This document shows positions 1 through 42,650 of a stretch of DNA of 42,650 bases, in pieces. The notes beneath the pieces were generated by a model. It did no database searches. It was given only the letters and a program-made list of their open reading frames with translations, and had not been told where the DNA came from. The stretch's first letter is position 1. Each line of letters begins with the position of its first letter. The position numbers and the translations under genes were made by a program. Source of the DNA: Candidatus Marinimicrobia bacterium CG08_land_8_20_14_0_20_45_22 (lineage in GTDB: Bacteria; Fidelibacterota; UBA2242); assembly GCA_002774355.1 (NCBI GenBank), contig PEYN01000091.1, positions 1-42,650 on the forward strand, read 5' to 3'.

Positions 1-1149
1 GCGACCATTCTGGTCGATGACGAAAAAGAGAGCGCAATCGACGCCAAGATGACACCGGCATTTGGATATCTGAATCTAACGACAACGCCACCGAATGCTC
101 CCGTTATGGTCAACGATAAACCAATTGGCAACGCGCCTTTACTGAATTACAAACTGATGTCCGGTAAGTATCTGCTAATGCTGAAAGCCGATTTCTATAA
201 AACCACGCAGGAGGGAATCATCATCGCCGATGGGCAAACTTTGACAAAAGCCATCGACTTACCGCCGGACTTCGGTTCGATTTCCGTGCAAGCCGCGCCG
301 GTTGGCTCTAAAGTGTTGATCGATGGAAAAGCAGTTGGCGTCTCACCATTATTTGTCAAACAAATTGCAGTTGGCAGTCATAAAGTCCGCATTGAGAGCG
401 GTGAACATTACGAACCAATCGAGACGACACTATTCGTCGGACTCGGCGAAACACAGGTGATTCAAACGTCATTGAAGGAACGCATCGGTTCGCTGATGAT
501 TACCAGCAACCCGCCGGGTGCGATCATCAAAATCGACGGCGCTGGCTACAAACTGACTTCCGGAGAAAGCGCCAAAACACCAATCAAACTCAGTCGGGTA
601 TGGGCGGGTAAACGAACGGTCAGTCTGGAAATGCCCGGTTATGCGTCCGCCAAGCAGGATGTCGTTGTCCGGGAAAATGAACTGAAACCTCTCCAATTCA
701 CGCTGAATAAAATGGTTTTTATCAAACCGCGTGATCAAGCCTTGTGGCGATCTGCCGTAGTACCGGGTTTTGGGCAAGCCTATTCCACACGATACAAAGT
801 GGGTGCTGGTTATCTCGCCGGAGAAGTCGTCCTCTATTTTATCCTTCAGAATCAGAAAAGACTGTATGAAAAGTATCAAAATGCCTATCTGATAGAACGG
901 GAAGATTATCGTAGCGTCATCGGAACGTCGGAAGAATTGAAAGTGATCTGGGAGCATGTTCAAGACTCATACAACAAAATGGACAATCAATATAAGAAAC
1001 AGCAACTCGTCACTGGAGCAATGGTGGGATTGTATCTATGGAATATCGCCGATGCCTACCTATTTATGCCGAAAATCGGTGAAAAGCATGTCAGTGTTTA
1101 TCCGACCATTGACGGATTTGCTCTGCGATTAGAAGCGGAGTTGCCATGA
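1..1149 (+). CDS. PEGA-domain protein, 5' end outside the window
   Basis: The reading frame is open from base 1 without a stop, so the ATG at 49 is probably internal and the gene starts upstream. About 220 residues hold three PEGA-like beta repeats (for example SISVQAAPVGSKVLIDGKAV and SLMITSNPPGAIIKIDG). Each has the usual pattern of a short beta strand, a PxGxxVxIDG turn and a closing G(K/S)(H/R)xV strand. The last 120 residues begin with WRSAVVPGFGQAY, a motif seen in membrane-associated FCB proteins of the DUF5683 type, followed by hydrophobic stretches. PEGA repeats are known from surface and envelope-associated proteins; the actual substrate or partner is unknown. The stop overlaps the next start (ATGA), so the gene is translationally coupled to the cohesin-like lipoprotein, suggesting a joint surface role (inference). 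Confidence 0.8.
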   Translation, partial: ATILVDDEKESAIDAKMTPAFGYLNLTTTPPNAPVMVNDKPIGNAPLLNYKLMSGKYLLMLKADFYKTTQEGIIIADGQTLTKAIDLPPDFGSISVQAAPVGSKVLIDGKAVGVSPLFVKQIAVGSHKVRIESGEHYEPIETTLFVGLGETQVIQTSLKERIGSLMITSNPPGAIIKIDGAGYKLTSGESAKTPIKLSRVWAGKRTVSLEMPGYASAKQDVVVRENELKPLQFTLNKMVFIKPRDQALWRSAVVPGFGQAYSTRYKVGAGYLAGEVVLYFILQNQKRLYEKYQNAYLIEREDYRSVIGTSEELKVIWEHVQDSYNKMDNQYKKQQLVTGAMVGLYLWNIADAYLFMPKIGEKHVSVYPTIDGFALRLEAELP

Positions 1150-1958
1150 AATCGAAATTACTATTCCGATTCTGGATGGCTCTGCTCATTGGTCTATTTT
1201 CCTGTTCGCCGCACGAGGAACTCATTCCGCCGGACAATCCGTTAGACCCGGATAATCCCGACTACGAGCCGCCGGCCGCTGTCATCACTTATGGCATTGC
1301 TGACGGAAGTGTTTCGACGAAAGATTCGGCGACCTTTGCGTGGGATGGCAATTCAATTACAAAAGACTTTTCATATCGGTTTGACAATGGTGAGTGGTCG
1401 AACTGGACGACAATTCAGACGGTGACTTTCAGTTATCTCGATGAAATGGCGCATCGGTTTGAAGTGCGTGCCCGCGGCGAAAACGACGAGATTCAGGAAA
1501 TACCGGCGACCAGTGACTTCACCACAGATGCCGTCGATGGCGCGTCGCTGATTCTGTTTCCCTATCGTCAGACAAGTAATGTCGGTGACACACTAACTGT
1601 TGCGGTGATGCTGGAAGAAGTGACAAATATTCTTGGCGCTGAGTTTACACTGACTTACGATCCGACGGGATTTCTATTCATCGATTCTCAAACCGGTACG
1701 TTTGCGGATTCGATTCAGGCGACGGGATTGCAGGTCGTTGAGGTTGATCCGGTTCTGGGTAAGGTTTCCGCCTCGGTGACTGCCGCCGCGGGAAGCGTCA
1801 AGTTTTTTTCCGGCACGGCATCTCTATTAACGATCCGTTTAAAGACTATCAAGATCGGAACCTATTCGCTGACGCTTGGAAATGGTGTTTTGGTCGATTC
1901 CAACCGTCAACCGGCGGCAGTCAATCGTCTGCGCGGCGGAGTGGTGGTGGTGAAATGA
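1146..1958 (+). CDS. Cohesin-like domain lipoprotein
   Basis: The 270-aa product starts with a basic, hydrophobic leader ending in a lipobox (LIGLFSC), so it should be an exported lipoprotein anchored at Cys20. A proline-rich linker (PPDNPLDPDNPDYEPP) follows, then a beta-rich region with YRFDNGEWSNW typical of Fn3/Ig-like modules. From about residue 130 to the end it resembles a cohesin domain: VGDTLTVAVMLEEV, the central GAEFTLTYDPTGFLF strand, then a hydrophobic ILTIRL-type strand. Cohesins bind dockerins in cellulosomes, but isolated cohesin-like modules are widespread in surface proteins. It overlaps the upstream PEGA gene by 4 nt. A dockerin-like segment occurs in the secreted protein encoded at 3147, which could be a partner. 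Export is well supported; the binding role is inference. Confidence 0.8.
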   Translation: MKSKLLFRFWMALLIGLFSCSPHEELIPPDNPLDPDNPDYEPPAAVITYGIADGSVSTKDSATFAWDGNSITKDFSYRFDNGEWSNWTTIQTVTFSYLDEMAHRFEVRARGENDEIQEIPATSDFTTDAVDGASLILFPYRQTSNVGDTLTVAVMLEEVTNILGAEFTLTYDPTGFLFIDSQTGTFADSIQATGLQVVEVDPVLGKVSASVTAAAGSVKFFSGTASLLTIRLKTIKIGTYSLTLGNGVLVDSNRQPAAVNRLRGGVVVVK

Positions 1959-1986
1959 AAGAATGCCGTGTCCACCTTCAGATTAA

Positions 1987-2126
1987 TCCACAGATTTATC
2001 TGTGGAAGGAGGATGAATCGGTTCGGATGACAGGTTTCACGTCCCATAATCCCCGCGTTGAAACGCGGGGCTATTTTGATCTCATCAACGACGTCATTCA
2101 GTGTAACCCACAGATTCATCTGTGGG
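1987..2126 (+). repeat. Palindrome-rich repeat unit A, upstream of the transposase
   Basis: Contains three hairpins with a 2-nt loop: CCACAGAT-tt-ATCTGTGG (1988-2005), CCCCGCGTT-ga-AACGCGGGG (2051-2070) and CCCACAGAT-tc-ATCTGTGGG (2107-2126). The segment from about 2012 to 2126 recurs nearly unchanged at about 2637-2749 on the other side of the transposase, and in part at 2815-2880. Short ORFs can be read through it but they translate the palindromes themselves, so I treat it as non-coding. It may be the substrate or mobilised element of the neighbouring Y1 transposase. Confidence 0.85.
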
Positions 2127-2195
2127 ATCAAAACGTCTCTAAAAGCCCCGAAACCATTTTTTTTTAATGGTTTTCCAAAATCAAGGAGGTTTCTA

Positions 2196-2642
2196 ATGTC
2201 CCACGCCTATGTCGCTAACTGGTTACATATCATCTGGTCAACTAAAAACCGGCGACGCTGTCTGATGGCAAATAATGCTCTACCAGTCCGTGAACATTTG
2301 ATCGCGGAAGCCGCAAAAACCGAATCATCCATCGAGACCATTAATATCCAACCCGAACATGTTCATATTCTTGTGAATCTGCCTGCAACACAGTCAATCG
2401 ATAATTTTATCCATCAACTCAAGGGTGAATCGTCACATTGGATCAATGACGAAAAGATCATCCCCGGTCGTTTTAACTGGCAGAAAGGTTATGGCGCTTT
2501 TTCGGTTAGCGTGTCGATGGTTGAAATGGTCAAACAATACATTCAGAATCAGCAAGAACATCATCGACGCAAGCCGTTTGCAGAAGAGTATAAGGAATTT
2601 TTAGAAAAACATGGATTCGTTTATGATGATGAAAACCGATAA
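2196..2642 (+). CDS. IS200/IS605-like Y1 (HUH) transposase, possibly REP-associated (RAYT-like)
   Basis: This 148-aa protein is a single-domain Y1 transposase. It carries the HUH metal-binding motif in PEHVHILV (residues 49-56) and the family C-terminal signature GYGAFSVS...YIQNQQEHH, which contains the presumed catalytic tyrosine, followed by EEYKEFL. Length matches IS200-type TnpA (about 140-155 aa). The start at 2196 is fixed by a perfect AAGGAGGT at 2183-2190, five bases upstream; longer readings would run through the palindromes. No TnpB is present. Repeated palindromic units flank both sides, and the stop codon lies in the loop of an AACCGAT/ATCGGTT hairpin. This resembles REP/RAYT pairs, where a domesticated transposase acts on dispersed palindromes. 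It could equally be an ordinary IS200-like element; a search for copies elsewhere would decide. Confidence 0.9.
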   Translation: MSHAYVANWLHIIWSTKNRRRCLMANNALPVREHLIAEAAKTESSIETINIQPEHVHILVNLPATQSIDNFIHQLKGESSHWINDEKIIPGRFNWQKGYGAFSVSVSMVEMVKQYIQNQQEHHRRKPFAEEYKEFLEKHGFVYDDENR

Positions 2643-2749
2643 ATCGGTTTGGATGGGTTTCACGTCCCATCATCCCCGCGTTGAAACGTGGGGTTATTCT
2701 GATCTCGTCAACGACGTCATTCAGATTAACCCACAGATTCATCTGTGGG
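2633..2749 (+). repeat. Palindrome-rich repeat unit B, overlapping the transposase 3' end
   Basis: Begins with AAACCGAT-aa-ATCGGTTT (2633-2650), whose loop carries the last two bases of the transposase stop codon. It continues with CCCCGCGTT-ga-AACGTGGGG (2674-2693) and CCCACAGAT-tc-ATCTGTGGG (2730-2749). It is a direct repeat of unit A over about 110 bp. The right arm of the CCCCGCG hairpin differs from unit A by one C-to-T change, which still allows a G-U pair in RNA, a hint that structure rather than sequence is kept. Confidence 0.85.
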
Positions 2750-2780
2750 ATGACGAAACGCCCCACGCCCAGATCCCCAT

Positions 2781-2880
2781 ATCCGTTTCAACGGATTTCC
2801 TATACCCGAAAACCGATGAATCGGTTCGGATGATGGATTTCGCGTCTTATCCTCCCCGCGTTGAAACGCGGGGCTATTCT
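2781..2880 (+). repeat. Palindrome-rich repeat unit C, partial
   Basis: Holds ATCCGTT-tc-AACGGAT (2781-2796), AACCGAT-ga-ATCGGTT (2811-2826) and CCCCGCGTT-ga-AACGCGGGG (at about 2852-2872). The part from 2815 onward is a diverged copy of units A and B that stops before the CCCACAGAT hairpin. The different palindromes share one design: 7-9 bp arms around a 2-nt GA or TC loop. Confidence 0.75.
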
Positions 2881-2889
2881 GACGAACCG

Positions 2890-3057
2890 TTATTCCATTT
2901 CCGCAAGGAGTTATTCTCTTCAGGAAGGCAATCATTCTCTTCCGGAAAGCAGTCATTCTGTTCCGGAAAGGAGTTGTTCACTTGCGGAAAACAGTCATTC
3001 TCTTCCGGGAAGGAGTTATTCCGTTCCAGAAAAGAGTTGTTCTGTTCAGGAAAGCCA
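2890..3057 (+). repeat. 21-bp tandem repeat (minisatellite), eight units
   Basis: Eight consecutive 21-bp units, with a degenerate ninth to about 3069. Typical units are TCATTCTCTTCCGGAAAGCAG-like (one base over the quoting limit is avoided by giving the core TTCTCTTCCGGAAAGCAG). Each unit centres on a TTCCGGAA-like palindrome and ends in AAGGAG or AAGCAG. Because 21 is a multiple of three, all frames stay open, which explains long spurious ORFs here. The array lies directly between palindrome unit C and the next gene. Unit-to-unit divergence is about 10-30%, so it is not a very recent expansion. Confidence 0.9.
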
Positions 3058-3094
3058 TTGTTCTGTTCAATAGTTCAACCGTTAAGTTTATTAG

Positions 3095-3114
3095 CCCAGC
3101 CGTTCACGGTTGGG
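3095..3114 (+). repeat. Isolated palindrome of the same design
   Basis: CCCAGCCGT-tc-ACGGTTGGG, nine-base arms with one G-U pair and a TC loop, 33 bases upstream of the next start codon. It matches the architecture, though not the sequence, of the hairpins around the transposase. Confidence 0.6.
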
Positions 3115-3146
3115 AGAGAGATTCAATTAGCAATGGAGCAATCCAA

Positions 3147-6143
3147 ATGAGAAATAAAATTTCCATACTCATTTTAATTTCTGTTCTATTATTTTTCGCA
3201 GTCAATAGCGCCAATTCCCAGCAATTCACCGAAATGACGGAAATCAGTTTAACAGAAGTTATGGGTGGTTCTGCAGCCTGGGGCGATTATGACAACGATG
3301 GCGATCTCGATATCTTACTCACGGGTTATACAAGTAGTGACTTCTCTGTTTCCAAGATTTACCGTAATAATGGTGACAACTCATTCACTGAACAAACTGG
3401 AATCAGTTTAACGGGAGTTTATTACAGTTCAGTAGCCTGGGGCGATTATGACAACGACGGTAATCTCGATATCTTACTCACTGGTGAGAAATATTCATCA
3501 CATAATTATGATGCAATTTCCAAGATTTACCATAACAATGGAGATAACTCGTTCACAGAGCAGACGGGAATTAGTTTAACGGGAGTCGAAAATAGTTCTG
3601 TAGCATGGGGTGATTATGATAACGACGGAGATCTCGATATCTTGCTTACAGGCTTTACGGGTAGTAGTAATACATATGTTACCAAGATTTACTGTAACAA
3701 CAATTTAATAACGAATTCCACTCCATTAGCACCTTCCGGATTGACGGCTACAACAACAGGATCGGATGTTACCTTCAGTTGGAACAAATCCAGTGACACG
3801 GAAACACCGCAGAATGGATTGACCTACAATCTATACGTCAGCACAACTTCGGGCGGTTGTCAGGTGAAATCGCCGATGGCGGACAGTTCAACGGGTTATC
3901 GAAAAGTTGTTCAACTTGGAAATATGAATCATTGCAATTCTTATACTCTGAAAGGACTTACTGACGGTAAATATTACTGGAGCGTGCAGGCGATTGATAA
4001 TGCATTCGCAGGTTCATCTTGGGCAACAGAGTACAGTTTTATTATAGATACAACTTCGCCATCCGCGCCTCAGAATCTCACCGTTCAGCCCGGCAATGGA
4101 CAAGTTATACTCAAATGGAACAAGAACATCGAATCCGATTTCCTCCGCTATCGTATATATAGTGGAACGAGTGCCAATCCGACAATCAAGATTGATTCCA
4201 CTATAGGTGGAATTCTTGATACTATCAAGGTCATTACCGGATTGACGAACGGCACGACTTACTATTTCCGTATCACCGCGGTGGATTCTGCTGGTAATGA
4301 GAGTGGATTTTCTAATCAAGTCAGTGCCATTCCCGACGATTATGAAGCCCCGCAAGTTGCGCTTCTTTCTCCCGTCGGGGGTGAGAAGTGGGAGGAGGGT
4401 TCCAGTCAATTGATCAAATGGATTTCGTCGGATAATGTCAGGATACAGCATCATTTGGTGCACTTTAGTATTGATAATGGGCAGAATTTCACCCGGATTG
4501 ACAGCGTTTCTGGTGAAGTGGATTCCTTATTGTGGACGGTTTCAAACAAGATTACAAAACAAGGTAAGGTGAAGGTCACATCTTATGACGCGCGCGGCAA
4601 TTCTGCGTTTGCGGTGAATACAAATCCGTTTGAAATTGTGGATATTACTCCGCCAAATGTAATGCTTATAAGCCAGATTTCTGGAAAAACAGTAGAAATT
4701 GCCAATGCTGAATCGATAACTTGGACCGCAACTGACAACGCGGGTGTGCAGTTCATCGATCTGGATTATTCCGTAAACGGCGGTACTGACTGGAAACCGA
4801 TAGCGGCTCATGAATCCAACGACGGTTCTTACGACTGGTTGATTCCCGATGAACAGTCGGAAAATTGTAAAATCCGTGTCATTGCGACGGACGGCGTCGG
4901 TCTCTCCGATACTTCCATAAGTGCAGGCGCTTTCACAATTGTCCGTATCTATCCAAAGTTAGCGGCATTTCCGTCGGTACTGTCACCGCTCGATACACTG
5001 GTTTTGGAATTCACACAGGCGATGGACAGCGCCGGTTTCCGGAGCGGTTGTGCACTTTACAGCCAGATGTATGGCGATTTGACTTATCATTATCGTTTCT
5101 ATGATAATCTCCGAAAGGCGAAGTTATTCTTAACTGAGTCATTTACGTCGCGTGATACTCTATCGGTACTTATGACGGCTAATTCCACGACGAATATCTA
5201 CGGTTATGGCTTAGATGGAAACGCAAACGGTGGCTTCGAGGGTTCGCCGACAGATAATCTGACGTTGACAATTCCGGTCGAGATTGCCGGTGATTTCAAC
5301 AACGATGATGTTGTCAATTTCGATGACTTTGCGCCGTTCGTTTTAGCGTGGCAAGGGCGCGATTTCGGAAAGGAATTGGCTCCCAATCGTGGTGAAGTTC
5401 CCAGGATTACTATTTCGCCCAATCAGAAGTATGACGTCTATGACTTGACGACATTTGCGAGTCTGTGGAACTGGACGGTTGGCTTGCGCAAAGCGTTACC
5501 GATGATAGCGGATTTCCCGGAAGTTGATTTTCCTGTCACACAGGAAGGAAACAGCGTAATGGTCAAGCCGAATAGTGCCGACGTGATCGCTTACCAGTAT
5601 TTAGTCGAGTACGATCCAAAAGTCGTTGGTGTCAAATATTCTGACAACCGACTTCCTAAGATTACTGAAACACAGATGCGGATGGTCGATGCCTTTCCGG
5701 ATAGCGGATTATTGTTGATTTCCGAAGGATATTTCAGCGCCAGTGCTTTGCCGGAAATGCATCTGGAACTTTTACCGAAGGGCAGAAATCCGTACGAAAT
5801 TACAATTGCCTATCAAACTGTTCTGACCGATTGCACGCGGGTCATAGGCAAACGCACTATTCGTCTCCAACCGATACCGACGAAGTTCGCATTGCAACAG
5901 AACTACCCGAATCCATTTAATCCGACAACGACGATTCCATATCAATTGCCGGAGAAAGCATACGTCAGGATTTCGATTTATAATCTGAATGGTCAGTTTG
6001 TAGAAACCATCGTTTCGAAGGAACAGCCTGCCGGTTATTACAGCGTCGTTTGGAACGCTGGCAATGTTGCATCGGGCATCTATATCTATCGAATTGAAGC
6101 CGGATCATTTCACGATGTGAGAAAATGCGCCATTCTGAAGTGA
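3147..6143 (+). CDS. Large secreted FG-GAP / Fn3 / dockerin-like protein with type IX sorting domain
   Basis: The 998-aa product starts with a signal peptide (MRNKISILILISVLLFFAV...NSQQ). The ATG at 3147 is preferred, with GGAG eight bases upstream; longer readings run into the 21-bp array. Three FG-GAP/VCBS-type repeats follow (residues about 41-180, each with AWGDYDNDGDLDILLTG). Then come two fibronectin type III domains (about 193-400), two Ig-like repeats beginning with P.V.L.SP.GG (about 402-600) and a Big_5-like module. A dockerin-like calcium loop, DFNNDDVVNFDD, lies near residue 715. The C-terminal 85 residues (QQNYPNPFNPTT... GIYIYRIEAG) are a Por/type IX secretion sorting domain. 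It is therefore probably exported and surface-attached. Ligand unknown. A terminator follows at 6173. Confidence 0.9.
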   Translation: MRNKISILILISVLLFFAVNSANSQQFTEMTEISLTEVMGGSAAWGDYDNDGDLDILLTGYTSSDFSVSKIYRNNGDNSFTEQTGISLTGVYYSSVAWGDYDNDGNLDILLTGEKYSSHNYDAISKIYHNNGDNSFTEQTGISLTGVENSSVAWGDYDNDGDLDILLTGFTGSSNTYVTKIYCNNNLITNSTPLAPSGLTATTTGSDVTFSWNKSSDTETPQNGLTYNLYVSTTSGGCQVKSPMADSSTGYRKVVQLGNMNHCNSYTLKGLTDGKYYWSVQAIDNAFAGSSWATEYSFIIDTTSPSAPQNLTVQPGNGQVILKWNKNIESDFLRYRIYSGTSANPTIKIDSTIGGILDTIKVITGLTNGTTYYFRITAVDSAGNESGFSNQVSAIPDDYEAPQVALLSPVGGEKWEEGSSQLIKWISSDNVRIQHHLVHFSIDNGQNFTRIDSVSGEVDSLLWTVSNKITKQGKVKVTSYDARGNSAFAVNTNPFEIVDITPPNVMLISQISGKTVEIANAESITWTATDNAGVQFIDLDYSVNGGTDWKPIAAHESNDGSYDWLIPDEQSENCKIRVIATDGVGLSDTSISAGAFTIVRIYPKLAAFPSVLSPLDTLVLEFTQAMDSAGFRSGCALYSQMYGDLTYHYRFYDNLRKAKLFLTESFTSRDTLSVLMTANSTTNIYGYGLDGNANGGFEGSPTDNLTLTIPVEIAGDFNNDDVVNFDDFAPFVLAWQGRDFGKELAPNRGEVPRITISPNQKYDVYDLTTFASLWNWTVGLRKALPMIADFPEVDFPVTQEGNSVMVKPNSADVIAYQYLVEYDPKVVGVKYSDNRLPKITETQMRMVDAFPDSGLLLISEGYFSASALPEMHLELLPKGRNPYEITIAYQTVLTDCTRVIGKRTIRLQPIPTKFALQQNYPNPFNPTTTIPYQLPEKAYVRISIYNLNGQFVETIVSKEQPAGYYSVVWNAGNVASGIYIYRIEAGSFHDVRKCAILK

Positions 6144-6172
6144 TCTGACTATGTATCGTTTGTTATGAATAT

Positions 6173-6200
6173 AAGAGCCATCCCGAGCGGTGGCTCTTTT
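6173..6200 (+). terminator. Rho-independent terminator
   Basis: Stem AGAGCCA / TGGCTCT with a 10-nt loop followed by a short T run, 30 bases after the stop of the secreted protein gene. Confidence 0.75.
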
Positions 6201-6422
6201 CATTTATCAAATTACTGATAGATAAGTACACGAGTTTTGGGACAATTGTTGTTTAAAGGATTTATGACGCTTGATAATCGGATTATTTATGATTAATATT
6301 CAATTGTATGAAGAGAAAAAAGGATCATGAATCTGTTCAATCACTACTGGGAAATCTTCACCTTAAGTTTGTCTTCCATCAAACTTGGAAGTTTATAGAT
6401 AAACCTGATTAATGAAGAGAAT
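6201..6422. other. Intergenic region, nothing convincing
   Basis: AT-rich. A 23-codon ORF preceded by AAGGA starts near 6327 (MNLFNHYWEIF...), but it is too short to support as a gene. Confidence 0.4.
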
Positions 6423-6655
6423 ATGCACGATAGACATATATTCAGCAGTCTGTGGGTCATCTTGGGAAAGTTCACGGAATCAGTCAGATTGATTGCCTTT
6501 GTCTTGATAGTCTTGGGCACTCTCGGCCTTCTGGCGAACGAGTTTCTTGTCGGTTGGGGTAGGCCGCCACTCTCGCGTCAGCTGCCCTGAATGTGGTCGG
6601 ACTCGCGATTCTGGGGTACTCGGCGATGCGTGACAGCAAGCGATCGGGCGCATAA
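6423..6655 (+). pseudogene. Frameshifted small two-helix membrane protein gene
   Basis: Reading from ATG 6423 gives about 46 residues ending in a clear transmembrane helix (LIAFVLIVLGTLGLLANEF, then LVGWGR). The frame then runs into a stop near 6588. In the frame entered by adding one base around 6561-6566, the protein continues AATLASAALNVVGLAILGYS and MRDSKRSGA to a stop at 6653-6655, giving a second helix. Joined, the two halves make a coherent protein of about 77 aa. The pattern LLANEF.. WGRAATLA..LNVVGLAIL is one I associate with small uncharacterised bacterial membrane proteins, but I cannot name the family. A one-base deletion, real or from sequencing, is the simplest explanation. The start has only a weak purine-rich upstream stretch. 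Confidence 0.6.
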
Positions 6656-6830
6656 GCGAAGACGCCAGCCTGCTGAAGTCTGACTGAAAGTAATCTGAAA
6701 AGTTGGGGGAACTTTTTCTCTCTGAGGGAGAACGATTGTTAGAAAATGTCAAATTTAGCAAGTCTGTTTTCGCAAAATAAGCGACACGTTGTGTATGTTT
6801 TTGATGGGTTTCTCATCAGTAAAAGTGGAG

Positions 6831-6904
6831 CGGGGCCGACGGGGCTCGAACCCGCAACTTCTGGCGTGACAGGCCAGTGCTCTAACCAATTGAACTACGG
6901 CTCC
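6831..6904 (-). tRNA. tRNA-Asp (GTC)
   Basis: On the minus strand the sequence begins GGAGCCGTAGTTCAATTGG and has the anticodon arm CTGGCCTGTCACGCCAG (anticodon GTC) and T loop TTCGAGC. G73 is the normal aspartate discriminator. CCA is not encoded. The acceptor stem has an A-C mismatch at pair 3-70. A 15-bp palindrome, CCTGTTCAGAACAGG (6915-6929), lies just upstream of the tRNA 5' end. Confidence 0.95.
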
Positions 6905-7077
6905 ATTGTCAAATCCTGTTCAGAACAGGCGGACGCAAATTTAAGGAAATTGAAATCGCCCTGCAAGCAGAATTACGGTACTTCCAAAATAAACATCTGC
7001 CTCTTCAGGAAATAATTTTTTATATTCAGCCTGTATGAGAAATTTGGCAGAAATAATAAATCTGGAGATTCGAGCGA

Positions 7078-8181
7078 ATGGGATTTAAATGCGGGATAGT
7101 CGGACTTCCGAATGTAGGTAAATCCACGCTATTCAATGCGCTGACCCGGGCGGGTGTTCCAATGGAAAATTATCCGTTTTGCACGATCGAACCGCATGTC
7201 GGAATGGTTGAGGTTCCGGACAAAAGATTGGAACTGTTGCAGAAGACCTATCATCCGCAAAAGGTGATTCCGACGACATTGCAGTTCGTGGATATTGCCG
7301 GATTGGTCAAAGGCGCCTCGCAGGGTGAAGGTCTCGGTAATCAATTTCTGAGCAACATCCAACCGGTCGATGCGATTATTCATCTGGTGCGATGTTTTGA
7401 AGACCCAAACGTAGCGCACATCGATGAAAAATTAGACCCAAAGCGGGATTTTGAAATCGTCGAAACTGAAATTCTGTTGAAAGACCTCGAGATTATCGAA
7501 AGCCGGATCAATAAAATTTCCCCTCGTGCCAAAACCGGCGATGACAAAACAAGAAAACAGTTGGCAATTCTTTATGATTTGAAAAACCTGCTTTCGGAAG
7601 GGAAATCCGCCAAACTCTATCACACTCATCCGGAGGAAGAATCTTTTCTGCGAGAACTGGCGCTCTTGTCGGCTAAACCCGTTCTAGTCGTCGGAAATAT
7701 TTCCGAAAATGAAGCCACTTTGGGTAAAAAATCCGAGACGACGCGGAAGTTCGAACAATATTTTATGCAAACCGGTTCGCTTTTTCTGACGCTTTCGGCA
7801 AATCTGGAACTGGAATTATCGGAATTGGAAAATGACGATCGGACTTTTTTAATGAGGGAATGGAAATTGCCGACAACAGGTCTGAACCGATTGATTTCCG
7901 CGAGCTACGATCTTCTAAGATTGATTACGTTTTTTACGGTCGAATCCGGGATTTGTCAGGCGTGGACGATTCCCGGCGGAAGCGTTGCCGTCAAAGCCGC
8001 TTCGGTTATTCATTCCGGTTTTGAAGATCGTTTTATCAAGGCGGAAGTGCGTCACTGGTCAGACATCGAAAAAATCAGATCCGAAACGTTGTTGCGCGAG
8101 CAAGGATTGGTTCATATCGAGGGAAAATCTTATATGGTTAAAGACGGAGATGTGATCACGTTCAAACTCGCCGCCGGTTAG
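7078..8181 (+). CDS. ychF: Redox-regulated/ribosome-associated ATPase YchF (Obg-family GTPase fold)
   Basis: The 367-aa length and layout are those of YchF/OLA1. The P-loop is GLPNVGKS (residues 8-15), switch II contains DIAGLVKGAS, and a helical insertion (about residues 125-200) precedes the C-terminal TGS domain (AWTIPGGSVAVKAASVIHSGFEDRFIKAEV). YchF proteins bind ribosomes and hydrolyse ATP rather than GTP; they are implicated in stress and translation control. The ATG at 7078 is supported by GGAG ten bases upstream. The gene stands alone, downstream of the divergent tRNA-Asp, and ends in a strong terminator shared with the convergent phoH-like gene. Nothing unusual in the motifs. Confidence 0.97.
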   Translation: MGFKCGIVGLPNVGKSTLFNALTRAGVPMENYPFCTIEPHVGMVEVPDKRLELLQKTYHPQKVIPTTLQFVDIAGLVKGASQGEGLGNQFLSNIQPVDAIIHLVRCFEDPNVAHIDEKLDPKRDFEIVETEILLKDLEIIESRINKISPRAKTGDDKTRKQLAILYDLKNLLSEGKSAKLYHTHPEEESFLRELALLSAKPVLVVGNISENEATLGKKSETTRKFEQYFMQTGSLFLTLSANLELELSELENDDRTFLMREWKLPTTGLNRLISASYDLLRLITFFTVESGICQAWTIPGGSVAVKAASVIHSGFEDRFIKAEVRHWSDIEKIRSETLLREQGLVHIEGKSYMVKDGDVITFKLAAG

Positions 8182-8204
8182 CGTTTCTACGACAAGAAAT
8201 AATC

Positions 8205-8237
8205 AAAAGGGAGCCGCGAAAACGACTCCCTTTTTTT
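8205..8237. terminator. Bidirectional terminator between ychF and the phoH-like gene
   Basis: AAAGGGAG...CTCCCTTT stem (8206-8233), with extra CG pairs inside, and T runs on both strands (TTTTTTT after the plus-strand stem, TTTT on the minus strand). It suits both convergent genes. Confidence 0.85.
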
Positions 8238-8278
8238 GTTACAATTTTATAACTCAATCTGAGAATGTTGTAGTTTTT

Positions 8279-9235
8279 TTATTCGGCGACGCCGTTTAAA
8301 TTGTTGTAGGCTTTAATGATTTCCCTGACCAACCGGTGGCGAACGACGTCTTTGGGTTCAAAATAAACGAAGTCGATGCCGTCGATATTCTGCAAAATGT
8401 TTTTAGCTTCGATGAGGCCGGAATGGGCTTTATCCGGAATGTCGATCTGTGTAATATCACCGGTGATGATTGCTTTCGAGTTGACGCCGAGGCGAGTCAG
8501 AAACATCTTCATCTGCATGGAGGTCGTGTTCTGCGCTTCATCGAGAATAACATAGGCGTTATTCAACGTCCGACCGCGCATGTATGCCAGCGGTAGGACT
8601 TCGATGACACGTTGTTCGGTGTAAGCGTTGACTTTTTCTGTTGAAAGCATGTCCATTAACGCGTCGTAAAGCGGAGCGAGATAAGGCTCGATTTTTTCTT
8701 TCAAATCGCCCGGTAAAAATCCCAAACTTTCTCCGGCTTCGACTGCAGGGCGTGTGAGGATGATGCGCTGAACGTCATGGTTTCGCAGAGCGGCGACGGC
8801 GATTGCGACCGCGATATAGGTTTTACCGGTTCCGGCGGGTCCGATGCCGAACACGATGTCATTTTTCAACGTTGAGCGGTAATATTTTTCCTGATTCGCC
8901 GATCGTGGCTTGATGACACCGTTCTTTTTAAAAAGGATCACCGAATCGGCGGTAATCTCTTCTGCCGCCGGTCGTTTTCCGAGAATTTCAATATTGATCA
9001 GCGTCTGTACGTCATCTTCGGAAATTTCTCCTTTTTGGTTGATCGTCAACAACATTTCCCCGATGATGGCGTCGATTTGGCGAATTGAGTTTTCATCGCC
9101 GTCCAGCATCAATTTATTCCCGCGTGCGAAAATCTTTATTGGAAAGGTTTTCTGCAATAACGTCAAATTGATGTCGTTCATTCCGAAAACCAATAACGGA
9201 TCGACGCCTTTGATTTCAATGATTTTTTCTGCCAT
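8279..9235 (-). CDS. PhoH-like ATPase
   Basis: The 318-aa protein matches the PhoH/PhoL family in size. It has an N-terminal KH-like segment (about 1-90), then the PhoH ATPase core with Walker A GPAGTGKT (132-139) and Walker B VILDEAQN (229-236). The family hallmark TRPAVEAGESLGFLPGD is also complete. PhoH-like ATPases are linked to RNA metabolism and ribosome maturation, often next to ybeY; no ybeY follows here. The ATG at 9235 fits the family N-terminus. The gene is convergent with ychF and shares its terminator. Its own upstream region also encodes a 67-codon overlapping frame, which I reject as a gene. Confidence 0.95.
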   Translation of the reverse strand: MAEKIIEIKGVDPLLVFGMNDINLTLLQKTFPIKIFARGNKLMLDGDENSIRQIDAIIGEMLLTINQKGEISEDDVQTLINIEILGKRPAAEEITADSVILFKKNGVIKPRSANQEKYYRSTLKNDIVFGIGPAGTGKTYIAVAIAVAALRNHDVQRIILTRPAVEAGESLGFLPGDLKEKIEPYLAPLYDALMDMLSTEKVNAYTEQRVIEVLPLAYMRGRTLNNAYVILDEAQNTTSMQMKMFLTRLGVNSKAIITGDITQIDIPDKAHSGLIEAKNILQNIDGIDFVYFEPKDVVRHRLVREIIKAYNNLNGVAE

Positions 9236-9408
9236 TTTTCCTTATCCTAAACAAACCATAGTAAAATTTCTCGTATTTACGGAGATTTACAAGAAATTTA
9301 TCGACGAGATCGAATCTGTAGTTATCTTTAGATTTTGTGTCAGATGAGACTAAGACGGGTTGTATTTTCTGCTTTAAGTCGGGATACTTGAAGACGTATA
9401 AAAACAAC

Positions 9409-9442
9409 TTAGCCCCCAAGATTCTACATCTGTGGGGGCTAA
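9409..9442 (-). terminator. Terminator of the small lipoprotein gene
   Basis: Ten-base perfect stem TTAGCCCCCA / TGGGGGCTAA. In the minus direction it is followed by GTTGTTTTTA, a T-rich tail. It begins 22 bases after the lipoprotein stop codon. There is no T run in the plus direction. Confidence 0.8.
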
Positions 9443-9463
9443 ATAACGTCTAATGAACGGTAC

Positions 9464-9607
9464 CTACTTGGTGGTGTCAACCGCTGTGGTGTCCGTCGGT
9501 ACCTGTTCAATTGTCTGCTCTGTGGCTGGGACTTCAGTTTTTTTCTGGCAACCAGCTAATCCGAGGACAAACAACAGAACCGCTGCAAAGACCAATGCTT
9601 TCTTCAA
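9464..9607 (-). CDS. Small 47-aa lipoprotein (TTG start)
   Basis: Read from TTG at 9607: MKKALVFAAVLLFVLGLAGC is a textbook lipoprotein signal with lipobox LAGC (Cys20). It leaves a mature peptide of only 28 residues, rich in T, E, P and D (QKKTEVPATEQTIEQ...). GGGAGGA ends seven bases before the TTG, which decides the start; no in-frame ATG exists. A strong terminator follows. Such tiny lipoproteins are common and usually functionless by homology; possible roles include envelope tethering, like Lpp, or entericidin-like functions, but neither can be read from the sequence. The gene is isolated from both neighbours and is easy to miss because of its length and start codon. Confidence 0.85.
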   Translation of the reverse strand: MKKALVFAAVLLFVLGLAGCQKKTEVPATEQTIEQVPTDTTAVDTTK

Positions 9608-9940
9608 TTCAGTTCCTCCCTTTGTTAGTTCTACTACGAACGTCTATATATGAAAAATCGTTCATGCCCTAAATTTAAGCAGCAATTTACCGAAATGAAA
9701 TATTTATTCTGAACAGAACGAAAAATTTTTTATATCAGGATGGTCTGATTGTGCTTTGATGATCTGTCATTTAAAACTCAGGTAAGTGACGTTCACCTTC
9801 CTTAATAATGAAGAATATGACATATAACCGCCCCGTCCTTTTTCTTGTTTTTAGTGGGGTCTGGACTTAAATTTGCAATGCTTTATTAGATGGATTATGT
9901 GTCTGAAAAATATTGATAATACTAAAATTAATTCGATAAA
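9608..9940. other. Intergenic region between lipoprotein and parA
   Basis: AT-rich divergent promoter region for the minus-strand lipoprotein gene and the plus-strand parA operon. A TATATA box lies at about 9641-9646 (minus strand), within reach of the lipoprotein gene. I see no RNA gene, parS site or supported small ORF. Confidence 0.4.
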
Positions 9941-10717
9941 ATGCCCAAAATAATTACGATTGCGAACCAAAAAGGAGGCGTTGGAAAGACAACGACTGCG
10001 ATCAATCTTGCGGCCGGATTGGCGGTTTCGGAAGTCGATACACTTTTGATAGATCTCGATCCGCAAGCCAACGCGACCATCGGTTGCGGAATTGATTATA
10101 AAAGCGTCGAAAACAGTATCTATGAAGTGCTGATAGATGGCGAAGGCATCAGTCCTGTGATTCAAACGACTGAAATTCCCTTTCTGGATATCGTACCTTC
10201 CGCGACTCGTTTGGTAGGAGCCGAGATCGAAATGGTCTCTATGATCGGCCGGGAAACGGTTTTAAAAAAGGCTCTCGAATCGCTCGAAAAGGAATATAGA
10301 TATGTTATTATCGACTGTCCGCCGTCTCTCGGTTTGCTGACGATAAACAGCCTGACGGCCTCTCATTCTATCCTGATTCCGATCCAGTGCGAATACTATG
10401 CAATGGAAGGTTTGGGACAGTTGTTGAATACGATCCGTTTGGTTCAAAAAAGCCTCAACCGGAACCTTCAGATCGAAGGAGTGTTAATTACGATGAGCGA
10501 TTCGCGATTGCGTCTGACTCAGGAAGTCACTGAACAGGTGAGGAGTTTTTTCAAAGAAAAAGTCTATCAGAGCGTGATCCGGCGGAATGTTCGTCTTGGA
10601 GAATCACCGAGTTTCGGCAAGCCCATTATTTTGTACGATGCCTCGTCACCGGGCGCTCAAGATTATATGGCATTGGTAGGAGAATTTTTAAAGAATGACG
10701 GTCAAGAGATTAGGTAA
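9941..10717 (+). CDS. parA: Chromosome partitioning ATPase ParA/Soj
   Basis: The 258-aa MinD/ParA-type ATPase has the deviant Walker A KGGVGKTTT (residues 11-19), Walker A' LLIDLDPQANAT (about 34-45) and Walker B VIIDCPPSLGLLT. There is no N-terminal DNA-binding extension, so it is the short chromosomal Soj type. With ParB it moves origin regions or, in some bacteria, positions other cargo. The 3' end overlaps parB by 23 bases. The same operon continues with an M23 peptidase and a bactofilin, an arrangement that links chromosome positioning with cell-shape proteins. No clear Shine-Dalgarno precedes the ATG, which is common in Bacteroidota-like translation. Confidence 0.96.
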   Translation: MPKIITIANQKGGVGKTTTAINLAAGLAVSEVDTLLIDLDPQANATIGCGIDYKSVENSIYEVLIDGEGISPVIQTTEIPFLDIVPSATRLVGAEIEMVSMIGRETVLKKALESLEKEYRYVIIDCPPSLGLLTINSLTASHSILIPIQCEYYAMEGLGQLLNTIRLVQKSLNRNLQIEGVLITMSDSRLRLTQEVTEQVRSFFKEKVYQSVIRRNVRLGESPSFGKPIILYDASSPGAQDYMALVGEFLKNDGQEIR

Positions 10718-11567
10718 AGGATTAAGCGCAATCATTCCGGAATTTCCACCGGATTTTAACATGATCAATCAGGTTGCCGAAATTGACGTCGATAAAATTC
10801 GCGCCAACCCGCATCAGCCGCGAAAAGATTTCAACGAGCAGGCGATGAATGAATTGAAAATGTCCATTCGCGAGAAGGGCATTATTCAACCGATTACTGT
10901 TCGTCAGGCGGAAAACGGATTCGAATTGATCGCCGGGGAAAGACGTTTGCGCGCTGCGATAGAACTCGGACTGAAGTCGCTTCCGGCGTATATTTTATCC
11001 GTTAAAACGGATGTCGAGATGATGGAACTCGCCTTGATAGAAAACGTACAGAGGGAAGATTTGAATCCGGTGGACGAAGCCGAAGCCTACTCGGTTCTGG
11101 CCAACACGTTCAATATGTCCCATGAAGAAATCGCAACGAAAGTAGGGAAAGACCGTTCTACTATTACAAATTCTCTGAGACTGCTAAACTTGCCGGCTCC
11201 AATCATTCAAGATTTGCGCGATGATAAAATCACACCCGGACATGCCCGGCCTATTCTTTCTATAAACAATGAAAAACAGCAACTGAATCTCTGGCAAAGA
11301 ATCAAACGTGATGGATTAAGCGTGCGGGCTGTTGAAGCATTCGTGAAAAATATGGATTTGGTCCAGCAAAAAACCGCCGAGCCAAAAGTCTTTCGCAAAT
11401 CCAATTATGTTAAGACGGTAGAAGAAAAACTGATGCATATCGTCGGTTCGCGTGTAAAAATCCGTGGCGACGAAAATAAGGGCAGTATTGAGATCAACTT
11501 TTATTCACGGGAAGACTTGACTCGGTTGATGGATATTTTTGAATCTATCGAGGACATCGAAAAATGA
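10695..11567 (+). CDS. parB: Chromosome partitioning protein ParB
   Basis: The 290-aa protein begins KRLGKGLSAIIP, the short ParA-stimulating N-terminus of chromosomal ParBs. The ParB/Srx CTPase domain follows, with NPHQPRKDF and the phosphate-binding LIAGERRLRAA (about residues 75-85). The helix-turn-helix is EEIATKVGKDRSTITNSLRLL, and the C-terminal dimerisation segment follows. It overlaps parA by 23 nt and the M23 gene by 4 nt, so all three are translationally coupled. ParB loads at parS, spreads using CTP and recruits SMC. I found no intact parS (TGTTTCACGTGAAACA) in the window, although the palindrome repeats at 2033 and 2658 contain the half GTTTCACGT. Confidence 0.96.
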   Translation: MTVKRLGKGLSAIIPEFPPDFNMINQVAEIDVDKIRANPHQPRKDFNEQAMNELKMSIREKGIIQPITVRQAENGFELIAGERRLRAAIELGLKSLPAYILSVKTDVEMMELALIENVQREDLNPVDEAEAYSVLANTFNMSHEEIATKVGKDRSTITNSLRLLNLPAPIIQDLRDDKITPGHARPILSINNEKQQLNLWQRIKRDGLSVRAVEAFVKNMDLVQQKTAEPKVFRKSNYVKTVEEKLMHIVGSRVKIRGDENKGSIEINFYSREDLTRLMDIFESIEDIEK

Positions 11568-12388
11568 GTAAAGCGGGTAAAAGATATTTTACGTTTCATC
11601 TGATGTCCACGGACAATAAAAAGCCGTTCAAGATAACGTTTAACCATCATATCGCACATCTGATTTTCGCTTTCGGCGTGATCGTTATTTTGTTTTTTTT
11701 CGTTGGTATTTTTACTTTTTTCCCAAAGGCGATTCAATACGACAAAATCAAGGCGGAAAACGACATCCTAATTCAGGATCGGATCAAAGTGACAAAAATC
11801 CTGAGTGATTACAATCAAATCCGGCAAATGGATCAGTACATCCGCTCCGTTTTAGGTAGCGATTTGAAGATTCCCGAAGGCGATTCGACAGTATACGACT
11901 CGATGGCGAATACACAGATGGGAGTAATTCAAAAGCCGGATGAAGTGGCGCGAATCAGTTTTCTGGATAACATTCCCATTTATCCGCCCGTCGACGGTTA
12001 TATCACGCAGGGATTTTTAGATAATCGTGTGTTCAACAGTGATAACCATTTAGGAGTCGATGTCGTGGCAACTGAAGGCGAACCGATCAAGGCATCAGCC
12101 TCAGGAGTCGTCATTTTGTCGAATTGGACTCCCGATCTCGGGAATACGGTGATTATCTATCATGCCGGCGGTTATTTTACAATTTACGGCCATAATCAAA
12201 GAAATTATGTTGAACCGCACCAATATGTGAATCGCGGAGATGTGATTGGTTTTGTAGGAAACACCGGTAAAAGCAAAGGACCGCATCTTCATTTTGAAAT
12301 TTGGAAGGAAGGAAAGCCTGTCAATCCGCAAGATATGGTTTATTCCTATAAACTGTCTGATAAATCGCTGAAAAATGTAGAAAGATAA
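11564..12388 (+). CDS. Membrane-anchored M23 (LytM-type) peptidase
   Basis: This 274-aa protein has one transmembrane helix (about residues 31-52), a short coiled-coil-like stretch (62-95) and a C-terminal M23 domain. The zinc ligands are all present: H162 and D166 in NHLGVDVV, H210 in YGH, and H243 in HLHFE. It should therefore be an active periplasmic endopeptidase cutting peptidoglycan cross-links, unlike degenerate EnvC-type activators. The start overlaps the parB stop by 4 nt, and bactofilin follows after a gap of 4 nt. M23 peptidase plus bactofilin pairs are known shape determinants (CcmA with Csd proteins in Helicobacter, LmdC with BacA in Hyphomonas). A role in localised wall remodelling is thus a reasonable inference. 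Confidence 0.93.
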   Translation: MSKAGKRYFTFHLMSTDNKKPFKITFNHHIAHLIFAFGVIVILFFFVGIFTFFPKAIQYDKIKAENDILIQDRIKVTKILSDYNQIRQMDQYIRSVLGSDLKIPEGDSTVYDSMANTQMGVIQKPDEVARISFLDNIPIYPPVDGYITQGFLDNRVFNSDNHLGVDVVATEGEPIKASASGVVILSNWTPDLGNTVIIYHAGGYFTIYGHNQRNYVEPHQYVNRGDVIGFVGNTGKSKGPHLHFEIWKEGKPVNPQDMVYSYKLSDKSLKNVER

Positions 12389-12392
12389 ACTT

Positions 12393-12779
12393 ATGAGAGG
12401 CGACTCTATTATTAAGAAAGAATCGACGATCAACACAATCATCGGTGAAAATACTTTGATTGCCGGAAAAATTAACTGCGACGGCAACATTATTGTTTAT
12501 GGAAAAATTGAAGGCGACATCACAACCGAAGGAACGATCACTATTTTTGCGACCTCTAACGTTCAGGGAAATTTGACAGGTTTCAATGTTCAGATCAGCG
12601 GTAAGGTCGAGGGAAACATCGATGCCAACGGAAAAGTCGTTCTAGGCGAAAAATCCAGTCTGATTGGTGATATCAAAGCTGTCCAAATCGTCATCGAAGA
12701 GGGCGCCGCATTCGACGGTCGATGCGTTATGCGAACCGCGAATCCGGAATCGGCAGCGTCTACAAAATCCGACCGCTGA
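12393..12779 (+). CDS. Bactofilin (polymer-forming cytoskeletal protein)
   Basis: The 128-aa protein is a bactofilin: a short polar N-terminus, then a right-handed beta-helix of repeating G-rich strands. Examples are ENTLIAGKINCDGNIIVYGKIEGDI, split over several rungs, then VQGNLTGFNVQISGKVEGNI and VVLGEKSSLIGDIKA. A disordered tail (ESAASTKSDR) ends it. Bactofilins self-assemble into nucleotide-free filaments at the membrane and recruit wall enzymes. In Myxococcus, bactofilins also bind ParAB machinery, which makes the parA-parB-M23-bactofilin order meaningful. It follows the M23 gene by 4 nt. The next gene, aspS, begins 20 bases downstream, so it may be transcribed with this operon. Confidence 0.93.
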   Translation: MRGDSIIKKESTINTIIGENTLIAGKINCDGNIIVYGKIEGDITTEGTITIFATSNVQGNLTGFNVQISGKVEGNIDANGKVVLGEKSSLIGDIKAVQIVIEEGAAFDGRCVMRTANPESAASTKSDR

Positions 12780-12799
12780 GTCTCAACCAAGGGATTGTC

Positions 12800-14560
12800 A
12801 TGAAATTGAAACGCACAGTGAATTGCGGAGAACTACGGAAATCAAATGAAGGGCAAACGGTCGTTTTAAACGGCTGGGTCAATAAACGACGCGATCACGG
12901 CGGACTCATTTTTCTCGATCTGCGCGACCGGTACGGAATTACGCAGATCGTTTTCGACACGGAATCGGCGGACGCCGCAATTCTAAATGCAAAAAAACTC
13001 GGCGCTGAAGACGTTGTCGCCGTCAAAGGGACTGTTCGGCTTCGCCCGGAAAATTCGATAAATAAAGAAATGCCAACCGGCGAGATCGAAATTGTTGCGC
13101 GAGAATTGGAAATCCTGAACACATCCTTAAATATTCCGTTTCAGGTGACCGATCGTTCGACCGGATTAGAAGACCTTCGCCTGAAATATCGTTTTCTGGA
13201 TTTGCGAACCAAGGAACTGCAAAAAAATATTGCCATCAGACATCGCGCCGCACAAGCCGTTCGAAAGTTTTACTCCGCCAATGGGTTTTATGAAATCGAA
13301 ACGCCATTTTTAACGAAAAGTACGCCGGAAGGCGCACGCGATTTTCTAGTTCCGAGCCGTCTGCATCAGGGCTCTTTTTATGCGCTTCCGCAATCGCCGC
13401 AGACTTACAAACAATTGCTGATGATTTCCGGTTTTGATAAATATTTTCAGATTGTCCGTTGTTTTCGAGACGAAGACTTGCGTGCGGACCGCCAGCCGGA
13501 ATTTACTCAAATCGACGTCGAGATGTCTTTTATCGAAGAAGAAGACATCATGAATCTGACCGAAACCATGTTGAGAGAAGTTTTTCGGGAAGTCATCGGC
13601 GTTGAACTTGACGATCCGTTCCCCAGAATGTCATTCGACGATGCGATGCGTCAATATGGAAGCGACAAACCAGACTTGAGATTGGGTTGTACGATTCGGA
13701 CAATCGATGAAATTGCCGCGAAAACCGAGTTTGCGGTTTTTCACTCGATGCTTCAAAAAAATGGGGTCATTGCAGGATTTTGTGCGCCGAACGCCGCATT
13801 TTTTAGTCGGAAAATCACCGACCAACTTACGGAAAAAGTTAAACAGTGGGGCGCAGGCGGACTCGCATTTGCCAAACTGACTGAAAATGGTTGGGAAAGC
13901 GGAATTGCGAAATTTTTATCGCCGGTGGAAAAGGAATTGATTCATGCGTTTGACGCCAAAGTCGGCGACATCGTTTTTTTCGTGAGTGATCTGGCAAAAG
14001 TTACTTATTCGGTTCTCGGTTATTTGCGCCTCGAAATCGCGAAAATGCTCAATCTGATTCCGCTAGGTGTTTTTAGACCGATTTGGGTGACTCGCTTTCC
14101 TTTGCTGGAATGGAGCGACGAAGAAAGCCGGTACGTAGCGATGCATCATCCGTTCACCTCGGCAGATATGGAGGAGCGCCATTTGTTAGAGACCGAACCG
14201 GAAAAAGTTCACGCACGCGCTTACGACATTGTCATTAACGGCAGTGAAATCGGCGGTGGAAGCATCCGGAATCATACCGTCGAAATGCAGGAACGGATGT
14301 TTGAAGCGTTAAAAATCCCGAAGGATGAAGCGCGTTTCAAATTCGGTTATCTTCTAGATGCTCTTGCGCATGGCGCTCCGCCACATGGCGGGATCGCGCT
14401 TGGATTCGACCGGTTGGTCATGATCCTTGCTGGCGCTGACAATCTGCGTGAGGTTATCGCTTTTCCGAAAACCACCAGCGCCTCCTCGCTAATGGACGGT
14501 TCTCCAACGCCGGTTGACGAAAAGCAATTGAAAGAACTGGGCATCAGATTAATCAAATAA
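12800..14560 (+). CDS. aspS: Aspartyl-tRNA synthetase, bacterial type
   Basis: The 586-aa length is that of bacterial AspRS. It has the N-terminal OB fold (VVLNGWVNKRRDHGGLIFLDLRDR), the class II core with QSPQ, and motif 2 FRDEDLRADRQPEFTQ. The bacterial GAD insertion lies at about residues 285-400, and motif 3 is GIALGFDRLVMIL. It charges tRNA-Asp; a GTC tRNA gene lies at 6831 in this window. The ATG at 12800 is chosen because the protein then starts MKLKRTVNCGELR, as in homologues; the longer frame would overlap bactofilin. GGGA precedes it by six bases. Whether it is the discriminating or non-discriminating (Asp/Asn) type cannot be told safely by eye. Confidence 0.96.
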   Translation: MKLKRTVNCGELRKSNEGQTVVLNGWVNKRRDHGGLIFLDLRDRYGITQIVFDTESADAAILNAKKLGAEDVVAVKGTVRLRPENSINKEMPTGEIEIVARELEILNTSLNIPFQVTDRSTGLEDLRLKYRFLDLRTKELQKNIAIRHRAAQAVRKFYSANGFYEIETPFLTKSTPEGARDFLVPSRLHQGSFYALPQSPQTYKQLLMISGFDKYFQIVRCFRDEDLRADRQPEFTQIDVEMSFIEEEDIMNLTETMLREVFREVIGVELDDPFPRMSFDDAMRQYGSDKPDLRLGCTIRTIDEIAAKTEFAVFHSMLQKNGVIAGFCAPNAAFFSRKITDQLTEKVKQWGAGGLAFAKLTENGWESGIAKFLSPVEKELIHAFDAKVGDIVFFVSDLAKVTYSVLGYLRLEIAKMLNLIPLGVFRPIWVTRFPLLEWSDEESRYVAMHHPFTSADMEERHLLETEPEKVHARAYDIVINGSEIGGGSIRNHTVEMQERMFEALKIPKDEARFKFGYLLDALAHGAPPHGGIALGFDRLVMILAGADNLREVIAFPKTTSASSLMDGSPTPVDEKQLKELGIRLIK

Positions 14561-14623
14561 AAATCTGCGATCGCCTTCGATAGACGATCCATATTTTCCG
14601 TATGGTGTCATTAAGGCGGAAAA

Positions 14624-14770
14624 TTACTTCATGAAGAAATAGTTGTCGAGTGGATCGGTGATATTATTGGCATTTGACGGTAAAATAATTACATCGAAAA
14701 TCGAACCATGGAAGATTTCGCCGATCAGATGATAGGTCATTTTCGACGGAAATTCGATAGGAATTCTCAT
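14624..14770 (-). CDS. Possible 48-aa protein downstream of plsC
   Basis: An ORF starts at ATG 14770, six bases after the plsC stop, on the same strand. Its product, MRIPIEFPSKMTYHLIGEIF followed by HGSIFDVIILPSNANNITDP, has a normal amino-acid mix and codon use like its neighbours. No convincing Shine-Dalgarno lies at the right distance, but weak sites are common here. I recognise no family. It may be a small conserved protein or chance. Confidence 0.4.
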   Translation of the reverse strand: MRIPIEFPSKMTYHLIGEIFHGSIFDVIILPSNANNITDPLDNYFFMK

Positions 14771-14776
14771 TGATTT

Positions 14777-15547
14777 TTATTCGGCATTTTTACTTCCTTC
14801 AAGCGTGTATCTGCCGTTCGGTTGATAAATCTTATGAGACGTAAGCACGACAGATCGCACTTTCTCGACTATTTCGGCATCGGTCATTTTGATGAGATCT
14901 TCATTGGGAATCGGCGGGTGAATAACGGCTTCAACCGGCCATTTTCGTTCTATATTAAAGCGCGTTTTCGGCTTGAGTTCGTAAAGACCATTGAGAGTTA
15001 CCGGTAGAACGTCGAGGCTCGTGCCCCAGAAAATGTGAACAAATCCTTTTTTAAAAATTCCGATCCGACCGTCGAGCGTTCGGGTTCCTTCGGGGAAAAT
15101 AGCGATTGTCAGCGATTTGGCTTTTTCGATCGATTGGGAAATAGACTGGCGCGCTTTGACATAGTCGTTCCGATCGATCGGAATATAGTCGGTTCGCGAC
15201 AGGAGAGATCCGAAAATGGGGATTTTGATCAGATATTCTTTCCCGATGAAAGCCAGCCGCGGGATGATTGTTAAAATCGCCGGAATATCATAAATACTCG
15301 AATGATTCACAACGAGAATATAATTTTTGTCTGGGCGAATATTCTCTTTTCCGATAATATGAACTTTCTTTACCATCAGCCAGAAAATACTATTAGCCCA
15401 GAACCAATGTCCAAATCGCAGTGGCATTTCCCATTTGACGATCGCCAGCAGGACGCCTATTAGAACCATAATAGCGGTGAAAATCCATTGAAGGAAGTAA
15501 CTGCAACTGCTAAAAATCATAGTAGTAAACGATCGAATTCTATTCAT
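14777..15547 (-). CDS. plsC: 1-acyl-sn-glycerol-3-phosphate acyltransferase
   Basis: This 256-aa PlsC-family enzyme has an N-terminal membrane segment (about residues 18-40) and the catalytic NHSSIYD (81-87, the HX4D motif). Block II is around YIPIDRND and block III is FPEGTR (151-156). It transfers an acyl chain to lysophosphatidic acid to make phosphatidic acid at the inner membrane. Related enzymes acylate other lysolipids, so the exact acceptor is not certain. It reads away from the repeat-bearing intergenic region at 15548-15812, and a possible 48-aa gene follows it. No unusual motif changes. Confidence 0.92.
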   Translation of the reverse strand: MNRIRSFTTMIFSSCSYFLQWIFTAIMVLIGVLLAIVKWEMPLRFGHWFWANSIFWLMVKKVHIIGKENIRPDKNYILVVNHSSIYDIPAILTIIPRLAFIGKEYLIKIPIFGSLLSRTDYIPIDRNDYVKARQSISQSIEKAKSLTIAIFPEGTRTLDGRIGIFKKGFVHIFWGTSLDVLPVTLNGLYELKPKTRFNIERKWPVEAVIHPPIPNEDLIKMTDAEIVEKVRSVVLTSHKIYQPNGRYTLEGSKNAE

Positions 15548-15656
15548 TACTCTTTCTATCGACTAATCAAGCGCCTGCAGATTCTAAGAAAAAGTGAGGG
15601 AAAATTCAATACATTTTTCGGTTATGAACGGAAGGAATTAGCCTGCTTAATTCATA

Positions 15657-15787
15657 AACCGCAGAGAGTTCACAGAGAACGCAGTCCCGACCATTCGGGA
15701 TTTTAATTTCTTTTTTATTTTGTTAAGTTTCACCTCGTTGTTGATTTAACTATTTGTAATTAATTATTCTCTGTGCGCTCAGCGGTG
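15657..15787. repeat. MITE-like element with imperfect terminal inverted repeats
   Basis: Left arm AACCGCAGAGAGTTCACAGAG (start 15657) and right arm TTCTCTGTGCGCTCAGCGG (15767-15785) are imperfect inverted repeats of about 20 bp around 80-100 bp of AT-rich DNA. An inner hairpin, TCCCGA-ccat-TCGGGA (15685-15700), is followed by a T-rich stretch and could act as a terminator. Similar ACCGCAGAG...CTCTGCGG repeats are scattered in many unrelated bacterial genomes. No ORF inside. Confidence 0.6.
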
Positions 15788-15812
15788 AATTATTTAGGTT
15801 AGATATGAAGGT

Positions 15813-17267
15813 TTAAAATCGCGTCAACTTAGTAACAACTTCGATATGCGGCGTATGGGGAAAGAGATCAATCGGCTGAACAGATTCGATTTTGTAATCA
15901 CCTGTTTGTACGATGGTTTTAAGGTCTCGAACCTGCGTGGAAGGATTACAGGAAATATAAACGATGCGCGATGGATTCAGCGGTAAAATGTCCTGAACAA
16001 GTTTGGGATGCATACCGATTCGCGGCGGATCGATGATTAACACATCCGGTTTCGGCGAATCATGCGCTAGTTCCGGAGATTTCCGGAAGAATTGATCGAG
16101 ATCGCCCAGTATAAATTGGGCATTATCGATGCCGTTTCGCGAGGCATTTGCCACCGCATCTTGAATCGCCGACGGTACGATTTCGAAACCGACGACCTGT
16201 TTGGCGGCGCTTGCTAAAAAGAGTGAGATGCTTCCTGTTCCACAGTATAAATCCCAGACGGTTTCCGTTTTCCGAACGCCGGCGGCGGCTCGGATGGTTT
16301 CATATAATTTTTCCGCCATCCCGGTATTCGTCTGGAAAAACGATGCGGGAGAAATCTTGAAGGATAAATCACCAAGTTTTTCTTCGATGAAATCCTGCCC
16401 GAAAAGCAGGTTTGTTTTTTCTCCGATCGTCGTTCCGGAAACCGCACGCGTGACCGTATTGACGAAGGAAACGAGATTAGGTAACGCTTTGATTAATTTA
16501 GCGATTAAAGGTTCGAAGATTTTAGGCGAATCATCGTGCGTGACGATATTGATCATCAAATTTCCGGTGCGTTCGCCCTTTCGGAGAACCAGATGTCTTA
16601 AGAAACCATCGTGCCGGATTGTATCGAAAGCGGTGAGGTGATTTTCGAGGGAGAAAGTGCGAACGATTCGGAGAACAGTCGGAGTCTCTTCCGGCGCGAT
16701 CAGACAATCGTCGATGTCGATGGCTTTCATATAATTTCCCGGAACGCGCAGACCCAAAGCAAAATCTTCCGGTTTTTCGGCATCGTTCTGCCCAATCCGC
16801 CATCGTCGATTGGAAAACGCGAATTCCATTTTATTGCGATAACGGAGTGTTTTTTGCGAAGGGATTGTCGGTTGAACTTCGACATCTGTGAATTGTCCAA
16901 GATGCTGGTAGATTTCTGCAATCTGTTCGTGGAAATAATCCGTTTGCGCTTTGTAAGGAATGTTTTGATGTTTGCAACCGCCGCAATGATGAAAATAGGG
17001 ACAAAGCGCCGGAATCTCCTGCTCGCTTGGCTTGATGATTTCGCGGATTTTCGCTTCAGCAAAAGTCGATTTTGCCTGTGTGATTTGCGCGCGCACAATC
17101 TGTCCTGGAACCGCTTCATTTCCGACGAAAATGATATAATTGTCAACATGGGCGATGCCCGCTCCTCCGAAAGCTAGCCGATTGATTTTCAAATCAAGGA
17201 TCTGATTTTTACGAACGGGGCGCACATCTTGGCGATTGGTGAAATTGGCAGAGGAAGGATTTTTCAC
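15813..17267 (-). CDS. 23S rRNA (uracil-C5)-methyltransferase, RlmD/TrmA (RumA) family
   Basis: The 484-aa protein has an N-terminal TRAM domain (KINRLAFGGAGIAHVDNYIIFV), which binds RNA. A [4Fe-4S] cysteine cluster follows: C89, C95 and C98 in CPYFHHCGGC, with the fourth Cys in DIDDCLIAPEE. The SAM-binding motif is WDLYCGTGSISLFLA and the catalytic Cys lies in YISCNPST. These enzymes methylate uridine C5 in 23S rRNA (U1939 or U747) or tRNA U54; family membership is firm, the exact target is not. The start is a GTG at 17267, because the next upstream stop leaves no ATG. It lies 16 bases after the HD-GYP gene, probably in one operon. Confidence 0.93.
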   Translation of the reverse strand: MKNPSSANFTNRQDVRPVRKNQILDLKINRLAFGGAGIAHVDNYIIFVGNEAVPGQIVRAQITQAKSTFAEAKIREIIKPSEQEIPALCPYFHHCGGCKHQNIPYKAQTDYFHEQIAEIYQHLGQFTDVEVQPTIPSQKTLRYRNKMEFAFSNRRWRIGQNDAEKPEDFALGLRVPGNYMKAIDIDDCLIAPEETPTVLRIVRTFSLENHLTAFDTIRHDGFLRHLVLRKGERTGNLMINIVTHDDSPKIFEPLIAKLIKALPNLVSFVNTVTRAVSGTTIGEKTNLLFGQDFIEEKLGDLSFKISPASFFQTNTGMAEKLYETIRAAAGVRKTETVWDLYCGTGSISLFLASAAKQVVGFEIVPSAIQDAVANASRNGIDNAQFILGDLDQFFRKSPELAHDSPKPDVLIIDPPRIGMHPKLVQDILPLNPSRIVYISCNPSTQVRDLKTIVQTGDYKIESVQPIDLFPHTPHIEVVTKLTRF

Positions 17268-17283
17268 GCGAATTGGAATATCT

Positions 17284-18987
17284 TTAAAACGTAATATTCA
17301 CGTCGTCGATCTGAGAATGATCCATGAATTTTTGAGCATAGGCGAGATAGATTTTTTTCTCAACAAAAATCCTGAAAAGTTCCGGATCTATGTGGCGGTC
17401 TTTTGCCATGAACATCATGATTTTCATTGCCTCAGACAATGTTTTGCCTTTTTTATACGGGCGATCTTTTGCGGTTAGCGCCTCGAAAATATCGGCTAAC
17501 GCCATGATCTTGGATTGTGGCATCAGCCTTTCCTCGGTCAAGTGATTCGGATATCCGCTACCATCTAGTTTTTCGTGATGCGCGCCGGCGATTTCCGGAA
17601 TGCGGCGGAGTTTTTTAGGGTAAGGTAATTTTTCAAGCATTTTAATCGTCACGACAACGTGGTTGTTGATGATTTGGCGTTCTTTTTCGGTTAATGTTCC
17701 TCGCTGGATGGTGAGATTTGTCACCTCGTCTTCGTTTAAGATCGGCTCATCTAAATTTTCAACCGTGATCCGGTTTTCGGAAATTTGCTGAATTTTAGCG
17801 ATTTTTTCCGGCGCCATAAATTCGCCGCCCGTGTTCGCAGTTTTGACAAACTGATAATCTGCCTCGATTTGATGGATTCGTTCCTGTAATTCATTATCGA
17901 TTTGACTGAAGTTTTTGACTATTCCGGCAGCTTTGAGTTTTTCTTCGAGGGCGGCGATCTTCGCGTCGCGTTTGAGAGTTTCGAATCGGGCTTGCACGGT
18001 ATTCAGTCGATCATAAATTGTCTCAAGTTTGGTGGATTTATCAACGATGTATTCGGGCGTTGTAATTTTGCCGATATCGTGCATCCATGCGGCGATTCGC
18101 AATTCTTTGAGGTTATCGGCGTCAAATGTGACATCAGCATATTTTCCGGTGTTGACGGAATTAACTTCCTGGGCGATCATCATCGTCAGTTCGGCAACGC
18201 GTTGAATGTGGCCGGCGGTATAAGGTGATTTTTCATCGATGGCGGCGGCGATGACCTGGATGAACGACTCGAATAATTTTTCAAGGTCTTGAATTAGACG
18301 CGTATTGGTGATGGAAACTGCCGCCTGTGAAGCGAGCGAAACGATGATTTCTTCTGCGGCGCGCGAAAAGGGAATGACTTCGCCTGAGAGATGATCAACA
18401 GCGTTAAGAATCTGCACGACACCGATGATCAAGTTTTCATGGTTTCGCATCGGAACGACGAGCATGGATTTGGAGCGATAACCGGTTTTATTGTCAAAAG
18501 CGCGCGTTCCGGTAAAATCGAATCCTTTCACGTCATATACGTCAGGAATATTGACGCTTTGTCCTGTTAATGCGACATGCGCGCTGACCATCGCGTGATT
18601 TGGCGTGCCGTTTTCGAGGTAGAGCTTTACCGGATACCAATTGATCGGATTCGCTGATGTCCCGCCCATGCTGATTTTCAGCGAGTTCGTTTTGACAATC
18701 TCGAACCGAAGCGTTTTTTGATCGTCATTCACCATATAAAGCGTTCCGCCATCGGCATTGGTGAATAGCATGGCTTGTTCGAGAATCATCTGAAGAAGTT
18801 TTGGAAGGTCATGCTCGGCGGAAAGTGCCGCGCCGATTTTTGACAAGTTCCGAACTGTCTCGCAGAGTTGACCGACATAGGAATGGATTTCCTCCGGACT
18901 GGCCTTCATTGCTTCGGAAAGGTGCGGATTGTCAAAGAATTCGTTAATTGGGTCGATCATTTCACGGTTATTTTCTTTGTTTATCAT
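17284..18987 (-). CDS. GAF-domain HD-GYP phosphodiesterase with a long insertion
   Basis: The 567-aa cytoplasmic protein has a GAF sensor domain (about residues 50-235), then an HD-GYP domain. The HD metal ligands are present: H260 in YTAGHIQRV and H303-D304 in MHDIGK. The GYP signature HHEKLDGSGYP is intact (470-480), so cyclic-di-GMP hydrolysis is expected. The odd part is the distance between HDIGK and HHE, about 165 residues against roughly 65 in ordinary HD-GYPs. An insertion of about 100 residues (about 320-430) contains a predicted coiled coil, AALEEKLKAAG...NELQERIHQIEADY. The start overlaps the stop of the upstream CPBP gene by 4 nt (ATGA-type coupling), and rlmD-like follows. A GGDEF protein at 38059 could supply the substrate. 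Confidence 0.93.
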   Translation of the reverse strand: MINKENNREMIDPINEFFDNPHLSEAMKASPEEIHSYVGQLCETVRNLSKIGAALSAEHDLPKLLQMILEQAMLFTNADGGTLYMVNDDQKTLRFEIVKTNSLKISMGGTSANPINWYPVKLYLENGTPNHAMVSAHVALTGQSVNIPDVYDVKGFDFTGTRAFDNKTGYRSKSMLVVPMRNHENLIIGVVQILNAVDHLSGEVIPFSRAAEEIIVSLASQAAVSITNTRLIQDLEKLFESFIQVIAAAIDEKSPYTAGHIQRVAELTMMIAQEVNSVNTGKYADVTFDADNLKELRIAAWMHDIGKITTPEYIVDKSTKLETIYDRLNTVQARFETLKRDAKIAALEEKLKAAGIVKNFSQIDNELQERIHQIEADYQFVKTANTGGEFMAPEKIAKIQQISENRITVENLDEPILNEDEVTNLTIQRGTLTEKERQIINNHVVVTIKMLEKLPYPKKLRRIPEIAGAHHEKLDGSGYPNHLTEERLMPQSKIMALADIFEALTAKDRPYKKGKTLSEAMKIMMFMAKDRHIDPELFRIFVEKKIYLAYAQKFMDHSQIDDVNITF

Positions 18988-21900
18988 AGGTTTTTGCCTG
19001 GTTGAAATTTATCAATGTAACGTCTTAGGTATTTCGTACATCTGAAGTCTCTCTTTTCGGTCAATAACCAAATAACGATCATGGCAGTGATAACCGACAT
19101 CAGTAAAGCAATTGCTCGCGCCTGAGCCGAACCAGATTGAATGAGTTCAATGATGGTTTGAATGACGCATAACCCGATTCCGGTATAAAAGTAGGATGGG
19201 ATATTATCTCGGAGAAAATAGATGACGCCGAACGAAATCCAAATGATGATTAGTCCAATTGAAAGCGCATTGGCCATATATCCCGTCAATGTCCGAATTC
19301 CTGTCGGTTGAAAAATAAGCGCCAACACAGTTATCGCTAAAATCCGGTAAATCGGTTTTGATAGGCCATTTTTCAGTAGCCAGACAGCGATAGCCAGAAA
19401 TCCACCCAGCGCAATTCCCCGGATGATTGGTGAAACGACGACAGAGATGAAAGGCAGAGAATAGGATAAATATTGTGGAATCGAAAAAGTCGAAGCGAAT
19501 TCCTGAGGCACAAAGTTCGCAATGAGCCAGTAGCGAATTTTAATGGCGCCAAGAATTCCCGCGATCATGACGATTGCCCCCAAAACCGCATCTTCAGAAT
19601 TCAAAATGCGCTGTTCTCTGTTAAACGATTTGCCGGCGGTCGAATATAAGACAAGAAATGAAACCATTACGAGAATTAATCCGCCTCCGAGACCCATGGC
19701 TTTAAAAATGGAAATGACGGTATAGGCTACTTTCCACACACCAAACGACCAGCTGGTATCGTAATCGAGAACAGCATAACGTAAAGAAGTTATCTGATTG
19801 ATAAAAATCGCCGTTACAAGAATTGTCGTGACGATAAGAGGCGTTTTCCAGCGAATTCTGAAATGATCGATTTTTTTCAAAATGACGGAAACCGCCGCAA
19901 AAAAGGCGCCGACGCCGGTCAGTATCATGAGCCAAAGCCGGACAGTTTGTCCCGTTGTTTGTTGCGTTTCGGTGCGTACCCATTCTTCGGGAAGTTTATA
20001 CAGAATTTCGAAAGTCGAAACATCATCGCCTTTAATCACGCATTTAAGCCGAAGGTGCGCATTTTCGACATCAGCGGGGTGATCTTTATTGGATTCCCAG
20101 ACAAAAGTGAAGTCTGTTCGATTCTTCAATTTCTTGGATGAAGACTCGATGAGATGGAAATCGCCCAGTTGGTAATCTTGCTGAGTCAGATATTCTTCGG
20201 CTCGGAGCCTCGCATTTTCCTGACTAAGCGAAAAATCGGACGCATTTTCATCCAACGCATGATCAAAACCGACGACCGCGTTGTCCATTGGATGGATATA
20301 AATCCGGTATTCCTCTTTTTGAAGCGGTTTAAAAAAGCGAATGCTCCAAACGGATGTGCTTTTTAAGTTTTGGACAAGAATCGCGTTCAGCTTTTGGGTG
20401 GAAGATTTTTCCAGAATATACTGACCTTGTAGCGATTCGTAGTAACTTTCCAAACCAATAGCGTATCGAAAACTTTCGGGATCGACGCCGCGTTTCGTTA
20501 AGAAATATTTTGCGGTGTTGACGGCTTCGGCGGGTGAAACCGAATAACGATAAAACTCGCCGATGCGCTCGACTGGCAGAAAAAGAACCAAAACGAACAG
20601 GAAGACAAGAATCAGGCCGGTTTTTTTCCGCCTAACGGATAAAGATTCGTAGATATATTCCGGCAAATGAATTTCAATACTAACCGGTTTGAGGTGTTCG
20701 GGATTTTGTGACTCATTCAGCAAAGGCGCAATGTCCGAAAAACTGCGATGGCGAACATAAGAGATCAGGTTATAGATTAGCGGAATGAGAATGATGAACG
20801 CGGAGGCGATCGCAGTGGTGATCAAGTACGGATCGCTTGTCTTAATCAGTATGAATGATGTGTAAAGCGCATCAACCGTGTAGTGCCAGATCAGGACGGT
20901 CAGAATGTCGAATTTAAGGAAAATGATTCCGATGAAAACCCCAAACAATCCGACTTCAAATCCCCGAATCCAGAAAGGTTGGTTAGGATAATTGGCATGT
21001 GCGAAGCCCCAGATCACCGCCGGAATGAAAACGGCTAACGTCCGGGATTTCAGAATTTTCTCAAAGAACGGGATCGAGAACATTCGGAATGAGAATTCCT
21101 CAGTTACGGCAGGGAGGAAGCCCGTTAACAGTACGAAAAACCACGGGAAAACGGTGTTCAGGACATCCGAATAGGAAATATCGGCAGGTGCCCAGACGCC
21201 ATGATTCCGACCGATCAGATAGAAAATCGTCTGAAACGCCATAAAAACGATGGCAAGCGAAATGCCAACAATGGTACTCATCAGGAATGATTTACTCCGA
21301 ATTCCCGTGAGACTAAAAGTGCCGGTCAGCGTAAGTTTTTTGGGGTAGCGACTTCTGTAAAACGCTTCTCCGGCGCCCGTCACAATGAGGACGAGGATTC
21401 CATAAAATATTGCCTGAAGGAAAGCTTTCAGGATGATTGATCCATAAAAATTGCTCAGCGTTTGATTGGTGTCGAACTGAAACATTAAAACCGGGATTTC
21501 ATTCAGGACGGAAAATAACTGAAGTACAAAGGCAATCCCTCCGAAAATGAGAGCGGTTTTTAGTCGAAGATTCTTTCGTGATAACTGTTGGAAAAATACG
21601 ACAAGCGCCGCGATGAGAATCAGTATGTAAAAGAAAAACGCGGCGGTGGATGTGGTCGTATTCAGAGAGCGTAGATGCTGATAGTCGCGCGTCCATTGCT
21701 CGGCAACTTTTAGATATTTATGGAACTCGCCGATTTGATTTCCCTGAACCGTGACGTCGAGACGATAGGTTGCGTCATGGATTTCAACGCCTCTTTTTTT
21801 GTAAGTGAAGACGTAATCGATGCGGTTCGGCTTGACTTGTGTTTTTTCTTCGAGGAATTCCCATCGGTTCAGATCGATTTTTAGAATATCTGTCAAAAAT

Positions 21901-22364
21901 CGGTTAGATTTCCGTTTGGCTTGATCGATTGAAATACTCGGCGAAGTGGCTTCTTCCGGGATTGTATGCTCGAAAAGCGTGACGCTTCCGTCGGGAGAAA
22001 CGTTGACTTTCAACTCCTCTTTGGATAGCGGTTTGAACCATCGGTTTGACCAACGCCAGATTTTGAAATCTTCATTGAGCAGACTTCTCGACTCTTCAAT
22101 GCCGACCTCTTTTTCCAGAAAGGTCTTAGACTGATCGTCGTAGTCAAACGCGACGGCGTGATGATAATCTGAAACCGAAATGTTCATCCGCCGCAGGAAT
22201 TGTTCCGCGACCTGCCGCGATTCTTTTCTGTCCACGTCGAAGCGAATGGTCTGCTCGGGAAATGCCTTTCCGTAATTTTTGTATTCAAAAAATCCAGCAC
22301 CGATCAAGCAGAAAAGACTGATGAAAAGGAGAATTCGATTTTTAGGGTTAAGATGCTGTTCCAT
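18984..22364 (-). CDS. Large CPBP (Rce1/abortive-infection) family membrane protein with duplicated extracytoplasmic domain
   Basis: This 1126-aa polytopic protein starts with a transmembrane helix (about 10-27), then an extracytoplasmic domain A (30-232). A multi-helix CPBP core (240-530) contains EEFSFR (422-427), H456 in FAHANYP and H494, the expected CPBP/Rce1 metal and catalytic residues. Another helix (580-597) precedes a second extracytoplasmic domain B (605-800) and a second multi-helix region (805-1115). Domains A and B share RFFKPL / RWFKPL, KEE(L/Y)(K/R), EQA(K/R) and a closing EW(T/R)R; they look like PepSY-like halves of a duplication. The second membrane half lacks EExxxR. CPBP proteases process membrane or prenylated proteins. 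Coupled by 4 nt to the HD-GYP gene. The substrate is unknown. Confidence 0.85.
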   Translation of the reverse strand: MEQHLNPKNRILLFISLFCLIGAGFFEYKNYGKAFPEQTIRFDVDRKESRQVAEQFLRRMNISVSDYHHAVAFDYDDQSKTFLEKEVGIEESRSLLNEDFKIWRWSNRWFKPLSKEELKVNVSPDGSVTLFEHTIPEEATSPSISIDQAKRKSNRFLTDILKIDLNRWEFLEEKTQVKPNRIDYVFTYKKRGVEIHDATYRLDVTVQGNQIGEFHKYLKVAEQWTRDYQHLRSLNTTTSTAAFFFYILILIAALVVFFQQLSRKNLRLKTALIFGGIAFVLQLFSVLNEIPVLMFQFDTNQTLSNFYGSIILKAFLQAIFYGILVLIVTGAGEAFYRSRYPKKLTLTGTFSLTGIRSKSFLMSTIVGISLAIVFMAFQTIFYLIGRNHGVWAPADISYSDVLNTVFPWFFVLLTGFLPAVTEEFSFRMFSIPFFEKILKSRTLAVFIPAVIWGFAHANYPNQPFWIRGFEVGLFGVFIGIIFLKFDILTVLIWHYTVDALYTSFILIKTSDPYLITTAIASAFIILIPLIYNLISYVRHRSFSDIAPLLNESQNPEHLKPVSIEIHLPEYIYESLSVRRKKTGLILVFLFVLVLFLPVERIGEFYRYSVSPAEAVNTAKYFLTKRGVDPESFRYAIGLESYYESLQGQYILEKSSTQKLNAILVQNLKSTSVWSIRFFKPLQKEEYRIYIHPMDNAVVGFDHALDENASDFSLSQENARLRAEEYLTQQDYQLGDFHLIESSSKKLKNRTDFTFVWESNKDHPADVENAHLRLKCVIKGDDVSTFEILYKLPEEWVRTETQQTTGQTVRLWLMILTGVGAFFAAVSVILKKIDHFRIRWKTPLIVTTILVTAIFINQITSLRYAVLDYDTSWSFGVWKVAYTVISIFKAMGLGGGLILVMVSFLVLYSTAGKSFNREQRILNSEDAVLGAIVMIAGILGAIKIRYWLIANFVPQEFASTFSIPQYLSYSLPFISVVVSPIIRGIALGGFLAIAVWLLKNGLSKPIYRILAITVLALIFQPTGIRTLTGYMANALSIGLIIIWISFGVIYFLRDNIPSYFYTGIGLCVIQTIIELIQSGSAQARAIALLMSVITAMIVIWLLTEKRDFRCTKYLRRYIDKFQPGKNL

Positions 22365-22423
22365 GATTCGTTTACTTTAGTTTCATAATATTGCTGAATA
22401 AAATAATTGGAATTTCGATAAAA

Positions 22424-22454
22424 ACAAAAGACTCCGTTGAACAACGGAGTCTTT
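22424..22454 (-). terminator. Rho-independent terminator
   Basis: Near-perfect 12-13 bp stem AAAGACTCCGTTG / CAACGGAGTCTTT, followed on the minus strand by TTGTTTTTA. It ends the 76-aa repeat-protein gene and, in the other direction, could insulate the CPBP promoter. Confidence 0.9.
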
Positions 22455-22495
22455 GAACATTTTTAAAAAAGAAAATAGTCGGTATAGAAAGAGGA

Positions 22496-22726
22496 TTAGC
22501 CTTTTCTTCCGCGAGCCATTTTCGCACGGGAAACGTCGCCGACTTTGTCCACGAAATAGAGATAACCTTTCTCTCTTTTCACGCCACATTTAGCCATAAC
22601 GACTGCGCCGCCACCTTTTTCACCGCCGCGAGCCATTTTCGAACGAGCCACATCTCCATTCTTGTCAAGGTAGTAAAGGTAACCCTTTTCCTTCTTGACG
22701 CCACAATTTTTAACTTTTTCTGCCAT
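22496..22726 (-). CDS. Small two-repeat basic protein (76 aa), unknown function
   Basis: The protein is two tandem copies of a module of about 32 residues. Each copy has CGVK(K/R)EKGYLY(Y/F), then (L/V)DK.GDV(A/S)R(S/A)KMARG, joined by a glycine linker (EKGGGAVVMAK). It is small, basic and has no signal peptide, so it is probably cytoplasmic. A perfect AAGGAGGT six bases before ATG 22726, a TTGACA-type promoter and a strong terminator indicate a well-expressed single gene. One cysteine per repeat is conserved and could bind a metal, or simply be structural; the KGYLY.DK.GDV pattern suggests a small beta-sheet with lysine-rich surface, possibly nucleic-acid binding. That is inference; I recognise no named family. 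Confidence 0.9.
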   Translation of the reverse strand: MAEKVKNCGVKKEKGYLYYLDKNGDVARSKMARGGEKGGGAVVMAKCGVKREKGYLYFVDKVGDVSRAKMARGRKG

Positions 22727-22773
22727 GATAAAACCTCCTTGTTGATTAACTGCAGACTTCATTCATTGTCTAA

Positions 22774-22802
22774 ATGTTAATAGACAAAATTATAAATGTC
22801 AA
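22774..22802 (-). promoter_or_regulatory. Putative sigma-70 promoter of the 76-aa protein
   Basis: On the minus strand TTGACA (-35), a 17-base spacer and TAACAT (-10, 4 of 6). It lies about 50 bases before the start codon. A TAATTTTG box inside the spacer also matches the Bacteroidota -7 motif TAnnTTTG. Confidence 0.45.
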
Positions 22803-22853
22803 GAGTTTCTTCCGTCGGAACGAAAAATATTTTCAGATATAGGCTGGTTATTC

Positions 22854-23006
22854 ATGTGTTTTGGATTTATTAACGTATTAAAAACAAGTCTTTTCATGTC
22901 TCATTTTTCAGATTATGGCTTTGACGACGTCGTCGAAAAACCGTTTATGGTCGCGAATCTTGCTCGGGCATTGAAAAATGTTCTGAAAAAAGAATTAAAG
23001 AAATGA
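22854..23006 (+). pseudogene. 3' remnant of a response regulator / hybrid kinase receiver domain
   Basis: The 36 codons from 22896 read MSHFSDYGFDDVVEKPFMVA then NLARALKNVLKKELKK. This is the end of a receiver domain: the conserved Lys-Pro before the last helix is present (EKPF), and DYGF..VVEKP is typical of REC domains in hybrid histidine kinases. The phosphoacceptor Asp and everything upstream are missing; the codons between 22854 and 22895 (MCFGFINVLKTSLF) do not fit the family. It is most likely a decayed 5'-deleted gene. No convincing promoter or ribosome site precedes it. Confidence 0.65.
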
Positions 23007-23023
23007 TCGTAAAACAAGTGCTT

Positions 23024-24241
23024 TTATTCTTGGACGCCATAGTGTTGGCTGACGATTCGTTCGGTTTCCATGGCGATGACCAATTCCTCATTGGTTGGAA
23101 TTACCATGACGCGGACGCGGGATTTTTCCGAACTGATTGTGCTTTCCGTTGAACGAATCGTACGGTTTTTAGCCTCATCCAATTCGATTCCTAACTGATC
23201 CAGGTTTTTCATCGATTGACTTCGGACGATATGTGAATTTTCGCCGATTCCTCCGGTAAAAACGATAATGTCAACACCATTCAAAACGCCAATATAAGAG
23301 GCGATATATTTTTTAATTCGGTAACAGAGAACGTTCAACGCTAACTGAGCCTGATAATTACCTGCTTCGGCGGCGGCTTCGATTTCACGCATATCGCTGG
23401 TGAGACCGGAGATGCCCTGAATGCCGCACTGTTTATTGAAAAATGAACTCGCTTCCTCGAGTGTAAAGTTTTCACGCGAGGCGATGGCGAAAATCAGCCC
23501 CGGATCGATGTCGCCGCATCGTGTACCCATGACAACGCCTTCCAGCGGAGTAAATCCCATCGACGTATCCACGGAAATTCCGCCGTTAATGGCGGCGATA
23601 CTGCTTCCGTTTCCGAGATGACAGGTGATGATTTTTAGATCGCGGTAATTTTTGCCAACGATTTCGGCGGCGCGTCTGGAAACGGAAGAATGAGACGATC
23701 CGTGAAATCCGTACCGGCGAATTCCCTGCTGTTTGTAGTATTTATAGGGAATTCCGTAAATGAAAGCATAGTCCGGCATGGCGTTATGAAAAGTCGTATC
23801 GAAAACGCCGACGTTCGGTGTATTAGGCAGATTTTCCAACGCGGCTTCGATTCCTTTGATGTTTGGCGGATTATGAAGCGGTGCATATTCGATACATTCG
23901 TATAGTTTGTCACGAACCTCGTTGTTGATTAAAACGGATTCCTTGAATTTTTCTCCGGCGTGAACCAGACGGTGCCCGACTGCGTCGATTTCGTTCAAAT
24001 TGCCGATGACGCCATACTCAGAATCAACGAGTATTCTCAGAATCGCTTCGATGGCTGTCTGGTGGTTGGTAATATTATTGGAGATTTTCGTTTTATGTCC
24101 ATCGGCGCGCGTATGCGACATGCAAGTTCCGCTGATACCGATGCGTTCAACGAGTCCGCGGCAGAGCACTTGTTGGGTGTGTGTATCGATCATCTGATAT
24201 TTGACCGATGAACTTCCGGAATTGATTGTCAAAACTTTCAT
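23024..24241 (-). CDS. ackA: Acetate kinase
   Basis: The 405-aa protein is a full-length acetate kinase. It has the N-terminal LTINSGSSSVKYQM, the catalytic-region HGSSHSSVSRRAAE, HLGNGSSIAAINGG for phosphate binding, MGFTPLEGVVMGTRCGDIDP, and FTGGIGENS near the C-terminus. It interconverts acetyl phosphate + ADP and acetate + ATP in the cytoplasm, yielding ATP by fermentation or feeding acetate assimilation. The usual partner pta is not adjacent. AAAGG precedes the ATG by six bases. The receiver remnant lies beyond its 3' end on the opposite strand. No unusual changes. Confidence 0.97.
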   Translation of the reverse strand: MKVLTINSGSSSVKYQMIDTHTQQVLCRGLVERIGISGTCMSHTRADGHKTKISNNITNHQTAIEAILRILVDSEYGVIGNLNEIDAVGHRLVHAGEKFKESVLINNEVRDKLYECIEYAPLHNPPNIKGIEAALENLPNTPNVGVFDTTFHNAMPDYAFIYGIPYKYYKQQGIRRYGFHGSSHSSVSRRAAEIVGKNYRDLKIITCHLGNGSSIAAINGGISVDTSMGFTPLEGVVMGTRCGDIDPGLIFAIASRENFTLEEASSFFNKQCGIQGISGLTSDMREIEAAAEAGNYQAQLALNVLCYRIKKYIASYIGVLNGVDIIVFTGGIGENSHIVRSQSMKNLDQLGIELDEAKNRTIRSTESTISSEKSRVRVMVIPTNEELVIAMETERIVSQHYGVQE

Positions 24242-24451
24242 TTGTGACCTTTAAAGGCAGTTAAATTTGTTAAAACGGATGAGAAATAAAATTTGCGAAA
24301 TCGCTCGAATCAAAAACGGGGGATTTTAAGGATTTTTAATCGCATTTCAAACGGTAACTTTCTGTGTCTGAAAATTCAAAAGTCTCTTTAAAAGTAGTAT
24401 GTAAGGTTCGACCTTTCAACTTAATTGGAAGTTGGGTTGCGGAATTTTTGC

Positions 24452-24480
24452 TTGATTTTTAGACGAGAGGCGAATATATT
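24452..24480 (+). promoter_or_regulatory. Putative sigma-70 promoter of the Ig-repeat protein gene
   Basis: TTGATT (-35), exactly 17 bases, TATATT (-10), ending 51 bases before the start codon at 24532. It is the best promoter match in the 290-base gap, which otherwise shows nothing. Confidence 0.55.
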
Positions 24481-24531
24481 CCATGTAGAATTGGAACAAT
24501 GTAAAAATATGAAAAGACCTGGATACGAATT

Positions 24532-27500
24532 ATGAAAGTAAAAAGCCTCTTCCATTTCGTCTTAGCCGGAATCATTTTTTTAATGCTTTCCGCCTCGAGT
24601 TGGTCTCAGATACGCGAACCGGATATATTTCCATTTGCCCAAAATAACACGATTTTAACGAAAACGGCCGGTGTTTTTAACTTTGACAACGACGACTTTT
24701 TCGATATAATCGGCATCGCGTCGCAAATCGATGCTAAGGGTAATCAGGTGCCGCGTTCGACTTATCTTGTGCATCTTGAGTCGACGGTTTCTGGAGATTT
24801 GAATATACTATGGAAATTCGCGATTCCCGAAAATCTGAACGGTGATTTTACCGATATCGTCGTGAGCGATTTAGATGGCGACGGTTCTCCAGAAATATCA
24901 GCGGTCATCAGTATTTCGGAAATCATTTCAGGAAAAAGTCCGGGGTCGTTACTCATTTTCAAATACGCTGATGGTTTTGCCAAAGAACCGACTGCAATTA
25001 TAAATATTGCAGAAAACCAGTCCGTGCGCCCGCGACCACTTTTTATCGATGCAGGCGATATGAACGGTGACCAGAAAAGCGACCTTATCGTTTCGTCTGT
25101 CGGACCATGCAGGGGTATCACAATCATCGGTTTCAACGGTCAGGTTTCGCAAAATAATGTGCAAGTTATATTTCAATCTTCCAGTCTGAAAGTTCTACTC
25201 GGCTTTTTGCAATTCCGCGCCGTTTCGACGGAGTTGGACACGTTCCCCGGAGAAGATTTGCTGATATTCGGTGGCAAGAAAGATCTCGAAGTTGAAGTTT
25301 ATCGTTATGATTTCAGATCGGCGCCGGATTATTCTTACACGTTCATGAACATTGATCGAAGTGAAGTTGATCTTTCAAAGATTGTATGGGGCGATCTGGA
25401 CGGAGATGGTTTTGACGAAGTGCTCATTCCGTTAAAAAACGGCGGCGCGCAGTTGCTGTACGTAGAAGATGATGTGCTCAAAGCCAATCTCCTTTTTCCG
25501 AAGGAATTCAAATTGACAACTGCCGCCATCATGGATCTAAACTCCAATGGACTCGATCAGATTCTGTTTCAGCAATTTCCGAAGTCTGGAATGAATGAGT
25601 TCGAGTTTAATGTTTCGGGTTCAGTCACCGATTTGGCTTCCTATGATGCTAAAAATATTTCCGATCCACAGGTTAACGACGTGCGTTACCTGACAATTGT
25701 GCCGGTTTTGTCTTCGGCGGGAAAAGCGACCGGTTCGATCGTCGTTCCCTACATTCATCCGAATTTGAATCAGCACGGTTTGTTCTACTGGGCGATCAAA
25801 GATTTGTCGCCGATTGCCGAAACTGGAATCGTTGACGAAGTACTGGGTGAGATCGATTTTGTTCTCGCGAAAAAAGACACCTCTGCTCAAGTGCTAATTA
25901 CCACTCCGGTCTCGGAAGCAGAGCGATTGACGATTAAATTTCAAGGTATTGAGGGTGAAGAAATCGGTCTCGCGCCGTTGCCGAATCGGGGCAGTACATC
26001 TATGGCTGTTCAACGGAAAGAAACAGTCAAGCCGGACTTTGTCGTTCACCCCGGCGAAGTGGTTCAAAACACGATCACGATTTCGGGTTTATCGCTCAGT
26101 GATGTTACCGATCTGACTATGAATATCCAAATGCCGCTGGGAATGAAATTCGACCTTGGAAACCGCGCTTTCACATGGGTTCCTGCCGATTCACAATTGG
26201 GCTTGCATAAGATTTCCGCACAATTCTCGTGGGGAAGTAAAAAAGTCAGCCAAAGTTTCACCGTTTACGTCAACGCAAAACCGATGATCACGGCAGCGCT
26301 TCCGATCCGGGAAATTGTTCAGATTGGCGAGACGTTTCGCAGTAAAATCGAATCGAAGGACGACAATACGAACGCACAATTAACCTTGCGGTTTATTTCA
26401 AGTCCTGCCGGCGCCATCATCAATCAGGACGGCGAAATCGTTTGGAAACCGTCGTTCGATCAGGCAGACTGGTATGATTTTGCCGTTGAAGTTTCGGACG
26501 GTTACGATGCCGCGCGAATGGATTTTGCGTTATTCATCAATCATCCTGTCAGCATTGAATCAGTCGCCCCGAATATGACCGCCATTGGAAAGCCATATTC
26601 CTATCAGCCGACGATCAAGGATAACAACAAAGGATTTTTTATTCCGTGGTATAGCGTTTCGCCGCGCATTACGGATTGGAAAACGACGGGAATTTATGAA
26701 ACAGCGATTTTGGATGACGCCGTTCGAGGAAATTTGAGCAAACTGATCGTGCGTTACAAAAAGTCTTTTCTGGCGGAATCGGCTCCGAATAAATCTGCAT
26801 CCGGTTCTATTCTCGATGTGTTTGAAGATCAGAATAAATTGGTATTCGTTTTTCAAATTGCTTTAGGAAAAACGCCGACAGCCGCCGAGATTATCGGTTC
26901 TTTCTTCAATGCGTTGAACATGAGTACCCCCAAATATGCGCCGCCGGTTCGTCGATGCTGGTACACTTTCACGATGAAGGAATCGCCAAACGGACTAAAA
27001 ATGAATGACCAAGGACTTATCGATTGGAAACCCGCCAAATACCAGTTCGATTTTCAGTCGCTTTCTTATTCCGTCTCCGATGGATATTTCTCGGCAGAAG
27101 AAAACGCTCAGATTTATGTGAATTATCCGCCCAATATCATTTCGACGCCCGATACAATCGCTTATGTCAACGGTTTATGGCAGTATGAAACGAAAGTAAC
27201 CGATCTGAATACCGACGCTAAATTAACGTATGAATTGATTAAAGCTCCGGATGGAATGGTTATTTCGCCGCAGGGCGTAATTTCGTGGCGTCCGACGGAA
27301 GTGCAAATCAATCGGCATTCTTTTTCGATCCGCGTCTCGGACGGTATCGCGAAAGACATTCAGAAAGCGACCATCTTCGTCAATATTAAACCGCGAATTC
27401 TGTCTGTTCCCAAACCGGTCGCGTTAACCGGAATGAAATATGAATATTTGCTGGAAGCGGAAGATCCGAATGGCGACGCGATGGTTTTTAAAGCCATTCG

Positions 27501-27735
27501 ACTTCCCAAGACGGCAACTTTCGATCCGGATTCGCGCATGCTGGTATGGACACCGAAAAAGACGCAAAAAGGCGTCAACGACGTAGTCTTAGAGATTGTA
27601 GATTCGCACGGGTGGAGCACATTGCAGGAATTTCAGATACACGTTTTTCAGAATCCATCTGGGCGGAAATTCTCCTTTTTCTGGAACGGCATATCCATCG
27701 CCGCTCTCATCGGAGTCATCTATCTGATTATCTGA
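24532..27735 (+). CDS. Large exported FG-GAP-like / Ig-repeat (cadherin-like) protein
   Basis: The 1067-aa product has a signal peptide (MKVKSLFHFVLAGIIFLMLSASSWSQ). The first 300 residues carry calcium-loop FG-GAP-type segments: VSDLDGDGSPE, GDMNGDQKSDL and WGDLDGDGFDEV. From about residue 500 on there are four or more Ig-like/cadherin-like repeats of the He_PIG type, each with the W(K/R/T)P signature (ITWVPADS-, VWKPSF-, DWKPAK-, SWRPTE- and VWTPKK-like) and SDG. The last 20 residues are hydrophobic (ISIAALIGVIYLII), perhaps a membrane anchor in place of a T9SS sorting domain. Such proteins are usually surface adhesins or scaffolds. An acidic insertion of about 100 residues with no repeat signature sits near 700-800. 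The gene is single, with its own promoter. Confidence 0.85.
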   Translation: MKVKSLFHFVLAGIIFLMLSASSWSQIREPDIFPFAQNNTILTKTAGVFNFDNDDFFDIIGIASQIDAKGNQVPRSTYLVHLESTVSGDLNILWKFAIPENLNGDFTDIVVSDLDGDGSPEISAVISISEIISGKSPGSLLIFKYADGFAKEPTAIINIAENQSVRPRPLFIDAGDMNGDQKSDLIVSSVGPCRGITIIGFNGQVSQNNVQVIFQSSSLKVLLGFLQFRAVSTELDTFPGEDLLIFGGKKDLEVEVYRYDFRSAPDYSYTFMNIDRSEVDLSKIVWGDLDGDGFDEVLIPLKNGGAQLLYVEDDVLKANLLFPKEFKLTTAAIMDLNSNGLDQILFQQFPKSGMNEFEFNVSGSVTDLASYDAKNISDPQVNDVRYLTIVPVLSSAGKATGSIVVPYIHPNLNQHGLFYWAIKDLSPIAETGIVDEVLGEIDFVLAKKDTSAQVLITTPVSEAERLTIKFQGIEGEEIGLAPLPNRGSTSMAVQRKETVKPDFVVHPGEVVQNTITISGLSLSDVTDLTMNIQMPLGMKFDLGNRAFTWVPADSQLGLHKISAQFSWGSKKVSQSFTVYVNAKPMITAALPIREIVQIGETFRSKIESKDDNTNAQLTLRFISSPAGAIINQDGEIVWKPSFDQADWYDFAVEVSDGYDAARMDFALFINHPVSIESVAPNMTAIGKPYSYQPTIKDNNKGFFIPWYSVSPRITDWKTTGIYETAILDDAVRGNLSKLIVRYKKSFLAESAPNKSASGSILDVFEDQNKLVFVFQIALGKTPTAAEIIGSFFNALNMSTPKYAPPVRRCWYTFTMKESPNGLKMNDQGLIDWKPAKYQFDFQSLSYSVSDGYFSAEENAQIYVNYPPNIISTPDTIAYVNGLWQYETKVTDLNTDAKLTYELIKAPDGMVISPQGVISWRPTEVQINRHSFSIRVSDGIAKDIQKATIFVNIKPRILSVPKPVALTGMKYEYLLEAEDPNGDAMVFKAIRLPKTATFDPDSRMLVWTPKKTQKGVNDVVLEIVDSHGWSTLQEFQIHVFQNPSGRKFSFFWNGISIAALIGVIYLII

Positions 27736-27764
27736 TTACTCGCTAATAGAAAAAGTAGCGGATA

Positions 27765-28805
27765 TTATTTATTTTTCGGCGTCGGGATTCGACTGAGAAT
27801 TTCCGATGCCACTTCATTTATATCCAGACCGATTTCGAGAATGAGCAGGTTGGGAATTTTCGGCGAAACCGAAGTAAGGTTGACTGCGTCTTTTTCGGTG
27901 GTGATCAGGTAGTCGCAACGTTCACGATGAAATTGGTCGAGCAGAGCGGCGATTGTCCGGGATTGATACCGAAAATGATCGCCAAACGATCTCTGAATCG
28001 TGACTTTCGGATGAAAACTGTCAATCGTTTGGAAAAACTGTTCAGGGTTGCCAATTCCGCAGAAAGCCAGAACGGTTTTGTTGTTGAGATTGAGGTGATC
28101 GACTTCTGAGCGATTGTTGAATCGATAGATTTTCTCAATAGTCAGAGGCGCGGTGAATTGAGGAACGTTCGGCGCGATCTTTCGAAGAAAGTTGTGCGAA
28201 CTTTCCGGCACATTTTGATTTTTTGTAAAAACCAGCATCGAAGCGCGTCGAATGCCACTCATTTTTTCCCGAAGACGTCCGGCGGGAATGACCGCAGATC
28301 TTTGTGGCACGTCGAATCCATCCCATAAAACGATGTCCAAATCCCGATGAAGATGCCGGTGCTGGAACGCATCGTCTGCAACCAGAACGGAACAGGAAAA
28401 TTGCCGAACAGCGGTTTCTGCGGCTTTGACGCGATCCGCATCCACAATGACAACAGCGCCGGGGCATTTTTGTGCAATTAAAAATGGTTCGTCTCCGGAA
28501 AAATCCGGATTCATCGATGATTTTTCCGTTGGTGCGACGATTTCCTGCATTTTGCTTTTACGTCCATAACCGCGGGATATAACACCAACCCGGTGCCCGT
28601 TTTTTGTTAGCAATTGTGTCAACGCGATGACAAATGGCGTCTTTCCCGTTCCGCCAGCAGTGATATTTCCAACTGAAATAACGGAAACCGAAAACGCAGT
28701 CGCGTGGGGAATTTCCCGATCGAACATCCAATTGCGGAGTGACATGACACCTGAATATATAAGAGAGAACGGGTAAAACGCGATTTTTTGGACGATTCGT
28801 TGCAT
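27765..28805 (-). CDS. lpxK: Tetraacyldisaccharide 4'-kinase
   Basis: The 346-aa length and the Walker A-containing SVGNITAGGTGKTPF (residues 44-58) are diagnostic of LpxK. Also present are the VISRGYGR block and VADDAFQH, which holds the catalytic Asp-Asp region, and the late YLITTEKDAVNL. It phosphorylates the 4' position of the lipid A precursor at the inner membrane, using ATP. It is the last gene of a four-gene minus-strand cluster and starts 13 bases after the lpxB stop. It proves that this organism makes 4'-phosphorylated lipid A unless the enzyme is silent. Convergent with the Ig-repeat gene; no strong terminator between them. Confidence 0.95.
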   Translation of the reverse strand: MQRIVQKIAFYPFSLIYSGVMSLRNWMFDREIPHATAFSVSVISVGNITAGGTGKTPFVIALTQLLTKNGHRVGVISRGYGRKSKMQEIVAPTEKSSMNPDFSGDEPFLIAQKCPGAVVIVDADRVKAAETAVRQFSCSVLVADDAFQHRHLHRDLDIVLWDGFDVPQRSAVIPAGRLREKMSGIRRASMLVFTKNQNVPESSHNFLRKIAPNVPQFTAPLTIEKIYRFNNRSEVDHLNLNNKTVLAFCGIGNPEQFFQTIDSFHPKVTIQRSFGDHFRYQSRTIAALLDQFHRERCDYLITTEKDAVNLTSVSPKIPNLLILEIGLDINEVASEILSRIPTPKNK

Positions 28806-28817
28806 CTTCTCTATAAT

Positions 28818-29951
28818 TTATCTGCTGTTGGGTAAAAATGAGAGGATTGCTTCCGCCGCCTGGGCTGACGCGCCCGGTTTTCCCATCCGCTCTGACACTT
28901 CCTGCAGGGAATGGCGCATGGCATTTCGGTAGTCAATGTCGGCTAACAATCTGTGAACCTCGATAGCGATTTTTTGGGGAGACGCCTCGGCTTGCACCAA
29001 TTCCTGAATGATTCGTTTCCCTGCAACGAGATTGGCGATAGTGATTGACCATACGTGGACGAGCAATTTTCCAAGTCGATAGTTGAGCGGAGACATTTTA
29101 TAGACGACAACCATAGGCGTACCGAAAAATGTTGCCTCAAGTGTAGCGGTTCCTGATGTGATAATCAGAACATCTGCGTTCCGCATTAATTCTTCGTTTT
29201 TACCGGAAATCCACTCGATTTGGTCGTCTGGGAACCGCTCGCGTAGTGGTTGGCTTTGAATCTGCGGTGCAACGGAAACCGATGCGATGAGGTTTGGATA
29301 AATTTGGCGTAATTGGCGAACGGCGTCGATCATAGTAGGTAAAAGTCGTTCGACTTCCTGCTTTCGACTGCCCGGAAAAAGGTTGATACGGATTGGATCA
29401 GTTATGTTGTAAGGTTCGGTTTCATTGATAATCGGTTCCGTTGAGATTTTTATCCGGTCGAGAAGCGGATGTCCGACAAATTTTGCGGAAACATGATGTG
29501 CCCGATACCAATCTTCTTCGAATGGCAAAATACAAAGGACTTGCTTCGTATACTTCCGGATGATTTTGACACGCGACTGATGCCAAGCCCAAACTGTTGG
29601 GCTGATGTAATAAACGACGGGAATGCCGAGTTTGGCGGCGGCTTTCGCCAATTTGAGGTTGAAACCGGGATAATCGACAAGAACGACTAAATCCGGTTGC
29701 GTTTCCCGAAGGTGGCGAACGGTTTGTCTGAACAAATTTAGAATAAAAGGCAAATGTTTGACGACTTCCGTAAATCCCATGAATGAAGTGTCGCGGATGT
29801 GAAATAAAAGTTTCGCACCGGCGTTAGCCATATTGTCTCCACCAATGGCGGAAATGTTAATATCTGGGCGTCGACGAATAATCTCGGAAATAACCAGACC
29901 GGCGTGCATGTCGCCTGACAGTTCACCGGCAGATATGAAAATTTTTGGCAT
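28818..29951 (-). CDS. lpxB: Lipid-A-disaccharide synthase
   Basis: The 377-aa GT19 glycosyltransferase begins MPKIFISAGELSGDMHAG, the family N-terminus. Further signatures are VLVDYPGFNLKLAK, YYISPTVWAWHQSR, FVGHPLLD, FPGSRKQEVERLLP and TSGTATLEATFFGTPMVVVYK. It joins UDP-diacylglucosamine to lipid X to form the lipid A disaccharide. I prefer the ATG at 29951; a TTG at 29960 would add three residues and overlap the stop of the preceding gene. It lies between an ICMT-like methyltransferase and lpxK, so it is part of a lipid A operon. Confidence 0.95.
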   Translation of the reverse strand: MPKIFISAGELSGDMHAGLVISEIIRRRPDINISAIGGDNMANAGAKLLFHIRDTSFMGFTEVVKHLPFILNLFRQTVRHLRETQPDLVVLVDYPGFNLKLAKAAAKLGIPVVYYISPTVWAWHQSRVKIIRKYTKQVLCILPFEEDWYRAHHVSAKFVGHPLLDRIKISTEPIINETEPYNITDPIRINLFPGSRKQEVERLLPTMIDAVRQLRQIYPNLIASVSVAPQIQSQPLRERFPDDQIEWISGKNEELMRNADVLIITSGTATLEATFFGTPMVVVYKMSPLNYRLGKLLVHVWSITIANLVAGKRIIQELVQAEASPQKIAIEVHRLLADIDYRNAMRHSLQEVSERMGKPGASAQAAEAILSFLPNSR

Positions 29952-29952
29952 A

Positions 29953-30531
29953 TCAGACAAACAAGAAATGTTTGAGAACGACCGCGAGCAGAAAAACGCC
30001 GAAAACCATCAGCGTCGTTTTTTCGGTTTTCAGCACTTTTTTCCAGGTGAGGAATTTGATGTCCTGATGTTTTTTCCATGGTTTGGAACGCGGGAAAAGT
30101 CGAGGCACGTTGGCGCAATATTCACGATAGGTGTTTCCAAAAATGTCTCTTAATGTTTCCTCTTCCAGAGATATGATCAGGGTATATTGTGTGATAAAAA
30201 ATGCCATTCCGAAGACGAGCAATTGCACCAGCCATTCACCGCCCGCAAAGAGCGTCATTCCGGTATAAATCAAAATATTCCCGAGGTACAGCGGGTTTCG
30301 CACATACGAAAAAAATCCCCACGTACAGAGTTCCTTGGCGCCGACGTTGCGAGTCCGGGTTCTACCGCCCGCCGCGCGTACGCCGTTCACCCGAATCCAC
30401 TCGCCGGTCAGAGCGAAAATGCCTCCGACGAACATTGACCAAAACTGTAAATCAGATTGAAAAATGAGAATCAGTACGAAAGGAATCGGCGTAAAACCGC
30501 GAGAGCGAAAGAAAAATTTCCGAACATCCAT
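29953..30531 (-). CDS. ICMT/PEMT-like membrane methyltransferase
   Basis: The 192-aa protein has several hydrophobic helices and the C-terminal signature of isoprenylcysteine carboxyl methyltransferase / phospholipid N-methyltransferase folds: FSYVRNPLYLGNILI (with the SAM-contacting RNPLY), then LEEETLRDIFGNTYREYCANVPRLFP. It should be an inner-membrane SAM-dependent methyltransferase. Bacteria rarely have CAAX prenylation, so the substrate is more likely a lipid or quinone-type molecule. Its place between an oxidoreductase gene and lpxB suggests a lipid A or related substrate (inference). Its start overlaps the oxidoreductase stop by one base (TAATG). Confidence 0.8.
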   Translation of the reverse strand: MDVRKFFFRSRGFTPIPFVLILIFQSDLQFWSMFVGGIFALTGEWIRVNGVRAAGGRTRTRNVGAKELCTWGFFSYVRNPLYLGNILIYTGMTLFAGGEWLVQLLVFGMAFFITQYTLIISLEEETLRDIFGNTYREYCANVPRLFPRSKPWKKHQDIKFLTWKKVLKTEKTTLMVFGVFLLAVVLKHFLFV

Positions 30532-31523
30532 TATTTAAAACTCCTTAAGGTTGATTGAATTTTTTGTTCAATCTTCAGCGCGATGTCAAGCGCTTTTCGG
30601 CCGTCTTTGCCTGTCACTAATGGCGGCGTTCCGTTTTGGATTGCGGAGACAAAAGCGGTAAGTTCGTCGAAAAGCGCATTGGATTTCTCTGGCGTAAATT
30701 TTGTGCGGAAGATAGTTTTTAAAATATTGCCGGATGCGTCAGTAATGGGAGCCGAAGTCGTATCAGGTGGAATAGTATTGAAATTGTCCGCCTGCCAGCA
30801 AATTTCAGAGAATTTGTTCAGAAAATCCACCGTGATAAGGGTTTTATCCTGAAAGATTTGCATTTTCCGGGCAGATTCGTCCGAGATGCGGCTGGCTGTC
30901 AGAATTGCGATACAACCGTTTTTAAACTGAATCTGAGCGTTGGCAATGTCGATGCTTTTAGTTAAAAAAGAAGCGCCTGAAGCGTGGATCGATCTGGTGG
31001 GTGAATCGACGAGCGACAGAGCGATATCAATGTCGTGAATCATCAGGTCTAAAACGACCGAAACATCTGTGCCGCGCGGATTGAAGGGTGAAAGCCTGTG
31101 CGATTCAATGAACAGTGGTCGAATCGAGTAACTTTTTAAAGCCGTGAAAGCCGGATTAAATCGCTCGATATGACCGACCTGTACGATGAGGTTTTTCATT
31201 TGGGCGTTTTGGATCACCTCGTCTGCTTGTTCGACTGTTAGCATAAATGGTTTTTCGCAAAAAATGTGAACGCCTTTACGAATGGCGGCAAGTGCGGTTT
31301 CATAGTGAAAAATGGTTGGGACGACGATCGAAACTGCGTCGATTTCCTGGAGCAGTTGTGCTATAGATGAAAATGAAGCGGCTCCGGTTTCGCTGGCGGC
31401 AAGTCTCGATCTCGTCGGATCGGCATCGTAAAAGCCAATCAATTTTGCATCAGGTATATTTTGGATGTTTTGGAGATGCCATTTACCGAGATGTCCGGCG
31501 CCGATGACGCCCATTCTGATCAT
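30531..31523 (-). CDS. Gfo/Idh/MocA-family oxidoreductase
   Basis: The 330-aa protein has the N-terminal Rossmann motif GVIGAGHLGKWH (residues 5-16), the family EKP motif in HIFCEKPFMLT (about residue 90) and the C-terminal alpha/beta sheet domain. These enzymes oxidise or reduce sugars with NAD(P). First gene of the lipid A cluster, coupled by TAATG to the methyltransferase. In several bacteria a relative, GnnA, oxidises UDP-GlcNAc at C3 so that GnnB can make 2,3-diamino lipid A. The family and context fit, but no GnnB-type aminotransferase is in the window, so this is only a hypothesis. Confidence 0.85.
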   Translation of the reverse strand: MIRMGVIGAGHLGKWHLQNIQNIPDAKLIGFYDADPTRSRLAASETGAASFSSIAQLLQEIDAVSIVVPTIFHYETALAAIRKGVHIFCEKPFMLTVEQADEVIQNAQMKNLIVQVGHIERFNPAFTALKSYSIRPLFIESHRLSPFNPRGTDVSVVLDLMIHDIDIALSLVDSPTRSIHASGASFLTKSIDIANAQIQFKNGCIAILTASRISDESARKMQIFQDKTLITVDFLNKFSEICWQADNFNTIPPDTTSAPITDASGNILKTIFRTKFTPEKSNALFDELTAFVSAIQNGTPPLVTGKDGRKALDIALKIEQKIQSTLRSFK

Positions 31524-31691
31524 TTTTCTATCCTATGCTATCAATTTGAAACAGGTAAAAATCTCTAAATGATAAAGAAATGGACTCGGATAACAAAGTG
31601 AAAATTTTAATTTTTCTTGTTTTTACTTGTCCGTTTGAACAAATTCTCATGCGTTGAAAATTGAAAAATTGATAAAGAAGGGAGAAACAGG

Positions 31692-33224
31692 TTGAAAATC
31701 GTCAGGTCTTCTTCAGTCTTAAGTTCATTGTTGTTTAGGGTTCTTTTATTCGTTGTTTGGACGACGCTGGTTTCCGCTCAATCGTCGAATGGTCAAGTCG
31801 ATTCGACAGTCATTATTCACTGGAATGATTTTCATAGTTCGAATATACCTTTTGAACCGACATACGGCGTTCCGAAAGGAACTTACGTCGGCGGTTATGC
31901 CAACGTCGCCGGCTATATCGATTCGCTAAGGCGGGTTTATCCGGGTGCGTTAACCTTAAATGCCGGCGACGAATTTCAAGGCTCGCCCGTTTCTTCGCTG
32001 ACCAAAGGTATGTCCCAGATTTTGATACTCAACCGCATCATTCCGACTGCGATGACGATTGGAAATCATGAGTTCGATTACGGTCCGGTGAACCTGAGAA
32101 ATGCCATATCGGCGGCAAAATTTCCGCTCATTTCATGCAATTTGTATGATTCTACGAAGAAAGGATTGCTCACCGAGCCGTATATCATCGTTCAGTCGGG
32201 AAATTTGAAAATTGCGGTCATCGGTTTTGTACTGAAAGCCTTGAAGCAAAGCACACTTCCAGAAAGTGTCAGCGGAATCGGCGTGCTCGATCCCGCTACG
32301 GAAGTGATGAAATATGTCCGCGAACTGAATGATCGGACCGATTTGATCGTCGTACTGAGCCATAATGGTTACGATTACGATTCGTTGATCGCGAAGGAAC
32401 TTTCCGAGGTGGATTTAATTATCGGAGGGCATTCGCACACAACGATCCGAAAACCAGTCGTCGTTAACAACATTCTGATCTGTCAGGCTGGGTCGAATGG
32501 TCGGTATGTCGGTTTGTTGAATGCGAAAGTGGACAAAGCCCGAAAAAGCATCGTCTCTTATGATTACCAACTGATTGAAACACGACTCGGTGGTGTAACA
32601 ACTTCTCCGGCGGTAGCGCATGTTGTGGATTCTTTGGAATCGAATATACGCGCGGAAATAGACCGCATTATTGGGGATTTGAAAGTCTCTTGGAAACGTA
32701 ACGATCGTGGCGAATCGAATATCGGTAGTTGGATCTGTGATGTTACCCGCGACTATTTCAAGACGGATATTGCAATGATGAACAGCGGTGGTATTCGCAA
32801 AGGATTGAATGCCGGACCCATTGCGGTTCGTGACTTGTGGGAAATTTCTCCATTTGACAATTCCGTCGAAATCATCAGCCTGACCGGTGAACAACTCACG
32901 AAACTTCTTCAATGGCGCATCAAGAATCCGCGAGATTTTATTCAGGTTTCAGGATTGCGATACGTATATAACAGCCAGAAAAAGCTTCTGATTTCAGCGG
33001 AAGTAAACAGGAAGCCGATTGATCCGACGAAAATTTATACGATTGCGACCAACAACTTCATCATTGGACAATTCGAGCGATTTTTTGGATTAAAGCCGGA
33101 TGATGTGAACATTCGTCATACGCCGATTATCGGACGCGATATTTTGATCGAAGCCGTCCAAAATAAACCGGTTATCCAATATGAAATTGACGGGAGAATT
33201 GTCAATCAAGCCGGAACGAACTGA
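31692..33224 (+). CDS. Secreted 5'-nucleotidase / UshA-like metallophosphoesterase
   Basis: The 510-aa protein has a signal peptide ending VWTTLVSAQ and the two-domain 5'-nucleotidase layout. The metallophosphoesterase domain holds HWNDFHSS, NAGDEFQGSP, IGNHEFDYG, LSHNGYDYD and GGHSHT, together the full set of metal ligands. The C-terminal nucleotide-binding domain holds MNSGGIRKGL and WEISPFDNSVE. It should hydrolyse extracellular or periplasmic nucleotides to nucleosides and phosphate, or UDP-sugars. The start is a TTG with GGGAGA eight bases upstream. The next gene is a Tsx-like channel 24 or more bases away, a natural partner for taking up the nucleosides. No C-terminal sorting signal. 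Confidence 0.93.
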   Translation: MKIVRSSSVLSSLLFRVLLFVVWTTLVSAQSSNGQVDSTVIIHWNDFHSSNIPFEPTYGVPKGTYVGGYANVAGYIDSLRRVYPGALTLNAGDEFQGSPVSSLTKGMSQILILNRIIPTAMTIGNHEFDYGPVNLRNAISAAKFPLISCNLYDSTKKGLLTEPYIIVQSGNLKIAVIGFVLKALKQSTLPESVSGIGVLDPATEVMKYVRELNDRTDLIVVLSHNGYDYDSLIAKELSEVDLIIGGHSHTTIRKPVVVNNILICQAGSNGRYVGLLNAKVDKARKSIVSYDYQLIETRLGGVTTSPAVAHVVDSLESNIRAEIDRIIGDLKVSWKRNDRGESNIGSWICDVTRDYFKTDIAMMNSGGIRKGLNAGPIAVRDLWEISPFDNSVEIISLTGEQLTKLLQWRIKNPRDFIQVSGLRYVYNSQKKLLISAEVNRKPIDPTKIYTIATNNFIIGQFERFFGLKPDDVNIRHTPIIGRDILIEAVQNKPVIQYEIDGRIVNQAGTN

Positions 33225-33272
33225 ATCATTATATAGTAGTGGTGGACTACGAAAAAAATTGCATTTCTCCTT

Positions 33273-33929
33273 GTGAGTGTTGTAATGTTCGCGACGGCGC
33301 TTATTGCGCAAAATATTCAGTTGAATTATGATTTGCGGCGCGAGTGTTTTACAACAACGGTGGAAATTTTCAAACCGGATAAACTCGGTTCGTTATTCAC
33401 ATTTATAGATTTCAATTACGAAAACCAAGGAGACGTACAGAATGCGTCGATGAGCTACTGGGAAATTGCGCGATATTTTACAATTCCGGCCGTTCCAAAA
33501 CTCGCGGCGACGATTCAGTACAACGATGGTCTAACGAACGAATATTCGTTCAATCCGGTTTGGTTGGGTGGCGTTCAATATGTCGTAGGCGGGAAGAAAT
33601 TCAGCCTGCTGGTCGATTTTCTGATCCGAAAAGAATTCAATACCCAAGGATTGACTTTTCAGTTGACGACCGTCTGGTTTTATAATTTTAAAAAAGTCGA
33701 AATCTCCGGTTTTATCGATGTCTGGAATACCGGTTCGGAAGGTTTTCCATCGAAAAAGATTGTCTTCCTCAGCGAACCGCAATTCTGGTATAAGATCACG
33801 AATAATATTTTGATCGGCGGTGAGATCGAAATCAGCCGGAATTTCAACGGCGGCTATACGAAGAAAGATGCCTTCGAGGCTGATAGATTATTCATTCTGC
33901 CAACGCTTGGCGTCAAATGGTATTTATAA
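33273..33929 (+). CDS. DUF5020-family, Tsx-like outer-membrane nucleoside channel
   Basis: The protein has the features of DUF5020/Tsx-like barrels: TTTVEIFKPDKLGSLFTFID near the start, YWEIARYFT, QLTTVWFYNF, KKIVFLSEPQFWYK, GGEIEISRNF and a C-terminal LGVKWYL ending in an aromatic-hydrophobic beta strand, as in outer-membrane porins. Family relatives are nucleoside-specific channels. The start is a problem: GTG 33273 gives a truncated leader. The in-frame codons upstream, ACG AAA AAA ATT GCA TTT CTC CTT from 33249, would complete a perfect signal peptide (KKIAFLLVSVVMFATALIAQ) if the ACG were ATG. Either a non-canonical start, an ATG-to-ACG mutation or a sequence error is possible. Confidence 0.85.
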   Translation: MSVVMFATALIAQNIQLNYDLRRECFTTTVEIFKPDKLGSLFTFIDFNYENQGDVQNASMSYWEIARYFTIPAVPKLAATIQYNDGLTNEYSFNPVWLGGVQYVVGGKKFSLLVDFLIRKEFNTQGLTFQLTTVWFYNFKKVEISGFIDVWNTGSEGFPSKKIVFLSEPQFWYKITNNILIGGEIEISRNFNGGYTKKDAFEADRLFILPTLGVKWYL

Positions 33930-34362
33930 TCGAGGCGTCATCCAACGGGCAAGTAAGCCCCCCAATTTTTTAATAGAGATTTTTCTGAAAGTTAATGACA
34001 CGAATGGCGGAAAAGGTTTTATATAAACTTTTCTCCTGATAGAAATCGAAGTATGCAAATCGGTCTATTTTGGATTTGTAGAGTATTTGAGTGCAGTATA
34101 TTCTGGAGACATTTCAAAATATCAATCAGTCAAAAACACATCAAGTAAGATGAGAGGAAACGTTACCTAATATGAATAGCGAATTGGCAATTGTGTCTTG
34201 ACGCCGATTCGGATTTTAAGATATAAATATTTTGAGATTTGTGCTGATAGTTGACTTTCAGTAAGTAAATTCATTAAATTTAACGGCTTTTTTAAGAGTG
34301 AGAATATCGACCTTCGGGGGACGCGACTCTCGAATTCGGCATCCCTTATAGGAGCGATTCAT
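33930..34362. other. Intergenic region before tRNA-His
   Basis: A weak terminator-like GGGC-aagtaa-GCCC with a T run lies at about 33949-33974. A good promoter sits at 34251. Otherwise AT-rich with no ORF or structure I can support. Confidence 0.4.
34251..34279 (+). promoter_or_regulatory. Putative sigma-70 promoter of the tRNA-His/tRNA-Glu genes
   Basis: TTGACT, 17-base spacer, TTAAAT, ending 84 bases before the tRNA-His 5' end. Confidence 0.5.
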
Positions 34363-34437
34363 GGTGGGTGTAGCTCAGTTTGGTAGAGCGGCAGGTTGTG
34401 GCCCTGTTGGCCGCGGGTTCAACTCCCGTCACTCACC
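34363..34437 (+). tRNA. tRNA-His (GTG)
   Basis: Begins with the extra G-1 opposite C73, the histidine identity pair. D arm TAGCTCAGTTTGGTAGAGC, anticodon loop TTGTGGC (GTG), T loop TTCAACT. CCA not encoded; a T run follows. Confidence 0.95.
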
Positions 34438-34447
34438 CGTTTTTTAT

Positions 34448-34519
34448 GGCGCTATCGTCTAGTGGTTAGGACATCACGCTTTCAATGTGGTAACCGGAGT
34501 TCAATTCTCCGTAGCGCTA
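34448..34519 (+). tRNA. tRNA-Glu (TTC)
   Basis: Sequence GGCGCTATCGTCTAGTGG opens it; anticodon loop CTTTCAA gives TTC, T loop TTCAATT. It lies 10 bases after tRNA-His. The first acceptor pair is G-U. CCA not encoded. Confidence 0.93.
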
Positions 34520-34609
34520 CAAATCCGTAAAATCATTTCAAATCGTTTAAATTTGCACAGATTTTCAACATTTCTGTGGCTTAGTAGTCCTAATATTGTG
34601 AATTAATAG

Positions 34610-34638
34610 TTGAAAAAATTAGAAAAAGAGTGTATTAT
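34610..34638 (+). promoter_or_regulatory. Putative sigma-70 promoter of the PAP2-like/glgC operon
   Basis: TTGAAA, exactly 17 bases, TATTAT. It lies about 62 bases before the ATG at 34701. A transcript from it would leave only about 20 bases before the earlier ATG at 34665, favouring the later start. Confidence 0.6.
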
Positions 34639-34700
34639 CTCGAAGAAATGAATATTAGCCGTTTATGTATAAGCGAGTCTGTCAACAACCCGAAGGAATC

Positions 34701-35306
34701 ATGAATCCCGTCCATTTTCCGGAATCTCAACGCGCCCCTCAAGTCATTTCCATTTTTCTTCACCCGTTCGTCATGGTGATTTTGACTTTCGGAATTGTTT
34801 TATTTTCAAGTCAGCCAGTTTCGAGTTGGACCTGGATTTACTTCGGAATCATTATCATCTCGACGGTGCTTCTGCCATTCATTCAGGTCGTTTGGATGAA
34901 GAAAAAGGGAAAGACCGCGAGTCTGGACATTCCGGAACGCGAACGGCGCTCAATACCTTTCATCCAGGGTGTATTGAACTATTTTCTCGCACTGGTTGCG
35001 CTTTGGTTCTTCGAAGCACCGAAGCCGATTTTAATTTTAATGTGGGTGTATCTGTTCAATACACTAATCGCCATTATCATCACCTATTATTGGAAAGTCA
35101 GCGTTCATGGTATGGCGATTGGCGGGCCGGTCGCTTGTCTGGGTTATCTCATATCTCCATACATTTACTGGTTTCTTTTGTTGCTACCGTTAATCACATA
35201 TTCCCGCGTTTCCTTGAAGGCGCATACGCCCATGCAGGTCATCACGGGTTTTGTTCTGGGATTTGTTTTAACTTTAATTCAATTTAAAATGATGATGCCA
35301 CTATGA
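34701..35306 (+). CDS. PAP2-like membrane protein, phosphatase motifs incomplete
   Basis: The 201-aa protein has five to six transmembrane helices and resembles the C-terminal part of PAP2 lipid phosphatases. SVHGMAIGG corresponds to the motif with the first catalytic His and SRVSLKAHTPMQVITG to the last motif. However, the usual KX6RP motif is missing (PERERRSIPF in its place), and the last His is followed by Gln where an Asp normally sits. Relatives with this pattern are common in Bacteroidota-like genomes. It may be non-catalytic or use another chemistry. Start chosen at 34701 with GAAGGA close upstream; an in-frame ATG at 34665 would add 12 residues. Overlaps glgC by 4 nt. Confidence 0.8.
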   Translation: MNPVHFPESQRAPQVISIFLHPFVMVILTFGIVLFSSQPVSSWTWIYFGIIIISTVLLPFIQVVWMKKKGKTASLDIPERERRSIPFIQGVLNYFLALVALWFFEAPKPILILMWVYLFNTLIAIIITYYWKVSVHGMAIGGPVACLGYLISPYIYWFLLLLPLITYSRVSLKAHTPMQVITGFVLGFVLTLIQFKMMMPL

Positions 35307-36544
35307 AAAAAGACGGAATTCTGGCAGTAATTTTAGGAGGCGGCAAAGGAACGCGCCTTTATCCGTTGACTAAGTACCGCGCCAAACCGGCTGTTCCGTT
35401 CGGCGGGAAGTTCAGGATTATCGATGTTGCGATTAGTAACTGTCTTAACAGTCATATCAATAGCATTTTTATTCTGACGCAATTTAATACGCATTCGTTG
35501 CACAGGCATATTTATAGCACTTATCGTCTGGGGCATTTTTACGGTGGATTCGTCGATATTCTGGCGGCGCAACAGACATTGGAACATACCGAGTGGTATC
35601 AGGGAACGGCGGATGCGGTGCGACAAAATATTTCCTACATTGTCGAAGAAAATACGAAATACACAATCATCCTTTCCGGAGATCATTTATATCGTATGGA
35701 TTATCGTGAATTTTTGAATACCCATATTGAAAGCGGTGCCGATTTTACGATTTCGGTCAAACCGGTCACGTCTCAGGACGCGAGCGATTTTGGTATTCTT
35801 CAGACGGATGAAGGCAATCGCATCCTGAGATTTATCGAGAAACCAAAAGGCGATGCACTGGAGTCATTCAGGTCACCGGGCTTGCCGAAGGAAACACCTT
35901 TTTTGGCATCAATGGGGATTTACATTTTCAATACGGAAACGTTGCTGAAGATTCTCGAAGAAAATCCGAGCGATGACTTTGGCAGGCATATCATTCCGGC
36001 TTCAATCGGGAATTATCGTGCCCAAGCGCATCTGTTCGACGGTTACTGGAAGGACATTGGAACGATGGATTCCTTCTTTCAGGCGAATCTGGAGATGGCG
36101 TTGCCAAATCCGCCGTTTGATTTGTATAACGAAGCGGCGCCGATCTACACGCATGCCCGCGCCCTTCCTTGCTCCCGCGTTGAGAATTGCAATCTTTACT
36201 GTACGCTTATCGGTGAAGGAAGTATTCTCCGAGACAGTGAAATTCGTCAGGCGGTGATCGGAATTCGCACCCGAATTGCCTCCGGTAGCCATATTGAAAA
36301 CTGCGTCATCATGGGTGCTGATTATTACAGATTCGAATCTTCAAGTACCTTGCCGCCGATCGGAATTGGCGAGAATTGTATCATTCGGAACGCTATTATT
36401 GATAAAAACGCGCGCATCGGCAAAAACGTTCGCATCATCAATGAAAAAAATGTCCGGGAAGCGGAATTTCCGACCTATTCCATCCGCGACGGAATCGTCG
36501 TAATTCCTAAGAATTCAGTCATTCCCGACGGCACGGTAATATAG
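35303..36544 (+). CDS. glgC: Glucose-1-phosphate adenylyltransferase
   Basis: The 413-aa enzyme has the pyrophosphorylase signature LGGGKGTRLYPLTKYRAKPAVPFGGK (split here: residues 11-20 and 21-36) and QGTADAVRQN. GDHLYRMDY and SMGIYIF follow, then a C-terminal left-handed beta-helix with hexapeptide-like strands (GEGSILRDSEIRQAVIG). It makes ADP-glucose from glucose-1-phosphate and ATP for glycogen synthesis; FBP-type allosteric control is typical of the family. Start ATGA overlaps the PAP2-like stop. No glgA or glgB is adjacent. The length agrees with bacterial GlgC. Confidence 0.95.
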   Translation: MKKDGILAVILGGGKGTRLYPLTKYRAKPAVPFGGKFRIIDVAISNCLNSHINSIFILTQFNTHSLHRHIYSTYRLGHFYGGFVDILAAQQTLEHTEWYQGTADAVRQNISYIVEENTKYTIILSGDHLYRMDYREFLNTHIESGADFTISVKPVTSQDASDFGILQTDEGNRILRFIEKPKGDALESFRSPGLPKETPFLASMGIYIFNTETLLKILEENPSDDFGRHIIPASIGNYRAQAHLFDGYWKDIGTMDSFFQANLEMALPNPPFDLYNEAAPIYTHARALPCSRVENCNLYCTLIGEGSILRDSEIRQAVIGIRTRIASGSHIENCVIMGADYYRFESSSTLPPIGIGENCIIRNAIIDKNARIGKNVRIINEKNVREAEFPTYSIRDGIVVIPKNSVIPDGTVI

Positions 36545-36569
36545 ACAAGGATAAATAAGGAAAGAGTTC

Positions 36570-37385
36570 ATGGCAAAAGTCTTCAACCCCAAACAGACTG
36601 TCCTTTTTCCAGAACTTTTCGAGGATGCTTTTTTGCCTTCCATCACGACGCTCCCGGATTTCGATCAGGCTCTGGAAAATTTTGTCCGACTGTCCGACTT
36701 CGGTGCGCTGATCGATTTGAATTTTCACGGCATCGACAAATCTTATTCACTGCGGCTAGATGAGATTCAGATTCCACCGAAATATCTCAAAACCCACACG
36801 GAAAAACAATCTCCAGTTTTCAATCTTTTTCCAGCAGAAGTTCGCAACCAGATCAACCGCATGAAATATGATGTCCGGTCGTTTTTCGTTCACGCAAACC
36901 ACCTGAAAACGAACTACGGATATTTTTTATTTCGGAATTATTTTCACAAGTGGGATATTCACAAGAAGAACAAGATTGAAGGATTGCGTGAATATTTTAC
37001 AAACGAAATTGGCGAAACTGCTTATGAGGAATATTTCCGACGACTATGGCATACCGGGATCGATTGGATCAAATCCAATCTGGCGGAAATCCACCCGTAT
37101 ATCCTGACCATTGATCTGGATAAACAATTGCCGGACGAACGACAAAGTCTGAGAGATTCCGGAATGACGATTAATCAGCTCGAGAGAAACGATCGTGACT
37201 TGATTGTCCAGTTTCTCATCCTAAAAATGATGCATATTCCGCAGACGCTAACCGAATACACTGACGGCATCTCGATTTTGTCTATGTTCAAAACTATTCA
37301 TCTAGATTATTTGAAAAACATTAAGATCGAATCGATCGAGGATATTGAGCAGTTATTCCGCTCAATCCCTCAAAATAACTTATAG
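36570..37385 (+). CDS. Protein of unknown function (271 aa)
   Basis: I recognise no family. The protein has no signal peptide or transmembrane segment and appears soluble and mostly alpha-helical. It is rich in aromatic and charged residues, for example FFVHANHLKTNYGYFLFRNY and YEEYFRRLWHTGIDWIK. It is well expressed as judged by a purine-rich site (AAGGAAAG) nine bases before ATG 36570, and lies 25 bases after glgC and 5 bases before pcm. It therefore belongs to the glgC-pcm-GGDEF operon, maybe as a regulator or housekeeping factor. No motif points to catalysis; a conserved IHPYILTIDLDKQLPDERQ stretch may be its core. Function unknown. Confidence 0.85.
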   Translation: MAKVFNPKQTVLFPELFEDAFLPSITTLPDFDQALENFVRLSDFGALIDLNFHGIDKSYSLRLDEIQIPPKYLKTHTEKQSPVFNLFPAEVRNQINRMKYDVRSFFVHANHLKTNYGYFLFRNYFHKWDIHKKNKIEGLREYFTNEIGETAYEEYFRRLWHTGIDWIKSNLAEIHPYILTIDLDKQLPDERQSLRDSGMTINQLERNDRDLIVQFLILKMMHIPQTLTEYTDGISILSMFKTIHLDYLKNIKIESIEDIEQLFRSIPQNNL

Positions 37386-37390
37386 AAATC

Positions 37391-38062
37391 GTGTTTTATA
37401 CTGAGTCCAAAGATGCGGAGGAAATGGTCAGGGAGCAACTTCTTTCGCGTGATATTCAGGATCCCGTGGTTGTTTCTGCGATGCGATCCATTCCGCGCCA
37501 TGCTTTCGTTAGTCCAAAATATGCCGAACTTGCCTATTCTGATCAACCGCTTCCGATAGGGTTGGGGCAGACGATTTCTCAGCCGTATGTCGTCGCGTTT
37601 ATGACGCAAGCCCTTCGGCTTTCACCGGAATCGCGCGTATTGGAAATCGGTACCGGAAGCGGCTATCAGGCGGCAGTATTATCGAAAATAGCACGCGAAG
37701 TCTATACGATCGAATTTCTCGAAACTCTTGCAAAAAAAGCCGAAATCATCTTGAAAAACATCGGGGTAAAAAATGTTTTTATCCGGCGTGGCGATGGGCG
37801 TGATGGTTGGCGTGAACATGCGCCATTTTCACATATCATCGTTACGGCGGCGAGCGAAGATATTCCAGAGGAACTGATAAGACAATTGGCGATTGGTGGG
37901 AGAATGATCATTCCCGTTGGCAATCGCGACTGGACACAATATTTGGTGCTTGTTCAAAAAGAAAAAGATGGTATACGGAAAGAAAAAATTCTGCCGGTGC
38001 GTTTTGTTCCTTTAGTTAAAAACTCCTCAAAACGCCTGTCCAAAAAGAAAGGGGCAATATGA
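37391..38062 (+). CDS. pcm: Protein-L-isoaspartate O-methyltransferase
   Basis: The 223-aa protein has PCMT signatures: MVREQL, VMRSIPRHAFV-like ARSIPRHAFVSP, GQTISQPYVVAFMTQAL (post I region), VLEIGTGSGYQAAVL (SAM motif I) and IIVTAASEDIPEELIRQL with GGRMIIPVG. It repairs isoaspartyl residues in aged proteins using SAM. Start GTG at 37391, five bases after the orphan stop; no other start fits the N-terminus. A short basic C-terminal tail (KRLSKKKGAI) is unusual but not unknown. Its stop overlaps the GGDEF start by 4 nt, so the two are coupled. Confidence 0.94.
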   Translation: MFYTESKDAEEMVREQLLSRDIQDPVVVSAMRSIPRHAFVSPKYAELAYSDQPLPIGLGQTISQPYVVAFMTQALRLSPESRVLEIGTGSGYQAAVLSKIAREVYTIEFLETLAKKAEIILKNIGVKNVFIRRGDGRDGWREHAPFSHIIVTAASEDIPEELIRQLAIGGRMIIPVGNRDWTQYLVLVQKEKDGIRKEKILPVRFVPLVKNSSKRLSKKKGAI

Positions 38063-38889
38063 AAGAAAATCCGACCGAGATATTATCAGATTTGGTGAGT
38101 GTTCTGGAAAAAGTTGCCGGAGGTCGGTATTTTGGGGACGAATTTGTCCCATTTATGCGCGTGGGAAATCCGGAAACGATCCGACGCCTTGCGACACTTC
38201 TGGATAACCTCTGGAATCAGATCGAATCAAAGAATGATCAACTCGAAACGGCGATCATGGAACTGAAATCCGCCAGGGACAAAATGGAATCTGTCAACAT
38301 ACTTCTCGATTCCCGTGTCAATGAGCGCACAAAAGAACTTACTGAAGCCAATCAACGACTCGAAACAATTTCGACGATAGATGCATTAACGGAAATCCCA
38401 AACCGGCGACACTTCGAGCACCGGCTGGAGCAGGAATTTTCACGGACAAAACGTCACAACGAAAATCTATCCTGCATTATGATGGATATTGACCTGTTTA
38501 AAAATGTCAACGACACGTACGGCCATTTGTTCGGCGATGAAGTACTGAAAGCGATTGGGCGAATCTTGCGGAGTCAGTTGCGTGTTCATGATATTTATGC
38601 TCGTTACGGCGGTGAAGAGTTTGTCATTCTTTTGCCGGAATCGACACTTCATGCCGGCTTTTACGTCGCCGAAAAAATTCGTCTTGTTGTTGCTGAAACG
38701 ATTGTCGCCAAAGAAAAAAATCAAGCAAAGGTAACGGTTTCACTGGGTATTGCCCAATACGACTCGAAATCGATGCCTGACAAACATTCATTGATTGATG
38801 CCGCCGATCGCGCTCTTTATGAAGCCAAGCGTACCGGTAGAAATAAGTCCGTCATTTACAATCCGGAGCGGACTTCCAAACCATCATGA
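38059..38889 (+). CDS. GGDEF-domain diguanylate cyclase
   Basis: The 276-aa protein has an N-terminal helical segment (1-60) and a long coiled coil (about 55-110), then a GGDEF domain (about 115-270). The active-site motif is GGEEF (in RYGGEEFVILLPES) and the substrate-binding DALTEIPNRRHFE is intact, so c-di-GMP synthesis is expected. The coiled coil should mediate dimerisation, needed for activity; the short N-terminal region may be a sensor or partner-binding part. No receiver or membrane segment. It is coupled by 4 nt to pcm. The window also holds an HD-GYP phosphodiesterase candidate. A complete inhibitory I-site RxxD is not obvious. Confidence 0.93.
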   Translation: MKENPTEILSDLVSVLEKVAGGRYFGDEFVPFMRVGNPETIRRLATLLDNLWNQIESKNDQLETAIMELKSARDKMESVNILLDSRVNERTKELTEANQRLETISTIDALTEIPNRRHFEHRLEQEFSRTKRHNENLSCIMMDIDLFKNVNDTYGHLFGDEVLKAIGRILRSQLRVHDIYARYGGEEFVILLPESTLHAGFYVAEKIRLVVAETIVAKEKNQAKVTVSLGIAQYDSKSMPDKHSLIDAADRALYEAKRTGRNKSVIYNPERTSKPS

Positions 38890-38964
38890 GAACTTCTGAG
38901 GAATTTAAAAATATAAAAGAAATTTATTTGGAAATATATATACATCGGCGGTAAACTTCCGCTC

Positions 38965-41214
38965 GTGTCGCTTGTAATTGTGTCGATCATAAAAAATATC
39001 ATTCCGTTTTTTCTTCTGATGGTTGTCTGTTCACAAAGTTACGGGCAAACATATCTCTGGCCATTACCGTACGGTAAACAGATCAGCGCGACATTCGGAG
39101 AACATCGGTATCGGCATTTCCACTCGGGGATAGACATTAAAACGAATCATTCAACCGGGTATCCGGTAATTGCAGTCGATGACGGATATATTTGGCGTCT
39201 GCGCGTTTCACACGTTGGATTTGGTAAAGCGGTGTATCTTAAACTTCGCGATGGCAACTTTGCAGTTTACGGACATTTAGATGAATTTTCCGAACGGCTT
39301 CTCAGTTATGTGGAAATTGAACAGCAGAGGCTGAAACGATATGCGATTGACCTTTATCCGGGCGAAAATATCATTTCTGTTCGTAAGGGTGATACGCTTG
39401 CTTTTTCCGGAAATACGGCGTCTATTTCGCCACACCTGCATTTCGAGATTCGCAACGCGCAGGAAAGACCCATGAATCCATTCAACTTCATTCCTGAGGT
39501 TGTTGATTATACAATTCCAACCATTCAGGAATTGGCGGTCGTTCCTTTGGATGTTCAATCACGAATCGACAATAGTCCGCGTCTGAAGACATTTCCCGTC
39601 TATTTTAAGGAAAAGCGGAATTTTATTGTGAAGGATACGATTCGCGTATCCGGCGGAATCGGAATCGCGCTGAAAACATTCGACACAATAAAAGGCATAC
39701 CGAACAAATACGCGCCGTACGGCATTCGTATGTTGGTGAACGACAGTCTTCGATTTGCCGTTCAATATGATCTTTTTACTTTTAGCGAGACGCGAATGGT
39801 CGATCTGGATAGAGATAGTTATTTCCTTGAAAATGGCAACGGCAATTTTAATCGGCTGTGGATTCACCCCTTGGCAAAGTCGCTTCCGATCTATCGGCTT
39901 TCGCCGGGAACCGGAGTTTTAAAATTTCAACCCGGATTTCACACGATCCGGATTGAAGTGTACGATCATCGGAGAAACACGTCAACGCTAGATTTTGTCA
40001 TTGAGTCGGCTCCTCAGCGAAGACTCGATCATCCAAAATTGAAATACACAAACAGCGGTTTTCAACTTACATTCGATAAACCGTCGTGGATCGCGCATAA
40101 CCACTGGAGTGCGCAATGGGTGACGAAATACGGAAATCCCGTTCAGCCTGCGAAAATCGTTAGAACAGATACTGCCGGTACGCAAGTGGTTTTGACGGTT
40201 TTGAAGGGAAATATGCGAGAGAAAAATCTTCGAATCGGCATTGGCGATGAAACATTTCACGTTTTTGTCAATGTTTGGGAAGATTCAGAAGAGAGTCCGA
40301 AAATATCTTTTCAATACATCGAATATCCCGGGAGTTTCATTTGTCATCTGACATTCCGGCAGGCGCCGTGTCAATATCCCGCCTTATTTTTGCAATCGAA
40401 CAATGATTTTGATCAGGTGGAACTTTATCAAGAGACGCCTGTGGATTTTACTACTGCGCCGACATCATTTGCCATGTGGAAAGATGCGCTTGCCTGCGAA
40501 ATCCGGGTTCCATCGGAACCGATGACGGTTTATAGAAAACCGGTTCGTCTGAAATGCATCGAGCCGAAAATGGGCGGATCGGCGACTTCACAGGATTCGC
40601 TTTTTCAGGCGACATTCTTCCCCGGTTCCGTTTATGACACTTTGCTTTGCTGGATAGATACGGTTTCGGCGCATCCGGGAAAAAATGGAAATCAAGTTTC
40701 GAAAATCTACCGCATTTATCCTGAAACCGAGCCACTTCAGGATTCGATATCGGTCGAGTTCAAGTATCAGACATACGTGGAGAAAATTGAACAATACGGC
40801 GTTTACTCCTGGCGTGATGGAAAGTGGTTATTTTTAGGTAACCAGATTAGTGGGCGCGATGCAATCTGCGCTGATTCGAGAAAGTTGAGCGACTTTTGCT
40901 TAATGAAAGATCAGAAACCTCCCGTGATCAAAAACGTTTTTCCGGGGAATGGTGGTCGGTTTCGTTCATCGTCCGTCGATTGGCTCAAAGCGTCCGTTTC
41001 GGATGCGCTTTCGGGAATTCGTGACGACTTATCCATTCAGGTCCGGTTGGACGAGGTCCCTGTCCTTGCTGAATATTGCGGGATCAAGAAAACATTGCGT
41101 TATCAACTGCGTCAACCGTTAAAACCCGGCAGACATCAGGTTAGAATTACTGCGACAGACCGCGCGGGAAATGTTTCGACAGCGGTCAGTGAATTCACCA
41201 TTATTTCCGGATAA
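38965..41214 (+). CDS. Secreted M23-family peptidase with Ig-like C-terminal region
   Basis: The 749-aa protein has a signal peptide (IIKNIIPFFLLMVVCSQSYGQ) and an N-terminal M23 domain from about residue 38. H53 and D57 (HSGIDI), H104 (YGH) and H159 (HLHFE) complete the zinc site. After residue 190 follow about 550 residues of beta-rich, Ig-like modules, ending with a domain holding LSDALSGIRDDLSIQVRL-like and TDRAGNVSTAVSEF sequences, typical of bacterial Ig repeats. Start uncertain: GTG 38965 or GTG 38980, neither with a Shine-Dalgarno. Probably an envelope peptidoglycan hydrolase or a scaffold that has kept its active site. Rhomboid, cdd and udk follow within 10 bases or with overlap. Confidence 0.87.
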   Translation: MSLVIVSIIKNIIPFFLLMVVCSQSYGQTYLWPLPYGKQISATFGEHRYRHFHSGIDIKTNHSTGYPVIAVDDGYIWRLRVSHVGFGKAVYLKLRDGNFAVYGHLDEFSERLLSYVEIEQQRLKRYAIDLYPGENIISVRKGDTLAFSGNTASISPHLHFEIRNAQERPMNPFNFIPEVVDYTIPTIQELAVVPLDVQSRIDNSPRLKTFPVYFKEKRNFIVKDTIRVSGGIGIALKTFDTIKGIPNKYAPYGIRMLVNDSLRFAVQYDLFTFSETRMVDLDRDSYFLENGNGNFNRLWIHPLAKSLPIYRLSPGTGVLKFQPGFHTIRIEVYDHRRNTSTLDFVIESAPQRRLDHPKLKYTNSGFQLTFDKPSWIAHNHWSAQWVTKYGNPVQPAKIVRTDTAGTQVVLTVLKGNMREKNLRIGIGDETFHVFVNVWEDSEESPKISFQYIEYPGSFICHLTFRQAPCQYPALFLQSNNDFDQVELYQETPVDFTTAPTSFAMWKDALACEIRVPSEPMTVYRKPVRLKCIEPKMGGSATSQDSLFQATFFPGSVYDTLLCWIDTVSAHPGKNGNQVSKIYRIYPETEPLQDSISVEFKYQTYVEKIEQYGVYSWRDGKWLFLGNQISGRDAICADSRKLSDFCLMKDQKPPVIKNVFPGNGGRFRSSSVDWLKASVSDALSGIRDDLSIQVRLDEVPVLAEYCGIKKTLRYQLRQPLKPGRHQVRITATDRAGNVSTAVSEFTIISG

Positions 41215-41222
41215 TAACCGAT

Positions 41223-41915
41223 ATGTTTATTCCAACCCGTGATTCGACGCTGAGATTAAAAAAACCGTATGTTGTGTATATTTTGATTGTGATGAATTTT
41301 TTAATATTTTTTTATCAGGCGACGTTACCGAGTGGATCTTATGCAGAGTGGTTTGGGCGGTTGGGTGTCGTTCCGGCGCATCTTTTCCAGAATGGAATTT
41401 TGGCATCCTTGATACCATTTTTTACCTCTTTATTTCTGCATGGCGGATTTGCGCATCTCGGCGGGAACATGCTCTATTTATGGATTTTCGGCGATAATAT
41501 TGAAAGCACATTGGGGCATTTTAGATTTTTCATTTTCTATTTTGCGTGTGGAATCATTGCTTCGCTCACGCAGGTGATGTTCAATCCGGCGTCAGAGGCG
41601 CCGATTATCGGAGCCAGCGGAGCAATCTCTGGAATTCTCGGCGCTTATTTGATTCGGTATCCACGCGCCAAAATCCAGATACTATTTTGGGTTATTATTT
41701 TTTTTCAGCGATTTTGGATTCCGGCGGTCTACGTGCTGGGCATTTGGTTTGCGATTCAGTTGAGCAATGGACTCGGAGCGTTGACTTTTCGCCAGCAGGG
41801 CGGTGTCGCATGGTTTGCTCACATAGGAGGATTTATTAGCGGAATCGCATTGTTGTTATGGATGGAACCTTATGAAAGGAAGCGGCTATGGAAACAGTTG
41901 AATCGGAATTATTAA
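41223..41915 (+). CDS. Rhomboid-family intramembrane serine protease
   Basis: The 230-aa protein has about six transmembrane helices and the rhomboid signatures. HGGFAHLGGNMLYLWIFGDNIE holds the conserved H and N of helix 2, GASGAISG carries the catalytic Ser132, and AHIGGFISG the catalytic His200. It should cleave transmembrane segments of other membrane proteins. The ORF starts 9 bases after the M23 gene. It overlaps cdd by 28 bases. No accessory zinc-finger domain is present, so it is the short bacterial type. Substrate not evident. Confidence 0.94.
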   Translation: MFIPTRDSTLRLKKPYVVYILIVMNFLIFFYQATLPSGSYAEWFGRLGVVPAHLFQNGILASLIPFFTSLFLHGGFAHLGGNMLYLWIFGDNIESTLGHFRFFIFYFACGIIASLTQVMFNPASEAPIIGASGAISGILGAYLIRYPRAKIQILFWVIIFFQRFWIPAVYVLGIWFAIQLSNGLGALTFRQQGGVAWFAHIGGFISGIALLLWMEPYERKRLWKQLNRNY

Positions 41916-42286
41916 AAAATGCGGCGCGAGAAGCGGCGAAAGCATCGTTTTCGCCGTACTCGCATTATCCAGTCGGTGCGGCGGTGATGACGGAAGACGG
42001 CGTGATTTATAGCGCCTGCAACGTTGAGTCGAGCGTGTATGGCCTTAGTATGTGCGCCGAACGGAACGCACTCGCCACGGCAGTATCTAAAGGCGCGAGG
42101 AAATTCCGCGCACTAGCCATCTGGTCAGAAAATGGTGCGACGCCGTGCGGAGCCTGCCGACAAGTCATCTGGGAATTGTGCGGAGAAATTCCTATCTACA
42201 TAGTAGATGCAGATGGAAAAGAAAAGTGTTATATTTCGTCGGTTTTATTACCAGACCCTTTTGATGAGAATAAATTGAGAAAGTGA
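41888..42286 (+). CDS. cdd: Cytidine deaminase
   Basis: The 132-aa protein is the small tetrameric cytidine deaminase type. Signatures: SPYSHYPVGAAV, CNVESSVYGLSMCAERNAL (zinc ligand C56, catalytic Glu58) and PCGACRQVIWEL (zinc ligands C87, C90). It deaminates cytidine and deoxycytidine to uridine and deoxyuridine. It overlaps the rhomboid gene by 28 nt and is followed directly by uridine kinase, giving a pyrimidine salvage pair. The usual length is 130-135 aa. No anomaly. Confidence 0.96.
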   Translation: METVESELLKNAAREAAKASFSPYSHYPVGAAVMTEDGVIYSACNVESSVYGLSMCAERNALATAVSKGARKFRALAIWSENGATPCGACRQVIWELCGEIPIYIVDADGKEKCYISSVLLPDPFDENKLRK

Positions 42287-42287
42287 C

Positions 42288-42650
42288 ATGAACAAAAATG
42301 CAATTTTGATTGGCGTGGCGGGCGGAACCGGTTCCGGAAAAACATCGATGGCCAAAAATATTGTCCGGGATTTCGATCCTCGCCAGGTCGTAATCATCGA
42401 ACAGGATTCTTACTACCACGATCTGAGCCAGATTCCAATGGACGCGCGGAGCCATCACAATTTTGACCATCCGGAATCTTATGACTTCGATCTGTTGAAG
42501 AATCAGATGAAATCTATCCTAAACGGCGAACATGTCAAGGTTCCCATATACGACTATAAAACCCACACTCGGTCGGCGGAAACGATTTCCGTCCACGGGC
42601 AGAAAATTATTGTCCTCGAAGGTATTATGGTGTTGTTTGACCCGGACCTG
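42288..42650 (+). CDS. udk: Uridine kinase, 3' end outside the window
   Basis: The first 121 codons are present. The P-loop is GGTGSGKTS (about residues 11-19); the family motifs IEQDSYYHDLS, NFDHPESYDFDLL and VPIYDYKTHTR follow, then VLEGIMVLFD. It phosphorylates uridine and cytidine to UMP and CMP. It starts one base after the cdd stop, and with cdd salvages nucleosides taken up by cells; a secreted 5'-nucleotidase and a Tsx-like channel are encoded at 31.7-33.9 kb. Length cannot be judged. Confidence 0.95.
   Translation, partial: MNKNAILIGVAGGTGSGKTSMAKNIVRDFDPRQVVIIEQDSYYHDLSQIPMDARSHHNFDHPESYDFDLLKNQMKSILNGEHVKVPIYDYKTHTRSAETISVHGQKIIVLEGIMVLFDPDL

Follow-up and report, generated by a model that had tools for sequence, protein, structure and literature searches.

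A subclass 1.2 Y1 transposase flanked by inverted hairpins with a constant loop and variable, compensated stems suggests a REPtron-like system

The Y1 (HUH) transposase gene tnpA studied here is surrounded by inverted hairpins that have a 2-nt loop of one type, a constant 5' foot and stems that vary in sequence but remain paired. We propose that the locus is REPtron-like and that TnpA would read the loop, the foot and the pairing on single-stranded DNA and ignore the sequence of the stem. Judged from the sequences, the probability of this reading is roughly 0.78. All coordinates are positions in the window, the whole stretch of 42,650 nt that was analysed, which belongs to contig C91 of a 2.63-Mb genome.

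When one mismatch was allowed, ten 2-nt-loop hairpins were found between 1987 and 3114 around the transposase gene, in line with the original prediction, which had counted at least nine with a common architecture. In the region 1961-3130, 8 perfect hairpins had arms of 7 bp or more, whereas 1000 dinucleotide shuffles gave 0.12 on average and 4 at most. For arms of at least 8 bp the numbers were 6 and 0.02, respectively. The whole 42.65-kb window contains seven hairpins with such arms, six of them at the tnpA locus, and the seventh at 22427-22454 looks like a lone terminator. The closing pair T..A was obligatory in all the loops. Since TRAA is TTYA reversed, the GA, AA, TC and TT loops are a single loop read from two strands. 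The hairpins had been described before as several unrelated families. This was ruled out after they were oriented by the loop, as all of them were TRAA or TTYA; the hairpins have a single loop-and-foot architecture with a TAR foot and with stems that are free but compensated. Two structural forms with different stems were distinguished, a short form S with arms of 7-8 bp, such as AACCGA-TGAA-TCGGTT, and a long form L with arms of 9 bp, such as CCCCGCGT-TGAA-ACGCGGGG followed by CTATT. They are arranged as S-L..L'-S', the gene and again S-L..L'-S', where L and L' point towards each other and differ in their stems. The three direct-repeat units that had been predicted to flank the gene are real and correspond to the families D3, D4 and D5.

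At the upstream end, an L' hairpin on the minus strand (TCCACAGA-TTTA-TCTGTGGA, 1987-2006) has the foot TAA on the 5' side. The first unit shows decay. Its S hairpin of the D3 family (GGAGGAT-GA-ATCGGTT, 2008-2026, plus strand) has retained the loop and the 3' arm and lost the 5' arm. It is followed by the L hairpin CCCCGCGT-TGAA-ACGCGGGG (2051-2070, plus strand) with the 3' foot CTATT and by the L' hairpin CCCACAGA-TTCA-TCTGTGGG (2107-2126, minus strand) with the 5' foot TAA. Immediately upstream of tnpA (2196-2642, plus strand) lies the decayed S' hairpin (2151-2173, minus strand) with the arms AAACCATT and AATGGTTT and a T-rich loop of 7 nt. The S hairpin AAACCGA-TAAA-TCGGTTT (2633-2650, plus strand) contains the stop codon of tnpA in its loop (2640-2642), and the stop codon likewise lies within the adjacent hairpin in 13 of 54 scorable relatives. 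The second unit continues with the L hairpin CCCCGCGT-TGAA-ACGTGGGG (2674-2693, plus strand), which has one G.T wobble and the 3' foot TTATT, the L' hairpin CCCACAGA-TTCA-TCTGTGGG (2730-2749, minus strand) with a TAA foot, and the S' hairpin ATCCGT-TTCA-ACGGAT (2781-2796, minus strand). In the third unit, the S hairpin AACCGA-TGAA-TCGGTT (2811-2826) and the L hairpin CCCCGCGT-TGAA-ACGCGGGG (2854-2873) with the 3' foot CTATT are both on the plus strand. A solitary L' hairpin CCCAGCCG-TTCA-CGGTTGGG with the foot TTAG is found at 3095-3114 on the minus strand. The DNA between the last unit and the following gene holds about nine tandem repeats of 21 nt (2889-3080) whose core is like TTCCGGAA.

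The tnpA product, a protein of 148 amino acids belonging to the KGESS clade, matched Pfam Y1_Tnp with 1.5e-26 and NCBIfam transpos_IS200 above the cut-off, which confirms the IS200-like Y1 transposase noticed earlier. With the RAYT model REP_Tyr_transpos of NCBIfam, it reached 30 bits against a cut-off of 80. The class 2 RAYT motif Y---NP is absent and Y---Q--HH (YIQNQQEHH) is found in its place. Together with the HUH and WQ motifs, the length, the low copy number and a diverged paralogue, this corresponds to TnpA-Y1 subclass 1.2 (Quentin et al. 2018), although the HUH motif is EHVH here versus the subclass consensus DH[IV]H (PMC6006769). The residues H55, H57, Y115, Q119 and H123 (window numbering) were invariant in 24 aligned relatives, and the relatives of solved structure among the PDB matches were the IS608 and ISDra2 transposases. 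The original prediction of a REP/RAYT-type system in an FCB bacterium is supported by the host and by the arrangement, which is REP/RAYT-like; the protein is of subclass 1.2 and not a classical RAYT. Subclass 1.2 was described without REP sequences, which is a reported property of the subclass and does not define it (Quentin et al. 2018, PMC6006769).

The same genome was then searched for further hairpins. The exact stems of the window had no copy at any other locus in the whole-genome search. With a pattern that fixed only the foot, the outer CC/GG and the loop, 17 hits were obtained, 11 of which were near-palindromic L sites on five contigs. Six of these lie in the window and three on C213, C136 has a single one, and C53 and C61 share the last (twelve sites if these two contigs are counted separately). 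This copy number is low against the hundreds typical of REPs. The genome has one copy of tnpA and one 44% identical paralogue, located on C136 with hairpins of its own, CCACG-nnn-TAAA-nnn-CGTGG, that have four different inner stems. Palindromes missing from the rest of the genome, or many identical IS copies, had been named beforehand as findings that would speak against a REP/RAYT-type system. Neither was found: the stems are unique to the locus and the architecture recurs on other contigs, and the transposase is present as a single copy with a diverged paralogue. Two hairpin units on C213, at 35513-36660 (L253 2514-3661), flank a HepT/nucleotidyltransferase (MNT) gene pair that resembles a toxin-antitoxin system and has no transposase in its vicinity.

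The same hairpins were present beside genes with a KGESS-like motif in relatives, in 61 genomes belonging to the phylum and at 80 loci that a collection scan had yielded. Since the peptide pattern used for the scan contained KGES, it selected the KGESS clade. The close relatives of the window contig are Candidatus Neomarinimicrobiota. The 80 loci span about a dozen phyla, with the collection titles Neomarinimicrobiota, Ignavibacteria, KSB1, Calditrichota, Bacteroidota, Cloacimonadota, Chlorobiota, Latescibacterota, Acidobacteria, SAR324, Deltaproteobacteria and Eremiobacterota; many loci come from metagenome bins, and some titles are possibly incorrect MAG labels. The density of 2-nt-loop hairpins in the 80 loci was 6.08 per kb within 300 nt of the gene and 0.15 per kb at a distance of 2-3 kb, an enrichment of about 40-fold, whereas other loop lengths showed at most a weak rise. 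A 2-nt-loop hairpin was present within 600 nt of the gene in 75 of the 80 loci, and 283 of 288 hairpins had a TRAA or TTYA loop. On the TTYA strand the hairpins have a 5' foot T-A-R, usually [TA]TA[GA], and the other side has no motif. GTAG was the foot in only some loci, such as L018, and the GT[AG]G of RAYT/REP systems is not the general foot. The nearest upstream hairpin was TTYA in 62 of 70 loci and the nearest downstream hairpin TRAA in 57 of 61, so inverted REP-like hairpins flank the gene as RAYT/REP systems require. In G036, a more divergent Y1 gene with a 215-aa open frame is followed by tandem TTYA hairpin pairs, AGCATCCTTCAGGATGCT and CGACGGGATTTATCCCGTCG (L191 1967-2804).

Hairpins were also found away from tnpA, as orphan units on the contig C213 of the same genome and in a few genomes without a detected gene (G033 and G034), which would fit unrelated palindromic repeats that have built up between genes and surround tnpA by chance. 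We regard this as highly improbable, since the 40-fold enrichment at the gene, the single loop, the gene-directed polarity and the clade-specific loop class described below all contradict it. Genomes with a KGESS gene were richer in such hairpins than other genomes of the phylum; the difference was significant but modest (p=0.0013).

Covariation of the stems was analysed with search patterns that did not require pairing. In genome G028, the pattern found 52 sites with 29 distinct sequences, which were 88% paired, versus 69% when the partners were shuffled. The covariation score was 0.391 compared to 0.129 for the shuffled partners; it was best at zero slide and lost more than half of its value when one column was slid. 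The compensatory changes that the original prediction had proposed to look for are strongly present. When only the foot and the loop were used as the pattern, at least 7 of 8 positions were paired in 107 of 201 sites near genes, with 56 distinct stems, but in only 14 of 260 sites far from genes. The outer base pairs of the hairpins covary likewise in Chryseobacterium. Single mismatches on the TTYA strand were G.T in 22 cases and A.C in 7 (p=0.004), and the G.T excess was found mainly in gene-facing hairpins on both sides of the gene. Since the gene-facing hairpins lie on opposite strands, this bias fits a selection on a defined single strand of the element and not on one transcript.

The behaviour of the units was followed in Chryseobacterium, where a unit consists of S, about 24-25 nt, L and then CTATTGA, and has a length of 70-75 nt (about 72 nt). 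The unit core was present in 57 dispersed copies in one genome, compared to 1 for the control. Seven other Chryseobacterium genomes had 35-119 DNA matches each, with the syntenic query region counted in, and dispersed copies were also found in one Bacteroidales genome. None of 28 unit sites in Chryseobacterium was within an ORF, so the units are extragenic. In seven Chryseobacterium species, tnpA and the four units beside it occupy one syntenic site. Between species, the units vary by S-to-L deletions, after which one hairpin remains, and by local gains, losses and rearrangements. The flanks could be aligned, with deletions and additional insertions distinguishing the sites; since no clean empty site for a whole inserted unit was recovered in Chryseobacterium, we can only infer that the units are transposed. 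At L148 of Chryseobacterium, one copy of the tandem repeats of about 390 nt has lost the sequence from S to L and shows a fused single hairpin. In the literature searched, with most subscription papers outside the search, we found no earlier description of the hairpin sequences or of the Chryseobacterium/Bacteroidetes repeats.

These results bear on whether the locus is a partly decayed IS200/IS605 insertion sequence of the ordinary kind, with the terminal hairpins typical of it. Such an element would require no new category, and IS608 and ISDra2 share with the locus the protein class, the catalytic residues and hairpins with a 5' guide sequence. However, the single tnpA and its 44% paralogue are not the multiple near-identical copies of a mobile element, the hairpins are inverted with several repeats on each side, and no tnpB was present among the neighbouring genes examined at the locus. 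In addition, tnpA stays in constant flanking sequence in the seven species of Chryseobacterium, the one genus in which this could be checked, while the units disperse. We therefore consider an ordinary insertion sequence quite unlikely.

Another clade of subclass 1.2, sister to the KGESS clade, is without the KGESS motif, and its C-terminus is longer. That the genes of this sister clade are hairpin-free was ruled out by the 3-nt-loop hairpins found beside them. In twelve loci, 3-nt-loop hairpins were in 5.5-fold excess (p=3e-7) and 2-nt loops showed none, whereas in the KGESS clade the 2-nt loops were strongly enriched (p=4e-186) and the 3-nt loops were not. Examples are L021, L031 and L032, with hairpins such as AACTCC-TAC-GGAGTT and CAACCCT-TTC-AGGGTTG. 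Since the two clades are enriched in opposite loop lengths, the clade predicts the loop class. The similarity of the stems tracked the similarity of the transposases, even across phyla (rho 0.29, permutation maximum 0.12). When the hairpin label was placed on the tree, 8 changes were counted against 18.7 expected, which indicates a strong clustering, although not in a single clade.

In an Rfam scan of the window only sub-threshold matches were obtained. Matches to microRNA and snoRNA families were regarded as chance hairpin matches. Two L hairpins weakly matched Acido-Lenti-1 (RF01687), at 2051-2070 with E=0.0025 and at 2854-2873 with E=0.0083, and the C213 units of the same genome were above the RF01687 gathering score. 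Of the 37 RF01687 matches in G028, about 15 exceeded the cut-off and 9 coincided with TTYA-pattern sites. Two of the G028 matches flank a sister-clade tnpA (C3:53313-53747) on both sides in inverted orientation (C3:53092-53908; L244 6593-7409). The gathering score was also exceeded on a flank of a subclass 1.2 tnpA in G028. Little is known about the function of Acido-Lenti-1 according to a 2026 paper (PMC13298647). Like the units described here, it consists of two hairpins, with a CTA foot behind the first one; unlike them, its second hairpin has a 3-nt loop, its first often has a TGAC loop, and it is catalogued as an RNA. Within this phylum at least, these matches suggest that Acido-Lenti-1 represents a hairpin unit linked to a transposase.

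The RNA listing of RF01687, the terminator resemblance of two L hairpins and a solitary L hairpin at a gene end in Chryseobacterium could also mean that the hairpins act as RNA, as terminators, attenuators or small RNAs, and that their closeness to tnpA is incidental. However, in a terminator and promoter scan the hairpins were at chance level, with 2 terminator-like sites found and 1.5 expected. The hairpins are inverted across the gene, and the wobble bias on the TTYA strand, mainly gene-facing, follows no one transcript. RNA termination also does not predict two transposase clades with two loop classes. A role as RNA is thus unlikely in our view, and we favour the REPtron-like reading.

In the proposed mechanism, TnpA of subclass 1.2 would be an immobile, probably domesticated Y1 single-strand-DNA endonuclease. 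Its gene is flanked by inward-facing two-hairpin units that have on the TTYA strand a 5'-TAR foot, L, about 25 nt and S. TnpA may bind units in single-stranded DNA, such as that of the lagging strand, and would recognise the paired stem together with the loop TTYA and the 5' foot. A cut near the foot could then allow the unit to be moved to a new extragenic site. Because TnpA would be blind to the stem sequence, the stems could drift freely with compensatory changes, and one transposase could serve many hairpin sequences. A similar logic is known from the Marinomonas TnpAREP, for which a T-T-N-A loop and a perfect stem are required and most changes of the stem sequence are tolerated (PMC8266576). 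By analogy, the natural variation observed here implies the same reading of loop, foot and pairing. The Marinomonas group-3 system differs by its GTAG-tagged 5-bp REP and its class 2 transposase, and the likeness of the loops may be convergent.

The REP/RAYT REPtrons of TnpA-Y1 class 2 (TnpAREP; Nunvar 2010, Quentin 2018) resemble the locus in the low-copy Y1 gene, the inverted flanking hairpins with small loops and a 5' T-A-R(-G) foot, the units that are dispersed and extragenic in Chryseobacterium, the inverted pairs similar to BIME/REPIN and the one hairpin set per transposase. They differ by having Y---NP where Y---Q--HH is found here and a GTRG foot where it is mostly [TA]TA[GA] here, whereas the two-hairpin S-L unit and the stems that are almost free within one genome belong to the present system. 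Subclass 1.2, in contrast, was reported to have no REP and generally no IS200-type hairpins, whereas we found hairpins beside almost every gene of the KGESS clade and an enrichment of 3-nt-loop hairpins beside another clade. This suggests that a transposase type thought to be without partner repeats has them after all. More tentatively, and with somewhat less than even odds, there may be an IS200-class branch with structure-only addressing, which would read the loop class, the foot and the pairing and never the stem, with a clade-specific loop code (TTYA or 3-nt) and with orphan 'RNA' motifs such as Acido-Lenti-1 as its DNA substrates.

Taken together, the hairpins give a probable substrate, and with it a likely activity, to a subclass of transposases that was described without IS or REP features. 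REP-like systems would no longer be limited to class 2 and would include Y1 proteins of class 1 in about a dozen phyla, and an orphan Rfam family would be accounted for as probable transposase-linked DNA. The natural variants, with dozens of stems, one loop and two loop codes, are a ready test set for the reading of DNA shape by single-strand transposases.
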